Assembly: GCF_013362815.1 (NCBI RefSeq)
Contig: NZ_JABFVK010000087.1
Coordinates: 1 to 64,000, forward strand
Direction of reading: 5' to 3'
Length of the DNA: 64,000 nucleotides
Origin: Hamadaea sp.
GTDB taxonomy: Bacteria > Actinomycetota > Actinomycetes > Mycobacteriales > Micromonosporaceae
A model generated the notes under the pieces. That model worked only from the letters and a program-made list of their open reading frames with translations. It was not told the origin of the DNA and did no database searches. Positions 1-64,000 of the stretch are shown here, in pieces (the stretch's first letter is position 1; each line of letters begins with the position of its first letter). The position numbers and the translations under genes were made by a program.

Positions 1-84
1 CGGATCACCTCGGCGGGGCTCAAGGAGAGCCACCCGCACGACATCCAGATGACCGTCGAAGCCCCGAACTACCAATCCCGCTGA
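1..84 (+). CDS. guaB: IMP dehydrogenase, C-terminal end (partial)
   Basis: Only the last 27 codons are in the window, ending at TGA 82-84. The tail contains SHPHDIQMTVEAPNY, the typical C-terminus of bacterial GuaB (IMP dehydrogenase), which oxidises IMP to XMP in GTP synthesis. The next gene starts 10 bp downstream and is guaB3, the usual actinobacterial order. The call rests on the tail motif and on this neighbourhood, since the catalytic region lies outside the window. Confidence 0.85.
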   Translation, partial: RITSAGLKESHPHDIQMTVEAPNYQSR

Positions 85-94
85 AGGGCCGCCC

Positions 95-1216
95 ATGCGT
101 GACACCGTCGAGATCGGACTGGGGAAGGCCGCGCAGCGCGGTTATCACCTCGACGACGTGGCCATCGTGCCGAGCCGCCGGACCCGGGACGTCGACGACG
201 TCTCCACCGCCTGGCAGCTCGACGCGTACCGGTTCGAGATCCCGTGCGCCGCGCATCCGAGCGACGCGACGATGTCGCCCGACCGGGTGATCGAGCTCGG
301 CCGGCTCGGCGGGCTCGGCATCCTCAACGTCGAGGGCCTGTGGACCCGGTACGAGGACCCGTCGAAGCTGCTCGCCGATCTGCGGACGGTGGTCGAGGCG
401 GACGAGCCGATCACGCCGCGGCTCCAGGAGCTGTATGCCGAGCCGATCAAACCCGAGCTGATCACCGAGCGGGTTCGCGTCATGCGGGAAGCCGGGATCA
501 CCGTGGCGGTACGCGTTTCGCCGCAGCACACGCTCGCGCTCGCCCCGGTGATCCTGGATGCGGGCGTGGATCTGCTCGTCATCCAGGGCACCGTCGTCTC
601 GGCGGAGCACGTCTCCACTGTGGACGAGCCGCTGAACCTCAAGGAGTTCATCGCCGACCTCGATCTCCCCGTGATCGTCGGCGGCTGCACGAATTACCAG
701 ACCGCGCTGCATTTGATGCGTACGGGAGCGGCCGGGGTCATCGTCGGCGTGGGCGCGGACGACGACTCCACCAGCGACACCGTGCTCGGCATCCGGGTGC
801 CGATGGCGACCGCGATCGCGGACGCGGCGGCCGCGCGCCGGGATTATCTCGACGAGACCGGTGGTCGCTACGTCCACCTGATCGCCGACGGAGACATCCA
901 CACCTCCGGCGACATCGCCCGGGCGCTCGCCTGCGGCGCCGACGCGGTCATGCTGGGCGCGCCGTTGACGCTGGCCGAGGGCGCTCCGGCCGGGGGCCTG
1001 TGGTGGCACCCGGCGGCGAGCCACCCGAAGCTGCCGCGTGGCGCGGTCGGCTACTACGCCGAGCCCATGGGCAGCCTGGAGCACGTGCTCTACGGCCCGT
1101 CCGACGACCCGTACGGCCGGATGAACCTGTTCGGCGGGCTCAAGCGCGCCATGGCCAAGTGCGGCTATCGCGACGTCAAGGAGTTCCAAAAAGTCGGCTT
1201 GATGCTCGACCGCTGA
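95..1216 (+). CDS. guaB3: GuaB3 family IMP dehydrogenase-related protein
   Basis: This 373-residue protein is a TIM-barrel member of the IMP dehydrogenase/GMP reductase superfamily, of the short actinobacterial GuaB3 type without CBS domains. It starts MRDTVEIGLGKAAQRGYHLDDV, with the phosphate-binding stretch VHLIADGDIHTSGDIARALACGADAVMLG near residues 260-290 and the characteristic end FGGLKRAMAKCGYRDVKEFQ. I do not see the IMPDH catalytic loop GSICTT, so its exact reaction is uncertain. It lies 10 bp behind guaB and probably shares its transcript. The family is known; which purine nucleotide it acts on here is inference. Confidence 0.9.
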   Translation: MRDTVEIGLGKAAQRGYHLDDVAIVPSRRTRDVDDVSTAWQLDAYRFEIPCAAHPSDATMSPDRVIELGRLGGLGILNVEGLWTRYEDPSKLLADLRTVVEADEPITPRLQELYAEPIKPELITERVRVMREAGITVAVRVSPQHTLALAPVILDAGVDLLVIQGTVVSAEHVSTVDEPLNLKEFIADLDLPVIVGGCTNYQTALHLMRTGAAGVIVGVGADDDSTSDTVLGIRVPMATAIADAAAARRDYLDETGGRYVHLIADGDIHTSGDIARALACGADAVMLGAPLTLAEGAPAGGLWWHPAASHPKLPRGAVGYYAEPMGSLEHVLYGPSDDPYGRMNLFGGLKRAMAKCGYRDVKEFQKVGLMLDR

Positions 1217-1229
1217 TAGCTTTGCTGCC

Positions 1230-2672
1230 ATGCGGCGCGGCATTCTCAGCGGTACGGTCGCCTTTCTGCTGGCCTCGGCTCTAGCCGGCTGCCAGGCGAC
1301 CGGCACGGATCCGATCACGCTGCCGTCGATGCCGACTCCGGTCGCCCCGGAGTCGGTGACGCAGGGCATCGGCTCGGCCGGAATCGGCGACCCGTACTTC
1401 CCGACGTACGGCAACGGCGGCTTCGACGTGCAGACCTACGACCTCGCGATCAAGCTCACCGCCGACGGCAGCATCGAGGGCGTCGCCACGCTCACCGCGA
1501 AGGCGACCGCCGCGCTCCAGCAGTTCAACCTCGACCTGCGCGGGCTCAAGGTGGCCGGCGTACAGGTCGGCGCGGACCCCGCCACCTTCAGCCGCGACGG
1601 CGACGAGCTGGTCATCCGGCCCAAGGTCGCGCTCACGTCGGGGTCGGCCTTCACCACGATCATCCGGTACGCCGGAAAGCCGAGCGAGATCTCATCGCTC
1701 ACGTTGGGGCAGACCGGATTCCGTCGGATCAACGGCGTCGAGTACATGGCGGGCGAGCCCGAGTCGGCGAGCACCTGGTTCCCGGTCAACGACCATCCGT
1801 CGGACAAGGCGAAGTACACGATGAGCTTCACCGTGCCGGAGGGTGAAGAGGTCATCAGCAACGGTGTGCTCGCCGGCAAACAGTCCGCCGGTGGCTGGAC
1901 GACGTGGAAGTGGCAGGTGGGCTCGCCGATGGCGTCCTACCTCAGCACTTTCGCAGTCGGAGACCTACGGACCGTCGAGAGTACGCACAACGGCAAGCCC
2001 GTCCGCATCGCGATCGCGAAGACGATCACCGGCTCCCAGGTCGAGGCGGCTGTGGCGAAGACTCCGGAGATCTGCGACTACTTCGAGCAGTACTTCGGGG
2101 CGTATCCGTTCGAGGCGTACGGGGCGATCGTGGTGGACGACCCGGAGCTGGGCTTCTCGCTGGAGACGCAGACCCGGCCGATCTATCCGGCGTCCATGGT
2201 GGACAACGGCGACCGCGGTGGCGTCGTCGCTCACGAGCTGGCGCACCAGTGGTTCGGCGACAGCGTCTCGGTGAAGCAGTGGGCCGACATCTGGCTCAAT
2301 GAAGGGTTCGCCACGTACGCCCAATGGATGTGGCAGGAGCACGCTGGTGGACCGACGGTCTCCGGCCAGTTCGAGAGCCAATACCGCAACGAGTTCAGCC
2401 CCATCTGGCGTACGCCGCCGGCCGCGCCCGGCGCGAGTAAGGTCTTCAGCAGCTCGGTCTATCAACGGGGCGGCATGGCGCTGCATGCACTGCGGCTGAA
2501 GGTCGGCGACGAGAAGTTCTTCTCGATCCTCAGGACCTGGGCGGCGGAGAAGCGGGACGGCAATGGGACGACGTCGGAGTTCCAGGCGGTCGCGGAGCGG
2601 ATCAGCGGGCAGTCGTTGCAGGCGCTGTTCCAGGACTGGCTATACGACACCGATCGGCCGGCTCACCCCTAG
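1230..2672 (+). CDS. M1 family metallopeptidase, lipoprotein
   Basis: This 480-residue zinc aminopeptidase-like protein has a lipoprotein signal (MRRGILSGTVAFLLASALAGC, lipobox LAGC with Cys21), so it should be anchored outside the membrane. The zinc site is complete: H335-E336-x-x-H339 followed after 18 residues by E358 in WLNEGFATY, the M1 spacing. The GAMEN exopeptidase motif is replaced by GFSLETQT (around residue 310), as in other actinobacterial M1 lipoproteins. It starts 13 bp after guaB3. It interrupts the guaB-guaB3-GMC oxidoreductase order seen in mycobacteria. Its substrate cannot be read from the sequence. Confidence 0.88.
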   Translation: MRRGILSGTVAFLLASALAGCQATGTDPITLPSMPTPVAPESVTQGIGSAGIGDPYFPTYGNGGFDVQTYDLAIKLTADGSIEGVATLTAKATAALQQFNLDLRGLKVAGVQVGADPATFSRDGDELVIRPKVALTSGSAFTTIIRYAGKPSEISSLTLGQTGFRRINGVEYMAGEPESASTWFPVNDHPSDKAKYTMSFTVPEGEEVISNGVLAGKQSAGGWTTWKWQVGSPMASYLSTFAVGDLRTVESTHNGKPVRIAIAKTITGSQVEAAVAKTPEICDYFEQYFGAYPFEAYGAIVVDDPELGFSLETQTRPIYPASMVDNGDRGGVVAHELAHQWFGDSVSVKQWADIWLNEGFATYAQWMWQEHAGGPTVSGQFESQYRNEFSPIWRTPPAAPGASKVFSSSVYQRGGMALHALRLKVGDEKFFSILRTWAAEKRDGNGTTSEFQAVAERISGQSLQALFQDWLYDTDRPAHP

Positions 2673-2705
2673 CGGCACAGGTTACTCGGTGGTAATAATC
2701 CACGG

Positions 2706-4409
2706 ATGAGGTTCGACGTCGTCGTCATCGGCTCCGGGTTCGGCGGGAGTGTGGCCGCGTTGCGGCTGGCCGAGAAGGGGTATTCGGTCGCCGTGCTGGA
2801 GGCCGGCCGCCGGTTCGCCGACGCCGACTTCGCCAAGACGAGCTGGCGACTGCGGCGCTATCTGTGGGCGCCCGCGCTCGGCTGCTACGGCATACAGCGG
2901 ATCACCTTGCTGCGCCCGGCCAAGGGTCAGCGGGGTGCCGGGGTGATGGTGCTGTCCGGTGCGGGCGTCGGCGGCGGCAGCCTCGTGTACGCCAACACGC
3001 TCTACCGCCCGCTGCCCGACTTCTACGCCGATCCCCAGTGGCGTGGGATCACCGACTGGGCCGACGAACTGGCCCCGCACTACGACCAGGCCGAGCGCAT
3101 GCTCGGGGTGGTGACCTACGACCGGATGACCCCGCCGGACGTGGCGATGAAGAAGGTCGCCGAGCGGATGGGCGTCGGTAAGTCGTTCCGGCTGACCCCG
3201 GTGGGCGTGCATCTGGGCCGTCCCGGCGAGAAGGTCGCCGACCCGTACTTCGGTGGTGTGGGGCCGGATCGGACCGGGTGTCTGCATTGTGGACAGTGCA
3301 TGACGGGTTGCCGGCACGGCGCGAAGAACACCCTGATGAAGAACTATCTCCATCTCGCCGAGCAGCTCGGTGCGCAGGTGTACGCGTACACGACGGTGAC
3401 CCGGGTGGCGGCGAACCCCGCAGGCGGCTATCGGATCGAAATCGAGCGGACGAACGCCCGATTCCGCAAGCGCTCCCGGGCGATCGGCGGGGGCGTGATC
3501 GAGGCGGATCAGGTCGTCTTCGCGGCTGGAGCGCTCGGCACCCAACGGCTCCTGCATGCCGCCCGTCACTCCGGCGACCTGCCCGCACTGTCGCCTCGTG
3601 TCGGCGCGCTGACGCGTACCAACTCGGAGGCGTTGCTCGGCGCGGCGATGCGGTTGGGCGACTTCAAGCGCGGCGGCGTCGACTACAGCGAAGGCGTAGC
3701 CATCACTAGCTCGTTCCACCCCGACTCGCGTACGCACATCGAACCGGTCCGCTACGGCAAGGGCTCCAACGCGATGGGGCTGCTCCAGAGTCTCCTGGTC
3801 GACGGTGGTCCCCGGCGGCCGCTGCGCTGGCTGGGCACGATGCTGCGACAGCCGCTGACGACCGCGCAGATGATCCTCGTACGCCGCTGGTCGGAACGCA
3901 CGATCATCGCGTTGGTCATGCAGTCCCTCGACAACTCCCTGGCGACGGTGTGGCACCGGCGATCGCTGCGCGCCCGGCACGGCCACGGCGAGCCCAACCC
4001 GACCTGGATTCCGGCCGGAAATCAGGCGGTACGCCTCCTCGCCGACGAGATCGGCGGGATACCGGGCGGCTCGGTGCCCGAGGCGTTCAACGTCCCGATG
4101 ACGGCGCACATCCTGGGTGGTGCTGCGATCGGAGCCACCGCCGAAGACGGCGTCGTAGACGCGTACCACCGGATCTTCGGACACGACGGCCTGCACGTCG
4201 TCGACGGGGCCGCGGTGACCGCGAACCTGGGGGTGAACCCGTCGCTGACGATCACCGCGCAGGCCGAGCGGGCCTTCTCGTTCTGGCCGAACAAGGGTGA
4301 GGCGGATCCGCGGCCGCCGCTGGGCGCGGCCTACGCCCGGATCGAACCGGTCTTCCCAGCTCACCCGGCCGTGCCGGACACCGCTCCGGCGGCCCTGACG
4401 AGACGCTGA
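2706..4409 (+). CDS. GMC-type FAD oxidoreductase (ChoD-like) with four-cysteine motif
   Basis: The 567-residue protein opens with the FAD-binding motif [21 protein letters not shown] (residues 5-25) and ends with the GMC C-terminal block containing MTAHILGG and [18 protein letters not shown]. Its position between guaB3 and guaA matches ChoD, the putative cholesterol oxidase of Mycobacterium. Residues 192-202 read [11 protein letters not shown], that is Cys192-x2-Cys195-x2-Cys198-x3-Cys202, the same spacing as a [4Fe-4S] ferredoxin ligand set, followed by RHGAKNTL. The substrate is unknown; sterol oxidation is only a family-level guess. It is probably cytoplasmic, as no signal peptide is visible. 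Confidence 0.85.
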
Positions 4410-4440
4410 TCACAGCGGTCCGCACGATAGGGTTGACGGC

Positions 4441-5991
4441 ATGACGACGCCGCGCCCGGTCCTCGTGGTGGACTTCGGAGCCCAGTACGCCCAGCTGATC
4501 GCCCGCCGAGTACGCGAGGCGAAGGTCTACTCGGAGATCGTGCCGCATTCGATGCCGATCGCCGAGATGCTGGCGAAGGATCCGGCCGCGATCATCCTGT
4601 CGGGCGGCCCGTCGAGCGTCTACGAGCCGGGCGCGCCGCAGATCGACGCGAAGCTGTTCGACGCGGACGTGCCGGTTTTCGGCATCTGCTACGGCTTCCA
4701 GGCGATGGCGCAGGCGCTCGGTGGCACGGTGGCGCACACTGGCAAGCGGGAGTTCGGCGGGACTGTCCTGCAGCTGGCCGGAGACAGCACGCTGATGGGC
4801 GGGCTGCCGGCCGAGCAGAGCGTGTGGATGAGCCACGGCGACTCAGTCTCCGCAGCGCCGCAGGGCTTCACCGTGACCGCCTCCTCGGCGGGCGCGCCGG
4901 TGGCCGCGTTCGAGCACGTCGCACAGGGCTTCGCCGGAGTGCAGTTCCACCCGGAGGTCGGGCATACGCCGCACGGCCAGAAGATGCTGGAGCGCTTCCT
5001 CTACGACATCGCGAAGATCGAGCCCACCTGGACCATGGGCAACATCATCGACGACCAGGTCGCCGCCATTCAGACCCAGGTCGGCTCGGCCGAGGTGATC
5101 TGCGGGCTGTCGGGCGGCGTCGACTCGGCGGTGGCCGCCGCGCTCGTCCACAAGGCCGTCGGCGACCAGCTCACCTGCGTCTTCGTGGACCACGGGCTGC
5201 TCCGGGCGGGCGAGGCCGAGCAGGTCGAGCGCGATTACGTCGCCGCGACCGGGATCAAGCTGAAGGTCGTGGACGCCGCCGAGCGTTTCCTGACCGCGCT
5301 CGCCGGCGTCACCGACCCCGAGCAGAAGCGCAAGATCATCGGCCGGGAGTTCATCCGGGTCTTCGAGGCGGCCGCCCGCGAGATCGCGTCCGTCGGCGAC
5401 GTCCGGTTCCTCGTGCAGGGCACGCTCTACCCGGACGTCGTCGAGTCCGGCGGCGGCACCGGCACCGCCAACATCAAGTCCCACCACAACGTCGGCGGCC
5501 TGCCCGATGACCTTCAGTTCCAGCTGGTCGAGCCGCTGCGTACGCTGTTCAAGGACGAGGTCCGGACGCTCGGCGCCACCCTCGGCCTGCCCGACGAGAT
5601 GGTCTGGCGGCACCCGTTCCCCGGCCCCGGCCTCGCCATCCGGATCATCGGCGCGGTCGACCGCGAGCGCCTCGACATCCTGCGCGCCGCCGACAAGATC
5701 GCCCGCGAGGAGCTGACCGCCGCCGGGCTCGACCGCGACGTCTGGCAGTTCCCGGTGGTGCTGCTCGCCGACGTCCGGTCGGTGGGCGTACAGGGCGATG
5801 GGCGTACCTATGGGCACCCGGTGGTCCTCCGGCCGGTGTCCAGTGAGGACGCCATGACGGCGGACTGGTCGCGGCTGCCCAACGACGTCATCGCCCAGAT
5901 CTCGACCCGGATCACCAACGAGGTCCGCGAGGTCAACCGGGTGGTGCTCGACGTGACCAGCAAGCCCCCGGGCACCATCGAGTGGGAGTAA
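4441..5991 (+). CDS. guaA: GMP synthase (glutamine-hydrolysing)
   Basis: GuaA aminates XMP to GMP with glutamine and ATP. The 516-residue length is normal. The N-terminal class I glutaminase has the triad Cys83 (FGICYGFQ), His170 and Glu172 (QFHPEV). The ATP pyrophosphatase P-loop SGGVDS is at residues 224-229, and the C-terminal dimerisation domain ends KPPGTIEWE, the family signature. It lies 31 bp downstream of the GMC oxidoreductase and completes a purine-linked cluster. The ATG at 4441 gives the expected N-terminus for GuaA. Confidence 0.98.
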
Positions 5992-6000
5992 CCCCTTCGC

Positions 6001-6062
6001 GTTGATCATGAACCTAAGGTCCGCCTCGTCGGCGTGTCGGACCACCGAACCTCATGATCAAC
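6001..6062. repeat. Dispersed inverted repeat, family B, copy 1
   Basis: A 62-bp element with outer arms GTTGATCATGA / TCATGATCAAC and an inner GGTCCG/CGGACC pair. It fills the gap between the convergent 3' ends of guaA (9 bp away) and the NUDIX gene (6 bp away). Related copies are at 27054-27114 and 35548-35609. There is no T-run beside it, so a terminator role is possible but not shown. Confidence 0.8.
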
Positions 6063-6068
6063 TGACGA

Positions 6069-7064
6069 CTACAGGCCTGCGGCTTTGAGGGCGTCCGCGG
6101 TGACTTCGGTCATCTCATCCTCCGTGAGGGCCTCGACTTCGTCCTTGGGGAGCCAGTAGGCACCGGAGGTCGAGCCGCCTTTGTCATGAACGCGGGGCTG
6201 AGTGGCCCTCTCGACGGTGACTCGGTAGAAGGCGCGTACGCCGTGCCAGTCGATCGGGAAGCCTTCGGGCCCCAGCGACGCCGGATCACGGTGGCTGGCC
6301 ACGCCCAGGAGCCCGCCCAGCCGCCCGGCCTGCCCGGTCTCCTCGAGCAGTTCCCGGATCAGCGCGTGCGCCGGCTGCTCGCCGAAGTCCGTGCCGCCGC
6401 CGGGTAGGTGCCAGCGCCCCTCGCCGGGGTACCCGGGGGAGACCCGGGTCAGCAGCACCCGGTCGAGCCGGTCGGTCGCCACCGCGTACGCCGCGAAGCG
6501 CTGCGTGCGGTGCAACCCGTCGTTACCTTCCTCGATATGGAAGCTGGGGAAGTCGGGGATCTCGTCGGGCCGCAGGTCCACCTCGGCGGCCGGTACGCCG
6601 AGCGCGTCAGCGGTGAACGGGCGCAGCAACAACTGCCCGGCTTCGTCGAGCGGAACCCAGCGGACTAGGTCGGTCGCCTGATCGTGCCTTTCCCGGAGGG
6701 CACCCCCGCGGATTCGACCCGAATAGATGAGCCGATCGGTGTGAATCGTGACGCCGCGGTGCGGCAGGGCGCGCAGGTCGGCGAGGACGTCGCGGAGCCC
6801 GGTCAGGGAGATCGACAAGCCGGTCTCGGCCGCCGTCTCCCGGATCGCCGTGTCGTTGGGGTGCTCACCGTGGTCGACGGCGCCACCGGGGAGGGACCAG
6901 ACGCCGGGCGTGCCCGACCGGTCGGAGTTGCGGACCAGGAGGATCTCCTGCCGTCCGGGATGTGCCGCATCCTCGCGGCTCACCACGGCGTACGCGGCGA
7001 TCCGGCGTACCGGAGCAAGCCGGTCGCCGGCTCCGTCAAGGGAGAGCTCGACGTCGGTAGTCAC
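6069..7064 (-). CDS. Tandem NUDIX hydrolase (two NUDIX domains)
   Basis: The 331-residue protein carries two NUDIX domains. The first box (GGAVDHGEHPNDTAIRETAAE, about residues 60-82) has Ala in place of the first Glu of the REuxEE core. The second box (GGGTDFGEQPAHALIRELLEE, about residues 222-243) keeps the RExxEE metal ligands. NUDIX enzymes hydrolyse nucleoside diphosphates linked to another moiety; the substrate is unknown. It is transcribed divergently from a paralogue with the same double-domain layout that starts 151 bp away. The N-terminal domain may have lost activity and kept a binding or structural role (inference). Confidence 0.88.
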   Translation of the reverse strand: MTTDVELSLDGAGDRLAPVRRIAAYAVVSREDAAHPGRQEILLVRNSDRSGTPGVWSLPGGAVDHGEHPNDTAIRETAAETGLSISLTGLRDVLADLRALPHRGVTIHTDRLIYSGRIRGGALRERHDQATDLVRWVPLDEAGQLLLRPFTADALGVPAAEVDLRPDEIPDFPSFHIEEGNDGLHRTQRFAAYAVATDRLDRVLLTRVSPGYPGEGRWHLPGGGTDFGEQPAHALIRELLEETGQAGRLGGLLGVASHRDPASLGPEGFPIDWHGVRAFYRVTVERATQPRVHDKGGSTSGAYWLPKDEVEALTEDEMTEVTADALKAAGL

Positions 7065-7215
7065 AGAGAATCATTCTCCCGCCAGGCGAAGATCCTGGCA
7101 AGATGTCCGATTCCACATGCTGAGCAGATTCGCAGCGTCCGATGCCTGGAAGCGTTTACCCCACGGCCATCCGAGGCGGTCCCAGCGCGTCGCCCGGTGC
7201 CGCTACGGTGAAGCC
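7065..7215. promoter_or_regulatory. Divergent promoter region between two NUDIX genes
   Basis: The 151 bp between the starts of the two divergent tandem-NUDIX genes must hold both promoters. I see AATCATTCTCC at 7070-7080 on the side of the leftward gene, but no convincing -35/-10 pair and no clear operator palindrome. Confidence 0.4.
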
Positions 7216-8094
7216 GTGGAGAAGCGTCGGAGAATCGGGGCATACGGGGTCGTACGCGACGAGCAAGGGCGAGTCCTGCTGGTCTCCGGGTCGTCGGCGC
7301 CCACCCCGCGATGGCACCTGCCCGGGGGCGGTCTCGATCACGCGGAGGATCCACGCGCTGCGGTGATCCGGGAGTTCCAGGAGGAGACCGGATTCGACGT
7401 CGAGGTCGTCGGCGTACGCGACGTGTCCGCCGATCTGATCGAGTTTCCGCAGCTCGGCGTCCTTCAGCACCACGATCGGCTGGTCTTCGACGTGAAGATC
7501 GTCGCCGGGACGCTCACCCCGGAGGAGGGCGAACTCGCCGAGTGGATCGATCCGGAGTCCGTCGAGCTCGTTCCGTTCGCCGCCCGGGTCCTGCTCGGAT
7601 CGGACCTCGGCAACGAGATCAACCAGCGAAGCCGGCCGTTCGACGATCCGGAGGAACCGGCCAACCGCGTCCGGCGGTTCGCGGCGTACGGGTTGATCAC
7701 CGATCCGGACGGCCGGGTGCTACTCAGCCAGATCGCCCGCGGCTACCCCGGCGAGGGGCGGTGGCATCTGCCCGGCGGCGGCACGGACTTCGGCGAGCAG
7801 CCGACGCAGGCGGTGGTCCGGGAGGTCTTCGAGGAGACCGGCCAGCGGGCCGAGGTGGGCGAGCTGCTCGACGTGTCGTTCTTCCACAATCCGGCGGCCA
7901 TGGGCCCGGAGGGCGTGCCGATGGACTGGTTCTCGGTCCGCTCCGTGTTCCGCGGCACGGTGAGCTCGCCCACATCGGCGACGGTCACCGAGGCCGCCGG
8001 TGGCTCGACCGCACAGTCGGGCTGGTTCCTCCCGGCCGAGGTCGCGACGCTGACGATCACCGATCTCACCCGGCGGGCGATGCGCCGCCTGTGA
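7216..8094 (+). CDS. Tandem NUDIX hydrolase (two NUDIX domains), paralogue
   Basis: The 292-residue protein starts at GTG 7216 (VEKRRRIGAYGVVRDEQGR); this start places the first NUDIX fold at the N-terminus as in its neighbour. The open frame extends further upstream, but that stretch overlaps the divergent gene and has no family content. The first box is GGGLDHAEDPRAAVIREFQEE, the second GGGTDFGEQPTQAVVREVFEE; both keep the RExxEE residues, unlike the first domain of the divergent paralogue. The second domain (RWHLPGGGTDFGEQP) is nearly identical in the two proteins, which points to duplication of a double-domain gene. Substrate unknown. Confidence 0.87.
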   Translation: MEKRRRIGAYGVVRDEQGRVLLVSGSSAPTPRWHLPGGGLDHAEDPRAAVIREFQEETGFDVEVVGVRDVSADLIEFPQLGVLQHHDRLVFDVKIVAGTLTPEEGELAEWIDPESVELVPFAARVLLGSDLGNEINQRSRPFDDPEEPANRVRRFAAYGLITDPDGRVLLSQIARGYPGEGRWHLPGGGTDFGEQPTQAVVREVFEETGQRAEVGELLDVSFFHNPAAMGPEGVPMDWFSVRSVFRGTVSSPTSATVTEAAGGSTAQSGWFLPAEVATLTITDLTRRAMRRL

Positions 8095-8360
8095 CGGCGG
8101 TAGCAGAGAACGGTGGATGCCTTCGGGTAGAGTTGATGCCCGATAGATCCGTGCTGGTCACGTTCTGTAGTTGATCTACCAGCCGTTATGCCCCCTCGGG
8201 ATGCGAAATATCCTCGACAATCGGACCGAATCGCCTGTGAATCGCCGGTCTGAGTCCTCGATGGGTATCGCCAAGCCGTGCCCGGATGTGCGATCGTGTA
8301 CCGCACAGCCGAGCGGCCGTCGAGGCGGCGGAGAGGAACCGTTCGGCGATGGAGGGACAC
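8095..8360. other. Intergenic region upstream of pssA
   Basis: 266 bp without a supported gene. It contains GGTAGAGTTGAT (from 8126) and a partial reverse-complement TTGATCTACC (from 8172), which could pair as a long-range hairpin, and the pssA ribosome-binding site GGAGG at 8351-8355. No promoter is convincing. Confidence 0.4.
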
Positions 8361-9350
8361 GTGCCGAGAGCCATCTGGCGTCGGCGCCGTACGACGGACA
8401 GCCCGCGCCCGCAAGGGCGGCAATGGGCCGGCCGCCTGCGTCAGGGCAGTAGTTTCGCCCGGCAGATGCTGCTGGTTCGGGTGGGTCGTCAGCGCGGTGC
8501 GACACCGGTCATCGACGCCCCTGTGCCGAGCGCCACACGGCTGCCGGACCTCGACCCGCGGAGCCTGGCTCAGATCGAGGCACTCGCCCCGGTCAGCCCC
8601 GCCCCGATCGTGACGGTCGAGGTGCCCGCGACTCCCGTGCCGCCCGCACCCATTCCACTGCTCCCGGGCGAGCGGTCCGTCAGCCGCCGGGTCAAGTTCG
8701 CCGTGGTCCAGGGCTGCACCCTGGCCAGCCTGCTGCTGGGCATGACGGCGATCATGCTGGCAGTGGCCGGAGCGGACCCCCGACTCGGCGCTGCCTGCCT
8801 GCTCGCCTGCATCACCTTCGACGGGCTCGACGGGGCGCTGGCCCGCAAGTTCGGCGTCGCCAGCCCGTTCGGCGTACAGATGGACTCGCTGGGCGACATG
8901 ACGAGTTTCGGCATCGCCGCGCCCGTCGTCGTCTACGCCGCGCTGCGTGGCGAGGTGCCGACCGGCGTCCTGATCGGGACGTGTGCGCTGGTCGCCGCAT
9001 GTGCCGCGATCCGGCTCGCCCGGTTCAACGTCTCGCCCAAGGACGGCCGCTTCTTCTGCGGCGTGCCGACGACGATGGCGGCGGCGGTACTCGCCCTGAG
9101 CGTGCTGCTCGGTCTGGGCCTGCCCGGTTCGGTGATGGTCGCCGGAGTCGCGCTCATCGCGATCGCGATGGTCTCCAGCTTCCCCTACGCCAAACTCGTG
9201 AAGGTCTTCCGGCTGCCCCCGTGGCTGCTCATCCTGCCCGTCTTCGGCGCGCTGCTCAATCCGCGGCTCACCTTCGGCTTGGTGGTGCTCGCCTACCTGC
9301 TGAGCGGTCCGCTGCTGTGGGCGTATCAGCGCAAGAGCGCGCGAGTCTAG
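8361..9350 (+). CDS. pssA: CDP-diacylglycerol--serine O-phosphatidyltransferase
   Basis: PssA makes phosphatidylserine from CDP-diacylglycerol and serine in the membrane. The CDP-alcohol phosphotransferase motif is complete, DG-x2-AR-x8-G-x3-D-x3-D, read in DGALARKFGVASPFGVQMD followed by SLGD. About six to seven hydrophobic segments follow residue 110. I chose GTG 8361 because GGAGG at 8351-8355 lies 5 bp before it; an ATG at 8349 and further upstream codons are also open. The first ~100 residues are Arg- and Pro-rich and poorly structured. The convergent neighbour is phosphatidylserine decarboxylase, so the two genes give phosphatidylethanolamine. Length is 329 residues. Confidence 0.9.
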   Translation: MPRAIWRRRRTTDSPRPQGRQWAGRLRQGSSFARQMLLVRVGRQRGATPVIDAPVPSATRLPDLDPRSLAQIEALAPVSPAPIVTVEVPATPVPPAPIPLLPGERSVSRRVKFAVVQGCTLASLLLGMTAIMLAVAGADPRLGAACLLACITFDGLDGALARKFGVASPFGVQMDSLGDMTSFGIAAPVVVYAALRGEVPTGVLIGTCALVAACAAIRLARFNVSPKDGRFFCGVPTTMAAAVLALSVLLGLGLPGSVMVAGVALIAIAMVSSFPYAKLVKVFRLPPWLLILPVFGALLNPRLTFGLVVLAYLLSGPLLWAYQRKSARV

Positions 9351-9363
9351 ACGAAGCGCAAGC

Positions 9364-9400
9364 AAACGGCGCGCCTGGTCACCAGGCGCGCCGTTCTTGC
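9364..9400. terminator. Bidirectional terminator between pssA and psd
   Basis: A perfect 13-bp stem (CGGCGCGCCTGGT with its complement, 9367-9393, 1-nt centre) flanked by AAA on the left and TTCTT on the right. It lies between the convergent 3' ends of pssA and psd and can serve both. Confidence 0.85.
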
Positions 9401-9407
9401 CTTTTCG

Positions 9408-10649
9408 CTACAGCCAGCGGGCGATGACCGTCTCCGCGCCGATCACTCGGTCTCCGGGGGCGACCACAGCCTCCGCCGCCGACGCGGGCAGATAAACGTC
9501 GGTACGCGAGCCGAACCGGATGAGCCCGAACCGCTCGCCCTTGGCCAGCAGTGCGCCGACGGGCGCCCGTTGCACGATCCGCCGCGCGATCAGGCCAGTA
9601 CGCTGGGCGATCACGACCTTGCCGTGCCCGAGTGCGTCCTCGAGGACGGTGTACGCCGCGACGTTGTGCTCCGCCTCGGGCTTCATCGCCGCCGCGTAAC
9701 CGCCGTCCTCGACGAAGTAGTCGACCACCTTGCCGGCGACCGGCGACCGGTTGACGTGCACGTCGAGCACGGACAGGAAGACCGCGATGCGCAGAAACTC
9801 CTCGTCGGCGAACCGCTCGTCGTAGAGACGCTCGACCGAGAGCACCTTGCCGTCGCTGGCGGCGACGACGGCCGCCGGATCGGCCGGGACATGGCGGTGC
9901 GGGTCGCGGAAGAAGGCCGCCACCGGACCGGCGGCGAGCGCCGGGACCAGCCACGCCTTGGACTTCGGGCGGACCGTACGCAGAACGGCGGCCAGGCCGA
10001 GCGCGATGCCGGCCGCCGCGACGCCGTTGGAGTCGATGTGCATCGTGCTGGTCAGCGGCACGCTGGAAGTCCGGTACGCCGGAGCCAGCCCCGCGGCGAC
10101 GGCGGCATCGGCCTCGCTGAAGCGCAGTTTGTGCACCCGCACCGGCGGGGTGTTGAGCAGGACGAGGTCGGCGCCGACGCCGAACTGCGCGGAGCGGCGG
10201 TCCAGCTCGTCGGCCGCGCCACCGGCGACCCCCGGCACGGCGACGACCGCCACGACCAGTACGCCGCCCTCGGCGACCAGCTTGGTCAAGCTCTCGATGG
10301 TCAGCCGGGCGTCCTCGGCCGCGCCGACGACGGGCTCGGCGACGATCACGATCTCGGCCGGGCTGGCCTCCGTCGGCGTCTGGACGACGGTGCACGCCTC
10401 GGCGATCTCCGTGTCCAGCCCTGCGATGTACGCCCGCAGGGCGGCGACCTGGTCCCCGCCGACGATCGTGAGCTGGTCGTCGGGCTGAAGGGCGTCGAGC
10501 GCCTCCCCGAGCACCAGCGAATCCGGTCCAGCTCCCACGATCAGGGCGGACTTCGGTCCCGGGTGGCGCTGCAGCTCGGCGGTGAGCGTGCGGGCGGCGC
10601 GCTCCCCGATCCTGACCTGGCCGAGGGGGCCGAGCGATGCCTGCGACAT
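9408..10649 (-). CDS. psd: Phosphatidylserine decarboxylase with N-terminal Rossmann-like domain
   Basis: The C-terminal part (about residues 225-413) is an archaeal/actinobacterial-type short Psd: FFRDPHR (246-252), DGKVL (266-270), FLSVLDVHVNRSPVAGKV (291-308), EHNVAAY (327-333), and the self-cleavage site Gly380-Ser381 in RFGSRTDVYLP, which generates the pyruvoyl cofactor. It decarboxylates phosphatidylserine to phosphatidylethanolamine. The first ~200 residues are extra; they resemble a SAM-methyltransferase-like Rossmann fold (SALIVGAGPDS at 34-44, then alternating hydrophobic strands). At 413 residues it is nearly twice the stand-alone enzyme. The role of the extra domain is unknown. 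It is convergent with pssA. Confidence 0.87.
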   Translation of the reverse strand: MSQASLGPLGQVRIGERAARTLTAELQRHPGPKSALIVGAGPDSLVLGEALDALQPDDQLTIVGGDQVAALRAYIAGLDTEIAEACTVVQTPTEASPAEIVIVAEPVVGAAEDARLTIESLTKLVAEGGVLVVAVVAVPGVAGGAADELDRRSAQFGVGADLVLLNTPPVRVHKLRFSEADAAVAAGLAPAYRTSSVPLTSTMHIDSNGVAAAGIALGLAAVLRTVRPKSKAWLVPALAAGPVAAFFRDPHRHVPADPAAVVAASDGKVLSVERLYDERFADEEFLRIAVFLSVLDVHVNRSPVAGKVVDYFVEDGGYAAAMKPEAEHNVAAYTVLEDALGHGKVVIAQRTGLIARRIVQRAPVGALLAKGERFGLIRFGSRTDVYLPASAAEAVVAPGDRVIGAETVIARWL

Positions 10650-10947
10650 GAGTTGACTCCACCTTCGTCATCGGCGCGTACGGGCCTCAGCATATGCGCC
10701 GGGGCCGACACGCGCTCACGGCGCTCGCTCTCGCGTAGCGGCCGCCCTTGGCGCTCCGGCGCTCGCCCCGGGGCGCTGCCTTTAGCGCTGGATCAGGGTT
10801 CCGGGTCGAATCTTCCCCCAAGATTCGACCGAGAACCCTGATCCGCCGGTACGGCGTGGACGTCGCCGCACGGGTCGGGCCGGGAAGCCGGCAGGGCGCC
10901 GGGACCCCCATCCCGACGCCCTGCCCATCCCCCCTTGGGATTCGCGG
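10650..10947. other. Intergenic region with family A palindrome
   Basis: 298 bp between psd and the small membrane protein gene, both transcribed leftward. I see no gene. Its main content is the family A palindrome at 10790-10844. The right-hand part (10845-10947) is GC-rich with no recognised signal. Confidence 0.6.
10790..10844. repeat. Family A palindrome, copy 1
   Basis: GGATCAGGGTTCCGGGTCG pairs with a right arm that has one run of mismatches (CGACCGAGAACCCTGATCC); the centre is AATCTTCCCCCAAGATT. The left flank CGCTGG is kept but the matching right flank has become CCGCCG. It is intergenic, downstream of the leftward small membrane protein gene. Confidence 0.92.
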
Positions 10948-11199
10948 CTATCCGTGCATCGGCGGCTGGGTGTCGGCCCCGCCGTCCTCGGATTCCGCCG
11001 CGGGTCGATCGCCGCGCAGCACGCCGCGGACGATCGAGCCGATGCCGAGCAGCCCGACCAGGATCAGGCCCCCGGCGACGAACCAGCCGGCCGGCGGCAG
11101 CTCGATGTCGATCGTCCGGTGCACCGTCCAGAGCCCGGCGACCAGGAGGAAGACCAGGCCGAAGATCAGCGACGTCAGGTCGAGCGGGTGCTTCTTCAT
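10948..11199 (-). CDS. Small two-TM membrane protein of the PspC locus
   Basis: An 83-residue protein with two hydrophobic helices (about residues 10-26 and 38-58: SLIFGLVFLLVAGLW and WFVAGGLILVGLLGIGSIV) and a charged, acidic tail. Its start overlaps the stop of the upstream PspC-domain gene by 4 bp (ATGA), so the two are translationally coupled. No catalytic motif is visible. It is probably an accessory of the PspC membrane protein, on context only. Confidence 0.8.
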   Translation of the reverse strand: MKKHPLDLTSLIFGLVFLLVAGLWTVHRTIDIELPPAGWFVAGGLILVGLLGIGSIVRGVLRGDRPAAESEDGGADTQPPMHG

Positions 11200-12638
11200 C
11201 GGTAGACCTCCGCGTCGCTCAGGCTCACGTCCAGCTCCAGGTGCAGCTTGCCGCCGCCTTCACCGTCGGTTCCGAGGTCGGTGACGGTGAAGTCGTTGAT
11301 GCGTACGCCGTTGGCGTTGCGGTCGAAGATCGTCGCGCTGCCGAGGCGTACGTCGGCCACCGCGGTGACGTCGACCTTGTCCGGCAGGAGCACCTGGAGG
11401 TTGCCCGCCTGGATCTTGACCCGGACCGTCCGTTCCTGCCCGGTGAAGTCGAGATCGGTCAGGTCGAGGGTGGCGCTGCCCGCCTTGTGCTCGTAGTCGC
11501 CCCGCAGCGCGGCCAGGGTGGTCGGCTGCCAGACGATCTCGCCACCGCCGTTGCGGGCGGCATCCCAGTTCCGGTCGCGCTCGTCGATAGAGGTGATGCT
11601 CAGCGCGAGCACCAGCCCCAGCCCGATGAAGATCCAGCCCCGGGCCCGGCCGAGCCAGGCTCCCAGGACGAGGCCGAACCCGACGACGCCCAGCGCGGCG
11701 GCCACGTAAGCGGCGGCGCTGATGTCCGCCACGTTCGCGACGTCGAGCAGACCCATGAGGCCGAGCACCACGAGTCCGATAGAGAAGATCAGCGAACCGA
11801 GCCGGGAGTGCTCCTTCGGCAGTTTCGGCGGCTTGAGCGGCTTCAACGGCGGAGGAGTCGGTGCGCCCGCGAACGGCCCGTGCGGGGCGAACGCCGGCTG
11901 GTAGCCGGGCGCGGTCGGCGGCGGCACCGGTGCGCCCACCGGCGGGATCGGCTCCGTCACGGCGTTCGACGGGGCGTACGCGGGATAGTGGGCCGCGGTG
12001 GAGCCGGCCGGCGGCGTGGCTGCGGTGGGAGCGGCCGGAGCTGTCGGCGCGGGCGGGCGAGCACCTCGATTGCGCTGCATATACACCGCGAAGACGATGG
12101 CCGCCGCGATCAGCAGGAACCACAGGACGGGCCAGGGCCGGTCGTCCAGGGTGCCGAAGAAGATCAGCAGCGTGATGGCCCCGGCGATCACGGTCAGCGT
12201 CGAGGAAGTGCTGGACCGTCCGCGTCCGAACAGCGCCTCGGCCGGTGACGCGGTGTCCCCGTCGGCCGGTGTGCCCAGCCACAGCACGATGTACGCCAGG
12301 ATGCCGAACCCGCCGAAGAAGGTGAGGACGACGAACAGGACGCGCCAGAGCACCGGATCGGTGTTGGTGGCCCGGCTGAGCGCGCCGCTGACGCCGGCCA
12401 GATAACGGCCGGTACGCGGGCGGACGAGCCCGTAGCGGGCGGCGAACGCGCCCGATGGGGGAGGCTGGTAGCCGGGCGGCGGCGTCTGCGGCCCCGGCGG
12501 TGGTGGTGTGGTCGCGTCCGCGGCACCCGGCGGCGTCTCCGCACCGGGCGGCGGTGTGCTCGCGGCGGCCTCCGGCGGAGGCGGATCGCTCTCCGCGGGC
12601 GGCTGTGGCGCTCGCTGGGCGTCGTCGAACTCGGTCAT
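11196..12638 (-). CDS. PspC domain membrane protein with LiaF-like C-terminal region
   Basis: This 480-residue protein has a Pro/Ala-rich disordered N-terminus (1-75), a PspC domain with its helix (TGRYLAGVSGALSRATNTDP then FVVLTFFGGFGILAYIVLW, about 80-130), a further hydrophobic helix, a second Pro-rich linker, two or three more membrane segments (about 285-345), and a C-terminal beta-rich region (VRVKIQAGNLQVLLPDKVDV) resembling the toastrack/LiaF-like domains that sense envelope stress. It is transcribed divergently from a PspC-domain histidine kinase, so the two likely form one envelope-stress system. The ligand is unknown. Confidence 0.85.
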   Translation of the reverse strand: MTEFDDAQRAPQPPAESDPPPPEAAASTPPPGAETPPGAADATTPPPPGPQTPPPGYQPPPSGAFAARYGLVRPRTGRYLAGVSGALSRATNTDPVLWRVLFVVLTFFGGFGILAYIVLWLGTPADGDTASPAEALFGRGRSSTSSTLTVIAGAITLLIFFGTLDDRPWPVLWFLLIAAAIVFAVYMQRNRGARPPAPTAPAAPTAATPPAGSTAAHYPAYAPSNAVTEPIPPVGAPVPPPTAPGYQPAFAPHGPFAGAPTPPPLKPLKPPKLPKEHSRLGSLIFSIGLVVLGLMGLLDVANVADISAAAYVAAALGVVGFGLVLGAWLGRARGWIFIGLGLVLALSITSIDERDRNWDAARNGGGEIVWQPTTLAALRGDYEHKAGSATLDLTDLDFTGQERTVRVKIQAGNLQVLLPDKVDVTAVADVRLGSATIFDRNANGVRINDFTVTDLGTDGEGGGKLHLELDVSLSDAEVYR

Positions 12639-12683
12639 GGCACCATCCTGCGGCCCGAGGGGCCCCAGAGACCTCCGGCGCCG

Positions 12684-12728
12684 ACCCTGAGCCCACCCTG
12701 ATAATCCAGCTCACAACAGAATCAGGGT
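12684..12728. promoter_or_regulatory. Putative operator between divergent PspC genes
   Basis: Three ACCCTGA half-sites lie in the 134-bp divergent gap: direct copies at 12684-12690 and 12695-12701, and an inverted copy (ATCAGGGT) at 12721-12728 forming 8-bp arms with 12695-12702. This spacing suits binding by the neighbouring LuxR-type regulator or another dimeric factor. That is inference from position and symmetry. Confidence 0.4.
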
Positions 12729-12772
12729 CGCGTAGGGTCGTCGCCGCGCAGCGGGCATGTGACGATCGTCAG

Positions 12773-13978
12773 GTGACCACCACCGCGTACGCCCCGCTGC
12801 GCCGCAGCCGCTCGGATCGCATGGTCGCCGGCGTCGCCGGTGGCATCGCCGAGCACGTCCGCGTGCCAGTGGCCGCCATCCGGGTGGTGTTCCTCGTGCT
12901 GCTGGCCGCTCATGGGCTCGGCGCTGTGCTGTACGCCGTCTATTGGGCGGTCATGCGCGACGAGGACAGCGATGTCCCGGTTCGTCGCGATCTGGTGAAG
13001 ACCATCCCGTATCTGATCCTCGGCTTCGGCATCATCGTGGCGATGACGCTGCTCTTCGGCGGCGACGGGATCTCCCTGGCGGCCGGCTGGCTGCTGGCCC
13101 TCGTGGTGCTCGGCGGCGGCCTGATCTGGCATCAGGCCGAACCGGGCCGGCTGACGAAGCTGACCGGCCTGCTCGGCGGCGATCGCCGGCCCGCGTTCGT
13201 GCTCAGCCTGCTCGGCGGCGGTCTGCTGGTCGCGGTCGGCATCATCGGCCTGGCCACGCTCTACTCCCCGGTCGAGGGCCCGAGCCTGTCCGTCGTGGCG
13301 TTCGCGGTCGTCTTCGCGCTCATCGCGCTGACCGGCGTCGGGGTGGTCGCCGCCCCCACGTTGTGGCGTACGGCGACGGCGTTGCGGGCGGAGAAGGAAG
13401 GCCGCATCCGGGAACAGGAGCGTGCGGAGCTGGCTGCGATGGTGCACGACCAGGTTCTGCACACGCTGGCCCTCATCCAGCGCAACGCCGCCGACACCGC
13501 CACGGTCACCCGGCTCGCCCGCGGCCAGGAACGGTCGCTGCGGAACTGGCTCTACAAGCCGATGGGCTCGGCCGAGGAGTACTTCGCGGCCGCGGTCGAG
13601 GAGGCGGCGGCCGAGGTGGAGGACACCTTCGCGATCGCGGTCGAGACGGTCGTGGTCGGCGACTGCAAGGTGGACGATCGGATCCGGGCGCTGGTCGCCG
13701 CGACGCGGGAGGCGTTGGTCAACGCCGCCCGGCATGCCAAGGTCGGCACCGTCTCGTTGTACGCCGAAGTGGAACCGGACGAGATGAGCGTGTTCGTCCG
13801 CGACCGCGGCGTCGGGTTCGACATGTCCACAATCGACGACAACCGGCACGGCGTGAGAGGCTCCATCGTCGGCCGGATGCAACGCCACGGCGGCCGGGCG
13901 GAGATCCGCAGCGAGCCGGGCGAGGGCACCGAGGTGCGTCTGCACCTGCCGATCGGCACCAGCAAGGAGACAGCCTGA
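12773..13978 (+). CDS. PspC-domain sensor histidine kinase
   Basis: The protein of 401 residues starts at GTG 12773 (VTTTAYAPLRRSRSDRMVAGVAGG), putting a PspC domain at residues ~8-65. About five membrane helices follow to residue ~200. The cytoplasmic part is an NarL-group kinase: phospho-acceptor His225 in MVHDQVLHTLALIQ, then an HATPase domain with N-box EALVNAARHAK and G-boxes DRGVGFD and GEGTEVRL. It overlaps the response regulator start by 1 bp. The frame is open further upstream, but that stretch is antisense to the divergent gene and has no domain content. Likely senses membrane or wall stress together with the divergent PspC protein. Confidence 0.9.
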   Translation: MTTTAYAPLRRSRSDRMVAGVAGGIAEHVRVPVAAIRVVFLVLLAAHGLGAVLYAVYWAVMRDEDSDVPVRRDLVKTIPYLILGFGIIVAMTLLFGGDGISLAAGWLLALVVLGGGLIWHQAEPGRLTKLTGLLGGDRRPAFVLSLLGGGLLVAVGIIGLATLYSPVEGPSLSVVAFAVVFALIALTGVGVVAAPTLWRTATALRAEKEGRIREQERAELAAMVHDQVLHTLALIQRNAADTATVTRLARGQERSLRNWLYKPMGSAEEYFAAAVEEAAAEVEDTFAIAVETVVVGDCKVDDRIRALVAATREALVNAARHAKVGTVSLYAEVEPDEMSVFVRDRGVGFDMSTIDDNRHGVRGSIVGRMQRHGGRAEIRSEPGEGTEVRLHLPIGTSKETA

Positions 13979-14661
13979 TGAGCGGCGACACCACTCAGCC
14001 CACCCCGACCGAGTCCGCGCCGCGCCGGCTGCGCGTCTTCCTCGTCGACGATCACGCGATGTTCCGCGCGGGCGTACGCGCCGAGCTGGGCGTCCACGTG
14101 GACGTCATCGGCGAGGCCGCCACCGTCCCCGAGGCGATCTCGGCCATCGCCGCGCACCAGCCCGACGTCGTGCTGCTCGACGTCCACATGCCCGAGGGCG
14201 GCGGGCGGGCCGTCCTCGAAGCCACCCGGCGGGCGTACCCGCAGGTGCGGTTCCTCGCCCTGAGCGTTTCCGACGCGGCGGAGGACGTCATCGGCCTCAT
14301 CCGCGCCGGGGCCCGGGGATACGTCACGAAGACGATCTCCCCGGATGAGCTGGCCGCCGCCATTCGCCGGGTGGCCGACGGCGACGCCGTCTTCAGCCCC
14401 CGGCTGGCCGGGTTCGTCCTGGACGCCTTCGCCGCCCGCCCGGACGCATCGCTCGCCGACCCCGAACTCGATCAGCTCACCAACCGGGAGCGTGAAGTGC
14501 TGCGCCTGCTCGCCCGGGGTTACGCGTACAAGGAGATCGCCAAGGAGCTCTACATCTCGATCAAGACGGTCGAGACGCACGTCAGCAACGTGCTCCGGAA
14601 GCTGCAGATGTCCAACCGGTACGAGCTGTCCCGCTGGGCGGCCGATCGCCGGTTGGTCTGA
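13978..14661 (+). CDS. LuxR/NarL-family response regulator
   Basis: The 227-residue regulator starts at ATG 13978, overlapping the kinase stop (TGATG) with AAGGAGA upstream. The receiver domain (residues ~18-130) has the acidic pair DD (27-28), phospho-acceptor Asp68 in LLDVHMPEG, and Lys in YVTKTISPDE. The C-terminal LuxR helix-turn-helix (about 163-225) contains LTNREREVLRLLARGYAYKEIA and KTVETHVSNVLRKL. It is the partner of the PspC-domain kinase. Targets are not known; the adjacent divergent gap has candidate half-sites. Confidence 0.95.
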   Translation: MSGDTTQPTPTESAPRRLRVFLVDDHAMFRAGVRAELGVHVDVIGEAATVPEAISAIAAHQPDVVLLDVHMPEGGGRAVLEATRRAYPQVRFLALSVSDAAEDVIGLIRAGARGYVTKTISPDELAAAIRRVADGDAVFSPRLAGFVLDAFAARPDASLADPELDQLTNREREVLRLLARGYAYKEIAKELYISIKTVETHVSNVLRKLQMSNRYELSRWAADRRLV

Positions 14662-14664
14662 GCC

Positions 14665-14994
14665 TCACTCGGCGGTCGCGCCGGTCCCCAGCGGGCCGCG
14701 GCCGGCCCGGAGGATGAGCAGGGCAAGCTGCGTACCGTCGGCGCCCAGCTCGTTGCGGAACCGGTCGAGGATCTCCCGCTCCCGGGAGAGCACCAGGCGC
14801 GTGCCGCCCGAGGCGACCCGGGTCGCCCCGACTCGCTGGGAGATCCCGGCGCGCTCCTTCCAGAGCGAGATCAGCGCGGCATCGATCTCGTCGATCCGCG
14901 CGCGGAGATCCAGGATCTGCCCGGCGGCGTCTTCTTCCCGCGTACCAGTGCCGCTGAGGCCGTCGTTCGTGCCGGTGAGGGCCGTGGTGGTCAT
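14665..14994 (-). CDS. Chorismate mutase, AroQ type
   Basis: A 109-residue all-helical AroQ-family protein. The catalytic helix reads ILDLRARIDEIDAALISLW, with the second helix KERAGISQRVGATRV and the loop LVLSREREILDRF; the Arg and Lys residues that clamp chorismate are present. It converts chorismate to prephenate for Phe/Tyr synthesis. The ribosome-binding site AAGGAG lies just before the ATG at 14994. It ends 3 bp from the stop of the convergent response regulator. A terminator hairpin about 45 bp upstream of the start separates it from the 5'-nucleotidase gene. Confidence 0.88.
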   Translation of the reverse strand: MTTTALTGTNDGLSGTGTREEDAAGQILDLRARIDEIDAALISLWKERAGISQRVGATRVASGGTRLVLSREREILDRFRNELGADGTQLALLILRAGRGPLGTGATAE

Positions 14995-15039
14995 CGTGTT
15001 CTCCTTGGGTCTGCGTCCGGTTTCGGCCCTAGGCAGCGA

Positions 15040-15070
15040 AAAGCCCCGGGCTCGTGGAGCCCGGGGCTTT
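15040..15070 (-). terminator. Intrinsic terminator (or attenuator) upstream of chorismate mutase
   Basis: A 14-bp perfect stem (AAAGCCCCGGGCTC and its complement, 3-nt loop) at 15040-15070. Read leftward it is followed by a run of T. It most simply terminates the 5'-nucleotidase transcript. Because it lies in the leader of an aromatic amino-acid gene, attenuation is possible, but I found no leader peptide rich in Phe, Tyr or Trp. Confidence 0.75.
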
Positions 15071-15210
15071 CGTCGGTCGGTATGCGCTCAGGCGCGACCT
15101 ACGGCAGCGGGACTCCCGAAGCCGTAAAAATAAAATCGCACCTGCTGAAGCACTTGACCACTATGGCACGGTGGTCGGGCCCGTCACCAGGCCCGACCAC
15201 GATGTGAGAG

Positions 15211-17103
15211 TCAGGCGACGCGGGTGATCCGGTTGGCCGGGCCCGGAGCCACCTGGCTGTTGGCCCCGAAGTACGCGACCAGGGCGTCGATGTCGAAGCC
15301 CGGGTGCACGATCTTGTCGGTGCCCACGTTGAGCCGGCTCGGGTTCTTGACCGTCCCGTCCGGGTTGTACGCGGTGAAGTCGCCACCGCCGTCGAGGAAG
15401 CCGTTCATCGTCACCCGGAACGTGGCGGCCGGGTCGATGGCCACCCCGTTGAGGGCGAGGTTCGAGATACGGCTGCCCAGGGCGGCGCTCGCCGAGTACG
15501 TGTAGGTGAAGCCGCTGCTCACCTGCAGGATCTTGGTGGAGCTCTGGCCCTCGAACCCGACGAACTGCTGCTCCAGCGCCCAGCGGAGCTGCTCGCCGGT
15601 CATCGTCTTGGTGACCAGCGTGTTGTTGAACGGCTGGACGATGAAGCACTCGCCGTAGGTGATGTCGCCGGCGGGCTCGCCGCCGGTCGACGCGGCGAAG
15701 ACGAGGTTGTCGCGGATGCCGCCCGGGTTCATGAGGGCGATCTGCGCCCCGGCCGACTGGGTGTACGCCAGCTGCGCGTCCGCGACCACGTCACCGAGCG
15801 GGCTCTCCCCGCTGGCCACGGCGGTACGCGTGATGTCGCCGGTGATCTTGCCGACGACCTTGTTCTGGATCGGCTTGATCTTGTCGCGGTACTTGTCGGC
15901 GATCGTCTTCGCGGTCGCGTCCTTCAACGCCTCGTTGCGGACCGGAATGCCGCTGGCGTCGATCTGCCACGAGCCGTCGGCGTTGCGTACGCCGTTCTCC
16001 ACGATCACGTTGTGCGCCTCGACCGAGGTGAACTTGTCGGTCTTCTTGTCCAGCGTGAACGAGATGTCGGTGACGAGCTGGCCGTTGCTTCCGGCGCTGG
16101 TCACCGCGATCGGCGTACCGGCCGAGTTGGGCAGAGCGCAGGAGTAGTAGCGGTGCGTGTGCCCGGACACGACCAGCCCGAAGGCGGGGTCGAGACCGGC
16201 GACGATCGGGGTGATCGCCCCGGCGAACGCGGCGCAGCCGGAGATGTCGAGCGGCGCGGGGGCGTTCTGCTGACCACCTTCGTGGATCAGCAGCACGACG
16301 GCGGAGACACCCGCCCGCTGCAGCAGCTGGGCCTGCTTGTTCGCCGTCTCCACCTCGCTCTTGAACTCGATGCTGGAGATGCCGGCCGGGTCGACGATGC
16401 CCGCCGTGTTCTGCAGCGTCATGCCGACGAACCCGACGCGTACGCCCTGGAAGTTCTTCACGGTGACCGACGGCAGCAGCGACTTGCCCGTGTCCTTGAC
16501 GATCGCGTTGGCCGCGAGGTACTCGAACTCGGCCCCGGCGAACCCGTCGCCGTCGAGGCAGCCGTCGACCGGGTGGCAGCCGCCGTTCTGCATGCGCAGC
16601 AGCTCGTCGGTGCCCTCGTCGAACTCGTGGTTGCCGACCGAGGCGACGTCGAGCCCGAGGTTGTCCATCAGCTCGATGCTCGGCTCGTCGTGGAATCCGG
16701 CGCTGACCAACGGGCTGGCGCCGATGAGGTCGCCGGCCGCCACGGTGAGCGACCGCTCGCCGGAGGCCTCGGCCTCGGCGCGCAGCTTCTTCACCCAGGT
16801 GGTCAGGAACTCCACGCCGCCGGCCGGGGTGCCGTTGATCAGGCCGCCGCTGCCGGTGGGCGGGTCGATCGCCCCGTGGAAGTCGTTGAACGCCAGCAGG
16901 TTGCCGTGCGCGGTCTGACCCGGCGGCACCTTCTGGTCATAGGTGACCGAGACCGGGCTGAGCGGGGTCCAGCCGCTCTCACCCGCCCGGTCGGTACGCC
17001 CGGCGTCGGCCAGGGGCAGCGCGAGCACCACCGCGAGCGCCAGCGCCGGGACGGCGGAGAGCCGGACCAGCGCGAACCGGCTGGATCGGCGGGTTGAAGA
17101 CAT
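15211..17103 (-). CDS. Secreted 5'-nucleotidase / UshA-like metallophosphoesterase
   Basis: A 630-residue protein with a Sec signal (MSSTRRSSRFALVRLSAVPALALAVVLALPLADA). The metallophosphatase domain has Asp74 and His76 (FNDFHG), GDLIGASPLVSAG, GNHEFDEG and HTHRYY as metal ligands; the C-terminal 5'-nucleotidase substrate domain follows from ~residue 430 (GDVVADAQL, NPGGIRDNL, GFEGQSS). It should dephosphorylate extracellular nucleotides for nucleoside and phosphate uptake. I chose ATG 17103 because GGAGG lies 6 bp before it and the signal peptide begins there; the longer upstream frame has no signal-peptide logic. Confidence 0.92.
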   Translation of the reverse strand: MSSTRRSSRFALVRLSAVPALALAVVLALPLADAGRTDRAGESGWTPLSPVSVTYDQKVPPGQTAHGNLLAFNDFHGAIDPPTGSGGLINGTPAGGVEFLTTWVKKLRAEAEASGERSLTVAAGDLIGASPLVSAGFHDEPSIELMDNLGLDVASVGNHEFDEGTDELLRMQNGGCHPVDGCLDGDGFAGAEFEYLAANAIVKDTGKSLLPSVTVKNFQGVRVGFVGMTLQNTAGIVDPAGISSIEFKSEVETANKQAQLLQRAGVSAVVLLIHEGGQQNAPAPLDISGCAAFAGAITPIVAGLDPAFGLVVSGHTHRYYSCALPNSAGTPIAVTSAGSNGQLVTDISFTLDKKTDKFTSVEAHNVIVENGVRNADGSWQIDASGIPVRNEALKDATAKTIADKYRDKIKPIQNKVVGKITGDITRTAVASGESPLGDVVADAQLAYTQSAGAQIALMNPGGIRDNLVFAASTGGEPAGDITYGECFIVQPFNNTLVTKTMTGEQLRWALEQQFVGFEGQSSTKILQVSSGFTYTYSASAALGSRISNLALNGVAIDPAATFRVTMNGFLDGGGDFTAYNPDGTVKNPSRLNVGTDKIVHPGFDIDALVAYFGANSQVAPGPANRITRVA

Positions 17104-17261
17104 GGTGAGCCTCCGGAGTCGGGGGTTTGTCGCCCCATCTTCGCGGTTGTGCCACGCCGGGCACCAGAGCGCCTGATGTGAATTTCTGACAGCTGCCTGG
17201 AAACGGCTCCGGCGTGCGCGCCTTCGCCGATGTCGGTGGGCGGACATAGACTTCACACCCG

Positions 17262-19673
17262 ATGCACGCGCTATTCGACCTCCCTGCCCAGCCGCCCGCC
17301 GATGACGGAAAACCGTCCGGCGGCGGGTCGCGCGCCGCTGCCCAGCCCGTTCCCGGGCCGAGCCGGCCCGAGGAGAAACCCCGGCGGCCGAAGCCGTCGG
17401 TGGAAGAGCTGCTGGCCGGGCTCAACCCGCCGCAGCGGGAGGCGGTCACCCATTCGGGGTCGCCGTTGCTGATCGTGGCGGGCGCGGGCTCCGGCAAGAC
17501 CCGGGTGCTGACGCAGCGGATCGCGTACCTGCTGGCGGCGCGCGACGTTCATCCCGGGGAGATCCTGGCGATCACCTTCACGAACAAGGCCGCCGGTGAG
17601 CTCAAGGAACGCGTCGCGGCCGTCGTGGGCAGCCGGGCCCGGCTGATGTGGGTGAGCACGTTCCACTCCGCCTGCGTACGCATCCTTCGCGCGGAGCACG
17701 AGGCGGCCGGGCTCAAGAGCAGCTTCACCATCTACGACACCGACGACTCGCGCCGGTTGATGACGATGGTGGCCCGGGAGCTGGACCTCGATCCGAAGCG
17801 CTATCCGCCACGGGCCCTGGTCACCCAGGTCAGCAACCTGAAGAACGAGCTGATCGATCCCGACTCGTTCCAGCCCGCCGGCCCGCACGAGCGTGCGCTG
17901 GCCGAGGCGTACACGCTGTATCAGCGGCGGCTGGCCGAGGCGCAGGCGATGGACTTCGACGACCTCATCATGCGGACCGTCCACTTGCTCCAGAGCAAGC
18001 CGGAGGTGGCCGACAAGTACCGGCGGCGGTTCCGGCACGTGCTCGTCGACGAGTACCAGGACACCAACCACGCGCAGTATCAGCTGGTCAAGGAGCTGGT
18101 GGGGGAGACCGGCGAGCTCTGCGTCGTCGGCGACGCCGACCAGTCCATCTACGCCTTCCGTGGCGCGACCATCCGCAACATCCTCGAGTTCGAGCGCGAC
18201 TACCCGCAGGCGCGCACGATCCTGCTGGAACAGAACTACCGGTCGACCCAGACCATCCTGACCGCGGCGAACGCCGTGATCGACCGCAACTCCGGGCGCA
18301 AACCCAAGCGGTTGTGGTCCGACCAGGGCGAAGGCGAGAAGATCGTCGGCTACGTCGCCGACTCCGAACACGCCGAGGCCGACTGGGTGGCACGCCAGAT
18401 CGACTCCATGGCCGACAAGGACGAGGCGCGCCCGGGCGACGTCGCGGTCTTCTACCGGACCAACGCCCAGTCCCGGGTGTTCGAAGAAGTCTTCATCCGA
18501 TTCGGCCTGCCCTACAAGGTCGTCGGCGGTGTCCGGTTCTACGAGCGCAAAGAGGTCAAGGACGCGTTGGCGTACCTGCGCGCCGTGGCCAATGAGGACG
18601 ACACCGTCTCGGTCCGTCGAATCCTCAACACCCCCCGCCGGGGCATCGGCGATCGGGCCGAGGCGTGCGTCGAGGCGCTGGCCAACCGGGATCGGATCTC
18701 CTTCGGGGCGGCCCTGCGGCGCGCCTCCGAAGCGCCCGGCATCTCCACCCGGGCGGCGAACTCGATCCGCGAGTTCGTGCAGCTCATGGACGACGCCCGG
18801 GACAAGGCCCGGACCGCGCCGCCGGAAGAGGTCCTCGAACTCGTGCTGACCGGTTCCGGCTACCTCACCGAGCTGGAAGGCAGCCTCGACCCGCAGGACG
18901 AAGGCCGGGTGGAGAACCTCCAGGAACTCGTCAGCGTCGCCCGCGAGTACACCGAGCGCGCCGGGGACGCCGAGGAACCGGCCACTCTGGACGGCTTCCT
19001 CGAGCAGGTGGCCCTGGTCGCCGACGCCGACGAGATCCCCAGCGACGACCCCGACCACCAGGGCGTCGTCACGCTCATGACGCTCCACACCGCGAAAGGC
19101 CTCGAATTCCCGGTGGTCTTCCTGACCGGTCTGGAGGACGGCGTCTTCCCGCACATGCGCAGCCTCAGCGAGGTCGCCGAACTGGAGGAGGAACGGCGGC
19201 TCGCGTACGTGGGGATCACGCGCGCTCGCCAGCGACTGTTCCTCAGCCGCGCGGCCACCCGGTCGGCTTGGGGCCAGCCCCAGTACAACCCGCCGTCGCG
19301 GTTCCTGGAGGAGCTGCCGCCCGAGGTCACCCACTGGGAGCGGACCGAGAGCGCGGCGACCTCGTGGGGTGGTGGCTTCGGCTCCGGCTCGCGGGACCGT
19401 GATCGCGACAGGTCCTCGACCTTCGTCGGCGGCACGGCTCGGGCGACCCAGCTCGCCTCGAAGATGGGCATCGACCCGTCCCGCCTGGCCACCGCCAGCG
19501 ACCTCGCCAAAGTGCCCTCGCTGGAGCCCGGCGACCGGGTCAACCACCAGCGTTACGGCATGGGCCGCGTGCTCGCCGTCGAGGGCCACGGCCCGCGCGC
19601 GCAAGTCCAGGTCGACTTCGGCGACCAGGTGATGTGGCTGGTCCTGCGGCACGCCTCGCTCGAGAAGATCTAG
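17262..19673 (+). CDS. pcrA: ATP-dependent DNA helicase PcrA/UvrD
   Basis: An 803-residue superfamily 1A helicase that unwinds DNA 3'-5' in repair and replication. Motif I (AGAGSGKT, Lys79), motif Ia (AITFTNKAAGELKERV), motif II (VDEYQDTN), motif III (GDADQSIYAFRGA), motif IV (EQNYRS), motif V (VTLMTLHTAKGLEFPVVF) and motif VI (RRLAYVGITRARQRL) are all present. The last ~80 residues include the Tudor-like C-terminal domain typical of PcrA (GDRVNHQRYGMGRVLAVEG). The N-terminal ~50 residues are a disordered actinobacterial extension, beginning MHALFDLPAQ. Confidence 0.97.
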   Translation: MHALFDLPAQPPADDGKPSGGGSRAAAQPVPGPSRPEEKPRRPKPSVEELLAGLNPPQREAVTHSGSPLLIVAGAGSGKTRVLTQRIAYLLAARDVHPGEILAITFTNKAAGELKERVAAVVGSRARLMWVSTFHSACVRILRAEHEAAGLKSSFTIYDTDDSRRLMTMVARELDLDPKRYPPRALVTQVSNLKNELIDPDSFQPAGPHERALAEAYTLYQRRLAEAQAMDFDDLIMRTVHLLQSKPEVADKYRRRFRHVLVDEYQDTNHAQYQLVKELVGETGELCVVGDADQSIYAFRGATIRNILEFERDYPQARTILLEQNYRSTQTILTAANAVIDRNSGRKPKRLWSDQGEGEKIVGYVADSEHAEADWVARQIDSMADKDEARPGDVAVFYRTNAQSRVFEEVFIRFGLPYKVVGGVRFYERKEVKDALAYLRAVANEDDTVSVRRILNTPRRGIGDRAEACVEALANRDRISFGAALRRASEAPGISTRAANSIREFVQLMDDARDKARTAPPEEVLELVLTGSGYLTELEGSLDPQDEGRVENLQELVSVAREYTERAGDAEEPATLDGFLEQVALVADADEIPSDDPDHQGVVTLMTLHTAKGLEFPVVFLTGLEDGVFPHMRSLSEVAELEEERRLAYVGITRARQRLFLSRAATRSAWGQPQYNPPSRFLEELPPEVTHWERTESAATSWGGGFGSGSRDRDRDRSSTFVGGTARATQLASKMGIDPSRLATASDLAKVPSLEPGDRVNHQRYGMGRVLAVEGHGPRAQVQVDFGDQVMWLVLRHASLEKI

Positions 19674-19802
19674 CTCCCAGGTCCGCCGGGGTTCCGACCG
19701 TCGCTCCCGCGGGCACCGGTCGGGCCGCCGCCGGGGAGCGCTTGCGCGAGCCAGTCGGCGGCCCTCCCTGCCGACTCCGCGCTCCACCGACGGTGCGGGC
19801 TC

Positions 19803-19858
19803 GTGCGTCAAGATCCGTGCGTCAAGATCCGTGCGCCGAGATCCGTGCCCCAAGATCA
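19803..19858. repeat. Tandem 14-bp repeat, four copies
   Basis: Four head-to-tail copies of GTGCGTCAAGATCC (19803, 19817, 19831, 19845), the last two diverged. They lie in the 297-bp gap between pcrA and folD. The AAGATC word recurs further right (GATCTTG twice at 19924-19945, reverse orientation). Confidence 0.85.
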
Positions 19859-19870
19859 TCGCAGGACGCC

Positions 19871-19930
19871 GGATAATGCGGCTATTCGAGCGCAGATAAC
19901 CGCGTTATCCCGGGATAACGCGGTGATCTT
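19871..19930. repeat. Dispersed inverted repeat, family C, copy 1
   Basis: A ~60-bp element centred on a perfect 26-bp palindrome (19899-19924, core GCGTTATCCCGGGATAACGC), with further degenerate half-sites (GGATAATGCGG, GATAACCGCG). It aligns in direct orientation with 41844-41902. It sits 40 bp beyond the stop of folD, so it could also stop transcription of the converging pcrA and folD genes, although no T-run follows. Confidence 0.8.
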
Positions 19931-19970
19931 GCGGCGCGCTGATCTTGCGGCGCGCCGATCGCGCACACCG

Positions 19971-20855
19971 TCAAGCGGAAGCGGGCGTGAGCTGCTCAGC
20001 GCGTTCGACGACGTTGGCGAGCAGCATGGCCCGGGTCATCGGACCGACCGCCCCGGGCATCGGGGCGAGCCATCCGGCCACCTCGGCGACCTCGGGGGCG
20101 ACGTCGCCGGTGTAGCGGCCCTTGCCATCCTCGCCGACGACCCGGGTGATGCCGACGTCCACGACGGCCGCGCCCGGGCGGATCATGTCCGCGGCGAGCA
20201 GGCCGGGGTTGCCGGCGGCGACGATGACGATGTCGGCTCGCCGCGTATGCGCAGCGAGGTCCTTCGTCCCGGTGTGGCACAGGGTGACGGTGGCGTTCTC
20301 GGTACGCCGAGTCAGCAGCAGCCCGAGGGGACGTCCGACGGTGGTGCCCCGGCCGACGACCACCACTTCGGCCCCGTTGAGCGGGACTTCGTAACGGTGC
20401 AGCAGCTCCACGATGCCGCGCGGGGTGCACGGCAGGGGAGCGGGGTAGCCGAGCACGAGGCGTCCGAGGTTGATCGGGTGCAGCCCGTCGGCGTCCTTGC
20501 CGGGGTCGATCAGTTCCAGGGCGCGCTGCTCGGAGAGCCCCTTCGGCAGGGGCAGCTGGACGATGTAGCCGTGGCACGCCGGGTCGGCGTTGAGCTCGGC
20601 GATCGCCTCCTCGACCTGGGCCTGGGTCGCGTCGGCAGGCAGGTCCTTGCGCAGCGAGGCGATGCCGACCTCGGCGCAGTCACGGTGCTTGCCGACCACG
20701 TACGCGTGCGAGCCGGGGTCGTCGCCGACGAGAACCGTTCCCAGCCCGGGGACGACACCTCGGTCGTGTAGCCGGGCGACTCGCGCCTTGAGCTCGTCTT
20801 TGATCGCCGCCGCCGTGGCCTTGCCGTCCAGGATGCTCGCCGTCACGCCGTCCAT
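19971..20855 (-). CDS. folD: Bifunctional methylenetetrahydrofolate dehydrogenase/cyclohydrolase
   Basis: FolD oxidises 5,10-methylene-THF and hydrolyses the product to 10-formyl-THF, the one-carbon donor used by PurN and PurH encoded at 27-29 kb. The 294-residue protein starts [19 protein letters not shown], with [13 protein letters not shown] (catalytic Lys in the motif YxxxK) and [12 protein letters not shown], and the NADP-binding [18 protein letters not shown] prefer ATG 20855, the family N-terminus; a GTG at 20846 is an alternative and the upstream 23 codons look spurious. No clear ribosome-binding site is visible, so leaderless translation is possible. Confidence 0.95.
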
Positions 20856-20924
20856 CGTGCCAGCACGAACGTTTCCGCCCGGTCGGCGGGGGTACGCCCT
20901 GTGACAACCCAGCGTCACATCCAT

Positions 20925-21329
20925 AGGCCTGTGGATAACTCCCCAAGATCAAAGTCCCGCTGATGCTGCCATAACGACAGCAACTGCGCGGTGATGTTTG
21001 TTAAAAGTGTCACTTCCCGGCCATCTGACCTGCATCATTCCACTATCTGGACCACCATACCGCTATAAAACGGACACGCTGGGTTTGCGGAGTGTGACGG
21101 CCACCTTCGGTCCGGCGAACTCCTAAATAAGGCATAATCCGGAAATATCCGCCCGTCCGGCAGGGCGGTGCTCTATACCAGAGCAAGGAGATGCTGCGCA
21201 AGTTCACATCTCTCGATCGTCACAGAAATGTGATTGATCGAGTTTGTGTGTGCGTCGAGCTTCGCCATACCTTTGCCGGACGTTGTCGCGGGTCACACCC
21301 TGTGACGACGTAGGAGATGAGGAGGCTCA
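20925..21329 (+). promoter_or_regulatory. Promoter/leader region of the ABC importer operon
   Basis: About 400 bp of noticeably lower GC than the surroundings, with AT-rich patches at 20997-21010 (GTTTGTTAAAAGTG), 21061-21071 and 21121-21150 (TAAATAAGGCATAATCC). These are the likely promoter positions, but no good -35/-10 pair can be fixed by eye. The region ends with GAGGAGG before the ATG at 21330. Confidence 0.5.
21212..21242. promoter_or_regulatory. Inverted repeat (operator or hairpin) in the ABC importer leader
   Basis: A 31-bp interrupted palindrome: CTCGATC-g-TCACA-gaaa-TGTGA-tt-GATCGAG. It lies 88 bp before the solute-binding protein start. It could be a repressor site or, in the mRNA, a stem-loop with a GAAA tetraloop. 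Confidence 0.5.
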
Positions 21330-22946
21330 ATGCAGGTTCGCAGGCTTGCTGCCTGGACTGCGATCCCGCTCAGCGCCGCACTGGCCCTCTCGGCCTGCGG
21401 TGGCGGCGGCGACAGCGGTAGCAGCTCCAGCGGCACCGTCAGGATCGGTATTGCCGAGCCGCAGTACCTGACCCCGGCGGACACCAACGAGACCAGCGGT
21501 TCGCAGGTCCTTGCCGCGCTCTATGCGCCGCTCGTGAACTACGACGCCGATAACAAGCCGGTCGAGGTTCAGGCCGAGTCGATCACGTCGTCGGACAACA
21601 AGGTCTGGACGATCAAGATCAAGAGTGGCTGGACCTTCCACAACGGCGAGGCTGTCACGTCCGACAGCTACATCGACGCCTGGAACGCCGCCGCCTACAA
21701 GGGCGCGTCCCAGAACGCGTACTTCTTCTCGCAGATCGCGGGCTACAACGAGGTTGCCCCGGCGGCCACGGACGCGACCCCGTCCCCGTCGCCGACCGCG
21801 CAGAAGCTGTCCGGTCTGAAGAAGGTCGACGACACGACCTTCACCGTGACGCTCTCGGCCCCGTTCAGCGACTTCAAGACGATGCTGGGCTACACGGCCT
21901 TCTACCCGCTGCCGAAGGCGGCCTTCGAGTCCGACGGCACCGTGAAGTCGACCTTCAAGGACGCTCCGATCGGTGACGGGCCGTTCAAGATGGACGGCAC
22001 CTGGCAGCACGACCAGAAGATCTCGGTCACCAAGTACGACGACTACAAGGGCACTCAGCCGAAGGTCACCGCCGTTCAGTTCACCATCTACCAGCAGCCC
22101 TCGGCCGAGTACGCCGACCTGCTGGCCGGGAACAACGACGTCATGCTGACGATCCCGACCGAGAACCTCTCCACCGCCGAGGGCGACCTGGGCGACCGTT
22201 ACCTGCACAGCCCGGCCTCGAGCTTCCAGTTCCTGGCGTTCCCGACGTACGACAAGAACTTCTCGAACGTCAACGTCCGGAAGGCGATCTCGATGGCGAT
22301 CGACCGCCAGGCGATCGTGGACCAGGTCTTCAAGGGCTCGCAGAAGGCGGCGTACTCGTTCGTCTCGCCGGTCGTCGGCGGCTACCGCGACAACACCTGC
22401 GGTGCGAACTGCGAGTTCAACGCCACCCAGGCGAAGCAGCTCTACACGGAGAACAACGGTCCGTCGAAGATCGAGATCAGCTACAACGCTGACGGTGGTC
22501 ACAAGGACTGGGTCGACGCCACCTGCAACCAGCTGAAGAACAACCTGGGTGTGGAGTGCGTGGGCATCCCGACCGCCAAGTTCGCCGACCTGCTCAACAA
22601 GGTCGAGAAGAAGCAGGAAGTCGGTATGTTCCGGATGGGCTGGATCATGGACTACCCGTCCATGGAGAACTACCTCGGCCCGCTGTACAGCACCAACGGC
22701 TCGTCGAACTACTACGGCTACAGCAACGCCGAGTTCGACAAGCTGGTCCAGGAAGGCCGGGAGGCCAGCACCTCGGACGCCGCCATCCAGAAGTGGCAGC
22801 AGGCCGAGGACCTCCTCGCCAAGGACATGCCGGTGCTGCCGCTCCGGTTCGGCCAGAACAACTACGGCATCTCGACCAAGGTGAAGAACGTCGACATCGA
22901 CCTCTTCAACCGGGTCGACCTGCTGAAGATCGAGTACACCGGCTGA
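21330..22946 (+). CDS. ABC transporter substrate-binding lipoprotein, family 5 (peptide/nickel type)
   Basis: A 538-residue SBP_bac_5 protein. The lipoprotein signal ends at LSAC with Cys23 followed by a Gly/Ser linker. Family landmarks include IKIKSGWTFHNGEAVTSDSYIDAW and NVNVRKAISMAIDRQAIVDQVFKG. It captures peptides or a similar solute outside the membrane and delivers it to the two permeases encoded downstream. Unusually, a short Ala/Pro/Thr/Ser insertion (APAATDATPSPSPTA) interrupts the N-terminal lobe. The ribosome-binding site GAGGAGG is strong. The exact ligand cannot be told from the sequence. Confidence 0.93.
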   Translation: MQVRRLAAWTAIPLSAALALSACGGGGDSGSSSSGTVRIGIAEPQYLTPADTNETSGSQVLAALYAPLVNYDADNKPVEVQAESITSSDNKVWTIKIKSGWTFHNGEAVTSDSYIDAWNAAAYKGASQNAYFFSQIAGYNEVAPAATDATPSPSPTAQKLSGLKKVDDTTFTVTLSAPFSDFKTMLGYTAFYPLPKAAFESDGTVKSTFKDAPIGDGPFKMDGTWQHDQKISVTKYDDYKGTQPKVTAVQFTIYQQPSAEYADLLAGNNDVMLTIPTENLSTAEGDLGDRYLHSPASSFQFLAFPTYDKNFSNVNVRKAISMAIDRQAIVDQVFKGSQKAAYSFVSPVVGGYRDNTCGANCEFNATQAKQLYTENNGPSKIEISYNADGGHKDWVDATCNQLKNNLGVECVGIPTAKFADLLNKVEKKQEVGMFRMGWIMDYPSMENYLGPLYSTNGSSNYYGYSNAEFDKLVQEGREASTSDAAIQKWQQAEDLLAKDMPVLPLRFGQNNYGISTKVKNVDIDLFNRVDLLKIEYTG

Positions 22947-22960
22947 CAGTCCAGCCGATC

Positions 22961-23007
22961 GGGGTGGCGTCGTCACTCTCCGCCGAGGAGGGGGGCGGCG
23001 CCACCCC
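22961..23007 (+). terminator. Intercistronic stem-loop after the substrate-binding gene
   Basis: GGGGTGGCG (22961-22969) pairs with CGCCACCCC (22999-23007). There is no T-run after it. Such hairpins between binding-protein and permease genes often stabilise or partly terminate the transcript so that more binding protein is made; this role is inferred. Confidence 0.55.
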
Positions 23008-23107
23008 CCACTGAGCCGGGCCTCAAGATCTTTCCGGGCCCGTGCGGGGGCAGTCCCGATTTGGGGGATTCGCCCCGAACCCTCCCACATCCGGAGAGAC
23101 TTGACTC

Positions 23108-24031
23108 ATGTTCCGCTACATCGTGCGCCGCCTGCTGCAAGGTGTTCTCACCTTCTTCGGCGCGACGTTCGTCGTGTATTGCCTGATGTTCGCCGGCGGC
23201 GGCGACCCCATCCAGGCGCTCGCCGGTGAGAAGCCGGTCACCGCGCAGCAGCGCGCGGCACTGACCGAGCAGTTCCACCTCGACGACAACTTCTTCGCGC
23301 GCTACTTGTACTTCCTCAAGGACTTCTTCACCGGCAACCTGAAGTCCTACACGGGCCGCGACGTCTTCGAGAACGTCGGCAGCGCCCTGCAGTTGACGGG
23401 CAAGATCGCCCTGATCGCGATCATCTTCACGATCGTCGTCGGCGTCACCCTGGGCATCGTGGCGGCACTGCGCCGGGGCGGAATCTTCGACACATCCTCG
23501 CTGATCCTCACCCTCGTCGTGATCGGCATCCCGAGCATCGTGCTGGCACCGCTGGCCCAGTACCTCTTCGGCATCCAGTGGAAGATCTTCCCGGTCAACT
23601 ACACCTTCGAGAAGCCGTTCGTCTCGCTCATCCTGCCCGGCCTCGTCCTCGGCACCCTGTCGCTGGCGACGGCGATGCGGCTCACCCGCGCCTCGTTCTT
23701 CGACAACCTCCGCGCCGACTACGTCCGGACCGCCACCTCCAAGGGCCTCACCCGCTTCCGGGTGGTCGGCGTACACGTGCTGCGGAACTCGCTGATCCCG
23801 ATCATCACCTTCCTCGGCGTCGAGCTGGGCAACCTGATGGGCGGCGCGATCATCACCGAGGGCGTCTTCAACATCCCCGGCATCGGCGGCCAGCTCTACA
23901 AGGCCATCGGCCTGGACGACGGGCCGACCGTCATCACCTTCGTCAGCCTCCTGGTGGTCATCTACATCGTGGCCAACCTGGTGGTCGACCTGCTCTACGC
24001 CGTACTGGACCCGAGGATTCGCTATGAGTGA
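23108..24031 (+). CDS. ABC transporter permease (DppB/OppB type)
   Basis: A 307-residue inner-membrane permease starting MFRYIVRRLLQGVLTFFGATFVVYCLMF, as DppB proteins do. Six membrane helices can be traced. The ABC-coupling EAA loop reads DYVRTATSKGLTRFRVVGVHVLRNSL (about 205-230). It pairs with the DppC-type permease, whose start overlaps its stop by 8 bp. The gene sits 161 bp after the binding protein, with GGAGAG before its ATG. Confidence 0.94.
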   Translation: MFRYIVRRLLQGVLTFFGATFVVYCLMFAGGGDPIQALAGEKPVTAQQRAALTEQFHLDDNFFARYLYFLKDFFTGNLKSYTGRDVFENVGSALQLTGKIALIAIIFTIVVGVTLGIVAALRRGGIFDTSSLILTLVVIGIPSIVLAPLAQYLFGIQWKIFPVNYTFEKPFVSLILPGLVLGTLSLATAMRLTRASFFDNLRADYVRTATSKGLTRFRVVGVHVLRNSLIPIITFLGVELGNLMGGAIITEGVFNIPGIGGQLYKAIGLDDGPTVITFVSLLVVIYIVANLVVDLLYAVLDPRIRYE

Positions 24032-24977
24032 CTTTGAGACCGAGACCGGCAGCGAGCTGAGCACCGCGACGCCCGGCGCCTTCTTCGCCAACGGCACTCC
24101 GCCGAGCCAAGAGGTCACCAAGGTACGCAGTGCGACCGCCGACGCCTGGCACGAGCTGCGGCGCAACGGCGTCTTCTGGGTCGGTCTCGTGATCGCGCTG
24201 GTGGCGCTCGTGATGGCCGTCTGGCCGTCGTTGTTCACTCCGGCCGACCCCAACTTCTGTCTCGGATCCCGGCAGATGCAGGGCCCGTCCGGTGCGGCGA
24301 TCTTCGGCTACGACTTCCAGGGCTGCGACGTCTGGGCGCACGCGGTCTACGGCACCCGCAACTCTCTGCTCATCGGAACCGGGGCGGCGCTGCTCTCGGG
24401 CGTACTGGCGATGCTCGTCGGCATGGTCGCCGGCTTCTTCGGCGGCTGGGTCGACGCGATCATCTCCCGCATCATCGAGGTCGCCCTGGCCGTGCCGCTG
24501 ATCCTGGCCGCGATCGTGCTGATGAAGAACCTGCCGAACAACGACCAGAACCTGCGTCTGTTCGCTCTCATCGGCATCTTGGGCGTCTTCGGCTGGACCA
24601 CCGCGGCCCGGGTCGTCCGGTCCTCGGTGATCAGCGCCAAGCAGCAGGACTACGTGTCGGCGGCCCGGATGCTGGGTGCGGGCAACGGCCGGATCATGTG
24701 GCGGCACATCATGCCGAACGTGCTGGCGCCGTTCCTGGTGATCATCACGATCGCGCTGGGGTCGTTCATCGCCGCCGAGGCGACGTTGTCCTTCCTGGGC
24801 GTCGGTCTCCAGTCGCCGAGCATCTCCTGGGGTCTGGACATCTCCAGCGCCCGCGTGCACATGCGAGAGGACGCCACTCCGCTGATCGTGCCGTCGGTGT
24901 TCCTGGCCCTGACGGTGCTGGCCTTCATCATGCTGGGCGACGCCATCCGCGAAGCCTTCGACCCGAAGATGCGGTGA
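24024..24977 (+). CDS. ABC transporter permease (DppC/OppC type)
   Basis: A 317-residue permease with a ~45-residue cytoplasmic N-tail, the OppC_N segment (AWHELRRNGVFWVGLVIALVALVMAV), and five more helices. The EAA loop is DYVSAARMLGAGNGRIMWRHIMPN. It has the family end IMLGDAIREAFDPKMR. It forms a heterodimer with the DppB-type protein. Overlap with the preceding gene (8 bp) and 5 bp to the next gene indicate a single operon. Confidence 0.94.
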   Translation: MSDFETETGSELSTATPGAFFANGTPPSQEVTKVRSATADAWHELRRNGVFWVGLVIALVALVMAVWPSLFTPADPNFCLGSRQMQGPSGAAIFGYDFQGCDVWAHAVYGTRNSLLIGTGAALLSGVLAMLVGMVAGFFGGWVDAIISRIIEVALAVPLILAAIVLMKNLPNNDQNLRLFALIGILGVFGWTTAARVVRSSVISAKQQDYVSAARMLGAGNGRIMWRHIMPNVLAPFLVIITIALGSFIAAEATLSFLGVGLQSPSISWGLDISSARVHMREDATPLIVPSVFLALTVLAFIMLGDAIREAFDPKMR

Positions 24978-24982
24978 CGTGA

Positions 24983-25972
24983 ATGAATGAGCATCTGCTG
25001 GAAGTCGACAACCTCTTCATCGAGTTCCACACTCGGGACGGGGTTTCGAAGGTCATCAACGGCGTCTCGTACCACCTGAACGCGGGTGAGACGCTGGCCG
25101 TGCTCGGCGAATCGGGTTCTGGCAAGTCGGTGACCGCCCAGGCCATCATGGGCATCCTCGACATGCCGCCCGGCAAGATCACCCGGGGCCGGATCCTCTA
25201 CCGGGGTCGCGACCTGCTGACCATGTCGAAGGAGGAGCGCCGGAAGGTCCGCGGCGAGGAGATCGCGATGGTCTTCCAGGACGCCCTGTCCTCGCTGAAC
25301 CCGGTCTTCACCGTCGGCAACCAGATCTCGGAGACCTTGCGCAAGCGCAAGGGCATGTCCAAGGCGGACGCCATGAAGCGGGCCGTCGAGCTGATGGACC
25401 AGGTGAAGATCCCCGGAGCCAAGGAGCGGGTGAAGGACTACCCACACCAGTTCTCCGGCGGTATGCGCCAGCGTGTGATGATCGCGATGTCGCTGGCGAT
25501 GGATCCCAAGGTGCTCATCGCCGACGAGCCGACGACCGCACTCGACGTGACCGTTCAGGCCCAGATCATGGACCTGCTGGCCGAGCTGCGGCGTGACCTC
25601 AACATGGCGATGATCCTGATCACCCACGACCTCGGCGTCGTCGCCGACGTGGCGGACCGGATCGCCGTCATGTACGCCGGCCGCATCGTCGAGCACGCGG
25701 ACGTCCACGCGCTCTACAAGAACCCGGCACACCCGTACACCAAGGGGTTGCTGGAGTCGATCCCGCGGCTGGATGCCAAGGGCACGGAGCTGGCCACCAT
25801 CAAGGGCCTGCCGCCGAACCTGCTGCGGCCGCCGACGGGATGCGCGTTCCACCCACGCTGCAAGTACGCCCAGGACATCTGCGTGACGACCACGCCGCCG
25901 CTGCTCGACCTCGGTGGAGGTCGGACCAGCGCCTGCCACTTCGCGAAGGAGCTTCTCGATGGCCGAATCTGA
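24983..25972 (+). CDS. ABC transporter ATP-binding protein (DppD/OppD type)
   Basis: A 329-residue ATPase: Walker A GESGSGKS (about 39-46), Q-loop FQDAL, signature FSGGMRQRV, Walker [13 protein letters not shown] and switch His in [13 protein letters not shown]. The C-terminal oligopeptide_HPY region has the Cys-containing [15 protein letters not shown], which in OppD/DppD proteins can bind an iron-sulfur cluster. It pairs with the DppF-type ATPase, whose gene starts 14 bp before this one ends. Confidence 0.95.
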
Positions 25973-26969
25973 GACCATCCTGCAGGTCGAGAACCTGGTC
26001 AAGCACTTCCCGATCCGGCAGGGCATCCTGTTCAAGAAGAAGGTCGGCGAGGTCAAGGCGGTCGACGGGGTCTCCTTCGAGCTGAAGCGGGGCGAGACCC
26101 TGGGCATCGTGGGCGAGTCCGGCTGCGGCAAGTCGACCCTGGCCAAGCTGCTCATGCGGCTGGAGACGCCGACGGCCGGTCGCGCCAGGCTGAACGGCCG
26201 CGACATCTACAGGATGGGCGGCTCGGAGCTTCGGCGGCTGCGGCGCAATGTCCAGATGGTCATGCAGGACCCGTACACGTCGTTGAACCCGCGGATGACC
26301 GTCGGCGACATCATCGGCGAGCCTTACGAGATCCACCCGGAGGCGGCTCCCCGGGGCGACCGTCAGCGGCGCGTACAGGAACTGCTGGATCTGGTCGGAC
26401 TCAACCCCGAGCACATCAACCGCTATCCGCACCAGTTCTCCGGCGGTCAGCGCCAGCGCATCGGCATCGCCCGGGCGCTCGCCCTGCGACCGGAGGTCAT
26501 CGTCTGCGACGAGCCGGTCTCCGCGCTCGACGTCTCGATTCAGGCCCAGGTCATCAACCTGCTGGAGAAGCTGCAGGACGAGTTCGGGCTCTCCTACATC
26601 TTCATCGCCCACGACCTGTCCGTGGTCCGCCACATCTCCGACCGGGTCGGCGTGATGTACCTCGGCAAGATCGTCGAGATCGGGACCGAGGACGAGATCT
26701 ACGCGCGGCCCACGCACCCCTACACCCAGGCGCTGCTCTCGGCGGTGCCGGTACCGGACCCCGAGGCCCGCGCTCACCGCGAGGTCATCCGGCTCGAGGG
26801 CGACGTGCCGTCGCCGGCCAATCCGCCGTCCGGCTGCCGGTTCCGCACGCGTTGCTGGAAAGCCCAGGAGAAGTGCGCCAAGGAGGAGCCGCTGCTCGTG
26901 CTCCGCCCGGCCGCGGACCCGCACCCGTCCGCGTGCCACTTCGCCGAGCAGCGGCACGTGGTCGCTTAA
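25959..26969 (+). CDS. ABC transporter ATP-binding protein (DppF/OppF type)
   Basis: A 336-residue ATPase starting [22 protein letters not shown]. Walker A is GESGCGKST, the signature FSGGQRQRI, Walker [13 protein letters not shown], with the His switch in [13 protein letters not shown]. The C-terminal region contains [18 protein letters not shown] 25959 was chosen because AAGGAG lies 7 bp before it; the upstream 15 codons are the end of the preceding gene in another frame. It overlaps the DppD-type gene by 14 bp, closing the five-gene importer operon, which ends at a terminator. Confidence 0.95.
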
Positions 26970-26986
26970 ATCCAACTTGTACGCAG

Positions 26987-27019
26987 AAACGCCCGCCCCC
27001 GTCTGGGAGCGGGCGTTTT
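26987..27019 (+). terminator. Terminator of the ABC importer operon
   Basis: A 10-bp stem (AAACGCCCGC / GCGGGCGTTT) with a 12-nt loop, followed by TTTT within the right arm. It lies 18 bp after the last ABC gene. Read leftward, the AAA end also gives a T-run, so it could serve both strands. Confidence 0.8.
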
Positions 27020-27053
27020 CGCGTTGCGTCTCACTTCCGCGTCTCACTTCCGC

Positions 27054-27114
27054 GTTGATCATGAACCTAAGGTTCCGCTACGGTCTTCTGCGGAACCATA
27101 GGTTCATGATCAAC
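27054..27114. repeat. Dispersed inverted repeat, family B, copy 2
   Basis: The best-preserved copy of family B: a 25-bp stem with a single mismatch (outer arm GTTGATCATGAACCTA), loop of 11 nt. It ends 15 bp before the stop of purH, in the convergent gap between the ABC operon and purH. Confidence 0.9.
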
Positions 27115-27129
27115 GGGGCTCAACGCCTG

Positions 27130-28743
27130 CTAGTGCCAGAAGTGGCGGGAGCCGGTGAAGTACATCGTGATGCCGGCCTTCTGCGCCGCCTCGATTACCT
27201 GGTCGTCCCGGATGGAGCCTCCGGGCTGGACGACGGCCGTCACGCCGGCCTCGATCAGGATCTCGAGCCCGTCCGGGAACGGGAAGTACGCGTCGGACGC
27301 CGCGACCGCGCCGCGCGCCCGTTCGGCTCCGTCCTCGCCCAGCGTGTTGGCCCGGGAGACGGCCAGCCGGGCGGAGTCGATCCGGTTGACCTGGCCCATG
27401 CCGATGCCGACCGCCGCGCCGCCCTTGGCGAGGAGGATCGAGTTGCTCTTGACGAACTTCGCGGCACCCCAGGCGAATTCGAGGTCGTCGAGCTGCTCGG
27501 CGGTGGCCGGCTCGCCGGAGACCAGCCGCCAGTTGTCCACGTAGTCGCCGTCGGCCTGCAGCAGGTCACGGGTCTGCGCCAGGAAGCCGCCCGAGATCTG
27601 CTTCAGCTCGACGCCCTGCGACTGCCATTCCGGGGCGACGAGCGTACGCAGATTCTTCTTGGCGGTGAGCACGGCGAGCGCGTCGTCGGTGTAGCCGGGG
27701 GCGACGATCACCTCCGTGAACACACCGTCCAGCTGGCGGGCCATCTCCTCGTCCACGATGGTGTTGGCCGCGATGACGCCGCCGTACGCCGAAACTGGGT
27801 CGCACGCGTGCGCCTTGCGGTGCGCGTCGGCCACCGAGTCCAGCGAGATCGCTATGCCGCAGGGGTTGTTGTGCTTGACGATGGCGACGCAGGCGACACC
27901 TTCGTAGGTGTTGCACGCGGCCCAGGCGGCATCGGCGTCCACGTAGTTGTTGTAGGACATCTCCTTGCCGCCGAGCTGCTGCGCCCGGGCCAGCCCGGGA
28001 GCGCCCCACGGGTCGATGTAGAGCGCCGCGGCCTGGTGCGGGTTCTCGCCGTAGCGCAGGTTGGCGACGCGCCACCCGGCAACTCCGCCGAACTCCGGCC
28101 AGCAGTTGGCACCCGGCGCGGTCGGCTCCAGCTCGACGAGGTTCGCGCCGGTCCACTGAGCGATGGCGAGGTCGTAGTCGGCGATCTCGGCGTACGCCCG
28201 GGCCGCCATCGCGCGCCGCTCGGTGAGGGTGAATCCGCCCAGCTTCAGCGCGGCGTGGATGACGGTGTAGTCCTGTGGCGCGACCACCACGGCGACGCTG
28301 TTGTGGTTCTTCGCGGCCGCCCGGACCATCGCCGGTCCGCCGATGTCGATGTTCTCGACGCACTCCTCCAGCGACGCGCCGGAGGCCACCGTCTTCTGGA
28401 ACGGGTAGAGGTTCGAGACCAGCAGGTCGAACGGCTCGATGCCGAGCTTCTCCAGCTCGGCGACGTGCTCAGGGTTCGTCATGTCGGCCAGCAGTCCGGC
28501 GTGGACGTTCGGGTGCAGGGTCTTCACCCGGCCGCCGAGCGCTTCGCCGAACCCGGTGAGGTCCTCGACCCGGTTTACCGGCGGTCCCATGGTCTCCAGG
28601 TAGGCCGCGGTGGAGCTGGTCGCGAAGATCTCCACGTCTGCCTGGCGGAGCGCCTTCACCAGGCCTTCCAGCCCAGACTTGTCCATGACGCTGATCAGCG
28701 CCCGCTTGATCGGCTTACGCTCGGCGGCGGCCTCGATGGTCAC
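27130..28743 (-). CDS. purH: Bifunctional AICAR transformylase/IMP cyclohydrolase
   Basis: PurH carries out the last two steps of IMP synthesis. The 537-residue protein starts at GTG 28743 ([25 protein letters not shown]), with AAAGGTGA upstream. The N-terminal cyclohydrolase (1-210) has [13 protein letters not shown] and NLYPFQ; the transformylase domain has [14 protein letters not shown], the catalytic Lys-His in VKHNNPCG, and the end [14 protein letters not shown]. Its GTG overlaps the purN stop (GTGA), so translation is coupled. The reading frame stays open upstream through purN in another frame, but that longer product is not real. Confidence 0.97.
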
Positions 28744-29357
28744 CCGACTGTCACCTTTCGTCCAGAGATGGTCCAACCGTTGCGGGCCATGCGCCCGACG
28801 TATTCGACGAGCTGTGCCCGCTCGGCTTCCTTGATGCGCTCGGTCAGCGTCTCCTCGGTGTCGTCGTCGAGGACCGGCACCGCGACCTGCGCGATGATCT
28901 GTCCGGTGTCGACACCGTCGTCCACGACGAACAGCGTCGCGCCGGAGATCTTCACGCCGTACGCCAGGGCGTCGCGCGGGCCGTGGATGCCCGGGAACGA
29001 CGGCAGCAAAGCGTTGTGCGTATTGATGTAGCGGCCGCCGTACTCCGCGAGGAACGCCTTGCCGACGAGCTTCAGGAAGCCCGCGCTGATCACCAGATCC
29101 GGCTCGTACTCCCGGACCGACTGGGTCAGCGCCAGGTCCCACGCCACCCGATCGGGGTAATCGGCGACCTTGTGCACGAAGACCGGTACGCCGGCCGCAG
29201 TGGCCCGGTCCAGCCCGGCGATGCGGTCCCGGTCGGCTCCGACGGCCACCACTTGAGCCCCGTACGCCGGATCGGCGCAGGCGTCGAGAAGGGCCTGGAG
29301 GTTGGAGCCCGAGCCGGAGATCAGCACCACGAGTTTGCTGGGGCCGCGAGTGGTCAC
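28740..29357 (-). CDS. purN: Phosphoribosylglycinamide formyltransferase
   Basis: PurN transfers formyl from 10-formyl-THF to GAR in purine synthesis. The 205-residue protein has the N-terminal [19 protein letters not shown] and the catalytic segment [21 protein letters not shown] (Asn and His), followed by [10 protein letters not shown] with the catalytic Asp. The start is GTG 29357 or TTG 29363; neither has a strong ribosome-binding site, and I report the GTG. It is the first gene of a purN-purH pair, 4-bp overlapped. Together with perM and sucCD it repeats the order known in Mycobacterium (Rv0951-Rv0957 region). Confidence 0.96.
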
Positions 29358-29411
29358 CGGCAAACCCTATCCGGCCCGGTATCTGCGATTTCGCGGACCC
29401 AGCCCGATGAA

Positions 29412-29429
29412 TTGCCCTATGTTGGGCAA
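29412..29429. promoter_or_regulatory. TTGCCC/GGGCAA palindrome in the purN divergent region
   Basis: TTGCCC-tatgtt-GGGCAA at 29412-29429, in the 113-bp gap between divergent purN and the DUF4190-like gene. Symmetry and location suggest a regulator binding site for one or both genes; the factor is unknown. Confidence 0.4.
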
Positions 29430-29470
29430 AACACCACATAGTCGGCTAAGACCGCCAGGAGGAGGTTGCC

Positions 29471-30100
29471 GTGACCTCACCGGACACACCGGAACCGGAG
29501 CGCGCCGCCGGTACGCCCGCCACGCCCGAGACGCCGCCGTCCAGTAGCGGCCAAGGGGCGTCGTGGGCCGTGCCGCCCGCCGCGCCCGAACCGGTCGCCG
29601 CACCGGATCCGGTGGGGCAGTCGACCACACCGGACATTCCGCCGCTCACGCCGCAGCCGACGCCGCCGACGGCTCCGCACGCGACTCCGCAGGCCGCCGC
29701 CGAGCCGCCGCCGTTGCCGCCCAGCGCGACGCCGCCGCCTGGTTACCAGCAGACCACGTACGCCCCACCAGCGTCGCCACCGCCGGGTGACCCGAACTCG
29801 ATGATGAACCGGATGGGCGGGCCGAACAACATCCTCGGCTGGCTGGCGCTGATCTTCGGCATCATCGGCACCGGTTGTTGCTGTTGCTGGTTCCTCGACG
29901 GCGCGCCGTTCCTGGGTGGCATTCCCGCGATCATCCTCGGCTTCCTGCATCTGCAGCGGATCAAGCAGCACCGGGCCAGCATGAAGTGGCTGGGCTGGGT
30001 GGGCATTGCGCTCGGCGTCATCGCGCTTCTCGGCGCTTTGTGCAACTTCACCACCCATTGGAATGACAACCTGCACGACCAAGTCGTCGACGACTACTAG
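29471..30100 (+). CDS. Pro-rich DUF4190-like membrane protein
   Basis: A 209-residue protein: a disordered Pro/Ala/Thr-rich N-terminus of ~110 residues, then two membrane segments. The first contains GWLALIFGIIGTGCCCCWFLDGAPFLGGIPAIILGFLHL, an unusual run of four cysteines near the membrane face; the second is WLGWVGIALGVIALLGALC. The layout matches the DUF4190 family of small actinobacterial membrane proteins. GTG start with GGAGGAGG upstream. A terminator follows directly. It is one of four such proteins within 3.4 kb. Function unknown. Confidence 0.8.
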   Translation: MTSPDTPEPERAAGTPATPETPPSSSGQGASWAVPPAAPEPVAAPDPVGQSTTPDIPPLTPQPTPPTAPHATPQAAAEPPPLPPSATPPPGYQQTTYAPPASPPPGDPNSMMNRMGGPNNILGWLALIFGIIGTGCCCCWFLDGAPFLGGIPAIILGFLHLQRIKQHRASMKWLGWVGIALGVIALLGALCNFTTHWNDNLHDQVVDDY

Positions 30101-30111
30101 CGAGTGGCTTA

Positions 30112-30147
30112 CGGCGGCCGGAGATTCGGGTGGATCTCCGGCCGCCG
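30112..30147 (+). terminator. Terminator after the DUF4190-like gene
   Basis: A perfect 14-bp stem, CGGCGGCCGGAGAT with its complement and an 8-nt loop, 11 bp after the stop codon, followed by CGCTGTATTTT. Confidence 0.8.
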
Positions 30148-30269
30148 CGCTGTATTTTCACAGCGGCCCCACAGATTTACTCGTGAAACACCTGTCCCAA
30201 GAGTTGCAAGACGTGATTACAATCCCGCGTGCCCCATTGACGGGGCTGACAAGCTAAGGAGAACCCCTC

Positions 30270-30506
30270 ATGACCCAGCCCGTCGTGCCTCAGCCAGCTG
30301 CCCCGGCCGGGAAGGACAACACCACCCTCTTCGGTGTGCTCGGCATCGTCTTCGCGCTGTGCTGCGCGCCGGTCGGCATCGTCTTCGGTGTGCTGTCGCA
30401 CCTGCAGGCGAACAAGAACGGCAAGCCGGCCACCCTCGCGATCGTGGCCTACGTCGTCGCCGTGCTGAACATCATCGCTGGCATCATCATCAACTCGAAC
30501 CGCTGA
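30270..30506 (+). CDS. DUF4190-like small membrane protein
   Basis: A 78-residue protein with two hydrophobic helices (TLFGVLGIVFALCCAPVGIVFGVLS and LAIVAYVVAVLNIIAGIII) joined by a short Lys/Asn-rich turn. The first helix carries the CCAPVGI motif that recurs, with variation, in the genes at 32034 and 32301. AAGGAG lies 9 bp before the ATG. It is followed by a strong hairpin shared with the convergent perM gene. No function can be assigned from the sequence. Confidence 0.85.
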   Translation: MTQPVVPQPAAPAGKDNTTLFGVLGIVFALCCAPVGIVFGVLSHLQANKNGKPATLAIVAYVVAVLNIIAGIIINSNR

Positions 30507-30513
30507 ACCTGAG

Positions 30514-30543
30514 ACAGCGGGTGGCCGAAGGGCCACCCGCTGT
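30514..30543. terminator. Bidirectional terminator between DUF4190-like gene and perM
   Basis: A perfect 13-bp stem (ACAGCGGGTGGCC and complement, GAAG loop) followed by TGT-C-ATT. It occupies the whole 39-bp gap between the two convergent stops. Confidence 0.85.
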
Positions 30544-30545
30544 TG

Positions 30546-31919
30546 TCATTCCGGCGTACTGCGGCGGCGGGCCTCATAGATCGGCCGAGTGCCGAGCGCT
30601 CCCAACAGGCACCCGAGCGCGGTCACGCCCGCGCCGACGAGCGCGACGCTCAGGGGAGCGGGTCCGACCTGGCCGACCGCCGTGGTCAACCGTCCACTCG
30701 CGGCGATCGCGGCCAGTCCCAGCGCCAGCCCGGCGACGGGACCGGCGAGGATCGAGCCGGTCAGCAGGTGCCCCCACCGCACCTCCGGGATCACCCCGTC
30801 CCGCGGGCGCAGTCGCCGCCGGGTCAGCAGCCATCCGGCCGTGATCCCGGCCAGCAACGGCAAGCCGAGCACCGCGTTGGCCAGGCCGCCGAGCGCGCTC
30901 TCCGGCATCGCCGCGAACACCGGCAGCGCCGGGAGGCGTACGTCGTCGAGGCCGACGAAGGAAGCCCGCACGACGCCCGCCGGCCCGAAGGCGAAGCCGG
31001 GGCCGAGGAGATAGGCGGCGGCCCACACCGCCATGTTCGGGGCGATCGCCAGGCTCACCAGCGTCACGCCGGCCTGCCCCGCCACATCCGTCTTGTATCC
31101 CGCGAGGATCGCGTTGGCGTCGCCGCCGTGCAGCGCCACCGCCACGCCGGTCACGCCCGCGCCCGCGCCGATCACCAGCAACGCGGCCACGCCGCCGGTC
31201 CGCGTCGCATCTCTGAGCACTTTGGGTACGCGTCGAGCCACGACCGCGATGGCGCCGGTGGCTCGCAGTGCACCGAGTCCGGCGAAGATCGCGCCGACGA
31301 CCAAGCCGTGGAGGGCTGCCCGCAACGGAGCCACCCCGATCGCCCCGGCGTCGACGAACCACCCGGACAGTCCGGCGAGGACGGCGTACGCCACGCCGAG
31401 GAGCAGCCCGATCTGGCCGACCCGGCGCAGATCCCGGCTGCCGCGCGCGCCCAGCGCCCGAGTCGTGTGCACCCCGGCCCGAAACAGCCGCCACCACGCC
31501 AGTACGCCGAGCGCCAGCGGGGCCAGCGTCAAGGTCCCGAGATCCGTTCGCAGCGGTACGCCGAGGCTGAGCAGCCAGCCCGCCAGTCCCACCCGGACAC
31601 TCGTCGCGGTGTTCACGGGCTGATCCGCGGCGAGCAGCGCTCCCGCGGTCAGCAGTGTCACGGGCAGAACCGCCGTGAGCGCCGCCAACAGGGCGTTCAC
31701 CACCGTCGCACCGAGCGCCCGAGGCCAGGGCAGTGGGCGTACGCGGCGGGACGTCGCCATCGCCGGCGCGCTGCCGCGCGCGCTCTGCCGCGGCACTCGC
31801 GGCTCGTCGGTGTCGGTGGGCCCAGCCGGCTCGTGCAGGTCGAACGCCACCGTCTCGCGCAGCGACAGGTGCTTCGCCTCCGCTGCGGCGAGGGTTTCTT
31901 CGTCGGGGGTGCCTGCCAT
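30546..31919 (-). CDS. perM: PerM-like (DUF6350) integral membrane protein
   Basis: A 457-residue polytopic membrane protein with ten or more hydrophobic helices after a ~60-residue charged N-terminal tail. Family and position match PerM (Rv0955 of M. tuberculosis), a protein linked to cell division and encoded beside purN-purH and sucCD there too. ATG 31919 (MAGTPDEETLAAAEAKHLSL) is preferred; a GTG at 31937 would add six residues, and neither has a strong ribosome-binding site. It is convergent with a DUF4190-like gene and divergent from another. Functional assignment is by synteny and topology. Confidence 0.8.
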   Translation of the reverse strand: MAGTPDEETLAAAEAKHLSLRETVAFDLHEPAGPTDTDEPRVPRQSARGSAPAMATSRRVRPLPWPRALGATVVNALLAALTAVLPVTLLTAGALLAADQPVNTATSVRVGLAGWLLSLGVPLRTDLGTLTLAPLALGVLAWWRLFRAGVHTTRALGARGSRDLRRVGQIGLLLGVAYAVLAGLSGWFVDAGAIGVAPLRAALHGLVVGAIFAGLGALRATGAIAVVARRVPKVLRDATRTGGVAALLVIGAGAGVTGVAVALHGGDANAILAGYKTDVAGQAGVTLVSLAIAPNMAVWAAAYLLGPGFAFGPAGVVRASFVGLDDVRLPALPVFAAMPESALGGLANAVLGLPLLAGITAGWLLTRRRLRPRDGVIPEVRWGHLLTGSILAGPVAGLALGLAAIAASGRLTTAVGQVGPAPLSVALVGAGVTALGCLLGALGTRPIYEARRRSTPE

Positions 31920-32033
31920 CAGCGCCAACCTAACCACACGAGCAACTTGATAACCACAAAGTACTCACACGTCCGCTGTGTCGGCTTTACGCTCTGCTCA
32001 AGGTCGAATACTGATCGTAGCGAGGAGGCTGTA

Positions 32034-32291
32034 GTGACCGAGCCGTATAACGCGCCGCCCCCGCCGCCGATGCCGGTCGCTCCGGCCAAGCCGGACCGCA
32101 CCAATCTCTACGGCATCCTGGGCATCGTCATCGGGTTCATCTGCTGCCCGATCATCGGCATCGTGCTGGGCATCCTGTCGATCCGGGAGGCGAAGGCGCA
32201 CGGCAAGTCGTCCGTCCTCGGCATCGTGGCGATCGTCCTCAGCGTGGTGGCCGCGGTCGTCGGCGGCATCTACAGCGTCAGCCGGAATTAG
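32034..32291 (+). CDS. DUF4190-like small membrane protein
   Basis: An 85-residue protein starting at GTG 32034 (VTEPYNAPPPPPMPVAPAKPDRTN) with GAGGAGG 6 bp upstream. Two helices: LYGILGIVIGFICCPIIGIVLGILS and VLGIVAIVLSVVAAVVGGIYS, separated by REAKAHGKSS. The first helix contains the same CCPxxGI pattern as the gene at 30270. The frame is open for a long way upstream antisense to perM, which I disregard. It is 9 bp from the next DUF4190-like gene, so the two are cotranscribed. Confidence 0.87.
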   Translation: MTEPYNAPPPPPMPVAPAKPDRTNLYGILGIVIGFICCPIIGIVLGILSIREAKAHGKSSVLGIVAIVLSVVAAVVGGIYSVSRN

Positions 32292-32300
32292 GAGACCCCG

Positions 32301-32864
32301 ATGACGGACCAGAACCCGCCCTCGCCCTACGAGCCGCCCGGCTCGTCCGGCGGCGGCGACACCGGCCCCACCCCGACCTCGGGCGCGGCCGGCGGCCAGG
32401 AACCACCGAGCGCGGGCAGTGGGTACGACCCCACGACCGGTGGTGGCTATCAAGCCCCGACCACCGGTGGCGGCTCGGTCTACGAGAGCTCGGCGTACCA
32501 GCCGCCCGGTGGAGGCACGCCCTACGGACAGCCGCCGCCGTACGGGCAACAGCCGCCGTACGGCCAGCAGCCGGGTCAGTACCCGCCGGGCTACCAGGCG
32601 ACGGCCAACCCGGTGACGCCGGGCGGCCGGAACAACACGATGCTCTTCGGCATCCTGGGCATCGTTCTGGGCGTGGTCTGCTGCGCGCCCGTCGGCATTC
32701 TGTTCGGCTGGCTGTCGATGAACGAGGCCAAGAAGACCGGCAGTGACGCCACCCTGGGCAAGGTCGCCTTCTGGCTCGGCATCGGGCTCACCGCGCTCGC
32801 CGTGATCGGTGGTCTCATCGCGATCTGCGCGGGCGTCTTCAGCAGCGACAACTCGAATTACTAG
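32301..32864 (+). CDS. DUF4190-like membrane protein with Gly/Pro/Tyr-rich N-terminus
   Basis: A 187-residue protein. The first ~110 residues are low-complexity, rich in Gly, Pro, Gln and Tyr, with repeats of PPYGQQ (PYGQPPPYGQQPPYGQQPGQ). The C-terminal part has the DUF4190 pair of helices: MLFGILGIVLGVVCCAPVGILFGWLS and VAFWLGIGLTALAVIGGLIAICAGVFS. It is the downstream partner of the gene at 32034. The N-terminal repeats could mediate self-association at the membrane (inference). Confidence 0.86.
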   Translation: MTDQNPPSPYEPPGSSGGGDTGPTPTSGAAGGQEPPSAGSGYDPTTGGGYQAPTTGGGSVYESSAYQPPGGGTPYGQPPPYGQQPPYGQQPGQYPPGYQATANPVTPGGRNNTMLFGILGIVLGVVCCAPVGILFGWLSMNEAKKTGSDATLGKVAFWLGIGLTALAVIGGLIAICAGVFSSDNSNY

Positions 32865-32870
32865 CGAACG

Positions 32871-32913
32871 AAAGGAGCCCCTGGCACCGGGTGACGGTGC
32901 CGGGGACTCCTTT
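32871..32913. terminator. Bidirectional terminator between DUF4190-like gene and sucD
   Basis: AAAGGAG and CTCCTTT form the base, with an inner CCCCTGGCACCG/CGGTGCCGGGG stem (one G-T pair and one mismatch) and a 5-nt loop. It lies between convergent stops. Confidence 0.8.
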
Positions 32914-32929
32914 AGGCATACGAGCTGAT

Positions 32930-33847
32930 TCAGCGACCCATGATCTCGCGCATCAGGCGGGCCGTCTCCGAGGGGGTCTTGCCGACCTTGACCCCCGCGG
33001 CCTCGAGGGCCGTCTTCTTCGCCTCGGCGGTGCCGGACGAGCCGGAGATGATCGCGCCGGCGTGACCCATGGTCTTGCCGGGCGGCGCGGTGAAGCCGGC
33101 GATGTAGCCGACGACCGGCTTGGTCACGTTGGCCTTGATGAACTCGGCCGCCCGCTCCTCGGCGTCGCCGCCGATCTCGCCGATCATGACGATCGCGTCG
33201 GTCTCGGGGTCCTCCTGGAAGGCCGCGAGCGCATCGATGTGCGTGGTCCCGATGACCGGGTCGCCGCCGATGCCGACACAGGTGGAGAAACCGATGTCGG
33301 AGAGCTCGAACATCATCTGGTAGGTCAGCGTGCCGGACTTGCTGACCAGGCCGATCCGGCCGGAGCCGGTGATGTCGGCCGGGATGATGCCCGCGTTGCT
33401 CGCGCCGGGCGACGCGATCCCGGGGCAGTTCGGGCCGATGATCCGGGTCTGGCCGCCCTTGGCGACGTTGTACGCCCAGAACGAGGCGCTGTCGTGCACC
33501 GGTACGCCCTCGGTGATGACGACGGCCAGCTCGATGCCGGCGTCGATCGCGTCGATCACGGCCGCCTTTGTATGGGCGGGAGGAACAAAAATCACAGACA
33601 CATTGGCGCCGGTCGCGGCCATGGCGTCGGCGACCGTCGCGAAGACCGGAACCTCGGTCCCGTCACTGTGCTTGCCGGCTTCGCCTTCGGCGAACGAGAC
33701 AGTCGTGCCGGCCTTGCGCGGGTTCACGCCGCCGACGATGTTCGTCCCGGCCTTCAGCATGCGGCGGGTGTGCTTCGACCCCTCCGAGCCGGTCATGCCC
33801 TGGACGATGACCTTGGAGTCCTTGGTGAGCCAGATGGCCATTGTCAT
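32930..33847 (-). CDS. sucD: Succinate--CoA ligase, alpha subunit
   Basis: The 305-residue alpha subunit of the TCA-cycle enzyme that interconverts succinyl-CoA and succinate with ATP/GTP formation. The CoA-binding fold starts [21 protein letters not shown], and the phospho-histidine is in GHAGAIISG near the C-terminus (about residue 258). The start at 33847 overlaps the sucC stop by 4 bp (ATGA); an ATG two codons later (33841) gives the more usual N-terminus. It is the second gene of the sucC-sucD pair. Confidence 0.97.
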
Positions 33848-35022
33848 GCCCCCACTGCGGCGAGCTCAGCGGCGCGCTTCGCGGCGCCGTCCATGGTGTC
33901 CACCCGCTCGACCAGCGGGTTGTTCGCGCCGTCCAGGATCGCCCGGCCGGCCTCCGCGTTGTTGCCGTCCAGCCGGACGACCAGCGGCTTGGTGACGTTC
34001 TCGCCCCGCTCGCCGAGCAGGGTCAGCGCCTGCAGGATGCCGTTGGCGACCGCGTCACAGGCGGTGATGCCGCCGAAGACGTTCACGAAGACGCTCTTGA
34101 CGGCCGGGTCGGACAGGACGATCTCCAGACCGTTCGCCATCACCTCGGCGCTCGCGCCACCGCCGATGTCGAGGAAGTTCGCGGGCTTGACGCCACCGAA
34201 CTCCTCACCGGCGTACGCGACCACGTCGAGGGTCGACATGACCAGGCCCGCGCCGTTGCCGATGATGCCGACCTCGCCGTCGAGCTTGACGTAGTTGAGG
34301 TCCTTGGCCTTGGCGGCCTGCTCCAGCGGGTCGACCGCCGACTTGTCCTCGAGCGCCTCGTGGTCGGGGTGACGGAAACCGGCGTTCTCGTCCAGCGTCA
34401 CCTTCGCGTCGAGGCAGAGCACCTTGCCCTCGGCCGTCTTGGCGAGCGGGTTGACCTCGACCAGCGTGGCGTCCTCGGCGACGAAGGTCTGCCACAGCTT
34501 CACGGCGATGTCGGCGACCTGGTCGGCCACCTCCGCCGGGAACTGGCCGGCGGTCACGATCTCGCGGGCGATCTCCGGCGTCACGCCGACGGTCGCGTCG
34601 ATCGGGCGCTTGACGACCTTGTCCGGCGCCTCGTGCGCAACCTGCTCGATCTCCATGCCGCCCGCGACGCTGGCGATGCAGAGGAAGGTGCGGTTGGCCC
34701 GGTCGAGCAGGTAGGAGAAGTAGTACTCCTCGGCGATGTCCGCGGTCTCGGCCAGCATCACCTTGTGGACCGTGTGGCCCTTGATGTCCATGCCGAGGAT
34801 GTCGGACGCGCGGTCGTACGCCTCCGCCGGCGTCGCCGCCAGCTTCACGCCACCGGCCTTGCCTCGGCCACCGACCTTCACCTGAGCCTTGACAACCACG
34901 CTCTTGCCAAGGCGCTCGGCGATCGTCCGGGCTTCTTCGGGGGTCGCCGCCACGCCGCCGCCGAGCACGGGCAGGCCGTGCTTCTCGAAGACGTCGCGCC
35001 CCTGGTACTCGTACAGGTCCAC
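33844..35022 (-). CDS. sucC: Succinate--CoA ligase, beta subunit
   Basis: The 392-residue beta subunit with an ATP-grasp domain: [19 protein letters not shown] at the start, [19 protein letters not shown], and the C-terminal ligase part with NIFGGI-type [14 protein letters not shown] 35022 gives the family N-terminus and length; a start at 35079 would add 19 residues that look unrelated. The gene is followed directly by sucD. The 5' side is a 600-bp region with hairpins that could form its leader if transcription begins far upstream. Confidence 0.97.
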
Positions 35023-35189
35023 GTAAGCGTCCCGTTCCGTCCAGTCTGGGGAAGCCCGTCGCCTGATGAGACGGGCCATCTATTAGCGGCAGCCTAACTA
35101 CCACCCCCTACCCGAACGGCCGTTCGGGTGCCCATTTGTGCACGATCCCACAGCCCAACGGATCTTGATTCCGGTGCCGGATCTTTTTT

Positions 35190-35367
35190 CGCCGAGCCGC
35201 GTAACCCCCTCGGCGAGGCCTCGTTGAAGTGGATGTCAGAGCACTGAGGGGTGGCTCTGACAAGGTAAAACGGCCGATGCCCTGTCGGTCGAGGGGTGGC
35301 GGCGGGGCGTCGTGCATATGAGGAGCCGGACGTGTGAGGGGTGCGTCCGGCTCCTCCCTTTTGTTTT
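35190..35367 (+). ncRNA. Candidate structured RNA with repeated G-rich hairpin loops
   Basis: Four hairpins lie in a row in non-coding DNA: 35190-35216 (CGCCGAG stem), 35235-35261 (GTCAGAGC stem), about 35270-35290 (CGGCCGA stem) and 35321-35355 (12-bp AGGAGCCGGACG stem). The last is followed by CCCTTTTGTTTTT, a rightward intrinsic terminator with no gene upstream on that strand. The second and fourth hairpins have unrelated stems but 11-nt loops sharing TGAGGGGTG, and GAGGGGTGG also occurs between them at 35291-35299. A terminated rightward RNA is the simplest reading; a leftward sucC leader with CACCCCTCA loops is the alternative. Confidence 0.45.
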
Positions 35368-35547
35368 TGCCCGACGGGCATCTTGGACGCCAGGGTCCTC
35401 CGCGCTGCGAGCGGGTCGCTTGATCCCTGCGTGGGTAACTCCCCATTCCGGCTGACGTGGTTGCGGCCGGGCGGAAACGCAAAAGGTAGGCGAGTCCGGG
35501 CGCTGGCAGCGGGGAAGTGGGCGCTGTCGCTGTTAGGGGCTGGTTGC

Positions 35548-35609
35548 GTTGATCATGAACTTAGGGTTCCCTTTGGCGGCGTGTCGGTGCCCCTAGGTAC
35601 GTGATCGAC
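35548..35609. repeat. Dispersed inverted repeat, family B, copy 3
   Basis: A diverged copy: GTTGATCATGAACTTAGGG at the left and CCCCTAGGTACGTGATCGAC at the right, with a GC-rich centre. It ends 23 bp before the stop of the leftward B12-binding protein gene. Confidence 0.75.
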
Positions 35610-35632
35610 CGGCGACCGGCGCTGCGGCCTCG

Positions 35633-36040
35633 TTAGGCGGCGGTGTGGGTGGGGACGTGGGTTCGGACCCAGTCGACTATGGACTGCGTCGTGGCGCCCG
35701 GGGTGAAGATCTTGGCGACGCCCAGCTGCTCCAGCTCGGGGATGTCGGCGTCCGGGATGATGCCGCCGCCGAAGACGACGATGTCGGTCGCCTCGCGCTC
35801 CTTCAGCAGCTCCACGACACGCCGGAAAAGCGTGAGGTGCGCGCCGGAGAGCACGGACAAGCCGATCGCTCCCGCGTCCTCCTGGATCGCCGTCTGCACG
35901 ATCTGCTCCGGCGTCTGGTGCAGGCCGGTGTAGACGACCTCCATGCCGGCGTCGCGCAACGCCCGTGCCACCACCTTGGCTCCGCGGTCGTGCCCGTCCA
36001 GGCCCGGCTTGGCGACGACCACCCTGATCGGCTCCGACAT
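35633..36040 (-). CDS. Stand-alone cobalamin B12-binding domain protein (methylmalonyl-CoA mutase C-terminal type)
   Basis: A 135-residue protein equal to the C-terminal B12-binding domain of methylmalonyl-CoA mutase: [17 protein letters not shown] carries the base-off DxHxxG motif (DGHDRG, residues 15-20), followed by the [11 protein letters not shown] loop and [13 protein letters not shown]. Such small subunits pair with a separate catalytic mutase chain, which is not in this window, so the reaction (methylmalonyl-, isobutyryl- or ethylmalonyl-CoA isomerisation) is open. The ATG at 36040 is preceded by GGAAGC. Confidence 0.9.
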
Positions 36041-36405
36041 GCTTCCGCCCTCTCACGCTCTCGGCGTACCCGCCGTCCATCGCGGGCCTTAACGAACGGT
36101 AACCTGCGGAACCTCGGTTCGGTAAGGCGGTCCGAAGCTACCGCAGAGTTCTCCAAATGCGACGGAGAGTAATCAACGATTTTCCTGCCTAATAGTGTCG
36201 GACTCGGACAGTTCGTGTCGCACACTCGCACTGTCCGTATGTTGATCACGCATCGGAACTTGTGTGAACCCCTAGGGGTTCGCTACGTTGTCCCGCAGTG
36301 CCTTTGACTGCGCTACCGATGCACAAGGTCAGGATCACCTGAAGTTCACCGAGGTGGTCGGGTCCGGAGAACGCCACCGGGCCACATCGACGGAGGGTGT
36401 TTGCG
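36041..36405. other. Divergent intergenic region upstream of the first M23 peptidase
   Basis: 365 bp between the B12-binding gene and the M23 gene. Its middle part (36150-36260) is relatively AT-rich. It holds the promoter-like element described at 36260-36289 and a ~115-nt leader with no recognised riboswitch. Confidence 0.5.
36260..36289 (+). promoter_or_regulatory. Putative promoter with CCCCTAGGGG palindrome in the spacer
   Basis: TTGTGT (36260-36265) and TACGTT (36284-36289) are separated by 18 bp and resemble -35 and -10 boxes. A 14-bp perfect palindrome, AACCCCTAGGGGTT (36267-36280), fills the spacer. The same core ACCCCTAGGGGT precedes the next M23 gene (37310-37321). Binding of a regulator in the spacer would directly control the promoter. 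Confidence 0.5.
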
Positions 36406-37113
36406 TTGCAGTACCGGCCGGAGCCGCTACGAGAGCGCGATAAGTACCGAGGTCGCCGCCGCGTCCCGACGCCCCCTCGCAGCCGCTACGTCGGCGTAGT
36501 CACCACCGCACTGGTCGGAGCCGGAATCGTCGCTCTAGGCGCCGGTGCCGCGATGCCCGATCAGAAGGCCAATGCTTCCGCTCTCGACAGCGCGGACAGT
36601 TCGACTCTCGCGCAGGAGCGCAACGCAGCCGCCGATCAGACCAGCCGTAACGACCGCACCGGTGGGGCCGGGCTGGCCTCTACGACCGTCGCGGCGTCCG
36701 ACGCCTGGCTGCTGCCGCTGCACGACTACGAGTTCACCTCCAACTTCGGCATGCGCTGGGGCCGCCCGCACAAGGGTGTCGACCTCGCCGCGCCGGAAGG
36801 CACGCCGTTCACAGCCGTCCACGACGGCACCGTCGTCATCGCCGAGTGGCGCGGCGGCTACGGAAACATGATCATGATCGACCACGGGAACGGCCTGGCC
36901 ACCGTCTACGGTCACTCGTCGCAGCTGCTGGTCAAGGCGGGCGACAAGGTGAAGGCCGGACAGGTCATCGCACTCGTCGGCAACACCGGCCAGTCGACCG
37001 GGCCGCACCTGCACCTGGAGATCCACGTCAATGGCGAGGCTGTCGAGCCGGTCGCCTGGTTCAAGCAACACGGCGTCGATCTGAAGCTCGAGATGGAGAA
37101 CATCTTCAGCTAG
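36406..37113 (+). CDS. M23 family peptidoglycan endopeptidase
   Basis: A 235-residue protein with an Arg-rich N-terminus, one membrane or signal segment (YVGVVTTALVGAGIVALGAGAAM) and a C-terminal LytM/M23 domain. Zinc ligands are in MRWGRPHKGVDLAAP (HxxxD) and GPHLHLEIHVNG (HxH), as in lysostaphin-type peptidases that cut peptide cross-links. TTG 36406 is preferred because GGAGGG (36392-36397) lies 8 bp before it; the GTG at 36397 overlaps that site. It is followed by a strong terminator. A second M23 gene with the same upstream palindrome follows. Confidence 0.9.
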   Translation: MQYRPEPLRERDKYRGRRRVPTPPRSRYVGVVTTALVGAGIVALGAGAAMPDQKANASALDSADSSTLAQERNAAADQTSRNDRTGGAGLASTTVAASDAWLLPLHDYEFTSNFGMRWGRPHKGVDLAAPEGTPFTAVHDGTVVIAEWRGGYGNMIMIDHGNGLATVYGHSSQLLVKAGDKVKAGQVIALVGNTGQSTGPHLHLEIHVNGEAVEPVAWFKQHGVDLKLEMENIFS

Positions 37114-37130
37114 ATCCGTCTGCGGACATT

Positions 37131-37160
37131 CGCCCACACCGTTGCGGTGTGGGCGTTTTT
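37131..37160 (+). terminator. Terminator of the first M23 gene
   Basis: A perfect 11-bp stem CGCCCACACCG with its complement, TTG loop, followed by TTTTT, 17 bp after the stop. Confidence 0.93.
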
Positions 37161-37309
37161 GCTGGTCCCCGCCTTGCCCAGCGCTGGTCTGTCGCGTACG
37201 GGATGTCCGGTTCGATGTGATCGCGGTCACAAACGTTGCGGTGATTCAGGTCACGCCCATTTACCTAGCTGAATTCTGTGGAAATGGCCCGATTTGCCGG
37301 AAGGCCGTT

Positions 37310-37321
37310 ACCCCTAGGGGT
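37310..37321. promoter_or_regulatory. ACCCCTAGGGGT palindrome upstream of the second M23 gene
   Basis: A 12-bp perfect palindrome, 67 bp before the GTG start, identical to the core upstream of the first M23 gene. A small hairpin AGGCAC-TCTT-GTGCCT (37341-37356) follows. Farther up, GGTCAC occurs as a direct repeat at 37225 and 37249. The flanking -35/-10 boxes are weaker here than at the first gene. Confidence 0.5.
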
Positions 37322-37388
37322 CGCCATTAGGGCTCTGACCAGGCACTCTTGTGCCTCGTGTCAACGAGGACCCCCGAGGGAGGCATTG

Positions 37389-38165
37389 GTGCCTGAGGAT
37401 AAATCGAAGACCGTTCTGGACGCTGGGCGGCGTATGACGCACCTCGTCACCCGGGTTCGGGGCGGACTCGCCGGCAAAAGCCGCAAGGTCATCGTGATCG
37501 CTGCGCTCGCCGGCATCACCGGAGTCGGGCTCGCCGCGGCGAACCTCTCCGTCACCCCCACAACCCCCACATCAGCCGCCGCACTGGACACGTCGCGGAG
37601 CGCCGCCGCGATGATCGCCGACCGTTCGGCGCGAGACGTCGCAGCTTCCGCGTCAGCCTCGACGGACGCCGCCAAGAAAGCCGCCGACGCGAAAAAGGCA
37701 GCGGACGCCGCGGCGGCCAAGAAGGCTGCGGACGCGAAGAAGGCGGCTGCGGCGAAGGCGGCCGCCGCCTGGCAGAGCCCGCTCCCCGGGGCGCAGGTCA
37801 CCTCCTGCTACGGACAGCGCTGGGGCGTACTGCACGCCGGGATCGACTTCGCCGCCGCCGAGAACACCCCCGAGCACGCCGTCGGCGCGGGCACTGTGAT
37901 CGCCGCAGGCTGGGTCTACTCCGGCTACGGCATCTCGGTGCTGATCGACCACGGCAACGGGACCTACACCCACTACGCCCACATGAACAAGACCACGGTG
38001 AAGGCGGGCCAGAAGGTCGCCGCCGGCCAGGTCATCGGATACGAGGGCTCCACCGGCGACTCGACCGGGCCGCACCTGCACTTCGAGGTGTGGAAGGGCA
38101 TGTGGGGGCAGATCGACCCCGCCCCGTGGCTGAAGGCGCACGGGATCACGACCAGCTGCAGCTGA
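37389..38165 (+). CDS. M23 family peptidoglycan endopeptidase with Ala/Lys-rich stalk
   Basis: A 258-residue exported protein: N-terminal signal or anchor (KVIVIAALAGITGVGLAAANLS), an Ala/Ser-rich segment, a highly charged helical stalk made of repeated AAKKAADAKK units (about residues 95-130), then an M23 domain with HAGIDFAA and GPHLHFEVWKG as zinc motifs. GTG 37389 has GAGGGAGG 5 bp upstream. The stalk probably spaces the enzyme away from the membrane. The paralogue immediately upstream lacks this stalk. Likely a wall-remodelling enzyme. Confidence 0.9.
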   Translation: MPEDKSKTVLDAGRRMTHLVTRVRGGLAGKSRKVIVIAALAGITGVGLAAANLSVTPTTPTSAAALDTSRSAAAMIADRSARDVAASASASTDAAKKAADAKKAADAAAAKKAADAKKAAAAKAAAAWQSPLPGAQVTSCYGQRWGVLHAGIDFAAAENTPEHAVGAGTVIAAGWVYSGYGISVLIDHGNGTYTHYAHMNKTTVKAGQKVAAGQVIGYEGSTGDSTGPHLHFEVWKGMWGQIDPAPWLKAHGITTSCS

Positions 38166-38183
38166 CCTCAACTCCATAGCGGA

Positions 38184-38224
38184 GCCGCCGCCCACGCCGG
38201 AACCCTCTGGCGCCGGGCGGCGGC
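38184..38224 (+). terminator. Putative terminator after the second M23 gene
   Basis: GCCGCCGCCC (38184-38193) pairs with GGGCGGCGGC (38215-38224), with an inner CGCC/GGCG pair, then TTCGTCTGCTG. It lies 18 bp after the stop. Confidence 0.7.
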
Positions 38225-38381
38225 TTCGTCTGCTGCTCTCGGCGTAACCATATAGACCACACGAACCGGACCCGGACGGGCCTGGATCGGGCAGCGGGGC
38301 TATGGTGCGAGACGTCCGGCATCGCCGGTCGTGAACGTGAGGATGCGAGCCGTGGGCCGCAGTTTTGGGAAGGTCTGAACA

Positions 38382-39332
38382 ATGGGCAAGAAGGTCACCG
38401 TCGTCGGCGCCGGCTTCTACGGCTCGACGACCGCGCAGCGCCTGGCGGAATACGACGTCTTCGAGACGGTGGTGCTCACCGACATCGTGGAGGGCAAGCC
38501 CGAAGGCCTCGCGCTGGACATGAACCAGTCCCGCCCGATCGAAGGCTTCGAAACCAAGATCGTCGGCGTCACGACCGGCCCCAACGGCGAGGGCTACGAG
38601 GCGATCGCCGACTCCGACATCGTCGTGATCACCGCCGGCCTTCCGCGCAAGCCCGGCATGAGCCGGATGGACCTCCTCGGCGTCAACGCCAAGATCGTCC
38701 GTGGCGTCGCGGAGCAGATCGCCAAGCATGCCCCCAACGCCGTGATCATCGTCGTGTCGAACCCGCTCGACGAGATGACCGCCCTCGCGCAGATCGCCAC
38801 CCAGTTCCCGAAGAACCGGGTCATCGGCCAGGCCGGCATGCTCGACACCGCTCGCTTCACGAACTTCGTCGCCGAGACCCTCAACGTGCCGGTCAAGTCG
38901 GTCAAGACGCTGACCCTGGGTTCGCACGGCGACACCATGGTGCCCGTGCCGTCCCAGTGCACCGTCGACGGCAAGCCGCTCACCGACCTGCTGCCCGCCG
39001 AGAAGATCGAAGAGCTCGTCGTGCGTACGCGCAACGGCGGGGCCGAGGTCGTCGCGCTGCTCAAGACCGGCTCGGCGTACTACGCGCCGTCGGCGGCCGC
39101 AGCGCGTATGGCCAAGGCGGTTGCCGAGGACAGCGGCGCTGTCATGCCCGTGTGTGCTTGGGTTGACGGGGAGTACGGCATCTCCGGGGTTTACCTCGGT
39201 GTCGAGGCTGCTATCGGAGCTTCGGGTGTCCGTTCCGTTGTTGAGACTTCTTTGACCGAGTCGGAGTTGGCGGGGCTCAAGGAGGCTGCTGAGGCGGTTC
39301 GCGCGAAGCAGGCTGACGTCGCTTCGCTCTAG
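38382..39332 (+). CDS. mdh: Malate dehydrogenase (LDH-like type)
   Basis: A 316-residue NAD-dependent malate dehydrogenase of the LDH-like group: Rossmann motif VVGAGFYGSTTAQRLAE, coenzyme-selecting Asp in VVLTDIVEG, substrate Arg in GLPRKPGMSRMDLL, catalytic His182 in LGSHGDTMVP. It oxidises malate to oxaloacetate in the TCA cycle, consistent with sucCD and icd nearby. Codon use changes in the last ~70 codons: T-ending codons become common (GCT, GTT, TCT), unlike the rest of the gene, and this continues into ung. A long hairpin follows. Confidence 0.96.
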   Translation: MGKKVTVVGAGFYGSTTAQRLAEYDVFETVVLTDIVEGKPEGLALDMNQSRPIEGFETKIVGVTTGPNGEGYEAIADSDIVVITAGLPRKPGMSRMDLLGVNAKIVRGVAEQIAKHAPNAVIIVVSNPLDEMTALAQIATQFPKNRVIGQAGMLDTARFTNFVAETLNVPVKSVKTLTLGSHGDTMVPVPSQCTVDGKPLTDLLPAEKIEELVVRTRNGGAEVVALLKTGSAYYAPSAAAARMAKAVAEDSGAVMPVCAWVDGEYGISGVYLGVEAAIGASGVRSVVETSLTESELAGLKEAAEAVRAKQADVASL

Positions 39333-39344
39333 GCGCTCTTTGGG

Positions 39345-39412
39345 TTAGGAGGGGCGAAGTAACCACCTCTGGGCGGTCAGGCTTGATCCCGCCGGTGGTT
39401 ACTCCGCCCCTC
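39345..39412. terminator. Long hairpin between mdh and ung
   Basis: Two 21-nt arms (39345-39365 and 39392-39412; ends AGGAGGGGCG and CCGCCCCTCCT) pair at 20 of 21 positions around a 26-nt loop. TCTGTTT follows. It begins 12 bp after the mdh stop and probably ends its transcript. Confidence 0.75.
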
Positions 39413-39455
39413 CTTCTGTTTGGCGCGGCCGTGGGGGTTGGGGCTAGTGGGGTTG

Positions 39456-39491
39456 GACGGAGTTGGAAGGCTCGACGGAGTTGGGAGGCTC
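39456..39491. repeat. Two tandem 18-bp repeats upstream of ung
   Basis: GACGGAGTTGGAAGGCTC is followed directly by GACGGAGTTGGGAGGCTC. The region upstream of ung is G/T-rich on the top strand. Confidence 0.85.
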
Positions 39492-39536
39492 GACTTGTCG
39501 GGCCGCATGTCTTACCTGGACGGTAGGGTGTGCGGC

Positions 39537-40214
39537 ATGGCCTTCGACCTGTTGGAACTTCTGCCTGGTGAGTGGCGGGACGTCATGAAGCCGCACCTTG
39601 ACCTGGATGTGGTGGCTCGGCTTTCGTCGTTTGTGGAGGGTGAGTACGCTTCGCAGATCGTCTACCCTCCCATCGACGATCTGTTCTCTGCCTTTCGGCT
39701 TTGTACTCCGGCGCAGACTCGGGTTTTGATTTTGGGGCAGGATCCCTATCACAAGCGGGGGCAGGCGCACGGGTTGAGTTTCAGCGTTCGGCCGGGGGTT
39801 TCCGTGCCGCCGTCGCTGCGCAACGTCTACAAGGAGATCCAGGAGGATCTCGGGGTGACTCCGCCGCCGAACGGGGATCTGACTCGGTGGGCGCAGCAGG
39901 GCGTACTGCTGCTCAACGCCGTGCTGACCGTTCGCGAGGGCACGCCGACGAGTCATGCCGACAAGGGCTGGGAAGCCTTCACCGACGCGGCGATCAAGGC
40001 CGTCAACGAGTCCCCTTACCGTGTGGTCTACCTACTCTGGGGCAGTTACGCACGCAAGAAGGCGGCCCTTGTCCGCAACCCGAACCACGTGGTGATCGAG
40101 GCCGGCCATCCGAGCCCGATGAACCCGCGCGGCTTCCTCGGTACGCGGCCGTTCTCGCAAGCCAACGCCGCCCTCGCCGAAGCCGGCCGGGGCGAGGTTA
40201 ACTGGGGCGCCTGA
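39537..40214 (+). CDS. ung: Uracil-DNA glycosylase, family 1
   Basis: Ung removes uracil from DNA. The 225-residue length is typical. The water-activating motif GQDPYH (Asp69) and the minor-groove loop HPSPMNPRG (His191) define family 1; LLNAVLTV and LLWGSYARKK are also conserved. ATG 39537 (MAFDLLELLPGEW) is the family start; an ATG at 39507 and earlier codons are open but run into G/T-rich repeats. The first half has unusual T- and G-ending codons, whereas the second half returns to the local C-rich pattern. Confidence 0.95.
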   Translation: MAFDLLELLPGEWRDVMKPHLDLDVVARLSSFVEGEYASQIVYPPIDDLFSAFRLCTPAQTRVLILGQDPYHKRGQAHGLSFSVRPGVSVPPSLRNVYKEIQEDLGVTPPPNGDLTRWAQQGVLLLNAVLTVREGTPTSHADKGWEAFTDAAIKAVNESPYRVVYLLWGSYARKKAALVRNPNHVVIEAGHPSPMNPRGFLGTRPFSQANAALAEAGRGEVNWGA

Positions 40215-40356
40215 GGTCGTTCGTCCGGATTCCGGGTGTGATTCTCGCGGGGATCGCGCCCGGTTCCCGCCCCCGGTCGGTACCCTCGGCCCGATGGCAG
40301 TACGCTCGTACTGTTAATGCGACTTGCCAACACCTCCGAGGGGAGCGCCCGGCACC

Positions 40357-41574
40357 ATGGCGAAGATCAAGGTGACCAACCCGGTCGTCGAGCTCGACGG
40401 CGACGAGATGACCCGGATCATCTGGAAGCAGATCCGTGAGCAGCTGATCCTGCCCTATCTCGACGTCGACCTGCACTACTACGACCTCAGCATCGAGCAC
40501 CGTGACGCGACCGACGACCAGGTCACGATCGACGCGGCCAACGCCATCAAGCAGCACGGCGTCGGCGTCAAGTGCGCGACGATCACGCCGGACGAGGCCC
40601 GGGTCGAGGAGTTCGGCCTGAAGAAGATGTGGAAGTCGCCGAACGGCACGATCCGCAACATCCTCGGCGGCGTGATCTTCCGTGAGCCGATCATCATGAG
40701 CAACGTGCCGCGGCTCGTCCCCGGCTGGACCAAGCCGATCGTGGTCGGCCGTCACGCGCACGGTGACCAGTACAAGGCCACCGACTTCGTGGTCCCCGGC
40801 CCGGGCAAGGTGACCGTCACCTACACGCCGGCCGACGGCAGCGCGCCGATGGAGTTCGAGATCGCCGACTTCCCCGGCGGCGGCGTGGCCATGGGCATGT
40901 ACAACTACGACGACTCGATCCGCGATTTCGCGCGCGCCTCGTTCAGCTACGGCCTGCTGCGGAACTACCCGGTCTACCTGTCGACGAAGAACACCATCCT
41001 CAAGGCGTACGACGGCCGGTTCAAGGACATCTTCGCTGAGGTCTTCGAGGCCGAGTTCAAGGCCGAGTTCGACGCCAAGGGCCTGACCTACGAGCACCGG
41101 CTGATCGACGACATGGTCGCCGCCGCGCTCAAGTGGGAGGGCGGCTACGTCTGGGCCTGCAAGAACTACGACGGTGACGTCCAGTCCGACATCGTGGCCC
41201 AGGGCTTCGGCTCGCTCGGCCTGATGACCTCGGTTCTCATGACGCCGGACGGGCGTACGGTCGAGGCCGAGGCCGCGCACGGCACGGTCACCCGGCATTA
41301 CCGGCAGTGGCAGAAGGGCCAGAAGACGTCGACCAACCCGATCGCGTCGATCTTCGCCTGGACGCGGGGCCTGGCCCACCGGGGCAAGCTCGACGGCACC
41401 CCGGCCGTCACCGAGTTCGCCGACACGCTGGAGCAGGTCATCATCGACACCGTCGAGGGCGGGGCGATGACCAAGGACCTGGCTCTCCTCATCGCGCCGG
41501 ACGCTCCGTGGCAGACCACCGAGGAGTTCATGAACACCCTCGACACGAACCTGGCCAAGCGACTCTCGGCCTGA
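40357..41574 (+). CDS. icd: NADP-dependent isocitrate dehydrogenase
   Basis: A 405-residue homodimeric eukaryotic-like isocitrate dehydrogenase, oxidising isocitrate to 2-oxoglutarate with NADP. Landmarks: [35 protein letters not shown] (substrate Ser and Arg), [30 protein letters not shown] (metal Asp), and the cofactor loop [16 protein letters not shown] 40357 starts the family N-terminus ([15 protein letters not shown]), with GAGGGGAG upstream. It follows mdh and ung but has its own ~140-bp upstream gap. Confidence 0.97.
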
Positions 41575-41666
41575 CGCGTTACTCCGGTTTGGGTGATTCG
41601 TTACGAATAGTGAGAGCGGAGCCAGCCGCACTCACCCGAAGTGAATTCACCTGCCGTCCCTTCCCC

Positions 41667-41693
41667 GGGGCGGGCTCCATGGGAGCCCGCCCC
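41667..41693 (+). terminator. Putative terminator of icd
   Basis: A perfect 12-bp stem GGGGCGGGCTCC with its complement and ATG loop, then GTCCCTGTCTTTC. It is 92 bp after the icd stop. Confidence 0.7.
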
Positions 41694-41761
41694 GTCCCTG
41701 TCTTTCGGCGCTCGCCGTGCACCGGGAGCGCCCGCCCTGCGCCGGGAGCGCCCGCGCTTGC

Positions 41762-41832
41762 GGCGGGTAGCGCGTTGTTGCGGGCAGCGCGTTTGTGGCG
41801 GGTAGCGCGTTTGTGGCGGGTAGCGCGCTTGC
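41762..41832. repeat. Tandem ~18-bp repeat, four copies
   Basis: Units GGCGGGTAGCGCGTTTGT and variants at 41762, 41780 (17 bp), 41797 and 41815. They fill part of the 458-bp non-coding gap between icd and the S51-like gene and run directly into the family C repeat. Further right, AGCGAGCG-type short repeats (41923-41960) continue the low-complexity stretch. Confidence 0.85.
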
Positions 41833-41843
41833 GCGTTATCCCG

Positions 41844-41902
41844 GGACAACGCGGTTATTCGAGCTCGCAAGGCCGCGTTATCCCGGATAACGCGATGATC
41901 AT
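41844..41902. repeat. Dispersed inverted repeat, family C, copy 2
   Basis: Aligns in the same orientation with 19871-19930. It contains GGTTATTCGAGC and the interrupted palindrome GCGTTATCCCGGATAACGC, one base shorter at the centre than copy 1. It is intergenic. Confidence 0.75.
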
Positions 41903-42032
41903 GCAGCCGAGCGCCGGCCGAGCGCCGAGCGAGCGGGCGAGCAAGCGAGCGAGCGAGCCCGCGGGGCGAGGCGGAACAAGTGACGAGAAAAGGGGCACGC
42001 CCGTTCCCGGACGCGCCCTTTAGCGAGCGGTG

Positions 42033-43223
42033 CTACTTGATGCGCTGGTCCTGGACGGTGAATCCGGCCCCGGTCAAGGCATCACGGAGCGCGTCGGCCA
42101 TGGCGAAGTCGCGACCGGCCCGGGCCTGCTCGCGGGCGGCGCGTACGGAGGACACCAGGGCGGGGACCGCTTCGTGCGCCTCGGTCGCCAACTGCCCGAG
42201 CTGCACGATCATGCCGCGCAGGAGGCTGCGGGCGTGTTCGTGGTCGGGGGAGACGTTGGTGTCGGCGGCCCAGTCGTCGATCGCGGTCTCGAGTTCTAGC
42301 GCGGCGGCGACGCATTCCTGCACGTCCTGGGCGGCGAGGGCAGTGGCGAACCGGGCGTTGAGCGCTTCGGCGACCTGGCCGACGGAGGCGGCGGCCGGCT
42401 CCGCGGCGGCCTCCGAAGGCGCCGGTGGCGCCGGAGGGGCGACCGCAGCGGCCGAGGTGTCGGCGAGCGCTTCGAGCGGCAGCGTACTGCCGGTGGGGTA
42501 GACCCGGCTCTCGCCGCGTCGGCGCAAGGTCAGCCCGCCCTGACCGACGACCTGCACGGATCGGGTGGGCAGGTCGACGAGAACGGCGGTGTGCTCGTCG
42601 ATCCCGACGATCACCGACTCCTCGGGCAGCCACTGCTCCATCCGGGCGAGCCGGCTCTCGCCGAGGTAACAGAACCGGGTGTCGTGGTGGCCGCCCTCGG
42701 CGTTGTCGTAGTGCGGAATGATCACCGCCGGTACGCCGGTCAGCTCCCGGAAGATGTCCAGCGCCGGAACCCAGTGCGGATCGAGGCCCGCTTTGTAGAT
42801 CTCGTAGACCGGGATGGCATGGGAGCCGAGGGTCAGCGCCGCCGCACTCGCGAAGATGACGACCTTCGACTTCGTGATCAGGCCCGGAATCGGCGTGTCC
42901 CGCCAATGCGTCAAGGCGTACGTCGGGGAGCCGGGACCGGCGAAGAGCCACTCGGCCTGTCGCAACGAGGTCAGCGCTCGCTCAGCCTCCACCGGTGGGA
43001 GGTCGCGCCGCCGCCAGGAGACCACGCCGATGTCTCGGCCCACGCTGGCCTTGAAGTACGCCACCGCCCGGGCCGAGATGTCGTCGGCATTGGACTGGAA
43101 GCCGTATGGGGTGTCGAGCAGGACGGCGGGGGCGTCGCCGACTCGATCGAGGATGGCGCGATGAGGTTTGATCATGGTGGGCGTCGTCTCGCCCGATCCC
43201 ATGAGGACGATCAGTTCGGTCAT
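42033..43223 (-). CDS. S51-like (type 1 glutamine amidotransferase fold) peptidase with CysRS-like C-terminal domain
   Basis: A 396-residue protein in two parts. Residues 1-225 have the peptidase E/cyanophycinase-type fold: LMGSGETTP, FAGPGSPTYAL, and FASAAAL with Ser126 where S51 enzymes have GxSAGA; EEHTAVL-type residues DEHTAVLVDL follow. An Ala/Pro linker (255-280) leads to a helical region, and residues 361-393 (ending RDFAMADALRDALTGAGFTV) closely resemble the C-terminal helices of cysteinyl-tRNA synthetase. There is no tRNA-synthetase catalytic domain. It starts 5 bp after the alpha/beta hydrolase gene. Substrate unknown. Confidence 0.82.
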   Translation of the reverse strand: MTELIVLMGSGETTPTMIKPHRAILDRVGDAPAVLLDTPYGFQSNADDISARAVAYFKASVGRDIGVVSWRRRDLPPVEAERALTSLRQAEWLFAGPGSPTYALTHWRDTPIPGLITKSKVVIFASAAALTLGSHAIPVYEIYKAGLDPHWVPALDIFRELTGVPAVIIPHYDNAEGGHHDTRFCYLGESRLARMEQWLPEESVIVGIDEHTAVLVDLPTRSVQVVGQGGLTLRRRGESRVYPTGSTLPLEALADTSAAAVAPPAPPAPSEAAAEPAAASVGQVAEALNARFATALAAQDVQECVAAALELETAIDDWAADTNVSPDHEHARSLLRGMIVQLGQLATEAHEAVPALVSSVRAAREQARAGRDFAMADALRDALTGAGFTVQDQRIK

Positions 43224-43228
43224 TCAGA

Positions 43229-44065
43229 TCACTCCGCCAGGCTCAGCAGATCGGCGGCCAGCTCTTTGGGCCGTTGGGCGTGCAAGTCGTGGTCGCCGCC
43301 GGCGTACTCCCGGATGCGGGCGTCGGGCACCGCGGCGGCGGCTCGCTCGACCCGGCCCCGGGTCCGCTCGGCTCGGACGGGATCGTTGGGGAGCGCGGGA
43401 AGCAGCAGGGTCGGCGCGGTGATCCGGGGCAGCCAGTCCCACACGGGGTGGTCCCACATGTCCCGCACGATCTCCATGTGCCGGGGGATGGGCAGCCGCC
43501 GCTCGACCGTGCCGTCGGGCAGCTCCCGCAGGTTGTACGCAGTCGCCGCGACGGCAGCGGCCGACCAGTCGGGATGAGCCCGCCGCAGGTACGCCTCGAG
43601 GTCGCCGGCCCGCATCCCGTCGACGGACGGCGGCCGCAGCGCATCCTCGCAGTCCTCCCAGGACGCGAACTCGCCGGCGAGGTCGATCCAGCCGCCGTCG
43701 ACCAGCGCCAGCCCGGCGACCAGCTCCGGATGCTCGGCGGCGAACCGCACGACGACGTTGCCGCCCCAAGACTGCCCGGCCACGATCACCGAGCTGAGGC
43801 CGAGCGCGGCACAGACCGCCGCGAGGTCGTTCGCGGCGGTCGCCGTGTCGAAGCCGTCGGCGGGCAGCGTCGAGTCGCCGTGCCCGCGCAGGTCGACGGC
43901 CCACGTCGGGTGACCCGCCTCGACCAGGGCGGCCGCGGTCTCGTCCCACAACCGGGCGTTCGAGGCGAGCCCGTGCACCAGCAGGAACCCGCGACCCGGC
44001 GCGCCATCACCGAAATGGCGCACACTCAGGGTGGCGTCGGGCAGCGTGACATGCAGCGGTCGCAT
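43229..44065 (-). CDS. Alpha/beta hydrolase
   Basis: A 278-residue single-domain alpha/beta hydrolase, probably cytoplasmic. The oxyanion-hole segment is LLVHGLASNARLWD, the nucleophile elbow GQSWGG, the acid is likely the Asp in VPDARIREYAGGDHD, and the catalytic His is in GGDHDLHAQRPKE. The family acts on esters, epoxides, amides or halides, and nothing here narrows the substrate. The gene lies 21 bp downstream of galT and 5 bp upstream of the S51-like gene, so all are probably in one transcript. Confidence 0.88.
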   Translation of the reverse strand: MRPLHVTLPDATLSVRHFGDGAPGRGFLLVHGLASNARLWDETAAALVEAGHPTWAVDLRGHGDSTLPADGFDTATAANDLAAVCAALGLSSVIVAGQSWGGNVVVRFAAEHPELVAGLALVDGGWIDLAGEFASWEDCEDALRPPSVDGMRAGDLEAYLRRAHPDWSAAAVAATAYNLRELPDGTVERRLPIPRHMEIVRDMWDHPVWDWLPRITAPTLLLPALPNDPVRAERTRGRVERAAAAVPDARIREYAGGDHDLHAQRPKELAADLLSLAE

Positions 44066-44086
44066 GCCACCGACACTAGCGGGGAC

Positions 44087-45175
44087 CTACGACAAGGTCG
44101 CCTGCATTGCGGCACGGAGTGCGGAAGCCGACTCCTCCGGCGGGATGTCGTTGACGAAGGCGCCCATCGCCGACTCCGAACCGGCGAGGTACTTCAGCTT
44201 CCCGGGACCCCGCCGGATGCTGAACAACTGCAGGTGGAGGTAGGCGAGCTCGCGGTCTTCGCGTACCGGTGCCTGATGCCAGGCCCCGATGTAAGGCATG
44301 GGAGCGTCGAAGAGCGCGTCGAAACCGCGTACAAGTGAAAGCCACAGCGGAGCCGCGGCCTCGCGCTCTTCGTCGGACAGCGCGGCGAGGTCCGGGACCT
44401 GGCGGTGCGGCGCGAGATGGACCTCGAACGGCCAGCGCGCGAAGGCCGGCACGAAGGCGGTCCAGTGGTCGTTGCGCGCGAGGACGCGCGCACCGTCCGC
44501 GATCTCCGCGGCCAGGACGTCCGCGTAGAGGTTGCGGCCGGTGGCCTCGTGGTGGCGGCGCGCGGCCGCGAGATGCTGCCGGGTCTTGGGCGTGACATAG
44601 GGGTACGCGTAAATCTGCCCGTGTGGGTGGTGCATCGTGACACCGATCTCGACACCGCGGTTCTCGAAGCAGAAGACCTGCTCGACGCCGGGAACCTGAG
44701 ACAGTTCGGCGGTACGCTGCGCCAGCGCGGCGAGGACGGTGCGCACCCGGGTCTCGGAGAGCCTGCCGAAGGACGATTCGTGGTCCGGTGTGAAGCACAC
44801 GACCTCGCAGCGGCCGACGCCCGGCCGGGTGCTGGGGTAGTCGTCACTCGCCGGCTCGATGGGAGCGCTCGTCGAGAACGACGGGAATCGGTTCTCGAAG
44901 ACGACCACGTCGTAGTCGTCGGCGGGGATCTCCGTGAAGTAGTCGGGCTTCGACGGGCACAACGGGCATTCGCTGGTCGGCGGCAGCAGCGGGCGGCCCT
45001 GACGGCTGCTCGCGATGGCCACCCATTCCTCGGTCAGCGGGTCGCGCCGCAGCTGGGTCGGCGCGGGCGGGGCCGCGAGATCCCGCTGGTCCACCGAGGC
45101 GCGTACGGCGTCGTCGGCCTCGTCGAAGTAGATCAGCTCGCGGCCGTCGGCCAAGCGGATCGAGGTGTGCTTCAC
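44087..45175 (-). CDS. galT: Galactose-1-phosphate uridylyltransferase
   Basis: A 362-residue GalT of the Leloir pathway, exchanging UMP between UDP-glucose and galactose-1-phosphate. The active site HPHGQ lies in MHHPHGQIYAYPY; the Zn site includes CPLCPSK. RDPLTEEWVAIASSRQGRP and FEVHLAPHRQVPDL are conserved. The GTG start overlaps the stop of the DeoR-type regulator (GTGA). galK and galE are not in the window, so the regulator-galT pair stands apart from a full gal operon. Confidence 0.95.
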   Translation of the reverse strand: MKHTSIRLADGRELIYFDEADDAVRASVDQRDLAAPPAPTQLRRDPLTEEWVAIASSRQGRPLLPPTSECPLCPSKPDYFTEIPADDYDVVVFENRFPSFSTSAPIEPASDDYPSTRPGVGRCEVVCFTPDHESSFGRLSETRVRTVLAALAQRTAELSQVPGVEQVFCFENRGVEIGVTMHHPHGQIYAYPYVTPKTRQHLAAARRHHEATGRNLYADVLAAEIADGARVLARNDHWTAFVPAFARWPFEVHLAPHRQVPDLAALSDEEREAAAPLWLSLVRGFDALFDAPMPYIGAWHQAPVREDRELAYLHLQLFSIRRGPGKLKYLAGSESAMGAFVNDIPPEESASALRAAMQATLS

Positions 45176-45945
45176 GGTTGGTCCTTTGTGATGAGGAGTT
45201 CGGTTTCCCGGAGGGTCTCGCGGGCCTCGTCGGGGAGACCGCCGTCGGTGACGAGGACGTGCGCCTCATCGAGTTCGGCGATCGAGGCGATGCCGACGAC
45301 GTCCCATTTGGAGGAGTCGGCCACCACGACCGTGCGGCGGGCGGAATCGATCAACGCCCGGTCGGTCTCGGCCTCCAGCAGATTCGGAGTGGTGAACCCG
45401 GCCCGGACGCTCATCCCGTGTACACCGAGGAACAGCAGATCGACGTGCAGACTGCGGATCGCCGCACTCGCGATCGGGCCCACCAACGCGTCCGACGGCG
45501 TACGCACCCCGCCCGTGAGCACGACGGTCTGGTCGGCGCGCCCGGCCCGATGGAAGAGGTCGGCGACCGGGATCGAATTGGTCACCACGGTCAGTCCTTC
45601 GACCTGGGTGAGTCGTTGCGCCAAGCGGGCGGTCGTCGTCCCGGCCGACAGCGCGATCGCCGTCCCCGGCTGGACCAACTCCGCAGCGCGGTCGGCGATC
45701 GCTTCCTTCTGCCGCTGGTGGAGCTCCGCCTTGGCGGCGAACCCGGGTTCCTCGGTGGCCCCCGGCCGCAGCGCGGTCGCACCACCGTGCACCTTGAGAA
45801 TCAGCCCGCGATCGGACAGCATCTCCAAGTCACGACGGATGGTCATGTCCGAGACGCCGAACCGGTCCACCAGGTCGGCTACGCGTACGCCGCCGGTCGC
45901 CCGGACCGCGTCCAAGATCGCGGCCTGCCGCTGGGCTGCGAGCAC
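45172..45945 (-). CDS. DeoR/GlpR-family transcriptional regulator
   Basis: A 257-residue repressor with an N-terminal helix-turn-helix (VADLVDRFGVSDMTIRRDLEML, residues 22-43) and a sugar-phosphate-sensing DeoR C-terminal domain (LSAGTTTARLAQ, LTGGVRTPSDALVGPIA, FLGVHG). Such proteins respond to phosphorylated sugars; with galT next in the operon, galactose-1-phosphate or a related compound is a plausible signal (inference). The GTG start has GGAGG 5 bp upstream. A perfect palindrome just upstream is a candidate autoregulatory site. Confidence 0.93.
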   Translation of the reverse strand: MLAAQRQAAILDAVRATGGVRVADLVDRFGVSDMTIRRDLEMLSDRGLILKVHGGATALRPGATEEPGFAAKAELHQRQKEAIADRAAELVQPGTAIALSAGTTTARLAQRLTQVEGLTVVTNSIPVADLFHRAGRADQTVVLTGGVRTPSDALVGPIASAAIRSLHVDLLFLGVHGMSVRAGFTTPNLLEAETDRALIDSARRTVVVADSSKWDVVGIASIAELDEAHVLVTDGGLPDEARETLRETELLITKDQP

Positions 45946-45969
45946 TGCGCCTCCAGGTGAACATGCTCA

Positions 45970-45987
45970 AACGTGTCTCAACACGTT
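45970..45987. promoter_or_regulatory. Candidate operator of the DeoR-type regulator
   Basis: AACGTGTCTCAACACGTT is an 18-bp inverted repeat with a 4-bp centre, 25 bp before the regulator start. TCAAAC and CCAACA flank it as partial direct repeats. Its position would let the repressor block its own promoter and that of galT. Confidence 0.55.
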
Positions 45988-46018
45988 CCAACATACACCC
46001 CCACTGCGGAGCAGCGCT

Positions 46019-46072
46019 GGATCAGGGTTCTGGGTCGAATCTTGGCGCGAATACGACCCAGAACCCTGATCC
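46019..46072. repeat. Family A palindrome, copy 2
   Basis: A perfect 19-bp stem GGATCAGGGTTCTGGGTCG / CGACCCAGAACCCTGATCC around AATCTTGGCGCGAATA. The left flank CGCTGG is kept, the right flank is lost. It lies between the DeoR-type gene and the 3' end of the GT2 gene. Confidence 0.95.
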
Positions 46073-46074
46073 GG

Positions 46075-46129
46075 CGGAAGGCCGGCGGAAGGCCGGCGGA
46101 AGGCCAGCGGAAGGCCAGCGGAAGGCCAG
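46075..46129. repeat. 11-bp minisatellite, five copies
   Basis: CGGAAGGCCGG repeated five times without a gap (units 3-5 read CGGAAGGCCAG). It starts 2 bp after the family A palindrome and ends 9 bp before the GT2 stop codon. Copy number is likely to vary between strains. Confidence 0.95.
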
Positions 46130-46138
46130 CGCAGAAAA

Positions 46139-47050
46139 CTAGATCCCGTGGCCGTGCTTGTGCAGCGCACTCAGCACCCGCTCGATCCGCACGGCCCCGG
46201 TCAGCGCAGCGAGGGCGATGGCAGCCCGAGGCTCCCGCCAGTTCGCGCGTACGGTCTCCCGGGTCCACTTCCAGGCGTCCGAGCGGTTGCCGGCCGCCGC
46301 CGACCAGCAGGCGAGCTGGCCGTACACCCGGGCGGCGCCGGGCGGACAGCCCTTGATCTCGGGATGCCGGGCCATCATCCAGCGCAGCGACGAGATCTTG
46401 GTGGCGTACTCGTAGGCGTAGAACGAACTCCGGCCCCACAGCACCCGCACGAGCGGCTCGTCGACGTGCAGGATCGGATGCCGCCGCGCCGCCCGGATCA
46501 GCAGGTCCCAGTCCTCGTTCTGGCTGCCCGGGGCGTCTTCGGCGACCATTCCGGTCTCGATCAGCGCGGTTCGCCGGAACAGGAACCCCGAGGAGTGCAG
46601 CATCGCCATCCGGGACCGCGCAAGATCATCGATGGTCACGAGGTCACACCCGGCCAGCCGGATGCTGCGCCGGTCCGCGTACTGCACCTCGATCGCGCAG
46701 GTCACCATCTCGGCCTCCGCGTGATGGCGCAAGGCCGTCACCTGGTCCCGCAGCTTGTTCGGCACCCAGACGTCGTCGTCGTCACAGAAAGCCACCAGGT
46801 CCGCGTCACACTCCAGGATGCCGGTGTTCCGGGCTCCGGCCAATCCAGGGGTACGCACATTGCAGTGCACGGTCACCGGACGTTCGTCGTCGGATTCCCG
46901 GGACGGGTCGGGCTCGGCCTGGTCGTAGACGACGAGGATGCGGATGGGGCCCTCGTAGTCCTGCTCCAGGATGCCGTCGATCGTGCGGGTGAGCAGCTCG
47001 GGCCGGTCGCGTGTCGGCACGACTACATCAACCGAAGGCCAGATCGTCAT
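46139..47050 (-). CDS. Glycosyltransferase family 2
   Basis: A 303-residue GT-A fold transferase: VDVVVPTRDRPELLTRTIDGIL at the N-terminus, the metal-binding AFCDDDDVWVPNKL (about residues 93-106), and NEDWDLLIRAARR as the acceptor-side ED motif. It should add a sugar from a nucleotide-sugar donor; donor and acceptor cannot be deduced. ATG 47050 overlaps the stop of the upstream sulfotransferase (ATGA), and the frame upstream of it is the sulfotransferase antiphase. The pair forms a small operon at the left edge of the polysaccharide locus. Confidence 0.9.
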   Translation of the reverse strand: MTIWPSVDVVVPTRDRPELLTRTIDGILEQDYEGPIRILVVYDQAEPDPSRESDDERPVTVHCNVRTPGLAGARNTGILECDADLVAFCDDDDVWVPNKLRDQVTALRHHAEAEMVTCAIEVQYADRRSIRLAGCDLVTIDDLARSRMAMLHSSGFLFRRTALIETGMVAEDAPGSQNEDWDLLIRAARRHPILHVDEPLVRVLWGRSSFYAYEYATKISSLRWMMARHPEIKGCPPGAARVYGQLACWSAAAGNRSDAWKWTRETVRANWREPRAAIALAALTGAVRIERVLSALHKHGHGI

Positions 47051-47988
47051 CGCTTGACCCCCAATTCGTACCCGTACGCCTTGAGCATCGGCGCGCACAC
47101 CGCGTTCACGACTGCCCGTTGTCTCGGTGCGAGGTGCGTACGCCAAGCGTCGTCCTGTCGCAGGGGCACGACGCCCGTGGCGAACCGCATCGGGTTCCCG
47201 GCAGCGCTGTGCGACACGCCCAGGGTCACCTGGTCGGATTCCAGCCATCCGAGGTCCACTGCGGACGGGTCGAGCCCGGCGAACGTGACCAGCCGCCGCA
47301 GCGTCGACTGCGGATCGGCGAGGAATTCCTCATAGCGCAGCGTGCGTACGCGTACGCCCCGGCGGCGGAGCAGCGAGAACGCGGCGTTGTGCGCGGTCCA
47401 CAGCAGAGCCGAGCGCGCCGGGGAGTACCTGGTCATCTCGTCGGTGGCCGCCTCCGGCCGGAGCACCTTCTTCGTCCACGAGTACGCCACCCCACGAGGG
47501 TCCCGAACCACATGCAGTACGCGAAGGTCGAGCGGTGGTTCGGCACTTGTCGCGTAGCGGAGAACATGAGCGAGCGCGGAGTGCTTCGACGAATCCACGA
47601 TCACCTCCGCGCCGCTGACGGCGGCCGCTGCCTCGTAGATGCGGACGTAGTAGTCGGCGTATTCGCGTACCAGTTCGGCATAGCCGCTGGGCACGCGAGT
47701 CGCGAGGCGCGGGATGTGGCGGGTGCGTTCGACCAGATCGCGCAGCGCGAGGACCCGATGGACGTCGACCCGGTGCCAGCCGCCGAAGGCCGCGATGCCG
47801 ACGCGTTCCCAGAAGTCGCAGCCCCAGAAGTGGCTGCCGCAGGCGCATTTCTCGTCGTCGCGCAGGTCGCGCTGCCAGAGATGGACCAGCTCGCCGACGG
47901 CGCAGACGCCCGGCACCTCGCCGAGGACGCGCTCGATCAGCGTCGTGCCGCTGCGTCCCAGCCCGCCGAGGAAGATGACCCGCGCCAT
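47047..47988 (-). CDS. Sulfotransferase (PAPS-dependent), family 1
   Basis: A 313-residue sulfotransferase. The 5'-phosphosulfate-binding loop is FLGGLGRSGTTLIERVL (residues 6-22) and the 3'-phosphate-binding region VHVVRDPRGVAYSW contains the Arg-Asp-Pro motif. It transfers sulfate from PAPS to a hydroxyl or amine, here most likely on a glycan, given the GT2 partner that overlaps it by 4 bp and the polysaccharide genes to the right. It is divergent from the WecB/TagA-type transferase. Confidence 0.9.
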   Translation of the reverse strand: MARVIFLGGLGRSGTTLIERVLGEVPGVCAVGELVHLWQRDLRDDEKCACGSHFWGCDFWERVGIAAFGGWHRVDVHRVLALRDLVERTRHIPRLATRVPSGYAELVREYADYYVRIYEAAAAVSGAEVIVDSSKHSALAHVLRYATSAEPPLDLRVLHVVRDPRGVAYSWTKKVLRPEAATDEMTRYSPARSALLWTAHNAAFSLLRRRGVRVRTLRYEEFLADPQSTLRRLVTFAGLDPSAVDLGWLESDQVTLGVSHSAAGNPMRFATGVVPLRQDDAWRTHLAPRQRAVVNAVCAPMLKAYGYELGVKR

Positions 47989-48077
47989 CGGCGCACCCCC
48001 TGCACGGTTGTGTCGGTTCGTGTGTCACTGCGGTTAACGAGTGATACGCAGGCATTGACCCGCTATTGTCCAATTTC

Positions 48078-48929
48078 GTGGGAAATGAGCGCGTGAGACT
48101 GGCCGGCCGGGAATTCGACGCGATCACCGAGGAAGAGGTCGCCGCCTGCGTCGTGGAGGCGCTGAGCCGGGGCGAAGGCGGCCGGATCGTCACCCCGAAC
48201 GTCGACATCCTGCGGCTCGCCGACAGCGACCGCCCGATCGCGGCAGAGGTACGCAGCTTCCTCGACGACGCCACCCTCGTGGTCGCCGACGGCATGCCGC
48301 TGGTGTGGGCGAGCAAACTCGCGGGCAACCCGTTGCCCGAACGGGTCGCCGGATCCAGCCTGATCTGGACGATCTCGCAGGCCATCGGTGACATCGCCGG
48401 ATCGGTCTACCTGCTCGGCGGAGCGCCGGTGCCGTCGGCGACCGAACCGGCGGAAGGCGACGACTGGCTGCTCATGGCCTCTGCCGTGGGGGTCGCCGGG
48501 CGTACCGCTGACGGAGCGCACCGGGCCGCCGCGGAACTCGCCGCCGCCTGCCCCGGGCTGGCCATCGCAGGCTGCTCGGCCCCACCGTTCGGCTTCGACT
48601 CCGATCCCGACTTGTACGCCCCAGTGCTGGACGCCGTGATCGCCGCCCGTCCCGACGTCTGCTTCGTCGGCCTGGGCTTCCCGCGGCAGGAGCGGGTGAT
48701 CACCGATCTCCGTGACGCCCTGCCGTCGACCTGGTTCCTCGGCTGCGGGGCGGCGATCAACTTCATCGCCGGTGAGCAGCAGCGGGCCCCGATCTGGATG
48801 CAGCGCAGTGGACTCGAATGGGCGCACCGGCTGGCCCAGGAGCCGCGGCGGCTCGCCTCTCGCTACTTGCGCCACGACGCCCCGTACGCCGTCCGGCTGC
48901 TCGCGGGCGCCGCCCTCCGCCGCCCCTGA
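48078..48929 (+). CDS. WecB/TagA/CpsF family glycosyltransferase
   Basis: A GT26-family transferase of about 283 residues: VTPNVDILRLADSDRPI, VADGMPLVWASKLAG, PLPERVAGSSL (donor site), VGLGFPRQERVI and the C-terminal RAPIWMQRSGLEWAHRL with the Gln-Glu/Arg residues of the family. These enzymes add the second sugar (for example N-acetylmannosaminuronate) onto an undecaprenyl-linked sugar. Starts at TTG 48066, GTG 48078 or GTG 48093 are possible; none has a clear ribosome-binding site, so I chose the middle one. It is the only rightward gene of the left half of the locus. Confidence 0.9.
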   Translation: MGNERVRLAGREFDAITEEEVAACVVEALSRGEGGRIVTPNVDILRLADSDRPIAAEVRSFLDDATLVVADGMPLVWASKLAGNPLPERVAGSSLIWTISQAIGDIAGSVYLLGGAPVPSATEPAEGDDWLLMASAVGVAGRTADGAHRAAAELAAACPGLAIAGCSAPPFGFDSDPDLYAPVLDAVIAARPDVCFVGLGFPRQERVITDLRDALPSTWFLGCGAAINFIAGEQQRAPIWMQRSGLEWAHRLAQEPRRLASRYLRHDAPYAVRLLAGAALRRP

Positions 48930-48961
48930 CCCCCTCGCGCCCCGCGCTCGCGTTCGCTTTC

Positions 48962-49026
48962 GCGCTGGATCAGGGTTCTGGGTCGAATCTTGCGCCTTGA
49001 TTCGACCCAGAACCCTGATCCAGCGC
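48962..49026. repeat. Family A palindrome, copy 3 (perfect)
   Basis: The reference copy: a perfect 28-bp stem starting GCGCTGGATCAGGGTTCTGG with a 9-nt loop TTGCGCCTT. It lies between the convergent stops of the WecB-type and DUF559 genes (32 and 17 bp away). Apart from its outermost bases it is identical to the copy at 50016. Confidence 0.97.
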
Positions 49027-49043
49027 AGCTGATCTGGGAGACG

Positions 49044-49955
49044 TCAGGAGTCGGAGAGGTGCGGCCGTTCGGGCCACCCGCGTTTCCGGAGCGCGGCGAG
49101 AACTTCTGCTACGACAGCCGGAAGGTCGCGGCGTAGCCGATCCCCGGTTACGTGAATGACGAGCCAGCCGGCGAGGACTTGCTGGTTCAATCGAACACGG
49201 TCGCGGGCGAGGTCCGACCGCGAACTGTGGTACTCGAAGCCGTCGTATTCGAGCGCGACGCGATAATCCGGCCAGGCCATGTCCACGCGCGCGATGAACG
49301 CTCCGCGATGGGTGATCACGAATTGGGTGACCGGGCGGGGAACGCCGTTCGTGACGAGCATAAGCCGGCCGCGAGATTCTCCGGGCGACTCCGCGCCGCC
49401 ATCGGCCAGCCGGGTGGCCTGCAGAAAGCGCTGCCAGTACGCCTCGGCCGCCCGCTCCCACGCGTACTTCTCCAGTTCTGCCACCGTGACGAGACGTCGG
49501 CCCAGGAACTGATCCAGATAGACGATGGCGTCTGCCAACGGGCGATGGCGAACGAGATCCCAGCATGCGCGAGTCGGCGATGCGATCCGCAGCCCGGCCA
49601 GGTCGCGTACGTCGTCGGCAAGCGTCGGCCCGTGATGCAGGAGCACGCCCTTGACTGGGCCATGAGGCGCGGGCAGTAACAGCTCGACGAGGTCGGTCGC
49701 ACTGAGCGGAATCCCGTACGCGAATGCGGCCGAGACTCCGGTAAGGATGCCCTCCGGCAAGAGGTGTTCAACCGCGGCTGCGCATCTAGTCAGGTGATCC
49801 ACTTCCGCAGTTGCTTCCACATACACATCCCGAAAGAGTCTCCGCCAGGTCTTGCCGGACAGCTGCGTCCGAGTGACGAGACCTTCGCGTACGGCGTCGC
49901 CACCCCGGAAGATCCGTCCCCGGAGTGCTGGTGGAATCTGTGGTCGACGCGGCAT
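49044..49955 (-). CDS. AbiEi-like/DUF559 domain protein
   Basis: A 303-residue protein with an N-terminal winged-helix-like region (AVREGLVTRTQLSGKTWRRLFRDVYVEA) similar to AbiEi-type antitoxin-like proteins and a C-terminal DUF559 domain, a restriction-endonuclease-like fold: ARVDMAWPDYRVALEYDGFEYH (Asp and Glu candidates for metal binding) then RLNQQVLAGWLVIHVTGDRL. Many actinobacteria have multiple such proteins; function is not established and no partner toxin gene is adjacent. The gene is bracketed by two near-identical family A palindromes (48962 and 50016) and separates the polysaccharide operon from the WecB-type gene. Confidence 0.82.
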   Translation of the reverse strand: MPRRPQIPPALRGRIFRGGDAVREGLVTRTQLSGKTWRRLFRDVYVEATAEVDHLTRCAAAVEHLLPEGILTGVSAAFAYGIPLSATDLVELLLPAPHGPVKGVLLHHGPTLADDVRDLAGLRIASPTRACWDLVRHRPLADAIVYLDQFLGRRLVTVAELEKYAWERAAEAYWQRFLQATRLADGGAESPGESRGRLMLVTNGVPRPVTQFVITHRGAFIARVDMAWPDYRVALEYDGFEYHSSRSDLARDRVRLNQQVLAGWLVIHVTGDRLRRDLPAVVAEVLAALRKRGWPERPHLSDS

Positions 49956-50015
49956 CAGCCGACCGTTGCAGTCGGGATGGTGAGATCACAACGCCTGTGG
50001 ATAACCCGCCACAGT

Positions 50016-50072
50016 TGGATCAGGGTTCTGGGTCGAATCTTGCGCCTTGATTCGACCCAGAACCCTGATCCA
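50016..50072. repeat. Family A palindrome, copy 4 (perfect)
   Basis: A perfect 24-bp stem (TGGATCAGGGTTCTGGGTCG at the left) around the same 9-nt loop as copy 3. It begins 61 bp upstream of the DUF559 start and ends 8 bp before the stop of the leftward GH26-like gene, so it may also act at the end of the polysaccharide operon. Confidence 0.97.
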
Positions 50073-50080
50073 GCGCCAAA

Positions 50081-51055
50081 CTAGTGGGGGGTGAGCGAGG
50101 TGAACGAGGAGCGGAAGGCGGCGAACGCCGCAGCGTCGTTCACCAGCCGGAATCGCCCGTTCTCCCCGTTGCCGTCGGGATCGGATTCGAAGTAGGCCAC
50201 CGCCTTGATCTGCGGCCAGCTCTGCACGAAGGCAGCGGCGTCGGAAAGCCAGCGAACCCGCGTCGGCGGACCCCAACTGCGGGCGACGCCGAATTCCCCG
50301 ACGACGATGGGCTTCGGGCGTTGGGCGGCCCAGAGGAGGAACGGGGCGAGGAGGTCTCGCAGCGACGCGTACTTGCTTCCGGCGTACGCGTCGACGCAGA
50401 TCCAGTCCACCGTGTCGTCGCCGGGGTAGAAGGCGGCTGCCCGGCCGGCGGCGAAACCTTCCGCGGTCGGGCACCACACCCAGGCGACGTTGCGTACGCC
50501 TTCTTCAGCGAACACCGCTCGAATGTGCCGCCAGGCGGCGATGTAGTCCTCGGGGCTCCACATCGTGGCGGCCAGGTTCGGCCGGTCCATCTCCCAGCGG
50601 ACGCGAAGCAGCACCGGATCGCCGAAGCGGCGGAGCTCGGCGGCCCGCGTACGCAGGACCCGGTCGGCGTGCCCGAGGGTGATCGAGCGGGTGTCGCCGG
50701 TGGCCCAGCTGAGCATGAGCGTGCTGCCCTTGCGGCCGAGCTGGCGGTCGCTGAAGGTGTCGAACGGCTCGTCGATCCGCCGGTATGTGTTGACGATCCG
50801 CAGGCGGCTGCCGAGCGACTCCTCGTACTGGCGTACCGCCGCGATCCGGCCGGCCTGGGTGAGCTGAGGCGGCCGGACCCACGCGCCCAGCCAGGCACCG
50901 GTGATCGGCGGGGTCACCGCGCCCCCGGTGAAGGGACCGGCGTTCGGCCGGACGTCGTCCAATCGGGACGGCGTCGGCGTGGGCTTCTGCGGTGGCGGCG
51001 AGCAGGCAGTCAAGGCCAGTAGCCCGACCGCCACCGTGGCTAGAAAGCGCCTCAC
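50081..51055 (-). CDS. GH26-like glycoside hydrolase lipoprotein
   Basis: A 324-residue lipoprotein (lipobox LTAC, Cys18) with a GH26-type barrel. The probable acid/base is Glu155 in VRWEMDRPN and the nucleophile Glu254 in VVGEFGVAR; VDAYAG lies between. GH26 enzymes cleave beta-mannan and related glycans, so this one may trim or release the exported polysaccharide, but activity is only inferred. GTG 51055 overlaps the stop of the methyltransferase (GTGA). The long frame reaching further upstream is antiphase to that gene. It is the last gene of the seven-gene leftward operon. Confidence 0.87.
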   Translation of the reverse strand: MRRFLATVAVGLLALTACSPPPQKPTPTPSRLDDVRPNAGPFTGGAVTPPITGAWLGAWVRPPQLTQAGRIAAVRQYEESLGSRLRIVNTYRRIDEPFDTFSDRQLGRKGSTLMLSWATGDTRSITLGHADRVLRTRAAELRRFGDPVLLRVRWEMDRPNLAATMWSPEDYIAAWRHIRAVFAEEGVRNVAWVWCPTAEGFAAGRAAAFYPGDDTVDWICVDAYAGSKYASLRDLLAPFLLWAAQRPKPIVVGEFGVARSWGPPTRVRWLSDAAAFVQSWPQIKAVAYFESDPDGNGENGRFRLVNDAAAFAAFRSSFTSLTPH

Positions 51056-51987
51056 CAGCTCTCCGCGTCCGGGTCGCGTCGCGGCCGCTCCGGCTCCGCC
51101 GACGAAGGTTCCGCCGGCTCCGCCGAGCCCGAGGGAGCTGAAGCGCCCGAGTCGGCCGGGGCCGCCGAGTCCGAGTGCGAAGGAACGGTCGGCAACTCGG
51201 ACGTGGTCGACGTCAGGTCTCCGCTGGCCAGGCTGCCCAACGTCGGCCGGGTACGCCGGGCGATGTAGAGCACGTTGACGGCGTACTTGCCGGCGAGGCC
51301 GACCCGGGTGGCCAGATCGTCCACGAGCTGCGCGATCGGGCGTAGCCAGCGGCGGCCGTACCAGCCCTGGGTGAACAGGGCGAAGCCGCGCTGCTCGACG
51401 ACGGTGAACCCGTGCCGGTCGAGGATCGTGGCGACGTCGTCGTGGGAGAGCTCGGCGAACCAGGGCTTCGCGCCGTGGCGGCGATGACGTAGGTGCCGCA
51501 AAGAGTGGGCGTTGCCGTGGTTCTCCACGACGAGCAGTCCGGCGTCGTAGTGCGGCAGGGCCTGGGCGGCGAAGGCGATCGCCCGGTCGCGTACCACCTC
51601 GTCGACGTTGAGGAGCAGCCGGAAGACGGTGACGAGGGCGGGCGCGTCGGTCGGGACCGGAGTGGGCACCGGGCCGGTCTCGTCGATCTGGTGCATAACG
51701 GCGTACGCGCCGACCTCCTGCGCCTTGGCCAGCATGGCGGCGCTGGTGTCGTAGCCGTGCGCCCCCCGGACCAGCCCGTGCAGGATGCGGATGGCGCGGC
51801 CGGTGCCGCAGGCGAAGTCGTGCTGCACCGGACGGCGATAGGGGAACGCCCGCCGGGCCAGCCGCCGCAGGTACTCCCGCTGCCGCCGGTTGATCGCCGA
51901 CCAGTAGCTGTCGGGGGCGTACACGATGTGCTCGTATTTCTCCACCGCCGCGGAGTCCTGGAAGATCTGGGTGTAATCGGTGCGCAT
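51052..51987 (-). CDS. Class I SAM-dependent methyltransferase
   Basis: A 311-residue protein with the SAM-binding motif QHDFACGTGRAIRIL (about residues 55-69), the acidic GYDTSAAMLAKAQ and the post-motif VFRLLLNV. The last ~60 residues are a Ser/Pro/Glu-rich tail with no fold. The start MRTDYTQIFQDSAAVEKYEH is typical of small-molecule or sugar methyltransferases in polysaccharide loci. It probably methylates a sugar of the repeat unit (inference). It lies 18 bp after the flippase gene. Confidence 0.86.
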   Translation of the reverse strand: MRTDYTQIFQDSAAVEKYEHIVYAPDSYWSAINRRQREYLRRLARRAFPYRRPVQHDFACGTGRAIRILHGLVRGAHGYDTSAAMLAKAQEVGAYAVMHQIDETGPVPTPVPTDAPALVTVFRLLLNVDEVVRDRAIAFAAQALPHYDAGLLVVENHGNAHSLRHLRHRRHGAKPWFAELSHDDVATILDRHGFTVVEQRGFALFTQGWYGRRWLRPIAQLVDDLATRVGLAGKYAVNVLYIARRTRPTLGSLASGDLTSTTSELPTVPSHSDSAAPADSGASAPSGSAEPAEPSSAEPERPRRDPDAESW

Positions 51988-52005
51988 GGTTCTCCTCGAG
52001 TGTTG

Positions 52006-53544
52006 TCAGACCCGCCGGCTCAATGGGGTCAGGGGCAGGCGGCGGCGCAGCAGCACCACCCCCAGCAGGTACGCGACCGCCCCGGCTCCGATGGCCAGCC
52101 AAGGCGGGGACGCGTGCAGCGCGGCCGGCACCGCGCCGAAGCTGACGGCGGTCAGCAGCGCGGCGGCGAGGGTGTCGCCGCCGAAGGGGTGCAGCCGCAT
52201 CGAGACCACGATCTGGGCGAGGGGCAGCAGGTTGTTCACGGCGACCGCGCAGGCCAGCCCGATGGCGGCCCCAGCGATGCCGAGCGCCGGGATGAGGAGG
52301 AGATCCGCGGCGACCATCGCGGTCAGGGCCGCGAGAACGTTGACGAGGTTCCAGACGGTGCGCCCGCCCATGGCGAGCACCATGTCGACCATGCCGCAGC
52401 CGGTGGCCAGCAGCATTGCGAGGGCGAGAACGCGTACCACCGGAACGGCTTGCCGGTAGTGCGCGCCGAACAGGCCCAGGTAGTCACCGGCGTACTGAAG
52501 GACGGTGAGGTGCAAGGGCCAGCTCGTGAGGATGAGCCAGCCGGTCGCCGTCTGGTACAGCCGCCGGGCGGTGGGCAGGTCCCCGACCGCGAGCGCCTCC
52601 GCGAGCCGCGGCTGCACCGCCTGCGAGATCGCGCCGTTGGCGAGCTGGCCGACGACGACGAACCGCCCCGCGACCGAGTACGCCGCCGCCGGAGCGAGCC
52701 CGGCGAGCGCGGCGACCAGCAGCACATCGATGCGTTGGAGAGCGGTCTGGGCGACGTTCGCGAGGGCCCGGGGCGCGGTGAACCGCCAGAACCGCCACCC
52801 CATCCCGGCGTCTTCCGAGCGCTGGATCACGGATCTCGGTCGAATCTTGCGCCAAGATTCGACCCGGAACCCTGATCCAGCGCGGAAAGCGCGCCAGAGG
52901 AGGTAGCCGGCGGCGACGCAGACCGGCAGGAACGGCGCGGCCCAGGCGACGGCCCACACCGCGACCGGCGCGCCGACCAGGAACACCGCGGCCAGCAGGA
53001 TCAGTTGCAGCGCCGGCCGGGTGATCTTCTCGAGCAGTACGGTCGGGCGCATCTGCCGATAGCCGCGGGTCGCGGCCAGCAAAGCGTCGGCGAGCGCGGC
53101 GAGCGGCAGGAAGAACGCCAGCGCGCGTAGGGGATCGGCGTACTCGGGGGTCACGATCGGCGCGAGCCAGTAGGTGACCAGGGTGAGTGCCAGCCCGGCG
53201 AGGAACACGGGCGGCAGCGAGACCCGGAGGCACGCGCCGATCAGTTCCGGTGTGGACAGTGCGCGCAGCCGGGCCGGCCAGTACACCAGCCCGGTCACGG
53301 TGCCCAGTCGCGCCACGCCGCCCACCAGGGTGAACGCGGCGGTGGCGGCGAAGAACGAACCCGCCTGCTCGGCTCCGAGCCCGCGCGCGACCAGCCAGGT
53401 CACTCCGAGGCCCGCGACTCCGGCCAGGCCCGCGCCCAGCAGGTTCGCGACGCCGCCGCGCGCGGTGGAGGCCAGCGCGTCGCCGCGGGAGACGACTTCC
53501 CGATGCGGCGGCGGCTGGATACGTGTCGGGTTCTCCGTGGTCAT
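52006..53544 (-). CDS. Wzx/MATE-type polysaccharide flippase containing an in-frame palindrome
   Basis: A 512-residue membrane protein with about 12-14 helices, of the polysaccharide transporter (MOP) type that flips lipid-linked repeat units. It begins with a cytoplasmic tail and GGVANLLGAGLAGVAGLGVTWLVARGLG. Between the sixth and seventh helices the loop AGSGFRVESWRKIRPRSVIQ is encoded by a family A palindrome (52819-52883). The following FWRFTAPRALANVAQTALQR resumes family sequence. ATG 53544 overlaps the sulfotransferase stop by 4 bp (ATGA). The reading frame is intact, so the element adds a hydrophilic loop rather than breaking the gene. Confidence 0.9.
   Translation of the reverse strand: MTTENPTRIQPPPHREVVSRGDALASTARGGVANLLGAGLAGVAGLGVTWLVARGLGAEQAGSFFAATAAFTLVGGVARLGTVTGLVYWPARLRALSTPELIGACLRVSLPPVFLAGLALTLVTYWLAPIVTPEYADPLRALAFFLPLAALADALLAATRGYRQMRPTVLLEKITRPALQLILLAAVFLVGAPVAVWAVAWAAPFLPVCVAAGYLLWRAFRAGSGFRVESWRKIRPRSVIQRSEDAGMGWRFWRFTAPRALANVAQTALQRIDVLLVAALAGLAPAAAYSVAGRFVVVGQLANGAISQAVQPRLAEALAVGDLPTARRLYQTATGWLILTSWPLHLTVLQYAGDYLGLFGAHYRQAVPVVRVLALAMLLATGCGMVDMVLAMGGRTVWNLVNVLAALTAMVAADLLLIPALGIAGAAIGLACAVAVNNLLPLAQIVVSMRLHPFGGDTLAAALLTAVSFGAVPAALHASPPWLAIGAGAVAYLLGVVLLRRRLPLTPLSRRV
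52819..52883. repeat. Family A palindrome, copy 5, inside the flippase gene
   Basis: Left arm GCGCTGGATCACGGATCTCG and right arm ending CGGAACCCTGATCCAGCGC pair at 27 of 31 positions, centre GCGC-type. Read on the gene strand it encodes A-G-S-G-F-R-V-E-S-W-R-K-I-R-P-R-S-V-I-Q-R. Core length CGCTGG to CCAGCG is 63 bp, a multiple of three. Confidence 0.95.
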
Positions 53545-54413
53545 TGTCGCCAGGCAGGCGTACGCCCAAGCCAGGCGGTCAAGGCCGCATCGTGCGGAGC
53601 GAAGTGCACGCGGAGCTCCGCGCGGATCTCGTCGGGCAGCTCGGTCTCCCGGGGCCGGGCGTTGTGCTGTTCGAACTCGGGGAAGCCGAGGTGCGGCAGG
53701 CCGAGGAAGTCCTGCACCCGCTCGTAGACGGTCTTCGGGTCGGTGAAGAACTCCTCCGCCTCCTGGACGAGGATGTTGTCCCGGCCGAGCTGATGCGCCA
53801 TCTGCTCCAGCGCGATGGCGTATTCGCCCCGGGCCCGGTACGCGTGGTGCTGGTGGGCGAACGAGTACGCGAACGGGTCGGCGGTCAGCCGGGCCTGCTG
53901 ACCCCGCAGCCGGCTCGGTTCCAGGGCGAGCGCGCGGGCGAAGTCGGCTTCCAGCTCGAAGCCCCGGGCGACTTCGTGGGCGTGCTGCGAGTACGCCCGC
54001 TCGACCGGATCCCGCACGAGCACGATCGCGCGTACGCCGGGCAGGTCGCGGGCGATCCGGGCGGCCGCATGCGGGTGGTAGAGGTAGTAAGGGCTGGACT
54101 CGAAGGTCTGCCCCGGATAGCCGTGCTCTTCGAGTAGCTTCTCGGCGGCCCGGCGCAGCGGGAAGTGGGCGCGATACCAGTCCGGCCCGCGGTGGTAGTT
54201 GGTGTCGAAGTAGTGCACGCCCTTGTGCAGCACCGCCTTGAGCACCAGGGGATGCTGCGAGAGCGCCCGGTAGAGCGAGGTGGTTCCGCAGCGCTGCCCG
54301 CCGCAGATGAGGAACGAGGGCAGCATGCGCGAACCGGCGGTGAGCCGGCCGAACGAACGCGATCCGGCGTGGATGATCCGCTTGACGGGTTCGGGGACGG
54401 TACTGGAGTTCAC
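53541..54413 (-). CDS. Sulfotransferase (PAPS-dependent)
   Basis: A 290-residue sulfotransferase of the heparan/NodH-like type: phosphosulfate loop FLICGGQRCGTTSLYRAL (about residues 34-51), the 3'-phosphate region AIVLVRDPVERAYSQ, and the conserved HPLVLKAVLHKGVHYFD segment. GTG 54413 overlaps the upstream APH-like stop (GTGA); the longer upstream frame is antiphase. It is the second sulfotransferase of the locus and sits within the main operon, next to the flippase, so it likely sulfates the lipid-linked or growing glycan. Confidence 0.9.
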   Translation of the reverse strand: MNSSTVPEPVKRIIHAGSRSFGRLTAGSRMLPSFLICGGQRCGTTSLYRALSQHPLVLKAVLHKGVHYFDTNYHRGPDWYRAHFPLRRAAEKLLEEHGYPGQTFESSPYYLYHPHAAARIARDLPGVRAIVLVRDPVERAYSQHAHEVARGFELEADFARALALEPSRLRGQQARLTADPFAYSFAHQHHAYRARGEYAIALEQMAHQLGRDNILVQEAEEFFTDPKTVYERVQDFLGLPHLGFPEFEQHNARPRETELPDEIRAELRVHFAPHDAALTAWLGRTPAWRQ

Positions 54414-55690
54414 GTCAGCCTCCGGACGCGGTCGATGAGCACGGGCAGCAGCCAGGTGCCGAGGACACCGAGGCGCGCACCCGCCTCGGCCTGGCGGTCG
54501 GCCAGATAGCGGGCGGCGAGGTCCACGAGGTAGAGCAGGGCGGTGACTTCGCGCCCGTCGGGGACCACGTCGAACGGATCGAGCAATGTGGACGCCTGGG
54601 CGACGACGTCCGCCACACAGCCCCGAGCGTCCGCGTCTTGCTGAATCCGGCGCTGCAGCTCGTAATGAAGCGCGTCGAAGCCCATCGGCACGCCCGGCGT
54701 GAACCTTTCCCAGTCCCACACCAGGAGATCAGGGTCGGTCTCGCCGGTGCCGCCAGGGGCGGCTTCCGTGCCGCCGCGAACACAAGCCATGTTCCAGGGG
54801 GCCCAGTCCCCGTGCCACGCGCCGTAGCTCAGCGGCACGTCACCGCTTCGGTCGATCAAGGTCCGCGCGGCGTCCAGCAACGGCGCGCCGTCGGCGTGGT
54901 CGGCCACCTGCACGAGGCGGTTGCGCAGGTCGGCCCAGTACGGGCTGGTGGCCAGCCAGCCCCGGGTGGTGCCCACCGCCCGGGCCACCTCCAGCATCGC
55001 CGTGGTCAGTCTTTCCGGAGCCAGTGGTACGCGAGGACGCCAGATCGGCAGCGCGGACTGCACGAGCACTTGATGGCCGTGCCACTGTCCGGTGTGGAGG
55101 ACGCGGGGGACGGCGACTTCCTTGAGGTCGATGTGCGACAACGCGGTCAACGCCGCGGTCTCGGCCCGGACGAGCCGACGCGTCAGCGGTCCCGTGCCCA
55201 GCTTGGCGAAGCCGAACGTACGCCCGGTCGGCGTGAGCAGTTGCAGGACCGGCTTCCGGTTGGCCCTCGCCGGTCCGATGTGGATACTGATGCTCAGCGG
55301 GGCCTGAAGGTGCTGCTCCAGGTAGCTGTCGATGGAGTCGGCCCCGGGCGACGGTGCGTTGATGCGTACGCGATCACGCAGGAGTGCGGGCCACGCCCCG
55401 GTCCGCAACGCCGCCACGACGGCGTCCCGTTTGAGCTTGGCGAGCCGGGTCTGCGGCTCGGCGAACCGGCGTACGGCGGCGGCGGCGACCCGCCGGGACC
55501 CCATCGGGATCAGCAGCTTCGGCCGTCGCGCATGGGGAACGACGAGATACTCCGCCACCCGGTCCGGCCCGTCGCCGGTGAGCGAACAGGGCGCGGGATA
55601 GAGCAGATCGAGGACTTCGGCGAGGTACTGATGGCGTAGTTGTGCGTCGGCGGCGGTCAGTTGGGCGGGAGCAGTGGTCACCGGACTCAT
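54410..55690 (-). CDS. APH-fold phosphotransferase-like protein
   Basis: A 426-residue protein with an N-terminal ~130-residue region of unknown fold and a C-terminal aminoglycoside-phosphotransferase-like kinase fold: FGFAKLGTGPLTRRLVRAE holds the likely ATP-Lys, YGAWHGDWAPWNM the catalytic loop (His-Gly-Asp), and LLVWDWERFTPG the metal Asp. Substrate unknown; it may phosphorylate a sugar or other small molecule used in glycan assembly. It overlaps its neighbours by 4 bp on both sides, so it is fully embedded in the polysaccharide operon. Confidence 0.8.
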   Translation of the reverse strand: MSPVTTAPAQLTAADAQLRHQYLAEVLDLLYPAPCSLTGDGPDRVAEYLVVPHARRPKLLIPMGSRRVAAAAVRRFAEPQTRLAKLKRDAVVAALRTGAWPALLRDRVRINAPSPGADSIDSYLEQHLQAPLSISIHIGPARANRKPVLQLLTPTGRTFGFAKLGTGPLTRRLVRAETAALTALSHIDLKEVAVPRVLHTGQWHGHQVLVQSALPIWRPRVPLAPERLTTAMLEVARAVGTTRGWLATSPYWADLRNRLVQVADHADGAPLLDAARTLIDRSGDVPLSYGAWHGDWAPWNMACVRGGTEAAPGGTGETDPDLLVWDWERFTPGVPMGFDALHYELQRRIQQDADARGCVADVVAQASTLLDPFDVVPDGREVTALLYLVDLAARYLADRQAEAGARLGVLGTWLLPVLIDRVRRLT

Positions 55691-57117
55691 GCGACACCCC
55701 GATCAGAGTTCGTCTTCGGGAGGTTTGCGCGCCAGAGCAGCGCGTACGCCAGGAAGGTGAAGGCGAGCGGGGTGACCAGCGAGTTGTACCAGAACATCGC
55801 GACGAAGGTCCCCACGATCGCGGCCTGGCCCGCGATCCCGATCGGCGTGCGGTCGCGGCGGAACCGCCACAGGCCGTAGCCGAAGAAGCCCAGATAGCCG
55901 ACGGTGCCGACCGCGCCGTGCGCGAACAGCAGTTGCCAGAATTGGCCGTTGCCGCCGACGGTGAAATTGCCGCAGCGTTCACAGCCGGCGCTCTCGCCGA
56001 CTGCGATGGACTGCCGGCCGCCGAGCGTGTTGCGGGTCGAACCGAACCCGACCAGCGGCGACTGGTGGAATCCGTCCAGCGCCCGCTCGGTGAGATACAG
56101 GCGTACGCCGTTGGACTTCCCGTTCTCGAGGCGCTTGTTGACGACGTCCCCCAGGGGCGTCACCGCGAGTACGCCGGCCAACGCTGCCGCTGCGCCCGCC
56201 CCGGCCAGAAGCATGCCCAGGCGGCCCGACTGCGCCTGGCGTACCGCCACGTAGGCGAGAGTGACCCCGAGCCCGATCCAGAGCCCCCGATTGAGCGAGT
56301 GGACGACCGGAACGGCCGCGACCACCAGGAGTGCGAAGGCCGCGACCTTGACCCGGCGGGTGAGGGTGGCGCGGACCGCGACCACGAACCAGACGACGAG
56401 CAGGCAGAAGTTGTTGCCCCAGGTGTTGGTGTAACCCCACGGCGCGGCCGGGCGCGGCTGCGGGTCGCCGACGATGTCCATGATCTGCGCGGCGTAGGGA
56501 TGGACGAGCGACTTGATGAAGCCCTTGCCGCGCACGCCCGGGGGGAGTAGCAGTTCGACGGGCGAGGTGAAGCCGAAGTGGCCCGCGAACGTGCCCAGCA
56601 GGCCGCCCGCGACCGTGACCACGAAGAGCCAGGCCAGCAGCTTTACCAGGCGGGCTTGCGAGAGCGTGCCGGTCGGCAGGTTCCCGGCGTAGATCAGCAG
56701 GACCGTGAGCGCGACGTACTCGATTAGGCGGAACGCCACGCCGGTGATCCGTTCGGCCGCGCCTGCCACGACGACGCCGTCCGGATCGGAGCCGAGCACG
56801 GCGACGCCGATCACGACCGCGCCCAGGAAGACCAGCCAGAGCGGGAAGCCCGGGGGCAGCTTGATCCGCTCGCCACGGCGGTGCTTCTTCACGAGCTGAG
56901 CGACCATCGGCACCGCGAGAATCGGGAAGATCAGTACGCCGAGGCCGAGCGCCCACCAGACCGGGTAGAACGCCAGGAGCGCTACCAGCGGCCAGGGCCC
57001 CGGCGCTTTCGGCGCTGTTGCTTTGTGCGCTGGATCAGGGATCTCGGTCGAATCTTGACCCAAGATTCGACCTGGATCCCTGATCCAGCGTTCGCGCGAG
57101 ACGGGGGGAGCGGTCAC
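55687..57117 (-). CDS. O-antigen ligase/polymerase-like membrane protein with an N-terminal palindrome
   Basis: A 476-residue protein with about 11-12 helices and the Wzy_C/O-antigen ligase core (HSLNRGLWIGLGVTLAYVAV, then ERALDGFHQSPLVGFGSTRN with the family's His and Arg). It likely polymerises repeat units or ligates glycan outside the membrane. GTG 57117 overlaps the stop of the chain-length gene (GTGA). Nine residues after the start, a family A palindrome (57027-57090) encodes RWIRDPGRILGQDSTEIPDP in the cytoplasmic tail before the first helix. The long frame upstream is antiphase to the neighbouring gene. Confidence 0.88.
   Translation of the reverse strand: MTAPPVSRERWIRDPGRILGQDSTEIPDPAHKATAPKAPGPWPLVALLAFYPVWWALGLGVLIFPILAVPMVAQLVKKHRRGERIKLPPGFPLWLVFLGAVVIGVAVLGSDPDGVVVAGAAERITGVAFRLIEYVALTVLLIYAGNLPTGTLSQARLVKLLAWLFVVTVAGGLLGTFAGHFGFTSPVELLLPPGVRGKGFIKSLVHPYAAQIMDIVGDPQPRPAAPWGYTNTWGNNFCLLVVWFVVAVRATLTRRVKVAAFALLVVAAVPVVHSLNRGLWIGLGVTLAYVAVRQAQSGRLGMLLAGAGAAAALAGVLAVTPLGDVVNKRLENGKSNGVRLYLTERALDGFHQSPLVGFGSTRNTLGGRQSIAVGESAGCERCGNFTVGGNGQFWQLLFAHGAVGTVGYLGFFGYGLWRFRRDRTPIGIAGQAAIVGTFVAMFWYNSLVTPLAFTFLAYALLWRANLPKTNSDRGVA
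57027..57090. repeat. Family A palindrome, copy 6, inside the ligase gene
   Basis: CGCTGGATCAGGGATCTCGG on the left pairs with the right arm ending GGATCCCTGATCCAGCG; 28 of 30 positions pair. Compared with the reference copy, GGGTTC has become GGGATC in one arm and GAACCC has become GATCCC in the other, a compensatory change. Core 63 bp (57028-57090), read in a different frame from copy 5. Confidence 0.95.
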
Positions 57118-58808
57118 GCGGCGCCCTGCCCGGCGGTCGCGTCGAGCTCGGCCAGCTTGGTGTCGTCGAGGCACTGGAAGTGCTGGGTGTCCTCGACCAG
57201 AGCACCCGACGAGACGAGAGCAGCCGACGAGGCCTGCGCAGCCGACGGAGCGAAAGTGGGTGCCGGACCGGGAGCGGTCGGCTTGAGCCGCGGCACGACG
57301 ACCGCGCCCAGCAAAACAGTGCCGACCCGGCGCAGCTGCTCGGCGGCGTCCGTGACCTGGGGATACCGCGTACGCCGAAGCTCGATCGCGACGATGGCGG
57401 CGTCGGCCACCCCGGCCAGACTCTGTGCGTCCGCACTCGCCTCGGTCGACGGGGCCTCGATGATCAGGTAGTCGCACTGCGTACGCAGTTGGGCGACGAT
57501 GTCGCGGAGCGCTTGGGACTGCAACAGCCCGGCCGCGCTGGCGGTCGCGCCGGTGGCCAGCACCCGCAGGTGCGGCGTACGCGGAGCGCGCTGCAACGCG
57601 GTGGCCAGCGCGACCCGGCCGCAGATGACATCGGACAACCCGGGGGTGGGTTGCACCCCGACCATTCCCGCCAGCGGCGGTACGCCGACGAGCAGATCGG
57701 TCTGGTGTGCCCCGACGAGCACGACTTCGCTGCCCGTCCGGGCGAGCGCGGTCGCGAGGTTGGCCGCGACGAGGGTGGCCGACGGCCCCCGGCTGGCGCC
57801 GGTCACGACCACGGCCCGGCCCAGGTTCTCGTCCGCGGCGGGGATGACGGAGGCGATCGCGGCGACGACTTCGTTCCGCAGCCGGTTGAAGATCCGGCCG
57901 CCACTGCCGTACGGGGGGAAGACGTCGTCCAGCCGGGCCTTGGCCCGCCCGGTCACCTCGGCCAGCACCGGGACGTCTGCCCGGCGCCAGACGTCACCCG
58001 CCCGGCGTACGCGGCGGTCGAGGCGGTGGCGGAGGGCCGCGGCCAGCAGCCCGAGCAGCGCTCCGAGGACGGCGCCCCCGGCCAGGTTGATCTTCAGATC
58101 CGGCTTGCGGGGCCGGCTCGGCAGGCCCGCGTCGCTGATGATCCGGCCCGCGCTCACCGCCGTCGTGGACAGCCCGTTGAGCTTGCCGTTCAGCTGGTTG
58201 ATCTGGGCCTGCAGGGTCCCGCGCTGACTGTCCAGGGTGGGCCGGTTCGGGGCGTCGCCGGGCAGCTTGCCCAGCTTGGTGATCACCTGACCGAGCTGGA
58301 GGGACAGTTGCTTGAGCTTGGCGTTGAGCGCCTTGATCTGGGTGTTGAGATCGTCGTGCGCGTTCTCGTCCCGGCTTCGCAGGTACGCCTCGGCGAACGC
58401 GTGCGAACCGGCCTGCGCCAGTTGCGGCGTACGCGCGGCGTACTTGATCTGCAGGACCGTCGTGTTCGGCGGTACTTCCACCGACACCGCGCGCGACAGT
58501 TCCCGGGGGTCCGCCTTCGTCCGCAGAAGCTCCGCAGCAGTGGTTGCGACCTGGGTCGAGCGGACCAACTGCGCCTCGGTGTCGAGGTTGATCTCGCCCT
58601 TGGTACGCCCACCGGCCGCGTTCGCGTCCCCGCCCGACGGCTGGACCAGGACGGACGTGCTCGAGACGTATTCGCGGGGGAGCGTACGGGTCACAGCGGC
58701 GGCCCCCGCCACCCCGACCAGGGTCAGCAGCAGGACGACCCACCAGTGCCGACGGACCAGACCGAGGTAGTCGGAGAGGTCCATCGACCCGGGATGAGCG
58801 GCGTCCAT
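57114..58808 (-). CDS. Wzz/BY-kinase-like chain-length protein with degenerate ATPase motifs
   Basis: A 564-residue protein: Wzz domain with first helix HWWVVLLLTLVGVAGAAAV (21-39), an external coiled-coil region (about 145-215: LNTQIKALNAKLKQLSLQLG), a second helix NLAGGAVLGALLGLLAAAL (241-259), then a cytoplasmic CpsD/BY-kinase-like domain. Its nucleotide motifs are degraded: Walker A reads GASRGPSAT (337-345, no Lys), Walker A' VVLVGAHQTD (no Asp pair), Walker B YLIIEAPS. There is no C-terminal Tyr cluster. It probably sets chain length without kinase activity. ATG 58808 has AAAGG 8 bp upstream. First gene of the operon. Confidence 0.87.
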   Translation of the reverse strand: MDAAHPGSMDLSDYLGLVRRHWWVVLLLTLVGVAGAAAVTRTLPREYVSSTSVLVQPSGGDANAAGGRTKGEINLDTEAQLVRSTQVATTAAELLRTKADPRELSRAVSVEVPPNTTVLQIKYAARTPQLAQAGSHAFAEAYLRSRDENAHDDLNTQIKALNAKLKQLSLQLGQVITKLGKLPGDAPNRPTLDSQRGTLQAQINQLNGKLNGLSTTAVSAGRIISDAGLPSRPRKPDLKINLAGGAVLGALLGLLAAALRHRLDRRVRRAGDVWRRADVPVLAEVTGRAKARLDDVFPPYGSGGRIFNRLRNEVVAAIASVIPAADENLGRAVVVTGASRGPSATLVAANLATALARTGSEVVLVGAHQTDLLVGVPPLAGMVGVQPTPGLSDVICGRVALATALQRAPRTPHLRVLATGATASAAGLLQSQALRDIVAQLRTQCDYLIIEAPSTEASADAQSLAGVADAAIVAIELRRTRYPQVTDAAEQLRRVGTVLLGAVVVPRLKPTAPGPAPTFAPSAAQASSAALVSSGALVEDTQHFQCLDDTKLAELDATAGQGAA

Positions 58809-59077
58809 GGGCGGGCCTTTCGCGTGCGGATGACGGGCGTGCGGGGTCGGCGGGGCGGAAGAAGGAGGAGGCCCCTGAGAGGTAAACGGCACGGGAGGGC
58901 TGACGTAACTCCGGAAAACAGGCTGTATGTCCGTATTTGCTGGGCGTGTCGCTGCACGATTTCCGGGATCGGCCGACTTTTCTGGACGTTTACCCCTTTA
59001 AGCCCCTGTGCGTCGCTAATAGGATCAAGAGCAGCAAATCAGTGCGTTTCTCTCGACTGGCGGAGGGAGGCACCGCG
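58809..59077. promoter_or_regulatory. Divergent promoter region of the polysaccharide operon
   Basis: 269 bp between the chain-length gene (leftward) and the secreted GH26-like gene (rightward). It is AT-richer than the flanks at 58910-59050 and includes TTTCTGGACGTTTACC (58979-58994) and GTCGCTAATAGGATCAAG (59013-59030), whose TAATAG could be a rightward -10. The ribosome-binding site GGAGGGAGG (59062-59070) precedes the GH26 start. No operator is clear. Confidence 0.45.
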
Positions 59078-61192
59078 ATGGGCGGCTCCAGCCACGGCAG
59101 GCAGTCCGCGCGGGTGGCGCTGCTGGCCGCAGCGGCGGTGACAGCGGCCGCCGCGATCGGCCTGGTCGGCGGCCAGGTCTCGGACCGGCCCCGGACCGTG
59201 CCGGTCTCGGAGGACGTCTCGGTCCGCGACTTCGCACCTGCCTCGCACGACACCGCGCAACCCGAGAGCATCGATCTCCTCGCGGCCGGCGGCTGGGACG
59301 GCGGTGCGGCGGTCAGCTACCTGAAGTTCCGCGTCGATCTGCCCGCCAAGACCCCGCCCGTGCACGCCGAGCTCTGGCTCGCCCGGCACAGCGGCCGCCT
59401 CCCGGGCGTCGTCGAACTCAGCGTCGTCCCGTGGTCGGACTGGCAGGCGGCCAGCGTCACCGCCGGGTCCGCGCCTCGGCTCGGCCGCGTGGTCGGCTCG
59501 GTCTTCCCGACCGGCTTCGAGACCGCGGTCCACTTCGACGTCACGAGCGTCATCCGCACTTCCGGCGAGTACGCGTTCGCGGTGACCGCCCCGACGAGCG
59601 ACGCGATCGGTCTGTTCGACGCCCAGGAAAGCCGGGTGAAACGGCCGCCCACGCTGGCTCTCCAGTGGAACGACGGCCCCCGTCCGTCGGCGAGCCCACT
59701 CAAACGCCTGCCCGGCCGGTTGATCGTCGCGCCGCCGAGCACTGCTTTGCGCTACCTGCAATTGCCGGGGTGGCTGCCTGAAGAGGCCGCTCCTTACTGG
59801 CTTCCCACTACTGACGACGGTGCGTACGCGACGGCGAGTGCGACCGACGAACCGTCGCCGCCTCCGCCACCCTCGCCGACGCCGGGTGCGCCCTCGGATT
59901 CCGCCGCTCCGGCGACCAGTCCCTCCGACAGCCCTTCTGGCAGTCCGTCGGACAGCCCATCGGAATCTCCTTCGGAGTCGCCATCGGATGCACCGTCTCC
60001 GTCGGACAGTGCTACGAGTTCGCCTAGCCCGTCGGGGGCCCCGTCGGCGTCCGCGTCTATGACAGGTTCGCCGTCCGCGTCCGCATCCCAGTCGGCTTCT
60101 GCATCAGCGTCTGCATCAGCGTCTCCGTCGATGTCGCAGTCCCCGTCAGCCTCGCAGTCGGCGTCGCCGAGCCCGAGCGGCACTACTCCGTCCGAACCCG
60201 ACTGCCGCCTCGGCGATCTGGCCGTACCCAGTTGCGGCGTGCTTTGGGGAGTGGCGCCCGGTGCGCATACCTCGGTCAACCGGGCCACCGCGTTGCGGAA
60301 CTTCGAGAGCCTCACCCAACGGCCGCAGGCGGTGTATCACGCGTACCACCGGGGCGACCAGATCTTCCCCACGGGCGAGGAGATCAGCCTGGCCCGGGAC
60401 CCGCAGAACCCGCGGATCTTGATGGTGAACTGGAAACCGATGAACGCGACCTGGCGGGAGATCGCGAACGGTGACCCGTGGGCCGACGACTACCTGGACC
60501 GGCTGGCCGCGCACCTCAAGGCGACGTTCACCGAGCCGTTCTTCTTCACCATGCACCACGAGCCCGAAGACGACGTACGCACCAACTCGTTGCTCGGCAT
60601 GACCGCGCGCGACTTCGCCGCCGCCTTCCGATACGTCGTGCAGCGGCTGCGAGCCGAGGGCGTCACGAACCTGATCTCCGTCGTCTGCTACATGGCGTAC
60701 GTGCCGTGGAACACGAAGTCCTGGTTCCCGGATCTCTACCCGGGTGACGACGTCGTCGACTGGGTGGCCTGGGACGCGTACGCCTACAGCGATCCCGGCT
60801 ACGGCTACGGCGACTTCGCCGAGATGATGAACCGGCGGTCGAGCCTGCATCCGGACTGGCCCGGCTTCTACACCTGGGCGGCGAGAAAGTTCCCGACCAA
60901 GCCGTTGATGGTGGCCGAATGGGGACTCTGGTACTCGTCGTTCAACCAGCAGCATCCGGCCGACTTCTTCCGGAGCGTCGGACGGCAGATCGACTTGTTC
61001 CCCCGGGTCAAGGCGCTGCTCTACTTCGAGACGCCGAGCAACCAGACCGGCCGGGACTCGCGGGTGCACGCCACTGCGGACGGGCTGGCCGCGTACCGGG
61101 ACCTGGGGAAGCTGCCCGTGTTCCGGGTCGAACCACCGGTCGAGTACTCGAACCGGCCGAGTCCGACGTTCGTCAGGCCTCCGGGAGGCTGA
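59078..61192 (+). CDS. Secreted GH26-like glycoside hydrolase with DNRLRE-like domain and Ser/Pro stalk
   Basis: A 704-residue exported protein: signal (QSARVALLAAAAVTAAAAIGLVG), a beta-rich DNRLRE-like domain (about 60-230), a ~130-residue Ser/Pro/Ala stalk of repeated SPSDSPSES- and SASASASAS-type units (about 260-375), and a GH26-type catalytic domain. The probable acid/base is Glu495 (TMHHEPEDD) and nucleophile Glu614 (MVAEWGLWYS). The stalk suggests attachment to or passage through the wall. Together with the lipoprotein at 50081 it gives two GH26-like enzymes in one locus. The stop overlaps the convergent APS kinase gene by 20 bp. Confidence 0.88.
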   Translation: MGGSSHGRQSARVALLAAAAVTAAAAIGLVGGQVSDRPRTVPVSEDVSVRDFAPASHDTAQPESIDLLAAGGWDGGAAVSYLKFRVDLPAKTPPVHAELWLARHSGRLPGVVELSVVPWSDWQAASVTAGSAPRLGRVVGSVFPTGFETAVHFDVTSVIRTSGEYAFAVTAPTSDAIGLFDAQESRVKRPPTLALQWNDGPRPSASPLKRLPGRLIVAPPSTALRYLQLPGWLPEEAAPYWLPTTDDGAYATASATDEPSPPPPPSPTPGAPSDSAAPATSPSDSPSGSPSDSPSESPSESPSDAPSPSDSATSSPSPSGAPSASASMTGSPSASASQSASASASASASPSMSQSPSASQSASPSPSGTTPSEPDCRLGDLAVPSCGVLWGVAPGAHTSVNRATALRNFESLTQRPQAVYHAYHRGDQIFPTGEEISLARDPQNPRILMVNWKPMNATWREIANGDPWADDYLDRLAAHLKATFTEPFFFTMHHEPEDDVRTNSLLGMTARDFAAAFRYVVQRLRAEGVTNLISVVCYMAYVPWNTKSWFPDLYPGDDVVDWVAWDAYAYSDPGYGYGDFAEMMNRRSSLHPDWPGFYTWAARKFPTKPLMVAEWGLWYSSFNQQHPADFFRSVGRQIDLFPRVKALLYFETPSNQTGRDSRVHATADGLAAYRDLGKLPVFRVEPPVEYSNRPSPTFVRPPGG

Positions 61193-62678
61193 TCCAGCCA
61201 CCGTTGACGAGGTAGTCGAGCACCAGGTCGACGGCGTCCTCGACGGTGCCATGGCTGGTGTCGATGGTCAGCTCGGCGTCGGTCGGCGCCTCGTACGGGT
61301 CGTCGATGCCGGTCATGCCCCGGATCAGCCCGGCCCGGGCCTTGGCGTACAACCCCTTGCGGTCGCGCTTCTCGCACACGTCGAGCGGCGTCGCGACGTG
61401 TACCAGGATGAAGTCCGCGCCGGCGGTGCGGGCCAACGCGCGTGCGCCGGCTCGGGCGGCGGCGTACGGGGCGATCGGGCAGGCGACGGCCACTCCGCCA
61501 TGCCGGGCGACCTCGGCGGCGACGAATCCGATCCGGCGGATGTTCAGGTCGCGGTCTTCCCGGCCGAAGCCCAGCCCCCGGCTGAGTTCCCGCCGGACGA
61601 TGTCACCGTCGAGCATGGTGATCGTGCGTTCGCCCTCTTCGCGGAGCACTTCGGCGACGCCGTGCGCCACCGTGGACTTCCCCGAGCCGGACAGCCCGGT
61701 GAAGAACAGGACGAGACCCCGCTGTCGGCGCGGCGGGCGGGCCTTGGACAACTCGCGGGCGACGGCCGGCGGCGTATGCCATTCGGGCAGGGTCTCGCCG
61801 TCGTCGAGCACCTGGGCGATCTCGTCCGTGGTCAACGGTAGCCGGGCGAAACGGGGATTCACGTCGTTGGCATCGCGCCACTGCCCGTCCCGGGTGTCGT
61901 AGGCGAGCGCGCGCGGGACGAGGATGCGCGGCCCCCGGCCGGCGATGGTCTCGGCGGTGGACAGCAGGTGGGTGACCCCGTACGCTTCGGCGACCCGGGC
62001 CCGCAGCGCGCCGTCGGCGAATTGGTCCCCCCGCCGATGCAGCGGAATCGCGACGACGAGCGGGTCCGGCAGCCGGTCCGCCGCCGCCAGTACGCAGCGC
62101 AGCAACGCGTGCTGCTCCAGCCCGTCCGGTCCCGGCTCGGCCACCGGGACGAGCAGCACGATCTGCGCGTTCAACTGCCGGGCGGTATGCAGCAGCTGAG
62201 CCAGCTGCGGGCGGTGCAACGGGCGATCGGCGTAGAAGCCGAGGACCCGTCCGGCTTGCAGTTGGTGCCGGGCCTCGGCGGCGGACAGCCGATAGCGGTG
62301 GAACGGCAACCCGCCGTCGCCGTACGCGCGTACCGCCCCGGCCAGGTGGCTGTGCCCCGGCTTGCGGGCGGGCCAGCGTTCGGCGATGTGCAGTGCGCCG
62401 ACCGGGGCCCCTTCCGGGTCGGTCAGCACGACCGCCTTCGCCTCGGGGCGTACCGCCGCGTCCGGGACGACGAGGGTGATCGGCGGCCACACGCCGTCGT
62501 CCGGCAACCGGCCGTGCTGCTCCACCGCGGCACAGTCGGACCGGCTCATGAACCCGTCCAGCGGTGCGTACGCCCCGGCGAGCAGCATCTGCAGGTCGGC
62601 GAGCTCGACCGGCTCGGGCGTGTGGGCGGGTGCGTCGGCCAGGTCCTGGTCGGACAGGGCCCACTCGAACCGGTCCAC
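61173..62678 (-). CDS. cysC: APS kinase fused to a degenerate ATP-sulfurylase-like domain
   Basis: A 501-residue protein. The C-terminal APS kinase (about 320-501) is intact: Walker A GLSGSGKST (328-336), LDGDIVRRELSRGLGF and NIRRIGFVAAEVARHGG; it phosphorylates adenylyl sulfate to PAPS. The N-terminal ~310 residues follow the ATP-sulfurylase layout, but the active-site segment reads FYADRPLHRPQ (148-158) where FQTRNPxHRxH is expected, so the Gln, Asn and second His are gone, and the RDHAG segment is not recognisable. GTG 62678 has AGGAGG 4 bp upstream. It would supply PAPS to the two sulfotransferases; ATP sulfurylase must come from elsewhere. Confidence 0.9.
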   Translation of the reverse strand: MDRFEWALSDQDLADAPAHTPEPVELADLQMLLAGAYAPLDGFMSRSDCAAVEQHGRLPDDGVWPPITLVVPDAAVRPEAKAVVLTDPEGAPVGALHIAERWPARKPGHSHLAGAVRAYGDGGLPFHRYRLSAAEARHQLQAGRVLGFYADRPLHRPQLAQLLHTARQLNAQIVLLVPVAEPGPDGLEQHALLRCVLAAADRLPDPLVVAIPLHRRGDQFADGALRARVAEAYGVTHLLSTAETIAGRGPRILVPRALAYDTRDGQWRDANDVNPRFARLPLTTDEIAQVLDDGETLPEWHTPPAVARELSKARPPRRQRGLVLFFTGLSGSGKSTVAHGVAEVLREEGERTITMLDGDIVRRELSRGLGFGREDRDLNIRRIGFVAAEVARHGGVAVACPIAPYAAARAGARALARTAGADFILVHVATPLDVCEKRDRKGLYAKARAGLIRGMTGIDDPYEAPTDAELTIDTSHGTVEDAVDLVLDYLVNGGWISLPEA

Positions 62679-62782
62679 TTCGCCTCCTGTCGCGCTGACT
62701 GCACTCCTGGCGTCTCGACCGCCGTTCCCGGCTCTCGTCGAGATGACTAGTGTGCCAGCTCGGCCGTGGCACTGCGACGGGG

Positions 62783-64000
62783 CTAGCCGGTGTTGCGGAG
62801 ACCGGCGGCGATGCCGTTGACCGTCGTGAGCAGTGCCCGTTCCAACGTCGGGTCGGTGCTCGGCATACGCCCCGGCGTGCCGGACGACTTGCCTCCGGTA
62901 CCGCGGTATTGCCGCAGCAACGCCACCTGGAGGTGGTGCAACGGCTCCAGATAGGTGTCCCGGACAGCCAGCGTCCGGGCCAGCACCGGCTGCGCCTCCA
63001 GGACGTGTGACTCCCCGGTGATGGCCAGTACTTCCTCGACCGTTCGCGCGTACTCGACCTCGATCTTGCTGAAGATCGGCTGCAGCCGCTCCGGCACCAG
63101 GGCGGCGACATAGCTGCGCGCGATCGTGAGATCGGTCTTGGTCAGCATCATCTCCACATTGGAGAGGAACGTGCGGAAGAAGTGCCAGCGGGCGTGGGCG
63201 TCCGTCAGCGTGTCGAACAGCCCCGCCTCGCGGGCCGCCCGCAGGCCGGTGCCGACGCCGTACCAACCGGGGACGATCTGGCGGGACTGGGTCCAGCCGA
63301 ACACCCACGGAATCGCGCGCAGGCCGCCGAGTCCGGCGCCGGAGTCCGGCCGCTTGGCCGGGCGCGAACCGATGTTGAGCGCGCCCAGCAGCTCGGTCGG
63401 GGTGGCCGCCCAGAAGTACTCGGGCAGCAGCGGGTCCTCGACGAGATCTCGGTACGCGCGGAAGGCGGCGTCGGAGACGGCGTCCATCGCAGCGTCCCAG
63501 CGGGCCAGATCTTCCTGCGGCTGCCGGGGTGCGGTGTGCAGCAGCGTCGCCTGCAACACGGCAGCCACGGTGAGCTCCAGGTTCTCCCGGGCCAACGCGG
63601 GCAGCGTGTACTTGTCCGAGATGACTTCGCCCTGCTCGGTCACCTTGATCGCGCCGTCGAGCGTCCCGTACGGCTGGGCCAGGATCGCCTCGTGGGTCGG
63701 GCCGCCGCCCCGGCCGACCGTGCCACCCCGGCCGTGGAACAGACGCAGACGTACGCCGTGCCGCGCGGCCACGTCTCGCAGGTCACGTTGGGCCCGGTGG
63801 ATGCCCCACTGGCTGGTCGTGATCCCGGCTTCCTTGTTGGAGTCGGAGTAGCCGAGCATCACTTCCTGGACGTCGCCGCGAGCGCGCACGACCGCCCGGT
63901 ACGCCGGCAGGCGCAGCAGTTCGTCGAGCAGCCGACCGCCGGCGGACAACTCGGCCGGTGTCTCCAGCAGCGGCACCAGCCCGATCCGGGCCTTGGCGCT
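62783..64000 (-). CDS. ppc: Phosphoenolpyruvate carboxylase (C-terminal part; cut by window end)
   Basis: About 405 C-terminal residues of PEP carboxylase, which makes oxaloacetate from PEP and bicarbonate for the TCA cycle. Visible active-site motifs: [28 protein letters not shown] and [13 protein letters not shown], and the invariant C-terminal end GLRNTG. The reading frame continues without stop through position 64000 ([13 protein letters not shown]), so the N-terminal part lies beyond the window. It is 104 bp upstream of the APS kinase gene on the same strand. Confidence 0.97.

Follow-up and report, generated by a model that had tools for sequence, protein, structure and literature searches.

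The palindromes inside a polysaccharide flippase gene and an O-antigen-ligase-like gene of Hamadaea sp. are two coding copies of a high-copy palindromic repeat that is restricted to the genus. Six copies of this palindrome, referred to as family A, were located by an nhmmer scan of the window, the whole 64-kb stretch of DNA analyzed here, and two of them lie inside genes, as the initial annotation had reported (Table 1). Its descriptions of a 63-bp core, of two stop-free frames out of three and of different frames in the two genic copies also hold; by our own estimate, two open frames out of three are near the chance level for a sequence of this length. The source genome is designated G000, and its three congeners are G061, G080, and G039 (taken to be H. 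tsunoensis).

Table 1. Palindrome copies and associated features in the window
Feature	Position	Strand	Evidence or remark
Family-A palindrome, intergenic	10785..10849	.	nhmmer; no palindrome at orthologous G061 site
Family-A palindrome (64 bp), intergenic, one boundary of inverted segment	46014..46077	.	
Segment with orientation differing from G061, G039 and (one covered flank) G080	46078..48961	.	HSP orientations
Family-A palindrome between convergent genes, other boundary of inverted segment	48962..49026	.	
Family-A palindrome, 4 nt behind stop of 50081-50962(-)	50012..50076	.	
Polysaccharide flippase, 512 aa	52006..53544	-	MatE above cut-off, Polysacc_synt below
Family-A palindrome, in frame inside flippase gene, residues 222-242	52819..52883	.	
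O-antigen-ligase-like protein, proposed GTG start overlapping upstream gene's TGA	55687..57117	-	Wzy_C below cut-off
Family-A palindrome, in frame at 5' end of ligase gene	57027..57091	.	

The family-A unit is 65 bp long and consists of 31 nominal pairs around a 3-nt centre. A gapless alignment of 44 copies gives the consensus GCGCTGGATCAGGGTTCYSGGTCGAATCTTGnnnCAAGATTCGACCSRGAACCCTGATCCAGCGC with a mean column identity of 92%, a value biased by choice since the aligned copies are good matches to, or near relatives of, the ligase copy. The consensus is symmetric (GCGCTGG...CCAGCGC) between flanks that are not conserved, and the entire element is an inverted repeat. It has fixed ends and a near-constant core (GATCASGG...CCSTGATC, 52-53 bp); 142 of 145 matches in the fetched loci had this core length although 44-58 bp was permitted, and two 46-nt matches in that scan are second readings of copies already counted. 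There is also a long form, about 101-103 bp in length, whose loop measures 40 nt. The predicted RNA hairpins of four example copies are 7 to 12 sd below shuffled sequences, the flippase and ligase copies accounting for 7 and 10 sd. Membership of a curated RNA family was rejected, with no match at the Rfam gathering threshold in 5 sources.

A 25-nt half-site pattern allowing up to two mismatches matched the source genome 203 times on one strand and 195 times on the other (reversed-pattern control, 0), and the genome holds roughly 200 family-A copies. A covariance model search returned at least 150 matches, mostly both-strand pairs of one palindrome. The search of relatives was run on 200 genomes of the family, G000 included, and limits family A to Hamadaea, with 398, 208, 381, and 0 half-sites in G000, G061, G080, and G039; the other 196 genomes contain one half-site match with two mismatches, which looks like chance. 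The looser ends that define a superfamily (GATCASGG N28-38 CCSTGATC) occur 325, 279, 273, and 182 times in the same four genomes and are present in 93 of the 200, with a maximum of 28 outside the genus; the reversed control gave 0 in all genomes but one (n = 200). Among the superfamily matches listed, most in the genomes G006, G097, and G105 are genuine palindromes that differ in their interior, and many single ones elsewhere are not palindromic inside. The interior types include A, the family of the window, B (GATCACGGWTAYGCATGC...), and D, found in G039. Arms of type B number 215, 352, 141, and 4 in G000, G061, G080, and G039.

The position of the element relative to genes was tallied for 92 sampled family-A copies from the window and 79 further loci, of which 38 came from the best BLAST matches of the ligase copy, 40 from pattern or covariance matches in the genome, and one from the 200-genome scan. 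Genes were called by a codon-usage script, which misplaced the ligase start. Apart from the ligase copy, 38 copies lie between convergent genes, 39 between tandem genes, 6 between divergent genes and 1 at a contig edge, and 7 are covered by an ORF. Although coding sequence makes up about 89% of the bases sampled (446,292/500,014), internal or N-terminal genic copies amount to 4/92, all of them in frame. The two genic copies of the window prompted the question, and outside the window the figure is therefore 2/86 (a subtilase and an AdnA-like helicase-nuclease, both in frame). The C-termini of four further ORFs (L024, L025, L143, and L151) extend into an element. Three of these ORFs end inside it or immediately after it, and L025, a weak gene call, stops 8 residues later. 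The scarcity of genic copies in such coding-dense DNA indicates that insertions into genes are mostly lost, or never made. The element is thus chiefly a hairpin placed behind stop codons, with occasional tolerance inside genes, and the description 'coding-tolerant mobile palindrome' stands for the in-frame copies in real genes, not for any special tolerance of coding sequence.

In all 39 tandem copies, the upstream stop codon is the nearer gene end; over 40 tandem rows, the ligase copy included, the stop lies at a median distance of 16.5 nt and the next start at one of 89 nt, and convergent copies lie a median of 21 nt from stops. Tandem copies of the other types are nearer the stop in 12/12 cases in G061, 7/9 in G000, 2/2 in G039, and 1/2 in G080, with the downstream start nearer in the remaining two copies in G000 and one in G080. 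Together with the strength of the predicted hairpins, these distances support an alternative in which the palindromes are primarily functional 3'-end signals, acting as bidirectional terminators or mRNA-end hairpins under selection, and the genic copies are accidents. This alternative is a real possibility, short of an even chance. A U-tract is present on neither strand, as T occupies 35 of 352 downstream positions and A 37 of 352 upstream positions in 44 copies, and the copies are more alike than a hairpin requires, at least among the 44 chosen as relatives of the ligase copy.

Comparison of orthologous sites bears on the same question. By concatenated flanks, 37 of 38 fetched loci could be placed in G061, and by paired flanks, 40 of 47 sites were comparable. 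Of these, 11 hold A in G061 (two as the long form), 16 hold another superfamily palindrome, 11 hold none, one (L003) is of C type, and one (L023) is left ambiguous by the presence in G000 of a B copy 76 nt from the A copy. The empty sites argue against a function as 3'-end signal, as 10 of the 11 are also without any other palindrome scoring >=12. In G039, D is present at 3 of the 15 sites that could be compared, and the other 12 hold no palindrome. At the 16 sites with another superfamily palindrome, the complete G061 genome bears an equally long one with a different interior, which in the flippase and the helicase is likewise in frame. Different palindromes of equal length at orthologous sites suggest that interiors may be exchanged in place.

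The same pattern could arise by independent insertion into the same short permissive spaces, without exchange in place. Short free spaces behind genes are available, an element occurs in 24/172 other G061 spaces (4/20 convergent ones), and the two copies in the L023 space show that one space can receive both A and B. Against this, an element occurs in 25/39 of the corresponding G061 spaces (Fisher 7e-10 relative to the other spaces), and 16 of the 29 sites without A are occupied where the base rate is 20% (binomial 3e-5). In the flippase and the helicase, moreover, the starts of the two types fall within a few nucleotides of one codon, and the frame is preserved. Independent insertion is rather unlikely as the cause of most of these sites, and least likely at the two coding ones.

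The coding copies were compared with orthologues one gene at a time. In the flippase, the element encodes AGSGFRVESWRKIRPRSVIQR. The AlphaFold model has a mean pLDDT of 88, and the blocks 221-230 and 231-240, at 58 and 54, are the lowest away from the ends; the insert is thus modelled in a low-confidence loop between the two flippase halves. This loop is a variable region, with 40 residues in 40 of 66 sequences and 50 in G000. The insert is absent from the H. tsunoensis orthologue (L060), and the flippase genes of 63 named loci (62 non-Hamadaea; 63 of 64, with the partial L200 left out) contain no long palindrome by a scan (score >=18, >=46 bp) that would miss eroded ones. At the same site, G061 has a different, eroded superfamily palindrome in frame, and the G080 contig starts inside the flippase element. 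Palindrome copies lie at ends of draft contigs.

In the ligase, the element corresponds to about codons 9-31 if translation starts at the GTG at 57117-57115. This GTG overlaps the TGA of the upstream frame in G000, G061, and G080, and also in G039, where the element is lacking. The insert is in the same frame in G000, G061, and G080 and absent from H. tsunoensis, and the three species share an element variant, CCTGG, found in 3/44 copies. The segment is likely, short of proof, to be translated in full, since possible alternative starts lie behind or inside the element (an ATG in G061 and a GTG in G080 3' of it, a TTG within it in G000).

The subtilase (L148) carries GAGSGFSVESWGEIRPGTVIQR in the same frame as the flippase copy; G061 and G080 share its peptide segment, which G039 and the four other genera examined lack, in an alignment of 8/10 loci (L198 and L199 left out). 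The frame read in the ligase and in the UvrD/PDDEXK protein (L153) is the second of the two open ones (...IRD.GRI..QDSTE.PDPA). The best relatives of known structure for the UvrD/PDDEXK protein, 6ppj and 7sjr, are catalogued as UvrD/REP helicases, and we take them to be mycobacterial AdnA. They align to residues 13-279 and 394-1113, which places the insert, at about residues 349-371, between the two stretches. At this place, a B-like palindrome stands in frame in G061, and G039 has none. In an alignment of 18/20 fetched loci (L184 and L185 left out), the 14 helicase orthologues from other genera have no element peptide in a linker of varying length. H. tsunoensis, then, lacks all four internal or N-terminal inserts. 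That the genic palindromes are native coding sequence, palindromic by coincidence, would fit the uninterrupted reading frame of both genes across the element and the conservation of the sequence to either side, but the reading is contradicted by the same DNA at roughly 200 other places, the missing segment in H. tsunoensis and other genera and the use of different frames by different genes, and is scarcely credible.

Evidence on the mode of spread comes from the two arms of each copy. Equal arm haplotypes are present in 24 of 75 family-A copies (53-bp core) where 11.1 are expected, and a single unequal combination is found 13 times. Such recurrent, non-random pairs fit the copying of whole units. 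A column-by-column test found no arm-to-arm covariation, a result that the recurrent unequal pair would explain, since it has two mismatched positions; free reassortment of half-arms, considered on account of the absent covariation, is ruled out by the recurrent pairs. The Y1_Tnp domain (PF01797) was found in none of 4 Hamadaea genomes, one of them 87% complete, and in 5 of 14 control genomes. In 13 sites aligned with G061, the flanks are degenerate and neither a target-site duplication nor a clean empty site is readable. The claimed mobility thus draws on the absence from orthologues and the recurrent arm pairs, and the lack of a Y1 transposase and of a readable target duplication weighs against it.

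The surroundings of the copies may record further events. GCGCT-type hexamers number 141 in the flanks of 90 copies and 19 in the control, and next to the copy at 46014 there are 5.3 repeats of an 11-bp unit, suggestive of slippage at the base of the hairpin. The segment between this copy and the next, about 2.9 kb, is inverted relative to G061 and G039, and to G080 as judged from the single flank covered there, and copies probably also recombine with one another.

The best explanation, which we consider probable, combines whole-unit copying with persistence behind stop codons, rare in-frame coding copies and replacement of interiors at occupied sites. Units would be copied whole into many places, and insertions that break genes or promoters would be lost. 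Behind stop codons, copies would persist where a hairpin is harmless or useful as a 3' end. Coding copies would persist if in frame and placed in a loop, linker or terminus, the tolerated positions being presumably the loop between the flippase halves, the ligase N-terminus, the N-terminal region of the subtilase and the helicase linker. An occupied site would tend to keep a palindrome, with an interior open to replacement from another subfamily; gene conversion or re-insertion from other copies would be the simplest route, and the encoded peptide would change wholesale with the frame kept. A more tentative proposal, on the doubtful side of possible, is that such sites act as coding palindrome slots. 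A settled in-frame 65-bp palindrome might be replaced whole by a subfamily of like length that keeps the frame and rough dyad symmetry, so that a loop of ~21 residues is swapped between related species, as the flippase and UvrD/PDDEXK helicase of G000 and G061 would illustrate. No Y1 transposase would take part in the spread, for which hairpin cleavage followed by ectopic repair is a conceivable route, and one of the host genes is itself a likely double-strand-break helicase-nuclease.

Several known repeats resemble family A in part. Rickettsia palindromic elements (RPEs) are about 150 bp long, nearly half of them lie in ORFs and several families occur per genome (PMC10969869). The parallel drawn in the initial annotation is apt: as in Rickettsia, in-frame palindromic inserts are tolerated in unrelated genes and absent from orthologues. 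By the available descriptions of RPEs, the Hamadaea element is set apart by its length of 65 bp, its smaller genic share and its host phylum (PMC10969869), and the CGTC end ascribed to RPEs (PMC3733652) is lacking. In-frame copies of REPs outside Rickettsia are already published, and GTAG and CGTC REPs have in-frame copies in uvr and recBCD genes, and REPs also supply stop codons (PMC3733652). The family-A copies are similar in that many are extragenic hairpins, often touching stop codons, and some are in frame in repair genes. Two Xanthomonas species carry different REPs at about the same recB site (PMC3733652), much as different palindromes occupy one site of the Hamadaea UvrD/PDDEXK gene. 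REPs are 20-40 bp long with a tetranucleotide tag at one end (PMC3733652), unlike the longer, symmetric and untagged Hamadaea element. The available portion of that text mentions actinobacteria, Streptomyces and Micromonospora 0 times. Family A shares with RAYT-associated (GTAG) REPs the high copy number and the mostly extragenic hairpin; membership was rejected, with no Y1_Tnp in the 4 genomes and no GTAG end.

The BOX, RUP, and SPRITE repeats of pneumococcus are likewise structured and nearly limited to one species group, and are described as slow-moving and likely to affect co-transcribed genes in the available text (PMC3049150). SPRITE, described as a rho-independent terminator-like element (PMC10969869), is set apart by that description from the Hamadaea element, which has the hairpin of an intrinsic terminator shortly behind stops and no U-tract. 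The terminal inverted repeats characteristic of MITEs are present. In the literature on actinobacterial palindromes, covered by titles and abstract openings and thinly for subscription journals, no description of family A was found. In-frame palindromic repeats, known from Rickettsia and some REP-bearing bacteria, are thereby extended to a high-GC, free-living actinobacterium with insert-free orthologues, and the congeners provide a test bed for hairpin movement without a known transposase, post-stop preference and in-place peptide exchange. As the behaviour of RPEs and REPs is shared, but not their tags, transposase or length, the Hamadaea element works like Rickettsia palindromic elements and REPs and, by these marks, belongs to neither.

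The segment between two intergenic copies of the main palindrome family, A (46014-46077 and 48962-49026), is bounded by palindrome on both sides. According to HSP orientations, this segment (46078-48961) lies in the opposite orientation in two other Hamadaea genomes, G061 and H. tsunoensis, as well as in G080, where orientation is relative to the single flank within its contig. The 11-bp unit repeated in tandem beside the left copy takes in the end of the palindromic element.

Additional repeats populate the window and related loci (table). Two of the three C-type copies in the window sit between convergent genes, and a C-type copy is present in the G061 orthologue of locus L003. The long form of the palindrome, represented in two species, spans 101-103 bp where measured; its loop, roughly 40 nt long, is conserved.

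Repeat features in the window and fetched loci
Feature	Location	Strand	Remark
C-type palindrome, second family (GCGTTGATCATGAAC...)	window 5999-6069, 27052-27116, 35546-35616		
Two related repeats, cores CGCGTTATCCCGGGA	window 19851-19922, 41832-41903		both between convergent genes
11-bp unit GCGGAAGGCCA, 5.3 tandem repeats	window 46074-46131		flank of A copy 46014
Long-form palindromes	L009:1227-1329, L083:2644-2744, L076 about 1928-2023		
UvrD/PDDEXK helicase-nuclease gene with palindrome	L153:270-3629	-	

Copies may also be adjacent, as in locus L023 of the window's genome, where an A palindrome (2995) and a B palindrome, of the same superfamily with another interior (3071), share one intergenic space. 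Short-read assemblies may under-count genic copies, since a G080 draft contig (C756, locus L059) starts within a palindrome. The helicase-nuclease is presumably AdnA-like; the presence of a palindrome in its gene parallels the REPs described within recB and uvr elsewhere among bacteria.
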